Assembly: GCF_964019755.1 (NCBI RefSeq)
Contig: NZ_OZ026469.1
Coordinates: forward strand, 1-64,000
Direction of reading: 5' to 3'
Source of the DNA: Spiroplasma endosymbiont of Polydrusus cervinus
GTDB lineage: Bacteria; Bacillota_I; Bacilli_A; Mycoplasmatales; Mycoplasmataceae
DNA: 64,000 bases
Both the position numbers and the translations under genes were made by a program. Shown here piece after piece: positions 1 through 64,000 of the stretch. Each line of letters starts with the position of its first letter. The first letter of the stretch is position 1. The notes beneath the pieces were generated by a model. That model ran no database searches. It saw only the letters and a program-made list of their open reading frames with translations, and was not told where the DNA came from.

Positions 1-1352
1 TGAATACAAAAGAATTATGGATTGAAGTTAAAGAAATATTATCCCGCGATGAATCAGTTTCCCCTGAAATTTATAACTACTATATTAGTGACACAAACCT
101 ATATACGGTATCTGATAATAATTGTTTAATTACAACAAAATCAGAAATTGCTATTGGTCTTTTTGAAGCAGGGTTAAATGAAAAAATTAAAAACATTTTA
201 AAAAAATTAACGGGTATTGAATACAACATTTCTTTTGAATTAGAAAAAAATATTAATAAAGAAGCGTCTGTAATTAGTAAAATTGATACATTAACGGAAA
301 ATAACAACACTACTTATTATGAAAATTATACTTTTGAAAATTTTGTTCGTGGTGATTCTAACCATGAAGCAATGCAAGCAGCTTTAGCAGTTGCTTTAGA
401 TGTTGGGAAAAAGTGAAATCCATTATTTATTTATGGTGACTCAGGGCTTGGAAAAACACATTTATTACACGCAATTGAAAATAAAGTAAACAAAATTTAT
501 AAAACAAATAACAGTGTGAAATATTTAAAAGCTGATGAATTTGGAAAAATTGCAATGGATATTTTAAACCAAGGCCATGAAATTATTGAAGCTTTTAAAA
601 CATCTTATGATATTTATAATTGTTTATTAATTGATGATATTCAATTACTAGCAAAACGAAATAAAACAAATGAATTATTTTTTCATATTTTTAACTCATA
701 TATTGAAAAAAATAAACAAATTGTTATTACTTCTGATAAATATCCTGATGATCTTGGTGGTTTTGAAGCAAGAATTATTTCACGGTTCTCATATGGACTA
801 AGTATTGGGTTAGATTCACCAGATTTCGAAACAGCCCTCAAAATATTAGAACAAAAGCTAAAACATCAAAATAACTTATCGCTATTTTCAGAAGAATCAT
901 TAGAATTTATTGCTTTAAATTTTAATAGTGATGTTCGAAAACTAGAAGGGGCAATTAAACGATTATTATTTTTAGCCGTTATGAATAAAAAGCCCAACGA
1001 AATTATTACTTTAACTGATGTTGAAAAAGCATTTAAAAATGCACCTCTACAAAATAATGAAAAAATTACCCCTAAAAAAATTAAGCAAATTGTTGCCGAT
1101 AATTATAATATTACTGTTAAAGCAATGATGAGTAAATCAAGGGTGAGTAATGTAATGCAAGCTCGACAACTCGCAATGTATTTTTGCCGAACATTATTAG
1201 ATGAACCGTTTACAAGAATTGGGACCGAATTTGGGGGAAAAGATCATACTACTGTTATAAATAGTGTCAAAAAAGTTGAAGCTCATATTGGTACAAATAA
1301 AGAATTTAAACATTTAGTAAATACAATCCGCAGAAAAATTGAAGGAAAATAA
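1..1352 (+). CDS. dnaA: Chromosomal replication initiator DnaA (5' end lacks one base)
   Basis: DnaA is the AAA+ protein that binds DnaA boxes and opens the origin. The reading frame begins at base 3; bases 1-2 (tg) are the last two bases of the start codon, so the first base lies outside the window. The protein would be 450 aa. The Walker A GDSGLGKTH is at about residues 146-154, the Walker B LIDDIQ around 211-216, and the C-terminal DnaA signature FGGKDHTTV at about 408-416. One TGA (Trp) follows VGKK just before Walker A and breaks the frame under the standard code, which accounts for an apparent start at 516. The window was evidently cut at dnaA, the conventional origin of numbering. Confidence 0.97.
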
Positions 1353-1525
1353 CACATTGTTTTAAACTGTTGTTTTTTAATAAAAGAAGAATATTATTTA
1401 AAACTTTCATAAGTTTTCCACATTTTCTACATTATAATACTAATAAGTAAAAAATACTATTTTAAATTGTAAATTGTAAATAATTATTTATATATTACAG
1501 ATAATATTAAGTAAGGAGTAACAAA
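1353..1525. promoter_or_regulatory. dnaA-dnaN spacer: candidate DnaA boxes and dnaN promoter
   Basis: The 173-bp spacer holds TTTTCCACA (1414-1422, one mismatch to the DnaA box TTATCCACA) followed at once by TTTTCTACA (1423-1431, two mismatches). A -10 TATAAT lies at 1433-1438, so the boxes would overlap a dnaN promoter and could couple initiation to dnaN expression. In Spiroplasma the origin is placed at dnaA, with boxes on both sides of the gene; the upstream side is outside this window. AAGGAG at 1513-1518 is the dnaN ribosome binding site. No clear -35 was seen. Confidence 0.55.
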
Positions 1526-2644
1526 ATGATTGTAAACATTAAAAAAGATAAGATATTAGATGAACTATTGAAAGTAAGCCACATAATCTCTCAAAAAACA
1601 TTAATTCCTTCATTATTAGGAATTTTAATTGAAGTTAAAAAAGACAAGATTACTTTTACTACTTCTGATGGTGATACTTCAATTAAATCCGAAATTATTG
1701 GTAATGATTTAAATATTACTCGAATTGGTAGTGTCTTAATTAAAAATAAATTTATTGTTGAAGTTATTCGTAAAATTGAAGATGAATTTATTACATTGGA
1801 AGTTGTTGAAGGCAATTTAATTAAAATTAAAGCCAATAACTTTGATTCAATTTTAAATACATTAAATTCAGCCGATTATCCTCATTTGTCATTTGAGATA
1901 GAAGGAAAAGAAATTATTTTTACAAGTGCTATATTAAAAGAAATTATTTCACAAACAAGTTTTGCAATTGGGGAAAAAGAAAAAAGAATTGTTTTTAATG
2001 GATTAAATTTAAAAACAAATCAAAGTAATAAAGAATTAATAATTACGGCCACTGATTCATTTCGATTGTCATGTAAGAAAATTGAATATAATAATAATTA
2101 TGATTTTGATGTTATTATTCCGGGAAAATTTATTAATGAAATTGGCCGTTTAATTTCGGAAAATGATCAAGAAATTAAAATAAAAATTACAGATAAATCA
2201 GTTAGTGTAATTGTTAATAACACAATTGTTCAAACAAAAATTATTGAAGGAAAATATCCAGATACAAGTAAAGTTATTCCAAATGTATTTAATACTTCAT
2301 TAACAATTAATAATCGCGAATTAATTAAAATTATTGAGCGAGCTAGCGTTTTATCAAATGAAGCAATGAAGACAATTGTTACCTTAAAAATAAAGGAACA
2401 AAAAGTTTTAGTTACTTCATTTACCCAAGAAATTGGTAATACAGAAGAAGAAATTAAGGAGTTTAAAGTTGAAGGGGCAGATCAAACTATTGCTTTTAAT
2501 TCAAAGTATATTCTTGATGCTTTGAAAGCTTTTAAAACAAAAGAAATTACCATTAAAATGATTGATGAAACAAAACCATTAATTATTACTGCGAATGATG
2601 ATCCTGCCTTACAACAATTAGTTTTACCAATCCGATCATATTAA
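1526..2644 (+). CDS. dnaN: DNA polymerase III beta subunit (sliding clamp)
   Basis: 372 aa, the usual length for a bacterial clamp. The product dimerises around DNA and tethers the replicative polymerase and mismatch or repair proteins. The start is supported by AAGGAG eight bases upstream. The sequence has the three-fold repeated clamp architecture (for example TATDSFRLS at about residues 174-182, a family hallmark) and ends with the LPIRSY type C-terminus (family consensus LPMR). It sits directly after dnaA, as in nearly all Firmicutes-derived genomes. No frame damage. A poor T-rich hairpin follows the stop near 2645-2670. Confidence 0.97.
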
Positions 2645-2758
2645 AAAATCATTATTCATTTTTTTTTTGATTATTTATTGTATTTTATAAATTTTTTATA
2701 GGGTTAAATTAGGTAATAATGGTAAAATAAAAAGAGACAGAAATGGAGAGAATTATTT

Positions 2759-4681
<1,923 letters not shown>

Positions 4682-4697
4682 AAGGAGGTGTTGGTCA

Positions 4698-7160
4698 ATG
4701 AAACCAGAAAATGATGGCTATGATTATGATGGTAAAATTCATGATATTGATATTGCCGATGAAATAAAAAATGGATTTTTAGATTATGCAATGTCAGTTA
4801 TTGTTTCACGAGCAATTCCTAATGTTCGTGATGGTTTAAAACCGGTTCATCGGCGTATTATTTATGCAATGTGAGGTTTAAATATGACTTACGATAAACA
4901 ACATAAAAAATCAGCGCGAATTGTTGGGGAAGTAATTGGGAAATATCATCCCCATGGTGATGCAGCCGTTTATGAAGCGATGGTCCGAATGGCCCAATAT
5001 TTTTCTTATCGTTATCCGTTAATTGATGGACATGGAAATTTTGGCTCAATGGATGGTGATGCTCCAGCGGCAATGCGGTATACAGAAGCAAAAATGAGTA
5101 AAATTGCTGGTGAATTAATTAAAGACATTGAAAAAGAAACAACAATTTTTAATGATAATTATGATGGTAGTGAAAGTGAACCAAGTTTTTTACCAGGGTA
5201 TTTTCCTAATTTACTAGTTAATGGAGCTAGTGGAATTGCGGTTGGAATGGCAACTAATATTCCACCTCATAATTTAAATGAAATAATTGATGGGGTTATT
5301 GCGGTAACAAAAAACCCGGAAATAACAACCATTGAATTAATGAAAATTATTAAAGGTCCTGATTTTCCAACTGGGGCATTAATTACCGCTGGTAATGGTT
5401 TAATCAAGGCTTATGAGATGGGGAATGGAACAATTACAATTCGTTCAAAAATTGATATTGAAGAAATCAATAATAAAAGACGAATCATTGTTTCTGAAAT
5501 TCCTTATCAAATTAATAAAGCAAAATTATTGGAACGAATTGCTGAATTAATTCGCGATAAAATTATTAATGGAATTAGTGATCTACGGGACGAATCAAAC
5601 ATGGAAGGGGTGCGCATTGTTTTAGAATTAAAACGTGATGCACAAGAAAATGTTATTTTAAATAAGTTATATAAATTAACGCCCTTACAAACTAACTTTT
5701 CATTAAATATTTTAGCATTGTATAAAAACCAACCAAAAGTAATGGGATTAAAACAAATTTTAAAATATTTTATTGAGCATCAAATTGATATTATTATTAA
5801 GCGTAGTCAATTTGAACTAAAGAAAAATCGTAGTCGTTTAATAATCTTAGAAGGGTTAAAAATTGCCCTTGATCATATTGATGAAGTAATTGCAATTATT
5901 AAAAAATCGCAAACAACACAAATTGCTAGTGAGGCTTTAATTAATAAATTTAATTTAGTAACCGAGCAAGCTCGTACAATCTTAGAAATGCGTTTACAAC
6001 GCTTAACAGGATTAGAAATTGAAAAAATTAATCATGAAATTAGTGATATTAAGATTGCAATTAAGGAGTTAGAAGAAATTATTAACAATAGTGAAAAGCA
6101 AGTTGTCATTATGATTACGGAGTTAAAAGAAATTAAAAAAAAATATGGTGATAAACGGCGAAGCCAAATTATTAATGAAGAATTAACGAAAATTGATCCA
6201 GAAGAATTAATTCGACGAGAAGATATTTTAATTATGTTAACACAAGATGGTTATGTTAAGCGAGTTGCTGATGATACGTTTAAATTACAAAATCGTGGTG
6301 GCAAAGGGATTATTGGTTTAGCTAATATGGAAGATAGTTTGAAAAAAATTATTAGTGCTAATAGTATTGATTCGCTATTAATTTTTTCCAATTTTGGAAA
6401 AGTTTATAAATTACGAGCGTATCAAATTCAAACATATTCGCGGCATGCCCGGGGGTTACCAATTATTAATTTAATTGCGATTGATAAAACAGAAAGTATT
6501 CAAACAATTATTGCAATTGATGAAACAATTTCAACCGAAGATAATTTATTCTTTGTAACGAAAAAAGGTTTGATTAAAAAAATAAAACTAAGTGAATTTA
6601 ATCAAATTAGACAAACAGGAAAAGTTGCAATTGAATTAAAAAATAAAGATGAGTTAGTAAGTGTCATTATTACAAAAGGACAAGATGATGTAATTATTGG
6701 AAATAATATTGGAAAAGTAATTCATTTTAATGAAGAAGAAATTAGGCCAATGAGTCGCCAATCAATTGGGGTCAAAGGAATTGTTAATGATGATGTTGGT
6801 GAAACAATTGGGGTAAGTTCAGGACGGTCTGCCAAATATGTTTTATCAATAACTGCAAATGGTTATGCAAAGAAAACATTAATTAAAGATTATCGTTTAA
6901 CAGGACGAAATACTAAGGGTGTTAAGTCAATGAACTTAACAGATAAAACAGGATATTTAAAATTTGTTCAGGCTGTTAGTGGGGAAGAAGACATTTTAGT
7001 TGGAGCAAAAAAAGGAAATATTATTCGCGTTTCGTTGGAACAAATTCCCTTATTTGGTCGAACAACATCGGGTGTTAAGATTATGCGATTAGAACAAGAT
7101 GATAAATTAGAAGTTATTGAAATTTTAAAAAAGAAAATTAACATTGAAGGAGAAAGATAG
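4698..7160 (+). CDS. gyrA: DNA gyrase subunit A
   Basis: 820 aa. The start ATG 4698 has AAAGGAGGTG (4681-4690) eight bases upstream and overlapping the gyrB stop; an ATG at 4674 is inside gyrB and lacks this signal. A TGA Trp at 4872-4874 lies in RRIIYAMWGL. The catalytic tyrosine is Y128 in AAMRYTEA, and QNRGGKG (531-537) is the GyrA box of the C-terminal propeller. The quinolone-determining region reads HGDAAVYEA: Ala89 at the E. coli Ser83 position and Glu93 at Asp87. The nearby serS start is four bases after the stop, suggesting one operon gyrB-gyrA-serS. Confidence 0.97.
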
Positions 7161-7163
7161 AAA

Positions 7164-8435
<1,272 letters not shown>

Positions 8436-8455
8436 AATGTTTCACGTGAAACATT
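8436..8455. promoter_or_regulatory. parS centromere-like site
   Basis: The 16-bp core TGTTTCACGTGAAACA (8438-8453) is a perfect palindrome identical to the Bacillus-type parS consensus, extended here to 20 bp by flanking AA/TT. It lies immediately after the serS stop and about 8.4 kb from dnaA, where origin-proximal parS sites occur. It is the binding site for ParB/Spo0J in other bacteria. There is no T-run after it, so it is not a typical terminator. No parA or parB gene is in the window. Confidence 0.85.
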
Positions 8456-8494
8456 CCGTATTTTAATAAAAAGAGTAGGAAAAATAAAATTATA

Positions 8495-8503
8495 TGCTAT
8501 AAT
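8495..8503 (+). promoter_or_regulatory. Extended -10 promoter of the SRP RNA gene
   Basis: TGCTATAAT is an extended -10 box (TGnTATAAT, with TATAAT at 8498-8503). It ends six bases before the start of the folded SRP RNA, the right distance for transcription to begin near 8509. No convincing -35 hexamer was found. Confidence 0.7.
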
Positions 8504-8508
8504 ATTTA

Positions 8509-8594
8509 TGTCATTACAATAGTTACATTTGAAACTGGTCAGGACCGGAAGGTAGCAGCCATAAAATTAAGGCCTATGTGTAATGACATTTTTT
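8509..8594 (+). ncRNA. ffs: Signal recognition particle RNA (4.5S-like, short bacterial type)
   Basis: The conserved SRP tip GGTCAGGACCGGAAGGTAGC is present at about 8537-8556, with the two asymmetric internal loops that bind Ffh M domain and FtsY. The ends pair: TGTCATTACA (8509-8518) with TGTAATGACA (8579-8588). A T-run at 8589-8594 ends transcription. The size of about 80 nt fits the short SRP RNAs of Mollicutes and Gram-negatives, without an Alu domain. An ATG at 8576 lies inside this RNA and is not a translation start. Confidence 0.95.
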
Positions 8595-8611
8595 ATGATA
8601 AGGGTGAATTT

Positions 8612-9055
8612 ATGAAAGATACTACATTAATTTTTAATAAATTATATAAGTTATCACAACGAGCATACAAGAAAAAAAATGTTCCAATTTCTGCATTAGT
8701 TGTTGATCAAAAGGAAAAAATTATTGCCATTGGATATAATAAAACAACAAAAAAATCTGTAACGACACATGCTGAAATTTATGCTTTAAATCAAGCATGT
8801 CGCAAAAAACGAACAAATAAAATTAGCGATTGTTCAATATGAGTTACCGTTGAACCGTGTATGATGTGTTTAGGAGCAATAATTAATTCAGGAATTAAAG
8901 TTATTAACTATTATTTGTCAAATGAAAAATATGGTTTTTTAAAGTCTAACCATACTTTTGATGTGTCAAAATTAAAAGTTCATCATGTCAGAAAACATGA
9001 TGAGAATGTTGTTTTAAAAGATTTAATGAAAAATTTTTTTAAACAATTAAGATAG
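8612..9055 (+). CDS. tadA: tRNA-specific adenosine deaminase
   Basis: 147 aa. It converts A34 to inosine in the tRNA-Arg(ACG) anticodon. Zinc-binding deaminase motifs are H53-A-E55 and P82-C83-M-M-C86. One TGA Trp lies at 8840-8842, between these motifs, so the frame looks split under the standard code. Start ATG 8612 is chosen because the upstream in-frame ATG at 8576 is inside the SRP RNA; a weak AAGGGTG precedes 8612. The ffs-tadA-dnaX order is common in Firmicutes and supports the call over a general cytidine/guanine deaminase. Confidence 0.9.
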
Positions 9056-9123
9056 AATATTTGAAATTAAAAGAGTAAAATAAAATTACTATAGTTTCAA
9101 TAATATTGAACGGGGGCATAAAA

Positions 9124-11196
9124 ATGGATTATATTTCTTTATATCGTAAATATCGACCAAATAATTTTGATAAAATTGTTGAACAAGTTGAAATTAAAAA
9201 AGCTTTGAAAAATTCGATTATTAATAATACATTTTCGCATGCTTATTTATTTTCAGGACCACGGGGAACAGGAAAAACTTCAATTGCAAAAATATTTGCA
9301 AAAGCAATAAATTGTATTAATTTAGATAATGGGAATCCATGTAATACATGTCATAGTTGTAATGAAATAAATCGTGGAAGTGCCGTTGATGTATTTGAAA
9401 TTGATGCAGCATCAAACAATGGGATTGATGAAATTAGAGAAATTAGAAATAATGTGCAGCTACTTCCTACTATGGCAAAATATAAAGTTTATATTATTGA
9501 TGAAATTCATATGTTAACTAATTCAGCTTTTAATGCTTTATTAAAAACATTAGAGGAACCACCACAACATGTTGTCTTTATTTTAGCAACGACAAAAAGT
9601 CATAAGATTCCAGCAACAATTATTTCTCGTTGCCAACAGTATAACTTCCGTAAAATATCAAAAATTGAATTAGAAAATAATATTATTAATATTTTACAAA
9701 AAGAAGAAATTAAATATGATTTAATTGCGATTAAAGAAATTGCCCTATTAGCGGATGGAAGTGCCCGGGATTCATTAAGTATTTTAGAACAAGTGATTAT
9801 GTTTTCTGATCAGAATATTACGTTGGAAAGTGTTAACATTATTTTTGCAACAGTTTCAAAAACAATTAAGTTAAAATTGATAAAAGATATTTTAGAATAT
9901 AAAACAATTGAAGTTTTATTAACGAGTAAAAAAATTTATGAGGCCGGTTCTGATTTTGAAATTTTAACATTAAATTTATTAGATATGTTAAAAGAGATTT
10001 TTGAGTATAAACAAACCGGGAATATTATTTTTTTAAATTTATTAACTGAAGATCAAGCAAACGTTTTTGCAAAGCAGTTAAGTTCAAAAGAATTAATTAT
10101 GTTACTTGACTTGTTTACAGAAGCATCAAGTAAAATGCGAAATAGTAAAACTCAAGAAATGTATTTTGAATTAGTTCTTTTAAAAGCTTTAGCGGTTTTT
10201 GAGAATAGCTCGAAAAACTTAACGGCTTTAAAATTAAGTGAGATAATGCTTTCTGACAATAAAAATCAAAACGGTATTGATGATATTATAATAGAACAAA
10301 TTTCCGAAAATAAAGAAATAACAGAAAATAATTCTGATAAAAAGGAAGTAGAACTTCAGGAAGAAATTCCTTTTGTGGATAAAACCTTAGACGAGAATAA
10401 GATATTAGTTCACCAAGAAGAAAAAAAAATACCGAATAATCAACCATTATTTCATAATTTTTCATTTTTTGATGATGGCGAACCAGTTATTAGCTCTAGC
10501 AATGAAACAAAAATATTTGAAGATAAAGCAATAAAAGATGAGAGTGATTCACAATTGCATTTTAATAAAATAATTGCCCAAGAGACATTGATATCAAGCG
10601 AAGCAGAGAAAATTTCACATGGCAAAGAATTAGCAGGAATAACTGATTTGCATAAGTATCGCGATGATATAAAAAATAAGATTAACATTTATGAAATTTC
10701 AAATATTAATTATTCTAATAGTCAAATTTTTAATATTTTAATTAAAGCTAATAAAGAAGAGCGTGAAAAATTTGAAAATAAATTTATGGAGTTAATTAAT
10801 GAAAAAGGAAAAGTAGTTCAATTAGATAAACTAATTAGTTTTTATGATGTTAAATATGCTGCAGCGTCAGAGCAAGGATTAATTATTGTAACTAATACAA
10901 AACCAGAAGCGAATTGAATTAGTATTGAAATGTGTGATTGAGAATTTCGTAACAAGATTTTTCAATTTTTTGATTTTTATTTTGTTATTATTGCTTTAAG
11001 TGAAAGTGAATGAAATAATGTTCGTAATGATTATGTTAAAATTAGACAAGCAAATAAATTACCACAACCAGCATTAATTAATGTGGAAGAATTTTACCGC
11101 AATTTATTAGTGACACAAATTGATAATTATGAAGAACATAAAGAATTACTTGAAACAGGAAAACAAATTTTTGATAATATTAAAATAGTTGAATAA
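9124..11196 (+). CDS. dnaX: DNA polymerase III gamma/tau subunit
   Basis: 690 aa clamp-loader ATPase. Start ATG 9124 follows a G5 run; a TTG at 9106 is in frame but has no ribosome binding site. Walker A GPRGTGKTS begins at residue 45, the four-cysteine zinc module (CINL...CNTCHSC) at about 64-82, and the sensor/DEIH Walker B at about 128. After the third AAA+ domain (to about 370) comes an acidic, low-complexity linker and a C-terminal domain with several TGA Trp codons from 10915 onward. An A9 tract in the linker could give a shorter gamma form. The gene normally precedes ybaB/recR; here only a recR stub follows. Confidence 0.95.
10420..10439 (+). promoter_or_regulatory. Candidate dnaX slippage site (A9 tract)
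   Basis: Nine A residues (10421-10429) are read in frame as GAA AAA AAA ATA. A -1 ribosomal slip on A-AAA-AAA, or one extra A in the transcript, gives three further codons and then TAA at 10437-10439. The truncated product would have about 438 aa and lack the C-terminal tau region. The known dnaX cases make gamma of similar size by ribosomal frameshift (E. coli) or transcript slippage at A9 (Thermus). Confidence 0.45.
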
Positions 11197-11213
11197 TTTA
11201 TGGGAGATTTAAA

Positions 11214-11300
11214 ATGAACTATGAAGAATTAATTATGGAATTAAAAACTATTTTAGGCGTTGGGAAAAAGACCGCAGAAAGAATTTTTAATAAATTGTAA
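11214..11300 (+). pseudogene. recR: recR 5' fragment, truncated by an element end
   Basis: A GGGAG ribosome binding site (11202-11206) and ATG 11214 open a frame of 28 codons. It matches the start of RecR: a helix-hairpin-helix with LKTILGVGKKTAERIF, where the family has LxxLPGVGxKTAxR. The frame then runs into the L-type terminal repeat, whose TTG TAA supplies the stop. Nothing resembling the zinc finger or TOPRIM part of RecR follows. Its place right after dnaX is the normal recR locus. The RecFOR branch would therefore lack RecR unless another copy exists elsewhere. Confidence 0.75.
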
Positions 11301-11383
11301 ATGCCAAATCATAAAAAGTTAACTAAATTAATAGTTAACTTTTTATAAGTTAATTTTTAAGTTAATTATAGGAGGTTGAAATT

Positions 11384-11494
11384 ATGCAAATAAAGCAATA
11401 TTTAATTTTGCGGTCGTTAGTGAAAAAGTATGGTAAAGATATTGTAATTAATACTGTCAATAAGATTGCAAATGATATTGAAATTAAAAAGTAA
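11384..11494 (+). CDS. 36-aa conserved element-borne protein, intact copy
   Basis: A strong AGGAGG (11370-11375) stands nine bases before ATG 11384. The product starts MQIKQYLILRSLVKKYGK and is amphipathic and basic, with no signal peptide or known motif. Four copies occur in the window (11384, 15432, 30404, 61976). Three have full-length frames and mostly conservative changes; the one at 15432 has lost a base. The conservation with a good ribosome binding site argues for a real small protein, but its function is unknown to me. Confidence 0.6.
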   Translation: MQIKQYLILRSLVKKYGKDIVINTVNKIANDIEIKK

Positions 11495-11582
11495 AGAATA
11501 AATTATCCCGCGTAATTTATAATCTTCAATTAACTTTCAATTATTTCCAACTGGTGGTTGTTGTGGTTTGGGTTCTGGTTTA

Positions 11583-11687
11583 TTACTCGCCGTTTTCACT
11601 ATTATTTGGTTTTTCGCAACTAATTAATGATGTTGTACTTGTTGCTGTTAATCTGATAGCTCCTAAAATACTTAGCAACTTTTTCAT
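11583..11687 (-). pseudogene. Lipoprotein signal-peptide remnant
   Basis: 34 aa read from ATG 11687 with a GGAG ribosome binding site. It begins MKKLLSILGAIRLTATST and has a lipobox LISC at residues 21-24, then EKPNNSENGE and a stop. The signal peptide is nearly the same as that of the 174-aa lipoprotein at 48149-48673, but the mature part is missing. Beyond the stop another frame reads KPEPKPQQPPVGSNWKL, suggesting that a longer lipoprotein was frame-damaged. Convergent with the 36-aa ORF. Confidence 0.55.
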
Positions 11688-11703
11688 ATTTTTATCTCCT
11701 TAT

Positions 11704-11743
11704 TTAAAATGTTATAATTTATGTACAATAATTATAACATTTG
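11704..11743. promoter_or_regulatory. Palindromic divergent promoter region
   Basis: AAAATGTTATAATT and AATTATAACATTT face each other around a 10-nt centre. Each arm contains a TATAAT-like -10 reading outward, so the region could drive the minus-strand lipoprotein remnant and the plus-strand gene at 11779. The same palindrome heads the IS30 transposase copies at 15705, 55418 and 61750. Confidence 0.5.
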
Positions 11744-11778
11744 TATATTGTAAAAATGATTGGAAGCGTGGTGTTTTA

Positions 11779-13704
11779 ATGGGATTAAAAATTAATAATT
11801 TAAAATATAAACGGTATAAAAAAGTTATTTTTGCAGATTTAAACTTTGATGTTAATAGTCAAGAAGTTTTAGGAACTAGTTTTGAAGATAAGTTTTCACA
11901 GTTATATTTTTTAAAACTTTTATTAGGGAAGAAAAAACCTCGTAGTGGAAAGATTTATTTAAACAATAGGAATATTACGGCTTTATTACCAAAAGAACGA
12001 AAAATTGGTTATGTTTCATCAGGAGCATTAAGATTAGCTTTTTTACCAACAAAATTACGTTTAGCTTATCATATTTTAAAAACACCAAAGTTTTTACATG
12101 ATAGTTCATTAAAATATAATAAAAATAAATATTTTTATAAAAATTTAGTTTTTATTGGTAATGATTTAAACAAACAAGAGTTAATCTTAAAAACAGATAA
12201 AATTATTAATGAATATTTCAATAATTCAATTCGAATTAAAGAAGAATGAATTGAAACCTATTTAACCCAAATTAGTGAATTTCACAAAAAAGAAATTAGT
12301 AAAATTTTAGACGATGATAAAGATTCGATTCTAATTCAAAGTTTACATACTTATACTTATAAACGCGAAGAGATTCGGGTATACGAAGGTTATTTAGCCT
12401 TTTTACAAGCTTTATGAGATAAAATTTATTATATTTTTGATTTAGATTATTTGTGTGATTGTTATGAAATTGCTAAAAAAAGAAAACTAAAAGACAAAAG
12501 TTTTTATTTTATTGGTGCTAAGTTGGTTTGTGAGAAGTATTTAAAAATTTTACATACGGAAATCACTTATGAACGTTATTTGTTAATTAAAGCACGTAAA
12601 GCATTAAAAAAATACCGTTTTAATGTTGTTAATACGGTTATGAAAGATACGAAACGTAAAAGCATTATTAAAGGGATTTTAAATAAAAGTAATTCATCAA
12701 ATATTGTTACTTGATCAAAATTGTCAGAAGACCAATGATTTAATTATAATCAAAAGCAAGAACAATTAATTGCCAATTTATTACCAGATGAAGCAACAAT
12801 TTTAAAAGGGAAATTTTTAGAATTTTTTCATAAATATCATTTGGAATTATTAGGTAATACATTAAAACCGCGAGAAAAAGATAATTCAATTGCTATTGCT
12901 GAGGCAAGTGAAAAAGTTGTGACAGTTTATAATCAAGCTTTTGAAAAAGTTAAAAAATTAATGAGTGATTTAGATATTAAAATGAATTGATTTAAACTTA
13001 CCAAAAATTTGAGTAGTTTTGACCATACTAAAATTAGGTTAATTAATGTTATTTTAAGTAATAAAGAATTAATTGTTTTACATAATACGTTTGATAATTT
13101 AACACATAATGAAGCAAATGAATTAAATGACATTTTATTGAATTTGAAAAATTATAATCCCCAATTAACTTTTTTAGTTTTGACAAAAAATGTTGAGAAT
13201 ATTAAAAATTATGTTACACAGTTATTGATTTTTGATAAAGATAATAATTATAAATTAATGTCAAAAGATCATGCTGAATATTCACCAGATACTATTGAGT
13301 TATATCAAGCAATGTACAATAGTTTGGAAAATGTTTTTGCAATGAAATATGTGGCAGCCGAAAATACTTTAGCAAATGAGAAAATTAAAATTAAACTACC
13401 AAAAGGAACTAAATTAATTGACAAAAAGGAATATTGATTAGCAATTAATCCAAATTTAATTACATTTAAAAGAACAAAAGACTTTAATAAGGATTTACAT
13501 TTGGCATATAAAGGACATGTTAAAATAATTAAAAAAATTTCTAAATCAATTGTTTGTTTTTTTGAAATTAATGATGATATTTTTTTTAAAAAGTTAGTGA
13601 CAGAAAAAGAATTAAATTTAAAAAGAATAACAACGATATATTTTAAAAAGCAAGCATTATTAGTTTATGATAAAGTTAATAGTAATTTAGTTGCTAATAT
13701 TTAA
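11779..13704 (+). CDS. Degenerate ABC-ATPase-like protein (probable pseudoenzyme)
   Basis: 641 aa, with several TGA Trp codons. The N-terminus resembles a MalK/UgpC-type ABC ATPase: a first strand GLKINNLKYKRYKKVIFADLN, a KPRSGKIYLNNRNITALLPKER segment as after Walker A, and an IGYVSSG Q-loop-like stretch. The Walker A itself is absent: residues 31-41 read LGTSFEDKFSQ with no GxxGxGK. The later part matches the Walker B/H-loop region in outline (LIVLHNTFDNLTHNEANEL from about 431, FLVLTKN where THD is expected), lacking the catalytic Glu and His. A 240-residue insertion separates the halves, and the tail looks like a TOBE domain. Function unknown; a structural partner of a transporter is possible. 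Confidence 0.65.
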
Positions 13705-13717
13705 GTGAGGAAAACAA

Positions 13718-14680
13718 ATGCAAGATTTAAAAGGAATAATTTTACAAAAAATTAAAGAGTATCAAACAATTATTTGTTTACGTCATGTTTCACCAGATGG
13801 TGATGCATATGGTTCAGCATTTGGATTAGCACAGTTTATTAAAGATAATTTTCCAAATAAAAAAGTATTAGTTGATGGTGAACCAAGTGATTTTTTAGCT
13901 TTTTTAGCGACACCTAATCTTGTTCAACAAGAAGATTACCAAGGGGCATTAGTAATTGTGACTGATACAGCAAATATTGAACGAATTGATAGTAAATATT
14001 GGCAAAAAGCTGAAGAAGTAATTAAAATTGATCATCATCCTAATATGACCCCTTTTGGTGATTTACAATGAATTGATGAGACAAAAATTGCAGCATCAGA
14101 AATGATTGCTGAATTAGTTTTAACATCAAGTTTAACAGTAACCCCCCAAGCAGCAAGGTTAATTTTTACGGGTATCGTAACTGATTCAAATCGTTTTATG
14201 TATAGTAAAACTTGTCAAGAAACTTTTATGTTAGCGGGGCAATTAGTTGCCACCGGATTTGATTTACAATCAGTTTATCAAAACTTATATGAAGATTCAT
14301 GGGTTAATGTTCGTTTTAAAAATTATTTGTTATCACAAGTAGTTGTTTATGATGATCAAATTAGTTATGTGAAGATAACAGACGAAATGCTAAAAGAACA
14401 TGCGATGAATTATGAAACTGTTAAGCCATGAGTTAATATTATGAGTAATATTAAAGAATTTAAAATTTGAATGTGAGCAATTGAAAATAAAGCGGAAAGT
14501 TATATTAATCTTAGCATTCGTAGTAATGCTTATATTATTAATGGTGTAGCAGAAAAATATTATGGTGGCGGTCATCAGTTATCAAGTGGGGCAAAAATTT
14601 ACCAATGAGAAGATTTGGAAAAAGTTTTAAAGGATTTAAGCTCTTTTATTAAAAATAATATTAAATATATGGAGGGTTAA
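13718..14680 (+). CDS. nrnA: Bifunctional oligoribonuclease / pAp phosphatase
   Basis: 320 aa DHH/DHHA1 family phosphoesterase. It degrades nanoRNAs to mononucleotides and can hydrolyse 3'-phosphoadenosine 5'-phosphate. Metal-binding motifs are D27-G-D29, D83 (VTDTAN) and D105-H106-H107; the DHHA1 substrate motif GGGHQLSSG lies near residues 283-291. Several TGA Trp codons occur after residue 230. The start has a GTGAGG ribosome binding site. It precedes tdk by two bases, and its GGAGGG near the stop doubles as the tdk ribosome binding site, so the two are translationally linked. Confidence 0.93.
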
Positions 14681-14682
14681 TA

Positions 14683-15267
14683 ATGTATTTTTTAAATAGT
14701 AATGCCCAAAAGGGATGGGTCGAAGTAATTACTGGTTGTATGTTTGCGGGGAAGACAGAGGAATTTATTCGTCAGTTAGTTCGCTTGAGTTATGCTAAAT
14801 TTGAAATTCAAGTTTTTAAACCAACACTTGATAATCGTTATAGCGAAAATCAAGTTGTGAGTCATAGTAAAAAAGCTGTTAAAGCAACATCAGTTAAGAA
14901 TTCCGATGAATTATTAGTCAAACTTAAACCGACGACAAATGTTGTTGGGATTGATGAAGTCCAATTTTTTGACAATAATATTGTTAAAGTTGCTGATTCT
15001 TTAGCCGACAAAGGGATTATTGTTATTGTTAATGGTTTAGATAAAGATTTTCGGGGCGAACCTTTTCTTAATGTTGAACAATTAATGACCCGTTCCGAAG
15101 AGGTTAAAAAATTACATGCCATTTGTGTTAAATGTGGAAATTTAGCAAACCGGACACAACGATTAATTAATGGTAATCCAGCTAATTATTATGACCCAAT
15201 TGTCCTAATTGGGGAAAAAGATAAATATGAAGCTCGTTGTCGTCATTGTCATGAAGTAACATATTAA
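14683..15267 (+). CDS. tdk: Thymidine kinase
   Basis: 194 aa, type II thymidine kinase that phosphorylates thymidine (and deoxyuridine) to supply dTMP. Walker A GCMFAGKTEE is at residues 18-27, the Walker B-like DEVQFF near 93-98, the lasso loop around 160-180, and two zinc-binding pairs CVKCG and CRHCHE. Mollicutes depend on nucleoside salvage, which fits its pairing with nrnA. In related genomes prfA follows directly; here an insertion block of about 3.4 kb lies between. Confidence 0.96.
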   Translation: MYFLNSNAQKGWVEVITGCMFAGKTEEFIRQLVRLSYAKFEIQVFKPTLDNRYSENQVVSHSKKAVKATSVKNSDELLVKLKPTTNVVGIDEVQFFDNNIVKVADSLADKGIIVIVNGLDKDFRGEPFLNVEQLMTRSEEVKKLHAICVKCGNLANRTQRLINGNPANYYDPIVLIGEKDKYEARCRHCHEVTY

Positions 15268-15281
15268 CTTAAGGAGGCCAA

Positions 15282-15329
15282 ATGTTAACAAAAGAAGGAT
15301 TAAATGCAGAAGCGTATTTTATTAATTAA
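15282..15329 (+). pseudogene. 5' stub of an unidentified gene cut by an element
   Basis: A strong AAGGAGG (about 15270-15276) precedes ATG 15282. The frame is only 15 codons (MLTKEGLNAEAYFIN) and ends nine bases before the L-type terminal repeat at 15338. The good ribosome binding site and tight spacing to tdk suggest a former operon gene, replaced by the insertion. It is too short to identify. Confidence 0.4.
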
Positions 15330-15431
15330 TAGTAAACTGTAAATTGTAAATACCAAATCATAAAAAGTTAACTATTAATTTAGTTAACTTTTTTAAGTTA
15401 ATTTTTAAGTTAATTATAGGAGGTTGAAATT

Positions 15432-15548
15432 ATGCAAATAAAGCACTATTTAATTTTGCGGTCGTTAGTAAAAAGTATGGTAAAGATATTGTTATTAATA
15501 CTGTCAATAAGATTGCAAATGATATTGAAATTAAAAAGTAAAGAATAA
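15432..15548 (+). pseudogene. 36-aa element protein, frameshifted copy
   Basis: The copy starts like the intact one (MQIKHYLILRSLV) after a TAGGAGG ribosome binding site. One A is missing in the AAAAAG run near 15470, so the frame shifts and ends at 15546-15548 after 38 codons of unrelated sequence. Confidence 0.6.
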
Positions 15549-15629
15549 ATTATCCCGCGTAATTTACAATCTTCAATTAACTTTCAATTACTTCCAACTG
15601 GTGGTTGTTGTGGTTTGGGTTCTGGTTTA

Positions 15630-15720
15630 TTACTCGCCGTTTTCACTATTATTTGGTTTTTCGCAACTAATTAATGATGTTGTACTTGTTGCTGTTAATC
15701 CGATACCTCCTAAAATATTT
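15630..15720 (-). pseudogene. Lipoprotein remnant joined to the IS30 hairpin
   Basis: On the minus strand the signal-peptide part ILGGIGLTATSTTSLISCEK and the short tail ending NSENGE are readable. The start codon and first residues are lost: the gene merges at ATTTTAGGAGG into the palindrome that heads the transposase gene. This places the IS30 unit inside a lipoprotein gene. Confidence 0.55.
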
Positions 15721-15774
15721 AAAATGTTATAATTATTGCACATAAATTATAACATTTTAAATATTTTAGGAGGT
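15705..15774 (+). promoter_or_regulatory. 30-bp perfect stem-loop covering the transposase ribosome binding site
   Basis: Left arm 15705-15734 and right arm 15745-15774 are perfectly complementary around a 10-nt loop. The right arm ends with AGGAGG, the ribosome binding site for the GTG start at 15780. Transcripts entering from upstream would fold this hairpin and hide the site. TATAAT within the left half can act as the -10 of an internal promoter, whose shorter transcript would escape the fold. Copies exist at 55418-55483 and, reversed, around 61740-61810. Confidence 0.6.
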
Positions 15775-16508
15775 AAAGTGTGAAAAAATATGAAAGATTA
15801 GATTTTAATGAAAGAGTAAATTTGGAAAAATTAAAAGATAATGAATTATTTAAAAAGGAAAATGGAATAATTAATATTCGAAAAATTGCTAAGCAAATGA
15901 ATAGAGATTATAGAACTATTTGGCAAGAGTTAAATATGTTTTGATAATATTAATGATTATACTGCTGCAAAAGCACAAAAAATACATGATAAAAATAAAA
16001 AACAATGTCGTAAATATTCAATGTTAAATTCACAAGAATTAAGTCATTTTTCTAATGAATATAATAATTTTGGTCGTTCGCCACAAAATATTATTACTTC
16101 GTATGAATTACAATATAATTTAAAATTTGGTATATGTTTTAAAACAATGTATAAATATATTAAATTAGGTTATTTTAATTTAAAAAAAGAAATGCTATAT
16201 TTTAAAAATAAAAAAAGAAAAACAAAAAATAGGGAACAAAATGATAATTGTGGAAAATTACTTAATATTAGAGATTATAAGCAATTTTTAAATGATTATG
16301 GAAATGATTTAAGTTTTAGTGGAATTTGAGAAATGGATACTCTTGATTGTGGTAATTTTTATTTGTTAGTTTTAGTAAATCGTAAATCAAAAATACTTTT
16401 TTATCATATTTTATTTAGTAAAAAGGCAAGTATTGGTTTTAGACTGCACCCAAAAAAGTAAGTAAAGAAAAAAGCCCTTGCTAAACTTTAAAGGAGGTGC
16501 ATTTTTAT

Positions 16509-16772
16509 ATGGCAAGAAAAGGACAAAAATTTAATAAATATACAGCATATTTTCGAAAAATGATAGTACAAGAGGTTAAAAATAATAGTATAAGTTTTAT
16601 TGCAAAAAAATATCAAATTAATAAAAAAACTGTTGCTTCATGGTATTAAAATTTTAAGAAAGGAATTTTAAACACCAATAAAGGTCCAAAAGAATCATTT
16701 GAAAAAAGAGATTTAAACTATTACAAAGTTAGGTATGAATTACTAAAAAAGCTTCATGACTTTTACAATTAA
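16509..16772 (+). pseudogene. IS3 OrfA copy 1, premature stop
   Basis: Starts MARKGQKFNKYTAYFRKMIV, with a helix-turn-helix FIAKKYQINKKTVASWY that binds the IS ends in the family. GGAGGTG lies upstream. TAA at 16647-16649 replaces the Glu codon found in the other copies, so OrfA and the fused OrfAB cannot be made from this copy. Confidence 0.8.
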
Positions 16773-17629
16773 ATAAAAGAAAAATTGTATCTTTTATCAA
16801 AGAAAACATTAATAAATATCCACTAAATTTATTACTTGATATAACAGATTTAAAGCGTAGTTATTGAGATAAATATAAAAATTATTCAAGTAATGGTAAG
16901 GATAGCGAATCATTAAAAAATATTGTAAAAGTCTATGAAGAAAATTTAAAACAATTTGGTTATCGTCGAATTACCAAATATTTAAAAGAAGATTATGGTA
17001 TTGTTTATAATGCTAAGAAAGTATTGCGAATTATGAAAGAAAATAATATTCAAGCTGAATATGTAAAGCGTATGCGTAGAAAAATATTAATAAAACAAAA
17101 TAGAAATAAAAATATAATTAAATATCCTGATTTAGTAAATCGTAATTTTAATGATATTAAAGAAAGATTTTCAATTTTATTTACTGATGTAACTTATTTA
17201 ATTTGAAATGGTAAAAAACATTATCAATCAACAATACTTGATGGATATACTAAAGAAATTATTGATGTAAAATGATCAAAATTTAATAATAACAAACTTG
17301 TAATTGATAATTTAAATGATGCAATTAATAAAATTAAAAAAATAAAAAAAGATTTAAATAAAATAATAATTCATTCAGATCACGGATATCAATATACATC
17401 TAAAGATTATAATAGTAAATGTTTAGATAACAAAATTATAATTTCAATGGGTAAAAATTATCATTGTGCAGACAACATTATTATTGAGAGTTTTCATTCA
17501 TTACTTAAAAAAGGAACAATCCATAATAAAAATTATAAATCTCATAATGAATATATTAATGATGTTAAAAAATGAAATAAATGATATTCAAACCAAAAAG
17601 AAAAATATATAATAAATGAAAGTTTGTAA
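16745..17629 (+). CDS. IS3 OrfB (DDE integrase core), copy 1, frame open
   Basis: The -1 frame is open for 295 codons from the slippery site to TAA 17627-17629. DDE residues are present: D in FTDVTYLIW, D in HSDHGYQYTS, and E in IIIESFHSLLKKG. UGA Trp codons occur throughout. It is normally made as the OrfAB fusion by -1 frameshift, which the OrfA nonsense codon in this copy prevents. Confidence 0.75.
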
Positions 17630-18207
17630 ACCTTTTTATTAATACTTACTAAACGGGGTGCAGTCTAATTAACAATTTTAATGAAAATGATTAAACAAAT
17701 TGGTATTAGTAAATTTAGTTGTATTTTAACCGATAGATGAAAAGAATTTTATAGATGAAAAACAATAGAAAAAAATTTTAAAATAAGAGTTTATTTTTGT
17801 GATCCTGGTAAACCTCGTCAGAAAGTATTAGTAGAAAGAATAAATAGAGATATAAGGCGTTGATTGGGTCAAAATGAGCCATTAATTAATATTCGTAGTA
17901 GATTAAAATCTATTTTAGATATATTAAATACCACAATTAGACCTTGCTTGGAAAATTTTACATCAAGACAATATTTTAAAAAAATTTTTTTAAATTAAAT
18001 TAGTGTTTGTTAAGATTAGTAAAATTTATTTTTTGTTGTGTTTAATTTTATAATTTTAAAAATAAATATTAAAAACAATATTTTTAATTTACTATTTTTT
18101 GTGATTATTGTTTTTTATTTTTAATTTGTTATAATTTTATTAACTTTTTATGATTTAGTTTTACAATATACACACGGAATATTTTTCTTTATTATTGTTA
18201 ATAATTT

Positions 18208-18508
18208 CTACTTTTTGCTAATTATCAGTGCCGCTTGCTTTAAAATGTCGTTTTCCATTCGTAATTGGATTAATTCTTTCCGCAAGGCAATCTAGTTCAT
18301 TTTCTTCAACAGTGCGGTTATCTTTTGCTTTAAAAGATCCAGAATTATTAAATTTTTCAATTCACTGATATACGGCTGATTTTGACACCCCATATTCCTT
18401 AAAAATTTCAAGAATGGTTTTACCATTTTGATAAAGTAAAACAATTTGTTTTTTAAATTCATCGGGTATATAAATTTCTTCCCACTTTTATATTCCCACT
18501 TTTTTCAT
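18208..18508 (-). pseudogene. OrfA remnant of a second, different IS3-type element
   Basis: The minus strand reads MKKVGI, a stop, then KWEEIYIPDEFKKQIVLLYQNG and a helix-turn-helix ILEIFKEYGVSKSAVYQWIEKF. After a frameshift it continues LRKELIQLRMENDILKQAAL to a stop at 18208. This is the OrfA layout of IS3-family elements (DNA-binding domain plus leucine-zipper tail). A matching element end, GTTACAATAAGTTGGACCAT, lies at about 18540-18560 (reversed) and again alone at 24851-24870. No OrfB is left. Confidence 0.65.
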
Positions 18509-18560
18509 AATTATATTTTATTTGAAAGTCCACATAAATATGGTCCAACTTATTGTAACC

Positions 18561-18660
18561 TATCTATCGGTTAAAATACAACTAAATTTACTAATACCAA
18601 TTTGTTTAATCATTTTCATTAAAATTGTTAATACATTTCTTCCCTTTTTACTAAATAAAA
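18561..18660 (-). pseudogene. Internal IS30 transposase fragment
   Basis: About 100 bp reads, on the minus strand, the ISKFSCILTDR region and the upstream block found in the IS30 copies. It abuts the end of the second IS3-type remnant and then fades into the prfA promoter region. It is an orphan piece with no ends. Confidence 0.6.
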
Positions 18661-18705
18661 TGTATAAATTGTAAATTAAATTAATCATTATTATTTAAAA
18701 TATAT

Positions 18706-18711
18706 TATAAT
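18706..18711 (+). promoter_or_regulatory. -10 box of the prfA promoter
   Basis: TATAAT stands 30 bp before the prfA start, after the last element debris. A separate promoter is needed here because the insertion block cuts prfA-prmC off from the nrnA-tdk transcript. Confidence 0.6.
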
Positions 18712-18740
18712 TATTAGGTGTCTAAAAAGAGGTGGAGCAA

Positions 18741-19817
18741 ATGAATCAAAAAACAATTGAACGATTAGAAACGATGTTAAAGCGGTGAAATTTAATTAAC
18801 GAAGAATTAACGAAACCAGAAATAGTTAATGATGTGAAAAAATTAACTAGTTTAGCAAAAGAACAAGCACAATTAGAAGATACGGTTGCTTTATACTTAA
18901 AATATCAAAATGTTTTAAATAATATTAATGAAGCGAAATTAATTTTAGAAACCGAAAAAGATAGCGAGTTAATTGAATTAGCAAAAGACGAATTAAAATC
19001 ATCAGAAATTAGAAAAGAACAAATTACAGCAGAATTAAAAATAATGTTATTACCAAAAGATCCTAATGATGATAAGAATGTTATTTTTGAAATTCGTGGT
19101 GCTGCTGGTGGGGATGAAGGAAATATTTTTGCTGGTGATTTATATCGAATGTATTTAAAGTATGCGGAGCAACAACATTGAAAAGTGGAGTTAATTGAAG
19201 CGAATGAATCAGAAGCAGGGGGATTTTCAGAAATCTCATTTATGGTTAAAGGCGAAGGAGTTTATTCAAAAATGAAGTTTGAATCAGGTTCCCACCGGGT
19301 ACAACGAATTCCAAAAACAGAGAGTAAAGGTCGCGTTCATACATCAACAGCAACTGTTGTTATTTTAACAGAAATTGAAGAAGTTGATTTTGAAATTAAA
19401 TCAGTTGATTTAAAGATTGATACTTATCGTGCTTCAGGCGCTGGGGGACAACATGTTAATACAACTGATTCAGCGGTTCGAATTACCCATTTACCAAGTG
19501 GAGTTGTTGTAACTTCACAAGATGGACGTAGTCAACATGATAATAAAGCACTAGCAATGCAACATTTACGTAGTAAGCTATACGAAGAACAACAACGAAA
19601 AATTAATGAAGAACGGGGGATACTGCGAAAAGATGCCGTGGGAACGGGAGACCGTAGTGAAAAGATTCGAACATATAACTATCCCCAGAATCGAGTTACT
19701 GATCACCGCATTAATTTAACATTACAAAAATTAGATCAAATTATGGAAGGTAATTTAGACGAAATTGTCGTAGCACTAATTAATGAAGAACAAAGATTGA
19801 AAATGGAAGGAAACTAA
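18741..19817 (+). CDS. prfA: Peptide chain release factor 1
   Basis: 358 aa. It releases nascent chains at UAA and UAG. The catalytic GGQ is G235-G236-Q237 in SGAGGQHVN, and a [11 protein letters not shown] segment follows. Start ATG 18741 has GAGGTGGAG upstream; a TGA Trp lies at 18787-18789. In organisms that read UGA as Trp, RF2 is absent and RF1 does all stop-codon recognition, which agrees with the many UGA Trp codons in this window. It overlaps prmC by one base. Confidence 0.97.
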
Positions 19818-20677
19818 TGACAGTTAATGAATTAATTCAAAAATCAGAGGATTATTTAAAAGACTCTAATAATGTTAATTATTTTTCCGATATTAAGATT
19901 TTAATAGCATTCTTTATGAAAACTTCATTAGCAAAATTATATGCAATTCAAAACGATAAAATTAATTTTAAGATTAATGATTATTGACAACAGCTAACAG
20001 CATATCGTAATGGCAAACCGATTCAGTATATTATTAATTACCAAAATTTTTATGGTTATGATTTTTATGTTGATTATAATGTTTTAATTCCGCGGTATGA
20101 AACAGAGGAATTAGTTGATAACATTAATATTCTAATTGATGAAATTTCGCTTAATAATGGAAATAAACCATTAACTTTAATTGATATTGGAACTGGAAGT
20201 GGAGCAATTGCCATCAGTTTAGGCTTAGAAAATCCAGATTTAACAATTTATGCTAGTGATATTTCAAGTGAAGCATTGAAGGTGGCAAAACGAAATATTA
20301 AGCAATTAAATTATAAGAATGTTACCTTGTTGGAAGGCGATATGTTAGAACCATTTATTAAAAATAATGTTAAAGCGGATATTTTGGTTTGTAATCCGCC
20401 GTATATTCCAAAGGATCAAAGTATTAGTTATCGCGTTAAGAATTATGAACCGCATGTGGCTTTATTTGGCGATGTTGATGGTTTATATTTTTATCGGGAA
20501 ATTTTTCAGAATTGACAGAAAATTGTTAAAAAAGATGGTATTTTATGTTTTGAACATGGTTATGACCAAAAAAAGGCTTTAGAAAAATTAGTAAAAGAAT
20601 ACTTCCCCCAACAAGAATATTATTTTAAAAAAGATATAAATAAAAAATGACGAATGTTATTTATTAATATTTTGTAG
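19817..20677 (+). CDS. prmC: Release factor glutamine methyltransferase
   Basis: 286 aa SAM-dependent enzyme that methylates the Gln of the GGQ motif of RF1. The SAM-binding motif is LIDIGTGSGAIAISL (about 115-130) and the catalytic N193-P-P-Y196 is intact. TAATG couples it to prfA (stop and start share the A at 19817). Trp is encoded by TGA at several points. Substrate and enzyme are thus adjacent genes, as in most bacteria. Confidence 0.95.
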
Positions 20678-20711
20678 TAAAATAAAAGAAACTTAAGTGT
20701 GAGGTGTAGAT

Positions 20712-20822
20712 ATGGAAAGTAAAGTTAAAGATATTAAAAGAACTCGCATTATTAGTATTTCTTTTTTAGTAGTATTATTTATTGGTCGCATGGAAAAAAG
20801 AAGGGTTTTGAAAAAAAACTAA
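20712..20822 (+). pseudogene. 5' fragment of a small membrane-protein gene
   Basis: 36 codons: a basic start MESKVKDIKRTRIISIS, one hydrophobic stretch ISISFLVVLFI, then a basic tail and TAA. GAGGTG precedes the ATG. It appears to be the N-terminus of a membrane protein that follows prmC, cut short and directly followed by a terminator. It could also be a genuine small membrane peptide. Confidence 0.4.
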
Positions 20823-20840
20823 GAAATTGAATAAGAATAA

Positions 20841-20870
20841 TAAACCATTTACTAAAATGGTTTATTTATT
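20841..20870 (+). terminator. Intrinsic terminator after the prfA-prmC unit
   Basis: TAAACCATTT pairs with AAATGGTTTA around a four-base loop, followed by a T-rich stretch (TTTATTTAT). Confidence 0.75.
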
Positions 20871-21524
20871 TATAAAACCATAATTATAGATTAATTTAAT
20901 TGAAACAGAGAAAAGACAGCATCTTATTTATAAAATAAAAAACTTTATAGCAACTTTTTGATGTCCTCTTTAAGTTGTTTGCACATTTATTAAATATCTT
21001 AGAAGTCTTTATAAAAAATATACCTGTTTTTTCTCCTAATTTAAGGTGTTGTCTTTTCTCTGTTCCATTTATATTAATTTCTATTGGCACACTTAATTAT
21101 TTATTAAAAAATTAATATTTAATATACGATCTTTGAAAACTTAATATTATTTTTCAGTGTGCCAATTTTTACTATTTTGCATATTTTAAATGTGCCAAAA
21201 TTTATTTTTACTATATATTTAATATATTTATTTAAAAGACAGAGAGATAAAGAGATAAAAAATAAAATATTAATATTTCTCTCACTCTCTCTCATAAATA
21301 ATTAGTTAATAACAAAATTAATATATTTGTTAATAAATAAATTAGAGTAAAAGTAAGTAAAAAAGTATTAATAATATATTTATTTCAATCTCTATAATAA
21401 ATAAACAATATAAATATATTAAATTAAATATTTTTGATAAACATATCTTAAAATTATATATAAAAAATAATGTTAAAAAAATATTTAATAATTTTAGTTA
21501 AATAAAAAATAAGATGATAATTTA
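20871..21524. other. Non-coding AT-rich stretch with inverted repeats
   Basis: No supported gene was found. ACAGAGAAAAGACA (20905-20918) is repeated inverted at 21050-21063, enclosing a 64-codon minus-strand frame without ribosome binding site. GTGCCAA-type words recur near 21080-21195. AGAGAGA (21240) and TCTCTCT (about 21285) frame an imperfect hairpin centred on AATATTAATATT. The stretch leads into the methyltransferase gene and has a lower G+C content than its surroundings by eye. Confidence 0.4.
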
Positions 21525-22265
21525 ATGAAAGAATTTAAGACTAATTTAGGTAAGTTAATAAATAATGATGCTTTATCTTTTGTCAAAACATTAGAAAATG
21601 ATAGCATTGATTTAATATTAACTGATCCACCTTATTTATATGATTTACCAACAAGGAAAAAAGAACAAATAAATTCCAGCGAAATATCAAAAAGTATAAA
21701 TAAATATATTAATGCTATCTATGATAATAATTTACATAATTCATTTGATATAAATACTTATTTAGATGAATTTTATAGAATTTCAAAAAATAAATTTATG
21801 TTAATTTGAATGAACAGAAGACAAATTAAAAATTACTTAGATTGAGTTTATAAAAATAATATGAATTTTGATTTTTATTTTTGAGAAAAAACAAATCCAA
21901 TGCCAACTAAGAATTTTATTTTTCAAGATAAAGAATATTGTATGATTATTTATTCTAAAAAAGATCCAATACCAAACTATATAAAAAACTATGAAAATAA
22001 AAAAACAATATTTAAAAACCCAATAGGTTCATCTTATAAAAAAACAGAACACCCAACAGAAAAACCATTAAATATATTTGGCGATTTGATTAAAAAACAT
22101 AGCAAAGAAAATGATATAATTTTAGATCCTTTTATGGGAAGTGGTACAACCGCATATGCTTGTGAACAATTAAATCGAAAATGACTAGGTTGTGAAATAA
22201 ATAATAATTACTTTGCAATTATACAAAAACGATTAAATAAAATAGAACTTAAATTAAATTTTTAA
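21525..22265 (+). CDS. Site-specific DNA methyltransferase (N6-adenine or N4-cytosine, beta class), orphan
   Basis: 246 aa. The catalytic motif TDPPY (D34-P-P-Y37) comes first and the SAM motif DPFMGSGTT (from D201) last, the beta-class order. Between them lies a region with KTEHPTEKP, the usual block before the SAM motif. It uses TGA for Trp at least three times, so it has evolved in a UGA-Trp host. There is no obvious ribosome binding site (only AAGATGATAA) and no restriction endonuclease beside it. Target sequence cannot be read from the gene. The AT-rich upstream region and flanking mobile debris suggest acquisition. Confidence 0.85.
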
Positions 22266-22304
22266 AAAATGAATAACTTTTAATTAATTAAAAAAATAAA
22301 TTAT

Positions 22305-22652
22305 GTGGCAATTTTAATTGCCACGATGGTTGTATTATCACAAGTAATGCGAATACAAATTATTCCAAGAACATCAATTCCATTATTTTTAATCCCCAAT
22401 TTTATAAGCGGATTTATTTTAAATTGATATTGATGTTTGTTAATTGGATTTATGGGACATTTTCTATCAGATTTAACATTATGAGGCTTTACTTTGGGAT
22501 CATTATGCTGAAATATTGGTAGGGGTTTATTGGCCATTTTAATTAAACTAATTAATTGAATAAAAATAAATCATATTATTAAAATTATTCTTATTTTATT
22601 ATCAAACATAATTATTTATCTTCCGATAGACTGCACCCAAAAAAGTAAGTAA
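22305..22652 (+). pseudogene. Truncated membrane protein, ECF S-component-like, cut by IS3 copy 2
   Basis: With UGA as Trp a plus-strand frame from GTG 22305 reads about 108 hydrophobic residues up to the IS3 end at 22627, then stops inside the IS. The core LFLIPNFISGFILNWYWC followed by LLIGFMGHFLSDL has the look of an ECF-transporter substrate-binding subunit (helices with NxxSGF and a GxxGxxLSDL turn). Four close TGA codons hide it under the standard code. The C-terminal half is missing. The family assignment is by eye only; it may be another integral membrane protein. Confidence 0.4.
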
Positions 22653-22696
22653 AGAAAAAAAGTCTTTGCTAAACTTTAGAGGAGGTGCATTTTTAT

Positions 22697-22960
22697 ATGG
22701 CAAGAAAAGGACAAAAATTTAATAAATATACAGCATATTTTCGAAAAATAATAGTACAAGAGGTTAAAAATAATAGTATAAGTTTTATTGCAAAAAAATA
22801 TCAAATTAATAAAAAAACTGTTGCTTCATGGTATGAAAATTTTAAGAAAGGAATTTTAAACACCAATAAAGGTCCAAAAGAATCATTTGAAAAAAGAGAT
22901 TTAAACTATTACAAAGTTAGGTATGAATTACTAAAAAAGCTTCATGACTTTTACAATTAA
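22697..22960 (+). CDS. IS3 OrfA, copy 2
   Basis: 87 aa from ATG 22697 (GGAGGTG upstream; a GTG at 22685 is also in frame). Basic N-terminus and helix-turn-helix FIAKKYQINKKTVASWYENF. The frame ends TTA CTA AAA AAG CTT ... TAA; A-AAA-AAG at 22933-22939 is the classical IS3 -1 slippery heptamer that makes the OrfAB transposase. Confidence 0.85.
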   Translation: MARKGQKFNKYTAYFRKIIVQEVKNNSISFIAKKYQINKKTVASWYENFKKGILNTNKGPKESFEKRDLNYYKVRYELLKKLHDFYN

Positions 22961-23817
22961 ATAAAAGAAAAATTGTATCTTTTATCAAAGAAAACATTAA
23001 TAAATATCCACTAAATTTATTACTTGATATAACAGATTTAAAGCGTAGTTATTGAGATAAATATAAAAATTATTCAAGTAATGGTAAGGATAGCGAATCA
23101 TTAAAAAATATTGTAAAAGTCTATGAAGAAAATTTAAAACAATTTGGTTATCGTCGAATTACCAAATATTTAAAAGAAGATTATGGCATTGTTTATAATG
23201 CTAAGAAAGTATTGCGAATTATGAAAGAAAATAATATTCAAGCTGAATATGTAAAGCGTATGCGTAGAAAAATATTAATAAAACAAAATAGAAATAAAAA
23301 TATAATTAAATATCCTGATTTAGTAAATCGTAATTTTAATGATATTAAAGAAAGATTTTCAATTTTATTTACTGATGTAACTTATTTAATTTGAAATGGT
23401 AAAAAACATTATCAATCAACAATACTTGATGGATATACTAAAGAAATTATTGATGTAAAATGATCAAAATTTAATAATAACAAACTTGTAATTGATAATT
23501 TAAATGATGCAATTAATAAAATTAAAAAAATAAAAAAAGATTTAAATAAAATAATAATTCATTCAGATCACGGATATCAATATACATCTAAAGATTATAA
23601 TAGTAAATGTTTAGATAACAAAATTATAATTTCAATGGGTAAAAATTATCATTGTGCAGACAACATTATTATTGATAGTTTTCATTCATTACTTAAAAAA
23701 GGAACAATCCATAATAAAAATTATAAATCTCATAATGAATATATTAATGATGTTAAAAAATGAAATAAATGATATTCAAACCAAAAAGAAAAATATATAA
23801 TAAATGAAAGTTTGTAA
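22933..23817 (+). CDS. IS3 OrfB, copy 2, catalytic Glu replaced by Asp
   Basis: The -1 frame runs 295 codons to TAA 23815-23817. Integrase-core residues D (FTDVTYLIW) and D (HSDHGYQYT) are present, but the third acidic residue is GAT at 23674-23676 (IIIDSFHS), where copies 1, 3, 4 and 5 have Glu. Asp is one carbon shorter and usually abolishes DDE activity. UGA codons are read as Trp, including one in the segment directly after the frameshift. Confidence 0.8.
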
Positions 23818-23856
23818 ACCTTTTTATTAATACTTACTAAACGGGGTGCAGTCTAT

Positions 23857-24622
23857 TTTCAACTGTTCATACTGGTTTTGATGAAGAAAAATCAACTGAA
23901 AAAAGACCTGTAATTAAAGATAAATTAGGTATTATAGAACTAGATAATATTCCATAATATATTAAAAAAAATAGTAAATTAACTAATTTTGTTACTAAAT
24001 TACTTACATTAATTACAAGTTATTATGATATTAATGATAATATTGAAATTATGGTATTGGGTTGGGTGATGGTGCAACTTGAATTAAAAATATTGCAAAA
24101 TTTATTCAAGAATATTTCCCTAAAAATAAAGTACATTACACGATAGATAAATTTCATCTTACAAGTAGATTTAAAAAATTATTTCCCTTTCAAAGTAAAA
24201 ACAAACAAAATAAAGAAACATATCATAAATCAGTTGATTATTTTTTTAATGCTAAATATGAAGAATTATTAGAATGCTTAGAAAACAGTGCTTATTTTAT
24301 AAAAGAATCAAAAATGAAATTCTTAAAAGAGACAATTAGATTAATTAAAAATAATGAAGAAGGTGTCAGAAATCAAACATTATGAAATAATATTGGTTGT
24401 CATATTGAGGGTGATATATCACATTACTGTAAGGGTGTTTCGGTTAAAAAAGCAACTTATCATGAAAAAACTCTTAAAAATAAATTAAATACTAGTATGA
24501 TGAATTTTAAAAATAAAATTAGTTTATTTAATACTAATGAACCATTAGAAGAAAATAGAATTAATTATTCAGTTAATAATTTTGTAAATAATAATTTACA
24601 ATCAAACTTATATTTTTATTAA
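23857..24622 (+). pseudogene. ISLre2/UPF0236-type transposase, 3' part, decayed
   Basis: The first readable piece is HTGFDEEKSTEKRPVIKDKLG, then a TAA. After frame changes a long piece reads LGDGATWIKNIAKFIQEYFP, DKFHLTSRFKKLF and a C-terminal region to TAA 24620-24622. GDGA-WI followed by the D-x-FH block is the hallmark of ISLre2 (UPF0236) transposases. The 5' half is missing, replaced by IS3 copy 2. At least one nonsense and one frameshift mutation are visible. Confidence 0.7.
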
Positions 24623-24668
24623 TTTTATCTAATAAATTAAATAACTTTAATAAACATGTATTTTTGTC

Positions 24669-24801
24669 GTGGAAAAATTTAAAAATAATGAAAAAATATA
24701 TTGACAATAAAATTAAAAGTAATACAATTTAAGTAAGTAAGTGGTATATTATTCCACAATTTCTAAGATATTAATTAAAACCCTTAAATAATACATACAA
24801 C
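24669..24801 (+). repeat. Copy of the leader that precedes the PLD-helicase gene
   Basis: This stretch is nearly identical to 52364-52497. It contains TTGACA (24701-24706), a 16-bp spacer, TACAAT (24723-24728) and a small GTGG...CCAC hairpin, but is followed here by no gene. It may be the terminal region of the neighbouring ISLre2-type element or a duplicated promoter. Confidence 0.6.
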
Positions 24802-24845
24802 CTTTAAATTAGAATGATTATTAAATGATAATATTAATCAGAATG

Positions 24846-24918
24846 GATAGGTTACAATAAGTTGGACCATATTTATGTCGACTTTTGTATACTGTAAAAC
24901 TAAATCATAAAAAGTTAA
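24846..24918. repeat. End of the second IS3-type element joined to an R-type terminal repeat
   Basis: GTTACAATAAGTTGGACCAT (24851-24870) is the same end that flanks the OrfA remnant at 18208-18508. It is followed by TGTATACTGTAAAACTA (from 24886), an R-type repeat continuing to GTTAA at 24918. No genes lie between here and tsaC. Confidence 0.6.
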
Positions 24919-24969
24919 TAAAATTATAACAAATTAAAAAATTTAAGAAGAAAGGAGTCTAGTCATATT

Positions 24970-25509
24970 ATGAAAGTATATACTGTAAAAGATTACAAAG
25001 AGATTATGCTTGCTTATTTGGCAGAGAAAGTTATTATTGTTCCGACCGATACTATTTATGGAATGACATGCATTATTAGTTCAACTTCGGCAAAAGCAAG
25101 AATTTTTAAAGTTAAAGGACGATCAGAAAAAATATATTTATCAGTTATTGTTAGTTCAGTTCGTATGGCAAAGAATTTCATTGATTTGCCACGAGAAGAT
25201 TTAAAATTTTTCAAAAAGAATGAGACTATTACTATAATAGGTAACATAAAGGAAGATATTAATAAGCTTTATAATATTACTGAAGATAATACAATTGGCA
25301 TTAGAATTACAAAGTCCAAGTGATTGAAAAAAATTATTAATAAAGTTGGTCCAATTTATGGGACAAGTGTAAATATTAGTGGACAGCATTATGCAAAAGA
25401 ATTTAATGATCTTCAAAAATTTGATGTTGATATCATTGTTGACGCTGGTTATTTAGATAACCGTTCTTCAAAAATTTATAATTCTTTAACGAAAGAATTT
25501 ATTAGATAG
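24970..25509 (+). CDS. tsaC: L-threonylcarbamoyladenylate synthase
   Basis: 179 aa YrdC/Sua5 family protein that makes threonylcarbamoyl-AMP for t6A37 modification of ANN-decoding tRNAs. The family motif VPTDTIYGM (24-32) and the KxxGR...SVIV block (KVKGRSEKIYLSVIVS) are present; one TGA Trp at 25321. AAAGGAG about ten bases upstream. It is the short YrdC-only form without the Sua5 domain. It overlaps the convergent deoD by eight bases. Confidence 0.9.
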
Positions 25510-26233
25510 GAAGACAGAAATTGTATAATTTAAGCGTACTTTCTAATGCTAACTCGACCATTTGGCAAAAATTATTTTGTCGTTCCGCAGCAGTTGTAAT
25601 ATCACCTGTAATAAATGAATCAGAAATTGTTAATAATGTTGCGGCTTGTTTTTTTAAAGCTAAAGCATTGGCAAATAAGGCAAATGCTTCCATTTCAACA
25701 CAAATAGCATTATATTCAGCTTTAATTTTTTTTCATTCATCCTCGTCTTTCTGATAAAAGACATCTGATGAATGAACGATCCCTGGTAAAGTTTTAATTT
25801 GTTGTGCTTTTGCCACTGCTTCAATTGTTTCAAAAAGATGTGGTGAAGAACTTAACACTTTATCATCAATGCCGGCTACAATTTTAGCATAATTATTTTC
25901 GCCATAAGCGCCTGTCACATTGACAATATCATAAATATTTAATGTTGCATCATAACTCCCAGCTGAACCAATCCGAATAATATTATCAACATTATAAAAT
26001 TTAAATAACTCATATGAATAAATTCCAATACTAGGACATCCCATCCCACTACCAGCAATGGTAATTGTCTTATTCTTATAAGTTCCTGTATACATATACA
26101 TATTACGAATCTCATTTACTAATTTTACATTTTCTAAAAAGGTTTCCGCAATAAATTTTGCTCTTAGCGGATCACCGGGCATTAAAACTGTTGGTGCAAT
26201 ATCTTCTTTTTTGGCATTAATATGTGGTGTCAT
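25502..26233 (-). CDS. deoD: Purine nucleoside phosphorylase (DeoD type)
   Basis: 243 aa. It cleaves purine (deoxy)nucleosides with phosphate to base and pentose-1-phosphate for salvage. Phosphate-binding GDPLRAKF (21-28), the GSGMGCPSIGIYSYEL block, RIGSAG, the VEMEAFALF nucleoside-binding block and the catalytic Asp in ISDSFITGD are all present. One TGA Trp after KDEDE splits the frame under the standard code. A GAGGGAATTAAA ribosome binding site precedes ATG 26233. It fits with tdk and the nucleoside-type ABC importer. Confidence 0.94.
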
Positions 26234-26263
26234 TTTAATTCCCTCTTAACATTTTCTATCTTT

Positions 26264-26478
26264 GTATACTGTAAAAATAAATCATAAAAAGTTAATAAAA
26301 TTATAACAAATTAAAAATAAAAAACAATAATCCAATGGAATGCCCCCCATTTCTAGTTTACACAAATGTTTTTATTTTTGTGTCTACTATATAGGGGGGC
26401 ATTCCATTGGATTATTGTTTTTTATTTTTAATTTGTTATAATTTTATTAACTTTTTATGATTTAGTTTTACAGTATAC
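26264..26478. repeat. 215-bp palindromic R-R element (85-bp arms)
   Basis: The arms 26264-26348 and 26394-26478 are complementary over 85 bp with a single visible mismatch. Each outer end is an R-type terminal repeat (GTATACTGTAAAA...), each inner end is a run of six C or G after ATGG-AATG. The 45-nt centre (TTTCTAGTTTACACAAATG ... TTTTGTGTCTACTATAT) can form a smaller hairpin. No coding frame. A related copy with a damaged left arm is at 30614-30786. The structure is MITE-like. Confidence 0.8.
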
Positions 26479-26481
26479 TGT

Positions 26482-26577
26482 TAGAAGAAGAACTGGTCGA
26501 TTTAAAAAAAAGAAGATGAAGAGTAATTTTAGAAAAGAATAACATGATATCAAATTGCATTATGAAATGCAATTTTT
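26482..26577 (+). other. Short gene tail and its terminator
   Basis: Directly after the R end a basic frame RRRTGRFKKKKMKSNFRKE ends at TAA 26540-26542. Ten bases later AATTGCAT pairs with ATGCAATT followed by seven T (26553-26579), a good terminator. Together they suggest the 3' tail of a gene whose body was lost to the element. Too short to identify. Confidence 0.35.
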
Positions 26578-26601
26578 TTATTAGTTTTTTTAGAAATATG
26601 A

Positions 26602-26607
26602 TATAAT
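26602..26607 (+). promoter_or_regulatory. -10 box for the 26642 operon
   Basis: TATAAT within TATGATATAATTTAA, 34 bp before ATG 26642 and just downstream of the preceding terminator. No clear -35. Confidence 0.6.
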
Positions 26608-26641
26608 TTAAATATGAAAAATGATGCAGGAGGGCTAAACA

Positions 26642-27631
26642 ATGTACATTAATCCATTCGAAAGAATGAAAAATTTAAAATTAAACAATGATGAACCAAA
26701 TACAATAAACATGAAAAGTAATAGGCGAAATATGAATTTATTACAAGGTAATAATGAAGAAGGAGATCTGGCAGGAGATTTTTTAAATAATAATCATAAT
26801 ATTAAAACTGAAGAACTTAAGATTGATGGAATTACATTATCAAGTTTTGAAATTATTCGTGATTTAATGAAAATATTTAAAGAAAAAAATAATGAAATGC
26901 AATTTTTCTTAACAGCTATTGATAAACGAAATTGTGATTCAATGTCTGATATTGCTACTTCATTTTTTTCAATGCCACTTGTTAATATTGATTTATTACG
27001 TATTGAATTATATGCTTCGCCCTTTTTATTTTTATTAAAAAAAATTATTAAAGGATTACCAAAGGTTAGTTTAGAAGATAAAAAAATTTTATGGGATCGT
27101 GTTAAATTATTTGCAAGAACTTTAAAACAAAGTGAAGTATCGGACCAAATTAATGATTCTAATTCAATTGTAATTATTAATGAACTAGAATTTGATGATC
27201 CATTAGAGTATATTCATAAAGAATTTGAAGAAATTTTACGTGCTTATGACATCACAGAAAATATTGTAATCATTTTTAATAATATTGATTTAGTAGGATA
27301 TGTGAAGTTTAAACAAATCTTTAGTTTAGTACAAGTTATTTTTAAAGGAATTTTACAATTTAAATTTATTGTTGGGTTAAACCCCCTCTTAATTGAAACT
27401 TATGTAAAACAAATATACGGAAATTATGCAACAGATCAATTAATAGCACATGAAGTAAATGTTTATCATAAACGCTATATCATTAAAAACGAAGAAGATG
27501 TCGCTACGAAAGAAGCAATAAAAGGAGAAGATGATTCTTATCGTCCAATGACCGGTTTTACTACCGCTAGTGAAGAAGAGGATGATGAAACAATTGGATT
27601 TGATTATTGATCTATGCGTGGTAAAAAGTAA
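26642..27631 (+). CDS. Uncharacterised protein, 329 aa
   Basis: ATG 26642 has GGAGGG eight bases before it. The first 65 residues are Asn-rich and likely disordered; residues 65-300 are a mixed alpha/beta domain; the tail is acidic (TASEEEDDETIGFDYW) and includes a TGA Trp. A stretch NIVIIFNNIDLVGYVKFKQ followed by FIVGLN resembles the Walker B region of KAP or STAND-type P-loop proteins, but no Walker A is visible, so this is weak. It lies 20 bp before the 877-aa membrane protein and is probably co-transcribed with it. Function unknown. Confidence 0.75.
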
Positions 27632-27651
27632 AATAGAGGAGGATAATTAAA

Positions 27652-30285
27652 ATGTTTGTATTTTTAGTAACCTTAGGTTGAAGTCTAATTATATTTGGTG
27701 CAATATTCCAAATCGTCACTGCTATTTTAAATCTTCTTGTGATCCAGAGTGTTGCGCTTCCATCAATTTTAAAATCAATAAATGATATTTTTCAAACATC
27801 AATATTTAAACAAGAACAAATTTTAAATCATTTAACAGGTAATATCTGAACATATACAATTATTGCTTTAACAATTTTTGTGGCATTATTCATTATTATA
27901 TTAGTATCGTTTCAACTTCATCGTGTTCGAAAAGGACAATTAATTACTAAACCATATATTAAAATGATTTTTATTACCTTAATTATTGCTGCTTTAATTT
28001 ATGGAAAAGTAGCTGTATTAATTCTAGCGGCATTAATGTTTATTGGTTTATTATTTATTGAATTATCATTATTTGATGTTGAGTCTTTACAAAATTTTGT
28101 GGAAGAACGAAATATGATTGTTATTTACAACCAAGATAAAAAACTGGAAAAAGAGGTAAATAAAGAGGGAAAGTATCACGGAAGCGCAACTTTGGAAGTT
28201 GACGCGACTATCGCAGGGATCAAAGAAACCACAAAAAATTTCAAAAGCAATGATTACGCAAAAGAGGATGATAATAAAAAATTATCTGGCCAAAAATCAA
28301 ATTCATTTTTTTCATCAAATGATTTAAATGATTTATTTAATGCTAAAAAAAATGATGTTGATGAAAATGAATTAGCAAATTTAATTAATGATATGACCCA
28401 AACTATGACAAAGCCACGAAAAGTACCAGTTGTTGAACCAGAATTAGCAACAGCAGGAATGGAAATAATTGAAAATAGTAGGGTAGAAGAATCAGAAGCA
28501 CCATTTACTAATGGGGAAGCATTAGAACCAATTGCTTTAAATAAACCAAAAATTGAACCAATGCTAGTTTCTACTATGCCAGTAATTGATACATCAGTAG
28601 ATGAAATGTCAACCTTTTCTTATTTAGATGATGACATCTTTAATTTGTCATTAACATCAGAAAAAGTAATGACAAAAAAACAAAAAAAACTTTACAATAA
28701 GTGAAATGAAATGTACCAACAAGCTCTTAATATTAAAAAAATGGTTGAAGAAGAAGTTCAGGGAACTGAAGCACCAACTAAATTAGTTAAAAAATTAAAC
28801 CTAGGGGAAGAACATGATTTAAAATTAATGCGAATTTCGGAAATCTTTGGGGATAATTCAAAAACAACTGTTGATTTTTTTAATAATCATTTTTTAGAAA
28901 CAGATGGTAAAATGATTAATGATATCATGGATGACAACATTACTAATGTTATAAATAATGATAAAGTAAAAAAAGAAATAGAAATTATGCATAACGATAT
29001 TAAAATAACAAAACAAGCACCGCAACAAACAGGAATTACTTTTATTCCATCTGATCATAATATTGATAAGTTAAAAGGGGAATTATTACCCGATATTCAA
29101 TCATTTGATGATATTGAAACGGGATCAAATCATATACCAACTAATTATCCTGATTATCCTTTTAATGAATTAGAAGGATTAGATGATTTCCAAGGTGAAG
29201 ATGTTGATGCGATTGCAAGCGAAGATCATCATATTGATGAAACAGAACCTGTTGAAAATAGTGAACCTGCAAAAGAATCTTTCGAATTATTTTCAGTAGA
29301 GGCAATAACCACAGAACCTGCAGATTTGAGTGCAGAAAAAGAAGAAGAAATAAAACCTGAATTTAACTTTGTGTCAGATAATGAAATTAAAGCCGATGCA
29401 ATTAATTTAGAATTAGCATCTGAACAATTAGTGACAGTAACACCAATTCTAGTTAAAGCCGATTTTATTAATACAATCATTGAGGAGGAATTAGCAGATA
29501 ACGAAGAAAATTATCAAGATCAAACATTAAATAATGACGTTCCGAATGAAACAATTACTGTCTTACAATCAAAAATTAAACCAGTTTTAAAAGAAGAAAT
29601 ATCATATAGCTTAGATGAATTAGATGATAAAATTATGAATGGTGATTTTTCAAACCTCGATGATGAAGTAATTGAATGTTTTGATAAAGAACAGCCAGAA
29701 CCAAGCCAAGAACCTGAAGTTAAGCGTTCGGTAGCGGTAGAAAATAAAAAACCATTGTCACAACAACCCCTTTTAAATAATTTTGAGTTTCGTTTTGAAA
29801 AAATTGAAGAATTAATTAAAAATTCAATTGATTTGCATACAGTTTATACTAAAACATTAGGAGAAATGCAAGAGCATTTAAAAAACCTAACGATAAAGGT
29901 TGAAACATTAGAAACAAAAACAACTGATATTGCCAAAAAAATTAAAGATGTAGAAACGAAAAAACACATTAAACATCATGGCGTTGTGCCAATTGACCAA
30001 TTTTATCGACACATTAATGATATTAACTTAACATCAACACGTTATAATTTATATAATAAAAAAGGATATTCAAATACATATGGGAGGACTGTTAATTCGG
30101 AAGATATTTCGTATAGTTTAGGGAATTATTATCGTACTAAAAATAGCCGCTCTTACCAAGACGGGATAACAGGAAATAGTAGTCAATTTGTTGATTATAA
30201 CCATCTTAATTTACATAGTATTTCAAAATACACTAAACAAGATATTTCTTTCGAAGCGAATTGTTCATTTTGTTGTAAATTGTAA
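27652..30285 (+). CDS. Uncharacterised membrane protein with long acidic tail, 877 aa, 3' end altered by an element
   Basis: GAGGAGG lies about 12 bases before ATG 27652, and TGA Trp codons join what look like two frames. About four hydrophobic segments lie in the first 150 residues (1-30, 66-92, 101-120, 124-145). The rest is an acidic Asp/Glu/Asn-rich region, likely cytoplasmic and disordered, with a short coiled coil near 700-765 (FEKIEELIKNSIDLHTVYT onward). The last codons TGT TGT AAA TTG TAA come from the L-type repeat starting at 30274, so the natural C-terminus is lost. A scaffold or envelope-cytoskeleton role is conceivable but not shown. Confidence 0.75.
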
Positions 30286-30596
30286 ATACCAAATAATAGT
30301 GAAAACGGCGAGTAATAAACCAGAACCCAAACCACAACAACCACCAGTTGGAAGTAATTGAAAGTTAATTAAAGATTGTAAATTAAGCGGGATAATTTAT
30401 TCTTTACTTTTTAATTTCAATATCATTTGCAATCTTATTGACAGTATTAATAACAATATCTTTACCATACTTTTTTACTAACGACCGCAAAATTAAATAG
30501 TGCTTTATTTGCATAATTTCAACCTCCTATAATTAACTTAAAAAAGTTAACTAAGTTAATAGTTAACTTTTTATGATTTGGTATTTACAATTTACA
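30274..30596 (-). mobile_element. Non-autonomous L-L element with lipoprotein tail and 36-aa ORF
   Basis: Bordered by TGTAAATTGTAAATACC at 30274 and its inverted copy ending 30596, both L type. Inside are the tail of the lipoprotein remnant (plus strand, NSENGE then TAA at about 30320), the 36-aa ORF on the minus strand and the GTTAAC-arm hairpin (30541-30573). No transposase. It shows the same cargo as copy A but in the opposite orientation. Confidence 0.6.
30404..30514 (-). CDS. 36-aa conserved element-borne protein, intact copy
   Basis: ATG 30514 follows TAGGAGG. The product (MQIKHYLILRSLVKKYGK at the start, ending IEIKK) differs from the 11384 copy by one residue near the start. Silent changes outnumber replacements between the copies, as far as can be judged by eye. 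Confidence 0.55.
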   Translation of the reverse strand: MQIKHYLILRSLVKKYGKDIVINTVNKIANDIEIKK

Positions 30597-30613
30597 CTTT
30601 TATGAATTTTTTT

Positions 30614-30786
30614 CATAATAAAATGCACCCCATTTCTAGTTTACACAAATGTTTTTATTTTTGTGTCTACTATATAGGGGGCATTCCACAGTATTTTTAA
30701 TTTAATATTTTTTGTGATTATTGTTTTTTATTTTTAATTTGTTATAATTTTATTAACTTTTTATGATTTACTTTTACAGTATACAT
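30614..30786. repeat. Second copy of the palindromic R element, left arm degenerate
   Basis: The central 45 nt (CATTTCTAGTTTACACAAAT ... TTTTGTGTCTACTATATAGG) is identical to the centre of the element at 26264-26478. The right arm runs to an R-type end CTTTTACAGTATAC, but carries an extra segment TTTAATTTAATATTTTTTGT also present at IS30 right ends. The left arm is reduced to AAATGCACCCC. Confidence 0.65.
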
Positions 30787-30921
30787 GGAATTTTCCCAAT
30801 ACCACCAGTCGCAGAAAAAGCCTTCACAACAACATTATCAAATACGTATAAAAGCATTGATATCTTGAAAGCTTATATTTTAAAAGCAATTGAAGCAGCT
30901 TTTATAGAAGAAAGGACATAA
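30787..30921 (+). pseudogene. 3' tail of an unidentified gene upstream of the ABC importer
   Basis: 44 codons in one open frame from the R end to TAA 30919-30921: GIFPIPPVAEKAFTTTLSNT, then a helical tail ending IEAAFIEERT. It stops one base before the ATG of the ABC ATPase and carries its AGGA ribosome binding site, so it was the preceding gene of the operon. The 5' part was removed by the element. It is not a match to a lipoprotein start; identity unknown. Confidence 0.5.
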
Positions 30922-30922
30922 T

Positions 30923-32488
30923 ATGGAAAACAATAATGAGTATGTAATTGAAATGAATAAGATTACCAAGGTTTTTGGTGATTTAATTGCAAATGATAAT
31001 ATTACTTTAAAAGTTAAAAAGGGGGAAATTCATGCTTTAATTGGAGAAAATGGGGCCGGAAAATCAACATTAATGAGTATTCTATTTGGTTTGTATGAAC
31101 CAACAAAGGGGGAAATTCTTGTTAATGGGAAACCAGAATACATTAGTAATCCAATTAAAGCCAATCAACTAGGAATTGGGATGGTTCATCAACATTTTAA
31201 ACTAGTTGATATTTTTACTGTTTTAGACAACATTGCCTTAGGATATGAACAACTAAAAGGTAATGTATTTTTAGATCGAACAAAAGAAGCCCGTGATATT
31301 GCACAAATTGCAATTAAATATAATTTACAAGTAGATTTTCATGCTAAAATTGCCAATATTTCTGTTGGAATGCAACAACGCGTTGAAATTTTGAAGATTT
31401 TATATCGGGGAGCGGATATTTTAGTTTTTGATGAGCCAACCGCTGTTTTAACTCCACAAGAAATTGAAAGTTTATTAAAAATTATGTTAGATTTAAAAAA
31501 GGACGGAAAAACTATTATTTTTATTTCCCATAAATTAGATGAAGTTAAAAAAATTGCTGATTGAGCAACTGTTATTCGCCGCGGAAAAGTTATTGAAACT
31601 TTTGATGTACAAGTTAAGAACGAAAAAGAAATTGCTGAAGCAATGGTTGGTCGTAATTTAGTTGAAATTAAAAATTCTGGTCGAGCACCCCAACCAGAAG
31701 TATTATTGAAAATTGAAAACTTATCTGTTAAGAAAAAAGGATTAACACGTTTAATGGCGTTAGATGACTTTAATTTAACTGTCCATGCCGGAGAAGTTGT
31801 TGCAATTGCAGGAGTTGAAGGAAATGGCCAAACAGAGTTAATTAATGTCTTAACTGGATTAGATAAGGGGACATCGGGGGAGATAATTTTTAATGACATT
31901 AATGTCACAAAGAAAAGCATTTATGAACGCTATCAAAATGGTATGTCACATATTCCAGAAGATCGTCATAAGCATGGTTTAGTTTTAGAATTTAATGCCA
32001 TTGATAATGTTGTTTTACAAAATATTAATCAAAAACCATTTTCAAGATTTGGTTTATTAGATAAAGGAGCAATCCAATTATATGCTCAACAGATTATTAG
32101 TAAATATGATGTCCGTGGCGCAAATTCTGGATTTTCGATTACCCGAAGTTTATCGGGGGGTAACCAACAAAAATTAATTATTGGTCGGGAATTATCGCGT
32201 CAACATAATATTTTAGTTGTTGTTCAACCAACGAGGGGATTAGATGTTGGGGCAATTGAATATATTCATAATAAAATTTTAAAAGAAAAAGCACAAGGGA
32301 AAACGGTGTTATTAGTTTCATATGAACTAGAAGAAATTATGAGTTTAGCAGATCGCATTGTTGTTTTACATAATGGTCGCATTACTGGTGAGGTTGCTGG
32401 AAATAAAGTTAAACGAGAAGAAATAGGTTTAATGATGGCCGGAAGATATCAACAGAAAGGAATAAAAATTAATGCAAACACAAATTAA
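30923..32488 (+). CDS. ABC importer ATP-binding protein (nucleoside/simple-sugar type, two ATPase domains)
   Basis: 521 aa with tandem ABC domains, as in B. subtilis NupO. Domain 1: Walker A GENGAGKST (41-49), signature SVGMQQRVEIL, Walker B ILVFDEPTAVL. Domain 2: the degenerate family-typical GVEGNGQTELI in place of Walker A, signature LSGGNQQK (about 409), and VQPTRGLDVGA. One TGA Trp at 31562. GAAAGGA lies upstream. The two permeases follow with overlapping frames (17-bp overlap with the first), so all three are co-translated. A substrate-binding BmpA/PnrA-type lipoprotein is not next to it here. Confidence 0.9.
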
Positions 32489-34634
32489 AAATTATGGGTG
32501 ATTGTTAAATCAAAAAACAAAAATTTTCTTTCGTTCCAATGAATTTAAAACTAAAATGAATTATTTTAAAGCATCAATTTGCGCCATTATTGCTGGAGCA
32601 CTTCTTAGTTTTATCATCATTGGGGCAAATGCGTCAGATCCATTATTATTTTTTAATTATGTTTTTCAATTAGCTTTTCACCCTTTATTGAAAGATCAAA
32701 CATTAACTTATTGAGCAATTTATATTGTTGCGGGATTAGCAGTTGCAGTTGGTTTTAAAGCGGGCCTATTTAATATTGGAGTCCCTGGCCAAATGTTGCT
32801 AGCGGGGAGTATGACAATTGTTTTAGGTTTAAAGAATCCCACAATTAGCCAAGGGGCTGGGATGGTTGGAGCCTTATTTATTTCAATACTTGTTGGAGCC
32901 GCTTTAGCCGCGATTTCAGGGGCTTTAAAGGCTTATTTCAATATTCATGAAGTAGTGTCCACAATTATGTGAAATTGAATTGTTTGATATGTCATGAAGT
33001 GAATGTTTATGAATCCAGCTTATGGGATGTGGAATTCAAATCAGAATTCAACAATTGATATTGTAACCACTGCCCCAAAATTTAATTTAATGTTGAATGG
33101 TGAAACATGAATTATTCCATTTATTATTGCGATGTTATTATTAGGAATAATTATTTTTATTATGAATTATACGGTCCTAGGATTTCGCATTAAAGCGGTT
33201 GGAAAATCAAAAAATGCTTCGTTATATGCCGGAACCAATGTTAAAGCGTATACTATAATTTCAATGGCCTTATCAGGAAGCTTAGCGGGTGTTTTAGGAA
33301 TGTTATATTATATGACCCAATCCACCGTCTTACAATTTACCACTGATGTTTTGCCGGTTGTTGGATTTGATGCGATTGCGGTTGCCTTAGTTGCGTTTAC
33401 GAATGGGGTTGCCATTTTACCAATTGCCTTATTATGGGGAATTATTAAAACAGCAGCTTTACAAGCAACCCAACTACCTGATTTTCAAATGTCAAAACAA
33501 ATGGGGCAATTAATTTTTGGAATCATTATTTATATGACTGCTGTTTCTGCTTTGTTTATTTACTTTAAACCAATCTTTTGATTACGCCGTTGATGAAATA
33601 TTCAACATCGCCCTGAATGAAAACAGGAATATTCTGAATATCACCATCAAATTAAAAATTATCAAAAACAAATTAAAACGACAAATAAAGCCTATCGGAT
33701 TAAAATTCAAGCATTAAAAAAAGTCAGTGATAAGGAAGCAATTAAAGCCTACCGTAATGAAATTGACGATCAATTAACTTTATATGTTGGAAAAATTACC
33801 ACTTTAAAAACAGAAATTCGTTTCTTTAAAAATTCAAAATATAAGGAAGCAGCACAAATTGGCCAACGAGGAATTAAAAAAAAGTATGATTTAGCAACTT
33901 TTATTGCCCTTGGCTCAGCGCTTGATTATTTTGTCCAAGTAAGAAATGAGTATTTACTAAAAAAACAGGAAATTAGTTTTTTTAAAAATAATTACTATCA
34001 AGCAGTGCGAAAAGCAAAAGGACAAGTTAAGCAAAAATTATCTCAATTTTATAATTTACCAAAAAAAGACTTATATGTTAAATTAGCGCATTTGCAAAGC
34101 CAATATGGTGATTTAGTTTTAAAACAAGAAGAAGCAATTAAAAAATTGTGGGAAAGTTATTATCCAGTTTATAATGAAATTCAACAAAAATATTTAAATA
34201 ATTTTAAAACGTTGCAAAAAAAAGAAGCAGTTGTTACAAAAAAATTAAATCAGGAAATTAACGCTTTAAAACGTCGTCAACAACAAGAAATGCGCCAGTT
34301 TAAAGCGAAAAATCACCAAATAAAAAAAGACCTTAAATGTCAATTAAGAATAATTAATCGTCAGTTTAAAGCGGATGCTAAGGTCCAAAAAGAAGTGATA
34401 ATGTTGAAACAAAATTTACAAAGACAATTAAGAGAAATGAAACAACAGTTTAATGTTGAATATAAAGCAATGCGGGAAAAAAATAAAACAAATATGCCAC
34501 AATGAAAAAAGGAATTAAATCAAAAATTAGCGCATATTAGAAATACTGTTTCGGAAGATAATAAAATCTTAAAAACAGAATATCTTCGCCAAAAAAATGC
34601 TTATCAAATGATGCAAAAAGGAGGGAAAAATTAA
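32472..34634 (+). CDS. ABC importer permease 1, fused to a C-terminal coiled-coil extension
   Basis: 720 aa. Residues 1-370 are an integral membrane permease (BPD_transp_2 type): GINVGVPGQM-like FNIGVPGQMLLAG, several helices and TGA-rich Trp clusters (VSTIMWNWIVWYVMKWMF). From about residue 373 a highly charged Lys/Gln/Glu-rich region of 350 residues follows, predicted by pattern as long coiled coils (QLREMKQQFNVEYKAMREK). Relatives such as NupP are about 350 aa, so this tail is an addition. ATG 32472 overlaps the ATPase gene; the stop shares TAATG with permease 2. NupP-like by order. Confidence 0.85.
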
Positions 34635-35548
34635 TGGAAGCAGTTTCACAATTATTTGCGAATGGTTCAGTCCTTTTTGTCGTATTATTAATTGCTGCGA
34701 TGGCTGGTTTATATTCTGAACGAGCCGGAATTGTTAATATTGCCATTGACGGGATGATGATTATTGGGGCATTAGTGTATGCTTTATTAGGAAAAGTATT
34801 ATCTCAATACGGTAATGGAATGCAAATTATTGCTTTATTAGTTGCCACAATTAGTGGGGGAACTTTTGCCTTATTACATGGTTTAGGTTCAATTACTTTA
34901 AAAGCGCAACAAGTAATTTCGGGAACAGCCTTAAATTTATTAGCAACTGGATTAGGATTATTTTTTGTAAGTACCCCCGCCTTAGCAGCGGGAAATATGA
35001 TTCAAACCGGTTTTAGTACAATTGGAATTGATTCGTACAAAATTATTAATATTTTCCTAATTATTGCTATTGTCTTAGCCGGCTTTACCTTCGTTTTCTT
35101 CCGCTTTACCAAAACGGGGATACGTTATGTTGGCTGTGGGGAAAACCCAAATGTGGTTGATGCAGTCGGAATTAATGTGATTAGAACAAGATATAAAGCC
35201 GTGATTATTTCAGGATGTTTAGCGGGCCTGGCTGGCGCAATGTTTACCCATTATGTTTCAGGACAATTTCGTGGTGATGTTCAAGGACAAGGATATATTG
35301 CCTTAGCAATCATGATTTTTGGACAATGACGAATTCAATACATTACATTAGGAGCCGTTTTATTTAGTTTCTTAATTGCTTTAGCAGGAACATTATGACG
35401 CTTTGCTGGTTGAAATATTGCTGAACCATCGAATCAATTATTGAAAATTCTTCCATTTGTCTTAGCATTGATAACAATGATTGCTTTTTCAAAATATTCG
35501 AAAGTTCCCAAAGCATCCGGCATTCCTTTTGACAAATCCTTACGTTAA
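34634..35548 (+). CDS. ABC importer permease 2
   Basis: 304 aa membrane protein of the same transporter (NupQ-like by order). It has YSERAGIVNIAIDGMMIIGA near the start, the BPD_transp_2 signature shared by nucleoside and ribose permeases, and about eight hydrophobic segments. The TAATG overlap at 34632-34636 couples it to permease 1. TGA Trp codons occur at 35327, 35396 and 35411. The stop overlaps a strong terminator, which ends the operon. Confidence 0.9.
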
Positions 35549-35575
35549 AAAACAACCATTGGTTGTTTTTTATTT
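35547..35575 (+). terminator. Terminator of the ABC importer operon
   Basis: AAAAAACAACC and GGTTGTTTTTT pair perfectly over 11 bp around a three-base loop and run into T-rich sequence. Confidence 0.85.
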
Positions 35576-35627
35576 TTAATTTGTTATAATTTTATTAACT
35601 TTTTATGATTTATTTTTACAGTATACA
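35572..35627. repeat. Solitary R-type terminal repeat
   Basis: TTTGTTATAATTTTATTAAC followed by the R end TTTTTACAGTATACA. It carries the same inner segment as the arms of the 26264 palindrome but has no partner nearby; a single element end left after deletion or recombination. Confidence 0.6.
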
Positions 35628-35832
35628 GGCTTAAAAAATATTCAAAGCGAGGTTATGACTATTTTTAATAATTTAAATTTAAAGATTGTTCAAACATATC
35701 CAAATTATTATCATAAATTAGAGGATAAGTCATTGGAACACGTTGTTGAACAAGATCAATTTACTTTAACTTATATTGATTTAGAGAAAATTAATAAATT
35801 AATTAATACTTCAGCAGTAGGGGTGCAGTCTA
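35628..35832 (+). pseudogene. Unidentified gene fragment ending in an IS3 scar
   Basis: The frame through ATG 35655 (MTIFNNLNLKIVQTYPNYYH...) is open from the R end to GGGGTGCAGTCTA (35820-35832). That 13-mer is the right end of the IS3 element with the rest of the IS missing. The frame continues by chance to 35891, over the rpoB promoter. About 55 residues are of unknown origin. Both borders are element ends, so it is an internal piece of a lost gene. Confidence 0.5.
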
Positions 35833-35843
35833 GTAAAAAAGAA

Positions 35844-35872
35844 TTGACTTTTACAGTAAACCAATATATAAT
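35844..35872 (+). promoter_or_regulatory. rpoB promoter
   Basis: TTGACT (35844-35849), a 17-bp spacer and TATAAT (35867-35872), 39 bp before the rpoB start. The -35 lies 12 bp beyond the IS3 scar, so rpoBC transcription starts downstream of all element debris. Confidence 0.85.
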
Positions 35873-35910
35873 TTATAAGCGTATATTGTGAAAAGTGAGG
35901 TTAATAATTA

Positions 35911-43505
<7,595 letters not shown>

Positions 43506-43527
43506 AAAGACCGCAAGGTCTTTTTTT
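43506..43527 (+). terminator. rpoBC terminator
   Basis: AAAGACC-GCAA-GGTCTTT with a GNRA-type loop, followed by four more T residues. Confidence 0.92.
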
Positions 43528-43548
43528 GGCAATATTTATTATTAAATA

Positions 43549-43577
43549 TTGACTTATTTTGCTGTTTTATGTAATAT
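43549..43577 (+). promoter_or_regulatory. str operon promoter
   Basis: TTGACT (43549-43554), 17-bp spacer, TAATAT (43572-43577), about 60 bp before rpsL. Its leader could hold regulation, but no clear fold was identified. Confidence 0.75.
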
Positions 43578-43637
43578 TATATATGGATTATATTCTTTGA
43601 TACACTCGGATATGTGAATAAGAAAGGAGAAAGTTTA

Positions 43638-44060
43638 ATGCCAACAATTAATCAATTAGTTCGTAAGCCACGAAAAGAAAAATTGTGGAAAACAAAAGCG
43701 CCCGCTTTAAATCGGGGGTTAAATTCTTTACAAAAAAAACAAACTAATAAAACCGCACCACAAAAAAGAGGGGTATGTACACGGGTAGCAACAATGACAC
43801 CGAAAAAACCTAATTCAGCGTTACGAAAATATGCTCGTGTTCGTTTAACAAACGGAATGGAAGTAACAGCGTATATTCCTGGTGAAGGACATAACTTACA
43901 AGAACATAGCGTTGTTTTAATTCGTGGGGGAAGGGTTAAAGACTTACCAGGGGTTCGTTACCATATTATTTGTGGAACATTAGATACCGCTGGAGTTAAT
44001 AAACGCCAACAAGGACGTTCACTATACGGAACAAAAAGACCAAAAGCTGCCAAAGCTTAA
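43638..44060 (+). CDS. rpsL: 30S ribosomal protein S12
   Basis: 140 aa. Decoding-centre protein; [20 protein letters not shown] and [14 protein letters not shown] hold the two lysines linked to streptomycin sensitivity, both present. ATG 43638 is preferred over an in-frame GTG at 43614 because AAGGAGA lies nine bases upstream. First gene of the str operon. Confidence 0.97.
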
Positions 44061-44082
44061 GTAAATAGAAGGGAGGATTACT

Positions 44083-44550
<468 letters not shown>

Positions 44551-44571
44551 AAAATAGAAAGGAAAAGAGAG

Positions 44572-46650
44572 ATGGCAAGAGAATATTCTCTAGAAAATAC
44601 GAGAAATATTGGAATTATGGCGCATATTGATGCTGGAAAAACAACAACAACTGAGCGTATTTTATTCCATACTGGTAAAATCCATAAAATTGGGGAAACG
44701 CATGATGGAGCTAGCCAAATGGATTGAATGGCCCAAGAACAAGAGCGTGGAATTACAATTACTTCTGCGGCAACAACAGCGTTTTGAAAAAATATGCGTT
44801 TAAATATTATTGATACTCCAGGGCACGTTGATTTTACCGTTGAAGTGGAAAGATCATTACGTGTTTTAGATGGAGCCATTGCGGTGCTTGATGGACAATC
44901 AGGGGTTGAACCACAAACAGAAACAGTTTGACGCCAAGCAACAACTTATGGGGTACCAAGAATCGTTTTTGTTAATAAAATGGATAAAATTGGAGCTGAT
45001 TTTTTGTATTCCGTAAAAACAATTCATGATCGTTTACAAGCAAATGCTCATCCAGTCCAAATTCCAATTGGAGCGGAAGATCAATTTAGTGGAATTATTG
45101 ATATTGTTGAACGAAAAGCTTATCATTATGATGGAACAGCAAACGAAGAAGCACAAGAAATTACAATTCCAGATGATTTAAAATATTTAGTTGAAGAATA
45201 CCGAATGAAATTAATTGAAGCAGCGGTTAATTTTGATGAAGAATTAATGTTAAAATATTTAGATGGAAATGAAATTACAATTCCAGAAATTAAAAGTGCA
45301 ATTCGTGCCGCAACATTAACAGGTGATTTCTTTCCCGTTTTTTGTGGAAGTGCTTTTAAAAATAAAGGAGTTAAATTAATGTTGGATGGGGTAATTGATT
45401 ATTTACCTTCCCCACCTGATATTCCATCAATTAAAGGAGTACTAGAAGATGGAACGGAAGTGCAACGTCATGCTGATGATAGTGAACCATTTTCAGCCTT
45501 AGCCTTTAAAATTATGACTGATCCCTTTGTTGGAAAATTAACATTCTTCCGAGTTTACTCAGGAGTATTAAAAAAAGGGAGTTCTATTTTAAACTCAACA
45601 AAAGATAAATCAGAGCGAATTGGTCGTTTATTAAAAATGCATGCTAATAATCGTGAAGAAATTGAAACAGTGTATGCTGGTGATATTGCGGCAGCCGTTG
45701 GTTTAAAATTATCAACAACGGGAGATACTCTTTGTGATGAGAAAAACGAAGTAATCTTAGAATCAATGATATTCCCAGAACCAGTTATTAACTTAGCATT
45801 AGAGCCAAAAACAAAAGCTGACCAAGAAAAAATGAGTTTAGCTTTACAAAAATTAGCCGAAGAAGATCCAACATTCCGAACATGAACAGATGAGGAAACA
45901 GGTCAAACAATTATTGCTGGAATGGGAGAATTACACTTAGATATTTTAGTTGATCGAATGAAACGTGAATTTAAAGTGGAAACCAATGTTGGAACGCCAC
46001 AAGTTTCATACCGTGAAACATTTAAAGATAGTGCTGAAGTAGAAGGAAAATACATTAAACAATCAGGAGGACGTGGTCAATATGGATATGTATGAATTAA
46101 ATTTGAACCAAATCATGATAAAGGATTTGAATTTGTTGATGCGATTGTTGGTGGAAAAATTCCAAAAGAATTCATCGGTTCTGTTAAAAAAGGATTAGAG
46201 GAATCAATGCAAACAGGAAAATTAGCAGGATATCCAATGATTGATATTAAAGCGACTTTATTTGATGGGTCATACCATGATGTCGATTCATCACAAATGG
46301 CTTATGAGTTTGCAGCTAGTTTATCATTAAAAGAAGCAGCGAAAAAATGTAAACCAGTTATTTTAGAACCAATTATGGCGGTTGAAGTTACTGTTCCTGA
46401 AGAATACTATGGGGACGTAATGGGGAACTTATCATCACGTCGTGGTCAAATCGAAGGAAATGATCAGCGTGGGAATGCCCACGTTGTTAAGGCAAAAGTT
46501 CCATTATCAGAAATGTTTGGGTATGCAACTGATTTACGAAGTTTTACACAAGGGCGTGGAACTTATACAATGTTGTTTTCACATTACCAAGAAGCACCAA
46601 AATCAATTACTGAAGAAATTATTAAAAAAGTTGGAAAATCAGCCGAATAA
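44572..46650 (+). CDS. fusA: Elongation factor G
   Basis: 692 aa translocase GTPase. G1 AHIDAGKTT (17-25), G3 DTPGHVDF and G4 NKMDKIGAD are intact, followed by domains II-V ([24 protein letters not shown]). TGA Trp codons fall at 44725, 44785, 44928 and later. GGAAAAGAGAG ribosome binding site; same operon as rpsL and rpsG. Confidence 0.98.
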
Positions 46651-46767
46651 TTGAATAAAAATGGTTTAATCCACCATTAGGAAAAAAGGATTGCAAAGCA
46701 AATAAAATTAATTTAAAATAGTTATGACATTTGTCTATTAATTAAAATATAGGAGGAAAAGATTAAA

Positions 46768-47958
46768 ATGGCAAAACAAAAATTTGATAGAAGTTTACCA
46801 CACGTTAACGTTGGAACAATTGGACACGTTGACCATGGGAAAACTACTTTAACAGCGGCTATTACAACGGTATTAGCAAAAAAAGGATTCGCAGAAGCCC
46901 AAAAATATGATAGTATTGATAAAGCTCCTGAAGAAAAAGAACGTGGAATTACAATTAATACTTCACACGTTGAGTATCGTACTGAAAAAAGACACTATGC
47001 GCACGTTGACTGTCCAGGGCATGCCGATTATGTTAAAAATATGATTACTGGTGCTGCTCAAATGGATGGGGCGATTTTAGTTGTTGCAGCAACAGACGGA
47101 CCAATGCCTCAAACAAGAGAACATATCTTATTATCACGCCAAGTTGGGGTTCCAAAAATGGTTGTTTTCTTAAACAAATGCGACATGATGGATGGCGATA
47201 CTGAAATGATGGATTTAATCGAAATGGAAGTTAGAGATCTATTAAGCGAATATGGCTTTGATGGAGAAAAAACACCAGTTATTAGAGGATCAGCTTTAAA
47301 AGCACTTGAAGGTGATGCTAAATGAGAAGAAGAAATCATGAAATTAATGTCTGCAATTGATGAATGAATTCCAGAACCAGAAAGAGATACAGCAAAACCA
47401 TTCATGATGCCAGTTGAAGATGTTTTCACAATTACAGGACGTGGAACAGTTGCAACAGGACGTGTTGAACGTGGGATTGTTAAAGTTAATGAAGAAGTTG
47501 AAATTATTGGATTAAAAAGTGAAACTAAAAAAGTTGTTGTAACAGGCTTAGAAATGTTTAGAAAATTATTAGATGACGCTAAAGCTGGGGATAATGTTGG
47601 GGTATTATTACGAGGAGTAGACCGTAGTGATATTGAACGTGGGCAAGTTATTGCAAAACCAGGCTCAGTTAAACCACATACAGAATTTAAAGCACAAGTT
47701 TATGTTTTAACAAAAGAAGAAGGAGGACGTCATACGCCATTCTTCGGAAACTACCGTCCACAATTTTACTTCCGCACTACGGATGTTACTGGGTCAATTA
47801 AATTACCAAGTGGTGTTGAAATGGTAATGCCAGGGGATAATGTTGAAATGACAGTTGAATTAATTGCACCAGTTGCGATTGAGGAAGGAACAAAATTCTC
47901 AATTCGTGAAGGTGGTCATACCATCGGAGCTGGAACAGTTGTTTCAATTAGCAAATAA
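46768..47958 (+). CDS. tuf: Elongation factor Tu
   Basis: 396 aa. G1 GHVDHGKT (19-26), G3 [13 protein letters not shown]4 NKCDM. Two TGA Trp codons at 47323 and 47365 are in the [15 protein letters not shown] segment. A TAGGAGG ribosome binding site stands before ATG. The 117-bp spacer after fusA contains a weak AATGG...CCATT hairpin and perhaps a separate promoter, as in other str operons. EF-Tu was reported at the surface and near fibril/MreB cytoskeleton in spiroplasmas, which this sequence alone cannot address. Confidence 0.98.
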
Positions 47959-48082
47959 TAACATTTCGAAAAAATAGGCCATATAAAATATTTTGGGGTT
48001 TTAATTAATATCAAAGAAAATTTAATAAAATAGTTAAATTATTATTATATTAATTTTTATCTATACTTTTTACCCGAATCTT

Positions 48083-48111
48083 TTTTATGATTTGGTATTT
48101 ATAATTTACAC
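48083..48111. repeat. L-type terminal repeat downstream of tuf
   Basis: TTTTTTATGATTTGGTATTT followed by ATAATTTACAC: an L end in reverse orientation. A second, shorter L end (TTTACAATTTACAC) lies at 48693-48706, so the lipoprotein gene between them is bracketed by L ends. Confidence 0.6.
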
Positions 48112-48122
48112 ATTAGAAATAT

Positions 48123-48150
48123 AAAAAATCATTTATTAAAATGATTTTTT
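48123..48150. terminator. Bidirectional terminator between tuf and the lipoprotein gene
   Basis: AAAAAATCATTT and AAATGATTTTTT form a 12-bp perfect stem with a four-base loop, with a T-run on both strands. It overlaps the lipoprotein stop codon. Confidence 0.85.
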
Positions 48151-48673
48151 ATTGTGTATTAACTTTTATATTACCTTTATTATCAGAAATTAGACTAGGG
48201 AGTAGTGGTGGTGATGTATCTAACTTTCAACGATAAACTGATTTAAAATAATCAAAATTTTCTCTACTTCACGGGATTCCCTTCTTACCAATTTCCATAA
48301 TATACAATACTTTTTGATTATGAAGAATAAGTCTAAAATTTTTATAATCTTCTAATATTTGTTTTTCGCGTTGTTCTTCATTATTTTGAAATTTAATAAT
48401 TCTTCAATCATCATTTTTATCACCACGCCACACAACAAAATAATATTTATTATCTACTTGATTAAATGGTTTTTCTTGTGGTGCTATTCATTCTAAATTA
48501 TTTTTAATATTTTCATCTGTTGTATTTATTTGGTTTTCTTTTTTTAATTTTTTTAATTCTTCTGGTGTTATTTCTTTTTTATCATTATATGTATTGTTAT
48601 TACAAGTAACTAAACTTGCTGTACTTGTTGCTGTTAATCCGACTGCCCCTAAGATACTTAGTAATTTTTTCAT
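48149..48673 (-). CDS. Surface lipoprotein, 174 aa
   Basis: The N-terminus MKKLLSILGAVGLTATSTAS with lipobox LVTC (Cys24) directs lipid anchoring in the membrane. The mature part is charged at first (NDKKEITPEELKKLKKEN) and then has an aromatic-rich domain with several TGA Trp codons (for example KYYFVVWRGDKNDDW and FDYFKSVYRWKLD). GGAG precedes ATG 48673. The signal peptide is the same type as in the element-borne remnants at 11583, 15630, 55345 and 61800. The gene lies between two L-type ends, so it may be element cargo. Function unknown; such lipoproteins are common in Spiroplasma. Confidence 0.75.
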
Positions 48674-48910
48674 TTTATTTATTTTTCTCCTTTTTACAAT
48701 TTACACAATAGAATAGAAGCAATCTGGGATTGCGGAAATTTTTTTAAATTTAAAAAAATTTTGTTGGGTGTTTTAAAGTATTTGGAAAAAATTATAAGCA
48801 TTGAACGAAGAATTTTATAAAGGTTTCCAAATTTATTTGAAAGTGTTCAAAACTTTTATTAACTTTTTATGATTTAGTTTTACAGTATACAAAAAATTAA
48901 TAATATTTTT
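48674..48910. other. Spacer with L and R element ends
   Basis: Holds the short L end (48693-48706), a weak AT hairpin AAATTTTTTTAAATTTAAAAA around 48738-48765, and a complete R end (48859-48891) 20 bp from the stop of the minus-strand E2-like gene. No coding frame supported. Confidence 0.5.
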
Positions 48911-51904
48911 TTATGATAACGTAATTAATTCTGGTGACTCTAATATTTCTTTTAATCTTGCTAAAAAGATTCCCGCTTCTGCAGCGTCAATAATTCGTTG
49001 ATCGATTGTTAAAGAAAGATTCATTATCGAGCGAATTACTAACCTATCACCTTTAATAACAACTGGTTTACGAACAATGCGACCAATACCAATTACAGAT
49101 GAATTAGGGTAAAAAATTGTCGGTATTGCATTAACTGCCCCAACCATTCCATAGTTTGCAATCGTAATAGTGCTTCCTTGTAATTCATAATCATACAATT
49201 CACCTTGACGTAAACGTTCAATTGTTTCTTGAATATTAATTGCAATTTGTTTTAAACTCATTCGTTCAGAAAATTTAATAACTGGAATTACTAATCCTTC
49301 GCTAGTTTCTGTTGCTAAACCAATATGTTGAGAATTTTTAATTACAATTTGATTTGTTTTTGAATCATAATATGAATTTAATTTTGGATATTCACTTAAA
49401 GATAAAGAAACGGCTTTTACCAAGAAACTCATTGTTGAAAAACGAACACCATGATCAGCATTAGCATTTTTTAATTTTCGTTGTTGATCAATTATTGCTG
49501 ACATATCAATTTCAGCATTAATTGTTAATGGTGGAACATGTGCTTGTGACATAATCATTGATTGAATTGCCGGATATCTTGTTGATTTAATTTCTTCTCT
49601 TGTTTCTAATCCTTGTGGTTCAACTTTACTATTCGTATTAATAATACTTAAAGTATTATTTAACGGTTGTACTAAATTTCCATGCGCATTCGAAGTTACA
49701 CTTTCTTCTGCATTAAATTTTTTAACTTGTAAATTATGTGCTCCCTCGTTAGTTCCATTGCCTTGGTGAATGTTTTGTTTATTATTGATTCTGAACTCTT
49801 TTAGCATTTCTTTCAACATTAGATCTGGTTCATTCATTGTTTTTAACATTTGTTGCATTAACATATATTGCATCATTTTATCAAAATTTGTACCATTAGC
49901 ATTATCACTGTTATTGTTATTACTATTATTTACTTGTCGTAAACTTTGAATTTCTCGCAATAATTCATTTTGCCGATTGTTTTGCTCTTGATTAGCTAAA
50001 CGCTCTTTTAAAATTGCCAATTCAATCATAACATTATTATCATTTATTCCTGGTTCGAATCATAATGGATTTGGTTCACGATTATTTTTACCATTATTTT
50101 CCCCTGGTTTGAATTGTTTTGATAATTGTTGTTGTTCACTTGCTGAACCTTGTTGAATTGCATCATTTATTCCTTCGTTTTGTTCTGAATTATGACTATC
50201 ATATTCATTATCTAACATTTCATATTGTGACTCAATTTCTTCAAAAGAAGGACGACGATAATTACTAATTCCCCCTAAAACTGAATCAACTTCAAAATTT
50301 CCTTTTGCAATTTGTTCTATTCTTTTCTTAATTAACTCTCGTTGATTTCTTGTTTTTAAAATTTTTTCTCGTTGACCATTATCATTTAATTTTTGATATA
50401 AACGATCACGATAAGATTTTAACGGCGAAAAATTTCCTGTTTTTTTAGTTTTTGCTTGTTTTTCCTCATTTAGATCAATTTTATAATCATCTGCCGAAAT
50501 ATAAATTTCATCAGATGATTCCTTTTCACCTGCTTGAAGCATATTAGTATTATCGCTAGAACTAGGGCTAGAGCCACTATAACCACTTTTCATTTCTGGT
50601 GATATGTTTCTTTTAATTAAATCATTCATTCTTGCTTGTACAATATTACGTAAAATTTTAGGACGACCATATTCATCTAAAAAGTCCATTGAGCTTTTTG
50701 AACTATCCGCTTCTAATGATAACTCATGAAAATTATTATTATTATGCAATTGCTCACGACGTTGATTTACAAGATTACGAAAACTAGCACTTTTATTTTG
50801 TTCACCCAAAAATCCTGTGGCATTAACTGGTGCTTCGTCTTGTTGTTTTGTGGTATTAACTAAATATTTAGCATATTCTTTTGCTTGTTTTTCTTCTACT
50901 AATTTTGTTTGACCAATTGGAACAGCATTAGTAACAATGCTTTGTGGCGATAGTGATGGTGGTTGGTTTAAACTATTAGTTTGTGCTTCAAAATTACTGT
51001 CTTGAAATATATTATTATTTAAATTAGGAATATTAACCATTGTTGCCTTTACCTCCCTTTTTTTACCCTGGTCCATTTGGTTATTAATTGTATCAATTGA
51101 AGGGATTTTCTCCTGATTATTAATAATATAATTATCATCAATGTTCAAATTTTTAAATGACAAGTTTCAGGTTTTCTTAGGGCCAAATGATAGTCTTGTT
51201 TCATCTCAATGTTTCTTATCTTGTCCTCTTGTTGGAATGGGTTGTTCAAAAGTTTGCTCTTGCTGTAATACATTATTTTGTTGTTTAAAATAAATTGATT
51301 GATTTTGGTCCGGATTTGGTGAAAGGTAAGGATCATTATTAATAACAGTTCCTTCGGGTAAAAATTCTTGCCCATTATTTTGATTAAAATTTGAGGGCAT
51401 TATTTGATTATCAAAGGGTTGTTCATTAATTAATGTAGTTCTTGATTCAACTGCCATTTTATTATTATGAAATTGCTGTTGGTTTAATACTGGTGGGGTA
51501 AAAGTTGGATGTAATGCATCTTCATTTACAACACTAATTCCTGAATAATCATCTTCTTCAATGTCTTTTCATTTTGTTCCAAATTGACCATTTTTTGTTG
51601 TTGAAAACTTTATCCCTTTCTTATTTAAACGCGTAAATTCATTACTCGCAAGACGCTTAAAATAATACTTTTCAATTTCATCTTCAGTTGTTAACAAATA
51701 AGCAATAATAGCATTACTTTTAATTTTGCTGCCTTCTTTAATTGGTTTAACAATAATTCCATTCATTGGGGCTGTAATGATTGATTGGCCGTTTTCACTT
51801 TCAATTAAAGCAATTTCTTCACCTAATTTGACCTCTTCATTTTGATATAGGAATTTATTTAAGATTCCTTTTTTTTCTAATGTTAATACTCTAATTTTTT
51901 CCAT
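48911..51904 (-). CDS. Giant E2-like protein with inactive lipoyl and acyltransferase domains
   Basis: 997 aa, read through four TGA Trp codons. Residues 1-75 form a biotinyl/lipoyl-like domain (GILNKFLYQNEEVKLGEEIA ... TAPMNGIIV), but the lipoyl-lysine position is Asn38 (IESENGQ where E2 proteins have ETDK). Residues about 110-760 are Asn/Gln-rich and probably disordered. Residues 770-997 form a 2-oxoacid dehydrogenase acyltransferase (CAT) domain: STMSFLVKAVSLSL, GSTITIANYGMVGAVNAIP and IGIGRIVRKPVV. The catalytic HRxxDG reads Q969-R-I-I-D-A, so both the His and the Gly are lost. No E1 or E3 gene is nearby. Possibly a structural or scaffold protein derived from PDH E2. Confidence 0.8.
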
Positions 51905-52057
51905 TGTTTCTGATTACCCCATTCAAAAAAACTTAATTTGTTTTATTAAATTTAGTTTAGCCACTTTTATATCCATTTTATTACAAAGTAATTATATCAT
52001 ATTTTCGCTTCTTTTGGGAATAAAAATTAAAAAAAATATTATACACAAAAAATAAAA

Positions 52058-52089
52058 AAATGCAAAATTTTTAGATTTCTTTTGCATTT
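52058..52089 (-). terminator. Minus-strand terminator
   Basis: AAATGCAAAA pairs with TTTTGCATTT across a 12-nt loop; on the minus strand it is followed by a T-rich run. It overlaps the stop of the gene tail at 52071. Confidence 0.6.
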
Positions 52090-52282
52090 CTTTTTATTTT
52101 ATTTACTTTATTATCAAATTCAGTAATATTTTTAGTCTCTGTTAAATTTTTTACTCATTTTTTTCATTTTAAAATAATTAATGCTCAAATCGTTTTTAAA
52201 CGGTCAACTCTTTCCATAATTAAAATAATGTAAACAATATCTAAATTTGAAGTAAAAATTAAAATTGTTAATAACGACAACG
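52071..52282 (-). pseudogene. 3' tail of a membrane-protein gene truncated by the mini-element
   Basis: With UGA as Trp the minus strand reads about 70 residues: a hydrophobic segment LLTILIFTSNLDIVYIILIM, then VDRLKTIWALIILKWKKWVK and a charged tail ending NAKEI. The 5' part is lost at the L-L palindrome. Three close TGA codons hide it under the standard code. Not identifiable. Confidence 0.45.
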
Positions 52283-52366
52283 TGTAAATTGTAAATACCA
52301 AATCATAAAAAGTTAACTATTAATTTAGTTAATTTTTTATGATTTGGTATTTACAATTTACACGTT
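52279..52366. repeat. 88-bp L-L palindrome (minimal element)
   Basis: Two L-type ends face each other (AACGTGTAAATTGTAAATACC ... in inverted form ending CAATTTACACGTT) with arms of about 40 bp meeting at a TTAAT centre. The inner part is the GTTAAC-arm hairpin seen in the larger elements. No coding capacity: a MITE-like form consisting of ends only. Confidence 0.7.
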
Positions 52367-52395
52367 GGAAAAATTTAAAAAAATAGAAAAATATA

Positions 52396-52452
52396 TTGAC
52401 AATAAAATTAAAAGTAATATAATCTAAGTAAGTAAGTGGTATATTATTCCAC
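52396..52452 (+). promoter_or_regulatory. Promoter and leader hairpin of the PLD-helicase gene
   Basis: TTGACA (52396-52401), 16-bp spacer, TATAAT (52418-52423), then GTGG...CCAC hairpin (52436-52452) in a leader of about 110 nt. The whole segment is repeated at 24669-24801 without a gene. Confidence 0.75.
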
Positions 52453-52537
52453 AATTTCTAAGATATTACTTAAAACCCTTAAATAATACATACAACCAAA
52501 ATTTTGTTAATAATTACCAGAAGAGAGATGATAAGAA

Positions 52538-55273
52538 ATGGGCGAAAAATTTTTTACAAATCAGAATCAACAAAAATTGTTGGTGGAATTAAATAATGAA
52601 ATGAGAACTGCTGATGAAGTATGTTTTGTTTTTCCCTTTATTTCAAAAGCAATTATTAATAAAATTGAAGCGTCAATTAAACATTGTTGTATCCATAAAA
52701 TTCCAATTCGAATTATTACAACAACTTTTGATGATTTAGCGGAATATAATAATTTATTAGAATTAGCTCGTTTAGTAACAACTTATGATAATGTCCAAGT
52801 TAAAGTCGAAGATAATTTAGAAAAGCGAAGTGAGCGTATTCATATTAAAGCTTCTCTTTTTAAACGGTTTCATGGCATTTCAACTGTTATTCTTGGTTCT
52901 TCAAATTTAACATATAAAGGAATGGTAACTGGTCGGGAGTGAAATATTAAATTAACAGCAATCAATAACCAACACTTAGTTACTGAAATAATTACAGAAT
53001 TTGAACAATTATGAAATGAAGTTTTAGTTGATTTTAATGATGAGATGGCCCGGAATCATTTATTAGAACGCATTAGTCAAAATCAAGTCAACAGGACTGC
53101 CACAATGTTTAATAATACAACAACAGAATTTTTAACAATTCGAAAATATTTATATGATTTTCAAAAAGAAATTGTTGCGAAATTACAATATCGTCGACAA
53201 TGTAAGAAACAATCACATTTAGTAATTATGGCAACTGGAACGGGGAAGACTGTTATTGCTGCTTTTGATTATTTACAGCAATTGCGAGAAAATAACCAAC
53301 AACCATTGAAAATATTATTTTTAGCGCATCAAAAAGAAATCTTAGATCAAGCTCTTCAAACTTTTCGTAGTGTTCTAATGGATCAAACTTTTGGGGAAGT
53401 GTTATATGAGGGAAAAGTTCCACAACAACGAACCCATTTATTTGCCACAATTCAAACAATGGCAACGCGGTTAACCCAATTTGCTCCTAATCATTTTGAT
53501 GTGATTATTTTTGATGAAGCTCATCATATTGCGGCAATTACTTTTGATCAAGTTTTTAATTATTTTCAACCACAACAAGTGCTAGGTTTAACAGCGACCC
53601 CTGAACGAGAAGACGGTAAATCAATTAAAAAATATTTCCTTGATGAATATGCGGCCGAACTATGGTTGTGAGATGCCATTAATCAACGCTTATTATGTCC
53701 ATTTGATTATTATTGTATTGATGATGATACGGTTGATTTAACTGGTGTTGATTTAAATGCGGATAGTGAACTTTTTAAAAAATTAAATACTACTGCTCGT
53801 AATGAACTATTATTAAAGATGATTGAAAAGTATTTGGGGTTATATGCTAAACCAGTTGCTTTAATTTTTTGTGTTACGACAGAACATGCCAAAAAGGTGG
53901 TCACCTTTTTGCGAACAAAGCATTTACGGGCGGATTATTTAACTTCCGAAAATCATGAGCAGCGAATAAGAATTTTATATGAATTTAAAACAGGACGGAT
54001 TAATTATTTATGTGTTGTTAATATGTTTAACGAAGGGATTGATGTTCCGGAAATTAATACAATTATTTTATTGCGCCCAACTAATTCAAAAACAGTTTAT
54101 TTACAACAACTTGGTCGTGGGCTACGGAAAATGGAATTAAAAAGTCGTTTAGAAGTTTATGATTTAATTAGTAATATTGATAGTAAATATGATATTACCG
54201 TTGGCATTAAAAACTTATATGATCCAAAACTATCATCAATAAAAGGGTTATTAACAAATGAAGGATTACCTTATAACTGTACAATTACCCTTGAACAACG
54301 ATCACAAAAAATTATTTTAAATAACTTACGAAAATGATATGATAATCGCGCTCGCATTAAAAGTCATATTCGCGAATATTATCAAAAATATAAGGAAGCA
54401 GGCTTAAAATATTTGTTACATGATTATGATTTATCCTTATACCAGTTTTATAATTATGTTAATGATTTCTATGTTAAAATTGGTCGTAATATTACCCAGT
54501 ATCATAATGATGAAAATAATACTCAGCGAAATAAGAATATTTTAAAACAATTCTTATTTTTAGATAGTTATCCAATTATTAATTATTTTATTTTGCGTCT
54601 AAAGCAAACAATTCCTAATGATGCAATTAACTTAGAATATGACAATTTATTAATAACATCATTATTATATGAAGTAACAAGTATGAGTGTTTTTACACAA
54701 TTATTTCCTGATTATTTAACGATTCCGGATTTAGTAACTTATTTTATTGAACATCATCAAGTTATTGTCATGGAGTTATTATTACTATTACAATATAAAT
54801 TAGAATATGAAACATTGAAAGTTCATCCTGGCGCAACAACACCATTATTGCAAGGGTGTACTTATACAGTAAAACAAGTTTTATCAGTTATTGGTCGGAC
54901 TAATTTTTTATTATCGCGAGGACCATTACGAATTATTGCTTTTCAGACGGGATATTTAACCTTTGATCAAACAAATGAAGTTATTCTAGCTGATGAGGAT
55001 GGCAGTGGGTATGGCAAGTTAACAAAATATTTGCCAGATGAACAGTTATTTTATTGATCAATTCCGGAAGTGATGACAATAGCAAATAAATTAGTGAAAG
55101 ATATGCAAAATAATACCATTACAAAATATTTGTTTTTACAAAATAAAATTAATTTAGGATGGGTTAATTTAGGATTAAAATTATATACTTTTGTTGGTTT
55201 TGGCCAATATGATACAATGTTAACAGAAAATTATCTTACGGCAAAATTTTTTATTCAAAATAAAGCAAATTAA
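52538..55273 (+). CDS. PLD-like nuclease / SF2 helicase protein (DUF3427-type C-terminus)
   Basis: 911 aa, with several TGA Trp codons. The N-terminal domain (to about 165) is phospholipase-D-like with H102-x-K104 in RIHIKASLFKRF and the GSSNLTYKG block. The SF2 helicase core has motif I MATGTGKT (231-238), DEAH (326-329), motif III LTATPERED and the C-terminal RecA motif QQLGRGLRKME. The last 330 residues resemble the DUF3427 region found in such proteins. Relatives are scattered in Firmicutes; roles in DNA repair or defence have been suggested for the architecture. AGAGAG is a weak ribosome binding site. No partner genes. Confidence 0.85.
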
Positions 55274-55344
55274 ATTTTATTAAATAGCAACCTTACCAGA
55301 AAAAAGTATAATCCGTGTTATGATTTGGTATTTACAATTTACAC

Positions 55345-55432
55345 TCGCCGTTTTCACTATTATTTGGTTTTTCGCAACTAATTAATGATGTTGTAGTTGT
55401 TGCTGTTAATCCGATTGCTCCTAAAATATTTA
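55345..55432 (-). pseudogene. Lipoprotein remnant
   Basis: On the minus strand: ILGAIGLTATTTTSLISCEK and NSENGE, running into the L end, which gives TGT AAA TTG TAA as new stop. The start lies in the transposase hairpin. Confidence 0.5.
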
Positions 55433-55483
55433 AAATGTTATAATTTATGTACAATAATTATAACATTTTAAATATTTTAGGAG
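55418..55483 (+). promoter_or_regulatory. Stem-loop over the transposase ribosome binding site, copy B
   Basis: 28-bp perfect arms (55418-55445 and 55456-55483) around a 10-nt loop, with AGGAG in the right arm; GTG start at 55491. Confidence 0.6.
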
Positions 55484-56138
55484 GTAAAGTGTGAAAAAAT
55501 ATGAAAGATTAGATTTTAATGAAAGAGTAAATTTGGAAAAATTAAAAGATAATGAATTATTTAAAAAGGAAAATGGAACAATTAATATTCGAAAAATTGC
55601 TAAGCAAATGAATAAAGATTATAGAACTATTTGGCAAGAGTTAAATATGTTTGATAATATTAATGATTATAATGCTGCAAAAGCACAAAAAATACATGAT
55701 AAAAATAAAAAATAATGTCGTAAATATTCAATGTTAAATTCACAAGAATTAAGTCATTTTTCTAATGAATATAATAATTTTGGTTGTTCGCCACAAAATA
55801 TTATTACTTCGTATGAATTACAATATAATGTAAAATTTAGTGTATGTTTAAAACAATGTATAAATATATTAAATTAGGTTATTTTAATTTAAAAAAAGAA
55901 ATGCTATATTTTAAAAATAAAAAAAGAAAAACAAAAAATGGGGAACAAAATGATAATCGTGGAAAATTACTTAATATTAGAGATTATAAGCAATTTTAAA
56001 ATGATTATGGAAATGATTTAAGTTTTAGTGGAATTTGAGAAATGGATACTCTTGATTGTGGTAATTTTTATTTATTAGTTTTAGTAAATCGTAAATCAAA
56101 AATACTTTTTTATCATATTTTATTTAGTAAAAATGTTA

Positions 56139-57318
56139 TAGACTGCACCCTGTTTAGTAAGTATTAATAAAAAGGTTTACAAACTTTCATTTATTATATA
56201 TTTTTCTTTTTGGTTTGAATATCATTTATTTCATTTTTTTAACATCATTAATATATTTATTATGAGATTTATAATTTTTATTATGGATTGTTCCTTTTTT
56301 AAGTAATGAATGAAAACTCTCAATAATAATGTTGTCTGCACAATGATAATTTTTACCCATTGAAATTATAATTTTGTTATCTAAACATTTACTATTGTAA
56401 TCTTTAGATGTATATTGATATCCGTGATCTGAATGAATTATTATTTTATTTAAATCTTTTTTTATTTTTTTAATTTTATTAATTGCATCATTTAAATTAT
56501 CAATTACAAGTTTGTTATTATTAAATTTTGATCATTTTACATCAATAATTTCTTTAGTATATCCATCAAGTATTGTTGATTGATAATGTTTTTTACCATT
56601 TCAAATTAAATAAGTTACATCAGTAAATAAATTGAAAATCTTTCTTTAATATCATTAAAATTACGATTTACTAAATCAGGATATTTAATTATATTTTTAT
56701 TTCTATTTTGTTTTATTAATATTTTTCTACGCATACGCTTTACATATTCAGCTTGAATATTATTTTCTTTCATAATTCGCAATACTTTCTTAGCATTATA
56801 AATAATGCCATAATCTTCTTTTAAATATTTGGTAATTCGACGATAACCAAATTGTTTTAAATTTTCTTCATAGACTTTTACAATATTTTTTAATGATTCG
56901 CTATCCTTACCATTACTTGAATAATTTTTATATTTATCTCAATAACTACGCTTTAAATCTGTTATATCAAGTAATAAATTTAGTGGATATTTATTAATGT
57001 TTTCTTTGATAAAAGATACAATTTTTCTTTTATTTAATTGTAAAAGTCATGAAGCTTTTTAGTAATTCATACCTAACTTTGTAATAGTTTAAATCTCTTT
57101 TTTCAAATGATTCTTGTGGACCTTTATTGGTGTTTAAAATTCCTTTCTTAAAATTTTCATACCATGAAGCAACAGTTTTTTATTAATTTGATATTTTTTT
57201 GCAATAAAACTTATACTATTATTTTTAACCTCTTGTACTATCATTTTTCGAAAATATGCTGTATATTTATTAAATTTTTGTCCTTTTCTTGCCATATAAA
57301 AATGCACCTCCTTTAAAG
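56139..57318 (-). mobile_element. IS3-family element, copy 3 (OrfA-side end deleted)
   Basis: The OrfB-side end TAGACTGCACCC is at 56139. The OrfA side stops at 57318, before its terminal repeat, where copy 4 begins, so about 46 bp are missing. OrfA has lost an A in two A-runs (one of them the slippery site), and OrfB has TCAATTTATT in place of TCAATTTTATT, a one-T deletion near the first catalytic Asp. Confidence 0.8.
56177..57295 (-). pseudogene. IS3 transposase OrfAB, copy 3
   Basis: Both parts are frameshifted: OrfA after QINKK (one A short), and again at the A-AAA-AAG site; OrfB near 56630 by the T deletion. The Glu of the DDE triad is kept. Confidence 0.75.
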
Positions 57319-58546
57319 TAGACTGCATCCTGTTTAGTAAGTATTAATAAAAAGGTTTACAAACTTTCATTTATTATATATTTTTCTTTTTGGTTTGAAT
57401 ATCATTTATTTAATTTTTTAACATCATTAATATATTCATTATGAGATTTATAATTTTTATTATGGATTGTTCCTTTTTTAAGTAATGAATGAAAACTTTC
57501 AATAATAATGTTGTCTGCACAATGATAATTTTTACCCATTGAAATTATAATTTTGTTATCTAAACATTTACTATTGTAATCTTTAGATGTATATTGATAT
57601 CCGTGATCTGAATGAATTATTATTTTATTTAAATCTTTTTTTATTTTTTTAATTTTATTAATTGCATCATTTAAATTATCAATTACAAGTTTGTTATTAT
57701 TAAATTTTGATCATTTTACATCAATAATTTCTTTAGTATATCCATCAAGTATTGTTGATTGATAATGTTTTTTACCATTTCAAATTAAATAAGTTACATC
57801 AGTAAATAAATTGAAAATCTTTCTTTAATATCATTAAAATTACGATTTACTAAATCAGGATATTTAATTATATTTTTATTTCTATTTTGTTTTATTAATA
57901 TTTTTATACGCATACGCTTTACATATTCAGCTTGAATATTATTTTCTTTCATAATTCGCAATACTTTCTTAGCATTATAAATAATGCCATAATCTTCTTT
58001 TAAATATTTGGTAATTCGACGATAACCAAATTGTTTTAAATTTTCTTCATAGACTTTTACAATATTTTTTAATGATTCGCTATCCTTACCATTACTTGAA
58101 TAATTTTTATATTTATCTCAATAACTACGCTTTAAATCTGTTATATCAAGTAATAAATTTAGTGGATATTTATTAATGTTTTCTTTGATAAAAGATACAA
58201 TTTTTCTTTTATTTAATTGTAAAAGTCATGAAGCTTTTTTAGTAATTTATACCTAACTTTGTAATAGTTTAAATCTCTTTTTTCAAATGATTCTTTTGGA
58301 CCTTTATTGGTGTTTAAAATTCCTTTCTTAAAATTTTCATACCATGAAGCAACAGTTTTTTTATTAATTTGATATTTTTTTGCAATAAAACTTATACTAT
58401 TATTTTTAACCTCTTGTACTATCATTTTTCGAAAATATGCTGTATATTTATTAAATTTTTGTCCTTTTCTTGCCATATAAAAATGCACCTCCTCTAAAGT
58501 TTAGCAAAGACTTTTTTTCTTTACTTACTTTTTTGGGTGCAGTCTA
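57319..58546 (-). mobile_element. IS3-family element, copy 4 (1228 bp)
   Basis: Full length with both ends (TAGACTGCATCC at 57319, one change; GGGTGCAGTCTA ending 58546). Head-to-tail with copy 3 without spacer. OrfA is open; OrfB has the same T deletion as copies 3 and 5, plus an Arg-to-Ile change in RMRRKI. Confidence 0.83.
57357..58476 (-). pseudogene. IS3 transposase, copy 4: OrfA open, OrfB frameshifted
   Basis: OrfA (58213-58476) is intact with its helix-turn-helix and the A-AAA-AAG site. The OrfB part breaks near 57812 by the missing T, between FNDIKERFSI and the first catalytic Asp, so no DDE core can be made. GGAGGTG precedes the start. Confidence 0.75.
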
Positions 58547-59071
58547 GTGCAGTCTATATTTGTATTAACAATTTTAATGAAAATGATTAAACAAATTGGT
58601 ATTAGTAAATTTAGTTGTATTTTAACCGATAGAGGAAAATAATTTTATAGATGAAAAACAATAGAAAAGCACTTTAAAATAAGAGTTTATTTTTGTGATC
58701 CTGGTAAACCTCACCAGAAAGCATTAGTAGAAAGAATAAATAGAGATATAAGGCGTTTATTGGCTCAAAATGAGCCATTAATTAATATTCGTAGTAGATT
58801 AAAATCTATTTTAGATATATTAAATACCACAATTAGACCTTGCTTGGAAAATTTTACATCAAGACAATATTTTAAAAAAATTTTTTTAAATTAAATTAGT
58901 GTTTGTTAAGATTAGTAAAATTTATTTTTTGTTGTGTTTAATTTTATAATTTTAAAAATAAATATTAAAAACAATATTTTTAATTTAATATTTTTTGTAA
59001 TTATTGTTTTTTATTTTTAATTTGTTATAATTTTACTAACTTTTTATGATTTAGTTTTACAGTATACAATT

Positions 59072-59097
59072 AAAAAATCCCATTAATGGGATTTTTT
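59072..59097. terminator. rpsU terminator
   Basis: AAAAAATCCCATT and AATGGGATTTTTT are perfectly complementary; works in either direction. It overlaps the rpsU stop codon and stands four bases from the R end of copy B. Confidence 0.8.
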
Positions 59098-59260
59098 AAC
59101 GAAAACTACGCAATTGGTCTTGCTTATAACGTCTTTTTTCTTTTTTGCTCATTCAGTGTTCACGTTTACGGGCTTCTTTTCTTTTAACTGACGAAACCTT
59201 GTTAAATCGTTTCAACGCTTTGTCTAGCGGTTCTCCTGCTTTTACAACAACAGTAGCCAT
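59096..59260 (-). CDS. rpsU: 30S ribosomal protein S21
   Basis: 54 aa: MATVVVKAGEPLDKALKRFN, then the basic tail KRKEARKREHWMSKKEKRRY. A TGA Trp (REHW) splits it under the standard code, and no plus-strand gene covers it. TAGGAGTT precedes ATG 59260. S21 contacts the anti-Shine-Dalgarno region on the 30S platform. It is an isolated core gene held between element copies B and C, with about 85 bp upstream for its promoter. Confidence 0.93.
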
Positions 59261-59598
59261 AATATTTCAACTCCTAAAACTATATAAATTAACAATATTA
59301 TCTTATCATACTTTTTTGGACAAAACAAACTTTTCTGATTTATGTATGTATATACTGTAAAACTAAATCATAAAAAGTTAATAAAATTATAACAAATTAA
59401 AAATAAAAAACAATAATTACAAAAAATATTAAATTAAAAATATTGTTTTTAATATTTATTTTTAAAATTATAAAATTAAACACAACAAAAAATAAATTTT
59501 ACTAATCTTAACAAACACTAATTTAATTTAAAAAAATTTTTTAAAATATTGTCTTGATGTAAAATTTTCCAAGCAAGGTCTAATTGTGGTATTTAATA

Positions 59599-60826
59599 TA
59601 GACTGCAACCAAAAGAGTAAGTAAAGAAAAAAAGTCTTTGCTAAACTTTAAAGGAGGTGCATTTTTATATGGCAAGAAAAGGACAAAAATTTAATAAATA
59701 TACAGCATATTTTCGAAAAATAATAGTACAAGAGGTTAAAAATAATAGTATAAGTTTTATTGCAAAAAAATATCAAATTAATAAAAAAACTGTTGCTTCA
59801 TGGTATGAAAATTTTAAGAAAGGAATTTTAAACACCAATAAAGGTCCACAAGAATCATTTGAAAAAAGAGATTTAAACTATTACAAAGTTAGGTATGAAT
59901 TACTAAAAAAGCTTCATGACTTTTACAATTAAATAAAAGAAAAATTGTATCTTTTATCAAAGAAAACATTAATAAATATCCACTAAATTTATTACTTGAT
60001 ATAACAGATTTAAAGCGTAGTTATTGAGATAAATATAAAAATTATTCAAGTAATGGTAAGGATAGCGAATCATTAAAAAATATTGTAAAAGTCTATGAAG
60101 AAAATTTAAAACAATTTGGTTATCGTCGAATTACCAAATATTTAAAAGAAGATTATGGCATTGTTTATAATGCTAAGAAAGTATTGCGAATTATGAAAGA
60201 AAATAATATTCAAGCTGAATATGTAAAGCGTATGCGTAGAAAAATATTAATAAAACAAAATAGAAATAAAAATATAATTAAATATCCTTATTTAATAAAT
60301 CGTAATTTTAATGATATTAAAGAAAGATTTTCAATTTATTTACTGATGTAACTTATTTAATTTGAAATGGTAAAAAACATTATCAATCAACAATACTTGA
60401 TGGATATACTAAAGAAATTATTGATGTAAAATGATCAAAATTTAATAATAACAAACTTGTACTTGATAATTTAAATGATGCAATTAATAAAATTAAAAAA
60501 ATAAAAAAAGATTTAAATAAAATAATAATTCATTCAGATCACGGATATCAATATACATCTAAAGATTACAATAGTAAGTGTTTAGATAACAAAATTATAA
60601 TTTCAATGGGTAAAAATTATCATTGTGCAGACAACATTATTATTGAAAGTTTTCATTCATTACTTAAAAAAGGAACAATCCATAATAAAAATTATAAATC
60701 TCATAATGAATATATTAATGATGTTAAAAAATGAAATAAATGATATTCAAACCAAAAAGAAAAATATATAATAAATGAAAGTTTGTAAACCTTTTTATTA
60801 ATAGTTACTAAACAGGGTGCAGTCTA
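59599..60826 (+). mobile_element. IS3-family element, copy 5 (1228 bp)
   Basis: Left TAGACTGCAACC, right GGGTGCAGTCTA. ATA flanks it on both sides, consistent with a 3-bp target duplication typical of IS3. Inserted in the 3' part of IS30 copy C, opposite orientation. OrfA intact; OrfB lacks one T. Confidence 0.87.
59669..60788 (+). pseudogene. IS3 transposase, copy 5: OrfA open, OrfB frameshifted
   Basis: OrfA (59669-59932) is open, with the helix-turn-helix and slippery site. OrfB breaks near 60335 (TCAATTTATT, one T missing), the same lesion as copies 3 and 4. Glu of the DDE triad is present (IIIESFHS). Confidence 0.75.
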
Positions 60827-61801
60827 ATAATAAAATAGATTTTAATCTACTACGAATATTAATTAATGGCTCATTTTGAGCCAATAAACGCCTTATATCT
60901 CTATTTATTCTTTCTACTAATGCTTTCTGGCGAGGTTTACCAGGATCACAAAAATAAACTCTTATTTTAAAGTGTTTTTCTATTATTTTTCATCTATAAA
61001 ATTATTTTCCTCTATCGGTTAAAATACAACTAAATTTACTAATACCAATTTGTTTAATCATTTTCATTAAAATTGTTAATACAATACTTGCCTTTTTACT
61101 AAATAAAATATGATAAAAAAGTATTTTTGATTTACGATTTACTAAAACTAACAAATGAAAATTACCACAATCAAGAGTATCCATTTCTCAAATTACACTA
61201 AAACTTAAATCATTTCCATAATCATTTAAAAATTGCTTATAATCTCTAATATTAAGTAATTTTCCACGATTATCATTTTGTTCCCCATTTTTTGTTTTTC
61301 TTTTTTTTATTTTTAAAATATAACATTTCTTTTTTTAAATTAAAATAACCTAATTTAATATATTTATACATTGTTTTAAAGCATACACCAAATTTTACAT
61401 TATATTGTAATTCATACGAAGTAATAATATTTTGTGGCGAACGACCAAAATTATTATATTCATTAGAAAAATGGCGTAATTCTTGTGAATTTAACATTAA
61501 ATATTTACGACATTGTTTTTTATTTTTATCATGTATTTTTTGTGCTTTTGCAGCATTATAATCATTAATATTATCAAACATATTTAACTCTTGCCAAATA
61601 GTTCTATAATCTCTATTCATTTGCTTAGCAATTTTTCGAATATTAATTGTTCCATTTTTATTTTTAAATAATTCATTATTTTTTAATTTTTCCAAATTTA
61701 CTCTTTCATTAAAATCTAATCTTTCATATTTTTTCATACTTTACCTCCTAAAATACTTAAAATGTTATAATTATTGCACATAAATTATAACATTTTAAGT
61801 A

Positions 61802-61887
61802 TTTTAGGAGCAATCGGATTAACAGCAACAAGTACAACATCATTAATTAGTTGCGAAAAACCAAATAATAGTGAAAATGGGGAGTAA
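61802..61887 (+). pseudogene. Lipoprotein remnant
   Basis: Reads ILGAIGLTATSTTSLISCEK, then NSENGE and TAA 61885-61887. The start is merged with the transposase hairpin (arms around 61743-61808), as in copies A and B. Confidence 0.5.
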
Positions 61888-61975
61888 TAAACCAGAACCC
61901 AAACCACAGCAACCACCAGTTGGAAGTAATTGAAAGTTAATTGAAGATTATAAATTACGCGGTATAATTTATTCT

Positions 61976-62086
61976 TTACTTTTTAATTTCAATATCATTT
62001 GCAATCTTATTGACAGTCTTAATAACAATATCTTTACCATACTTTTTTATTAACGACCGCAAAATTAAATATTGCTTTATTTGCAT
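61976..62086 (-). CDS. 36-aa conserved element-borne protein, intact copy
   Basis: ATG 62086 after TAGGAGG; starts MQIKQYLILRSL and ends IEIKK, with one Asn-to-Lys change relative to the other copies. Confidence 0.55.
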   Translation of the reverse strand: MQIKQYLILRSLIKKYGKDIVIKTVNKIANDIEIKK

Positions 62087-62219
62087 AATTTCAACCTCCT
62101 ATAATTAACTTTTTGTGATTATTGTTTTTTATTTTTAATTTGTTATAATTTTATTAACTTGTTAAGATTTAGTTTTACAGTATACAATAATGAACCAGGA
62201 GATTCAAAGGAGAAAAAAG

Positions 62220-63176
62220 ATGGAGAATTCAACGAGAAAAGTAGTTTTAGTTGGATGTGGAATGGTTGGAAACAGCTTTTTATATTCAGCAATGAACAGA
62301 GGGATTGCACAGCATTATGTGTTAATCGATGCATTTCGACAAGCAGCGGAAGGGAACGCAATTGATTTATCTGATGCTGCTGCTGTCTTAGAAAACCGTT
62401 TTAGTACAATTAAAACTGGTGATTATAATGATTGTAAAGATGCTGATTTAATTGTTATTACAGCTGGAAGACCACAACGCGATGGGGAAACACGCTTAGA
62501 TATGGTTGCTGATAATGCAAGAATTATGCAAGATATTGCTTTACAAATTAAAGCATCAGGGTTTAAAGGAGTTACTTTAATTGCTTCAAATCCAGTTGAT
62601 GTTTTGGCATCAGTTTATCAAAAAGTAACTGGTTTTGCAAAAAATAAAGTTATTTCTTCAGGAACAACTTTAGATTCAGCACGTTTAAGAAGATTAGTGG
62701 GGAATAAATTAAATATTGCTCCAGCTAGTGTTAATGCTTATGTTTTAGGAGAACATGGTGATTCATCAGTTTCAGTTTGATCAAAAGCTTCAATTATGCA
62801 AAAATCAATTGTTGATTTTGTTGCAGAAGGGAAACTAACCGAAAAAGATCTAGAAGATATGCATCAACAAATGATGAAAATGGCTTATACAATTATTGAT
62901 TTAAAAAAATCAACTTTTTATGGAATTGGAGCATGCTTATCATCAATTGCCAAAGCAATTTTAAATGATGAAAGATCAACCTTTTTAGTTGGGGCAAAGT
63001 GTGAAGGGCAATATAATGTTACTGGAACACACATTGGAGTTCCAGCCGTAATTGGGGTTAATGGAATTGAAGAAATTATTGAATGAAAATTAACTAAAGA
63101 AGAACAAGCTAAATTTGAAAAATCAGCAGCGCAATTACATGAAGCCTTAACGGTTGCTCTGGGGGCTTTAAAATAG
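62220..63176 (+). CDS. ldh: L-lactate dehydrogenase
   Basis: 318 aa. Reduces pyruvate to L-lactate with NADH, regenerating NAD in a fermentative cell. NAD-binding GCGMVGNSFLYSAM near the start, the substrate-loop AGRPQRDGETRLDM with the Gln typical of LDH rather than the Arg of malate dehydrogenase, SGTTLDSARLR, and catalytic His179 in GEHGDS. TGA Trp at 62778 and 63085. ATG 62220 has AAAGGAG (62206-62212) at ideal spacing; an in-frame ATG at 62190 touches the R end and has no ribosome binding site. Flanked by element copies C and D. Confidence 0.95.
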
Positions 63177-63180
63177 GAAA

Positions 63181-64000
63181 TTGTAAATTGTAAATACCAA
63201 ATGGTATCATGTACGATGAAGCTCTGTATACTGTAAAACTAAATTATAAAAAGTTAATAAAATTATAACAAATTAAAAATAAAAAACAATAATCACAAAA
63301 AATATTAAATTAAAAATATTATTTTTAATATTTATTTTTAAAATTATAAAATTAAACACAACAAAAAAATTTTACTAATCTTAACAAACACTAATTTAAT
63401 TTAAAAAAATTTTTTTAAAATATTGTCTTGATGTAAAATTTTCCAAGCAAGGTCTAATTGTGGTATTTAATATATCTAAAATAGATTTTAATCTACTACG
63501 AATATTAATTAATGGCTCATTTTGACCCAATCAACGCCTTATATCTCTATTTATTCTTTCTACTAATGCTTTCTGACGATGTTTACCAGGATCACAAAAA
63601 TAAACTCTTATTTTAAAGTGTTTTTCTATTGTTTTTCATCTATAAAATTATTTTCCTCTATCGGTTAAAATACAACTAAATTTACTAATACCAATTTATT
63701 TAATCATTTTCATTAAAATTGTTAATACAACACTTGCCTTTTTACTAAATAAAATATGATAAAAAAGTATTTTTGATTTACGATTTACTAAAACTAATAA
63801 ATAAAAATTACCACAATCAAGAGTATCCATTTCTCAAATTCCACTAAAACTTAAATCATTTCCATAATCATTTTAAAATTGCTTATAATCTCTAATATTA
63901 AGTAATTTTCCACGATTATCATTTTGTTCCCCATTTTTTGTTTTTCTTTTTTTATTTTTAAAATATAGCATTTCTTTTTTTAAATTAAAATAACCTAATT
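63181..64000 (-). mobile_element. Element copy D, running off the window
   Basis: A truncated L end (63181-63202) follows the ldh stop; 22 unrelated bases later an R end (63225-63257) opens an IS30 copy on the minus strand that continues past 64000. The IS30 right-side region matches copies A-C. No IS3 insertion in the visible part. Confidence 0.65.
63396..64000 (-). pseudogene. IS30-family transposase, copy D (3' part in window)
   Basis: Reads from KNKKRKTKNGEQND through MDTLDCGNF to VERINRD and the stop at 63396-63398. It has TAA after TDRGK like copies B and C, and a second nonsense TAA (CAATTTTAA) near 63870, so it is inactive. Confidence 0.75.

Follow-up and report, generated by a model that had tools for sequence, protein, structure and literature searches.

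The window, a stretch of 64,000 nucleotides from the Spiroplasma endosymbiont of Polydrusus cervinus, encodes a protein of 997 amino acids that has the folds of a 2-oxoacid dehydrogenase acyltransferase (E2) at its two ends and has lost the catalytic residues of that enzyme. We refer to it as pseudo-E2. That it is a non-catalytic protein, maintained by selection for something other than pyruvate dehydrogenase (PDH), is virtually certain. In these helical, wall-less bacteria its role is probably structural, in cell shape or movement, and not metabolic, because it is strongly selected even where the pathway is missing and has been lost where MreB, the actin-like skeleton, has been lost. Our best explanation, to which we assign a probability of roughly 0.5, is that it is a pan-Spiroplasma scaffold derived from E2 that serves the MreB cytoskeleton. 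The link to MreB is new here and was absent from the original prediction made for this DNA.

The gene runs on the minus strand from position 51904 to 48911 (997 codons plus stop, genetic code 4, with four TGA codons read as Trp), and all features of the gene given below are on the same strand. A promoter-like site with a TG before the −10 element, which is a consensus match only, lies about 90 nt upstream of the start (51991..52020, minus strand). Further upstream is the remnant of a MATE transporter gene (52071..52301, minus strand), identified by BLAST to L038, L041, L044 and others; the gene is intact upstream of pseudo-E2 in several relatives, for example in L038 (Pfam MatE, E = 1.6e-21). 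The flanking genes are mannose-6-phosphate isomerase, PTS and MATE-type genes, with no pdh genes among them. The region from 55300 to 62100 of the window is densely filled with remains of insertion-sequence transposase reading frames, which are short, and has a lower GC content than the neighboring core genes.

The two ends had been described as a lipoyl domain and an E2 catalytic (CAT) domain, and Pfam and structure predictions agree on both, including the E2 fold. The N-terminal domain (residues 1–73; 51686..51904) is matched weakly by sequence (Biotin_lipoyl, residues 10–70, E = 0.009); when residues 1–85 are modeled alone with AlphaFold2 (AF2), the mean confidence is high (pLDDT 92.6) and the model matches lipoyl/biotinyl domains with Z scores of about 10–11. 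The CAT domain (residues 765–997; 48914..49612) is matched by PF00198 over residues 767–995 with E = 8e-64. It is confidently predicted in the full-length AF2 monomer model, and superimposes on E2 cores with Z of about 28 and an rmsd of 1.8–2.0 over about 207 residues. It ends in a PELITLS tail, of which P991 is kept in all 44 orthologues.

The catalytic HRxxDG motif, which is H-R-M-I-D-G in Geobacillus E2p, aligns with Q969-R-I-I-D-A. The replacement of the catalytic His by Gln969 (48998..49000) is fixed: the residue is Gln in 43 of the 44 orthologues and Arg in one, and is never His. Ala916 (49157..49159) occupies what we take, from knowledge of the family, to be the position of the E2 active-site Ser/Thr, which assists catalysis in active E2s; here the orthologues have Ala (38), Ser (3), Thr (2) or Gly (1). 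The tip of the lipoyl-fold hairpin is at residues 37–38 in the AF2 model, and we therefore assign Asn38 (51791..51793) to the position of the lipoyl Lys. The claim that both chemistry sites are lost thus holds for this species. It does not hold for all, because a Lys is found at or next to the hairpin tip in 4 of 25 aligned N-termini (L049, L050, L092 and L097, with tip sequences ETNKG and NNKEE). On these alignments, the loss of the lipoyl Lys is lineage-specific and not universal among pseudo-E2 orthologues, and lipoylation may persist in some species despite the dead acyltransferase. The lipoyl domain is absent from both orthologues from the genus g10, and the N-terminal reading frame is broken in G042; it is the more expendable part of the protein.

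Between the two domains is a linker (residues 74–764; 49613..51685) rich in Asn and Gln (14.1% and 8.5%, respectively, over residues 81–760), in which low-confidence stretches alternate with predicted helices. These stretches agree with the earlier description of the linker as a long disordered arm; what does not fit that description is a set of conserved, repeated helical motifs, followed toward the C-terminus by a predicted coiled coil and then a Met-rich helix. In the orthologue alignment, residues 341–570 and 621–705 are conserved, and residues 81–340 and 571–620 drift. The motif FRxx[ILV]xx[RK] generally occurs as a pair, and mostly as a triplet in the window's genus. Copy 1 (residues 375–386, FRNLVNQRREQL; 50747..50782) has an invariant F375 and nearly invariant R376 and R382 among 21 orthologues; copy 2 (residues 418–429, LRNIVQARMNDL; 50618..50653), about 42 residues further on, has invariant R419 and R425 in the same number; and copy 3 (residues 498–506, YRDRLYQKL; 50387..50413) was observed within the window's genus itself. 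The pattern [FLY]Rxx[ILV]xx[RK] has 38 matches in 21 linkers compared to 1.6 expected from shuffled sequences, a count that misses copy 2 of several Apis-type sequences, where it starts with Met. The g10 and ixodetis-like orthologues also retain the pair and its spacing, with F375, R419 and R425 invariant there too, and as judged from these sequences the repeated helical motifs predate the genus. The coiled-coil-like region is a long AF2 helix conserved in the orthologue alignment (residues 622–661; 49922..50041), and the Met-rich helix, identified from AF2 and the alignment, is amphipathic and lies around FDKMMQYMLMQQMLKTM (residues 671–689; 49838..49894). A search for known domains in the linker gave weak single matches only in Pfam, and a best hit of E = 0.43 in a sequence search of the PDB.

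Pseudo-E2 is full length in all 14 genomes of the window's genus, and there are 44 intact orthologues across the window's family and a second, ixodetis-like family. (The labels citri, mirum, chrysopicola, ixodetis-like, Mesoplasma/Entomoplasma/mycoides and Apis are what we take the clades and species to be, on our own reading of genome relations.) In a tree of CAT domains the pseudo-E2 group is monophyletic (98/97) and distinct from both pdhC and another pseudo-E2 paralogue; the g10 rows carry a long-branch warning. The CAT domains of the two g10 orthologues are strongly diverged, and these proteins were recognized as orthologues by their pair of motifs, their place in the tree and a neighboring gene in common.

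The distribution of pseudo-E2 follows that of MreB. In the window's family (60 genomes), it is found in the 42 genomes that have full-length Fibril (Fib) and several strong MreB matches, and is absent from the other 18. (In the Fib searches, the first probe was checked by its 99% identical matches, and the later query was the genome's own Fib.) In the ixodetis-like family, full Fibril is found in none of the five genomes. There, pseudo-E2 is intact in G307, alongside four intact MreBs; G306 and G309 have neither; and G308 has an MreB fragment together with a pseudo-E2 that lacks its N-terminus and contains one frameshift and one stop. The discordant case is G305, in which the MreBs are mostly broken and pseudo-E2 is intact. 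Decaying MreB loci can be seen in G305 (C1:409066-410025 and 690238-691601) and G308 (C1:1295189-1295461), alongside relatives with no MreB at all. The five ixodetis-like genomes lie very close together in a DnaK tree, which leaves out most helical genera, implying that the losses there are recent. Dependence on Fibril was considered and rejected, as ixodetis-like genomes keep pseudo-E2 without full Fibril. Pseudo-E2 follows MreB, and not Fibril, through independent losses, in the Mesoplasma/Entomoplasma/mycoides-type genera and, separately, in the ixodetis-like family. An earlier study describes the loss of fib and mreB from the Mycoides-Entomoplasmataceae clade, whose cells are coccoid (PMC6117150). 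A majority of the non-helical genomes that we checked retain one divergent MreB-like reading frame (L113–L122, about 320–400 amino acids, several of them no more than 5 kb from the contig start). Pseudo-E2 shares no operon with mreB or fib.

The same distribution could arise if pseudo-E2 were a conserved scaffold for a target outside the cytoskeleton, such as the membrane, division or metabolic enzymes, and had been lost by chance alongside mreB. Independent co-losses are few (one or two in the window's family and one or two in the ixodetis-like family), many other genes were lost on the same branches, and in several MreB-bearing genomes the gene adjoins one for an uncharacterized protein of about 425 amino acids. 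Against this, the losses occurred in two distant families, and in G308 the decay is still under way. We regard this explanation as a real but minority possibility. The neighbor of about 425 amino acids, which has no Pfam match and is a possible partner, is encoded directly upstream of pseudo-E2 in many genomes of other genera (for example L084:4136-5416, L087:3200-4486 and L088:8078-9349).

The proposal that the protein is under selection for another job is strongly supported. Gln969 is fixed, the gene outlives PDH in several genomes, and the CAT domain has a dN/dS of 0.016–0.074, as low as that of the catalytic pdhC (0.022–0.074) in comparable pairs (dS of roughly 0.2–0.4; pairs with dS below about 0.1 are noisy and were left out), a sign of purifying selection. 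Both DHRxxDG and the lipoyl DK are retained in all pdhC genes that were examined. Such extreme conservation goes beyond the obvious need of a bare scaffold, and could be accounted for by a metabolic sensor. In this reading the CAT pocket would bind CoA or acyl-CoA without catalysis and relay the metabolic state of the cell to its shape or motility; chemotaxis, which Spiroplasma performs with no two-component system (PMC5289999), is one example. Such binding is hypothetical, however, the active-site Ser/Thr position varies among orthologues, and the g10 orthologues are strongly diverged in just this domain. We consider a sensor improbable.

The original prediction noted that the gene is not next to PDH genes. 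This is true, and the separation goes further. The window genome has only two CAT matches, namely pseudo-E2 and one decayed copy; the search for a separate catalytic E2 (pdhC) found none, pseudo-E2 being the one intact E2-type gene there, and no PDH E1 was found above the Pfam cut-off, the E1_dh match being sub-threshold. Similarly, pseudo-E2 is intact in G004, G008 and G012, which have no good E1 match, and in G007, which has a short one. Conversely, pseudo-E2 is absent from the Mesoplasma/Entomoplasma/mycoides-type genera, nearly all of which have a pdhC-like CAT match. These results bear on the possibility that pseudo-E2 is an auxiliary subunit of the PDH core, which would co-assemble with pdhC and tune or anchor the complex. 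The precedent is the eukaryotic E3-binding protein (E3BP), an E2 paralogue in which the catalytic His is also missing (PMC10156792); many relatives do possess PDH, and in four N-termini the residue at the lipoyl tip, or one adjoining it, is Lys. However, the peripheral subunit-binding domain that binds E3/E1 (PF02817) is found in none of 21 orthologues, while pdhC gives E = 2.5e-12 as a control in the same library; the gene has no pdh neighbors; it is missing from genera that have the pdhC-like protein; and in the window genome there is neither a catalytic E2 nor an E1 with which it could integrate into a core. With both the E3-binding domain and PDH missing, we reject this role as very improbable. 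The idea that the gene is a neutral or decaying copy, or an artefact of annotation, has nothing in its favor except the loss of catalytic residues, and can be dismissed given 44 intact orthologues that share the loss of His over a deep phylogeny, a CAT dN/dS of about 0.02–0.07, and the real decay that is visible for comparison in the G308 copy and in the second paralogue.

We propose the following route to a scaffold serving the MreB cytoskeleton. A pdhC-like acyltransferase would have been duplicated before the genus diversified; from one copy the catalytic His and the E3/E1-binding domain would then have disappeared, and a long arm with the short helical motifs FRxx[ILV]xx[RK], the coiled coil and the Met-rich helix would have been acquired. 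If the CAT domains retain the trimeric (possibly cage) assembly of E2, they would form a hub, from which the arms would display many copies of the motif and so bind a partner multivalently. That partner may belong to the apparatus for shape and swimming that is built on MreB, or may be the anchor of this apparatus, either the membrane or the cell pole. The original suggestion of a cage or scaffold fits the E2 fold and the conserved C-terminal tail, and we think it likely that pseudo-E2 is an oligomeric scaffold. That it works with the MreB apparatus is an evenly balanced proposition. A more specific version, in which the E2 core was exapted as a cytoskeletal hub whose trimers or cages use their arms to tether MreB filaments to the membrane or to build the polar dumbbell, by which the swimming cell would be polarized, is tentative, and membership of the dumbbell in particular is doubtful and speculative.

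A role with MreB is attractive because reconstitution with MreB lacks the tapered pole: MreB and Fib together gave no polar tip, a structure described as “made by unknown proteins” (PMC9710875), and in a second system polarization was not seen (PMC9663586). In Spiroplasma eriocheiris, pseudo-E2 is not among the bands identified in the Triton-insoluble fraction (PMC5289999, Table 1) or in the isolated ribbon (PMC9582952, Table 2). This suggests that it is not a major component of the ribbon, and that its role is more likely to be minor, polar or regulatory than that of a ribbon subunit. A literature search found no direct evidence for pseudo-E2 as a cytoskeletal protein. Helicity switching has been reproduced with two MreBs in a minimal cell, with the tapered pole and dumbbell missing and their proteins unknown (PMC9710875, PMC5289999, PMC8432965). 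Pseudo-E2, being conserved, non-catalytic, probably oligomeric, and distributed as MreB is, offers a concrete and testable candidate for one missing factor. It is also an example of a bacterial E2 pseudoenzyme that has survived the loss of pyruvate dehydrogenase, and for this reason names transferred from PF00198 would mislead.

Among the known systems that come closest to pseudo-E2 is the E2 of PDH (pdhC, with PF00198, PF00364 and PF02817; for example Geobacillus E2p, 1b5s), with which it shares the N-terminal lipoyl fold, the C-terminal CAT fold (about 34% identity) and a similar C-terminal PExL tail. It differs in having no catalytic His and no E3-binding domain, in the loss of the lipoyl Lys in the window protein, in a linker that is several times longer and has conserved motifs of its own, and in the lack of PDH partners in the window genome. 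Another is E3BP (protein X) of eukaryotic PDH, an E2 paralogue whose CAT-like domain is also inactive; unlike it, pseudo-E2 has no E3-binding domain, is kept without PDH, and is bacterial and confined to Spiroplasma lineages.

The second pseudo-E2 paralogue of the window's genus (for example L051:2412-4700) shares a lipoyl-like N-terminus, a long linker and an inactive CAT domain with GYNExxID in place of HRxxDG, but is at another locus, is not a sister group in the CAT tree and lacks FRxx[ILV]xx[RK]. It is intact in L051, L054, L056, L057 and L058 (586–762 amino acids), has a His/Ser-rich linker in some species, and is flanked by a phosphosugar mutase-like gene on one side and an HD-domain gene on the other. 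In the window genome it has decayed, with stops and frameshifts (C1:88979-89626; L035:6794-7648).

Fibril, finally, provides a parallel case of an enzyme that became a structural protein, being derived from a metabolic enzyme, a nucleosidase. Its fold is unrelated and its full-length form is absent from ixodetis-like genomes that retain pseudo-E2, but in the window's family the two proteins have the same distribution. If our reading of pseudo-E2 is right, it would be the second conversion of an enzyme to the cytoskeleton in Spiroplasma, besides Fibril.
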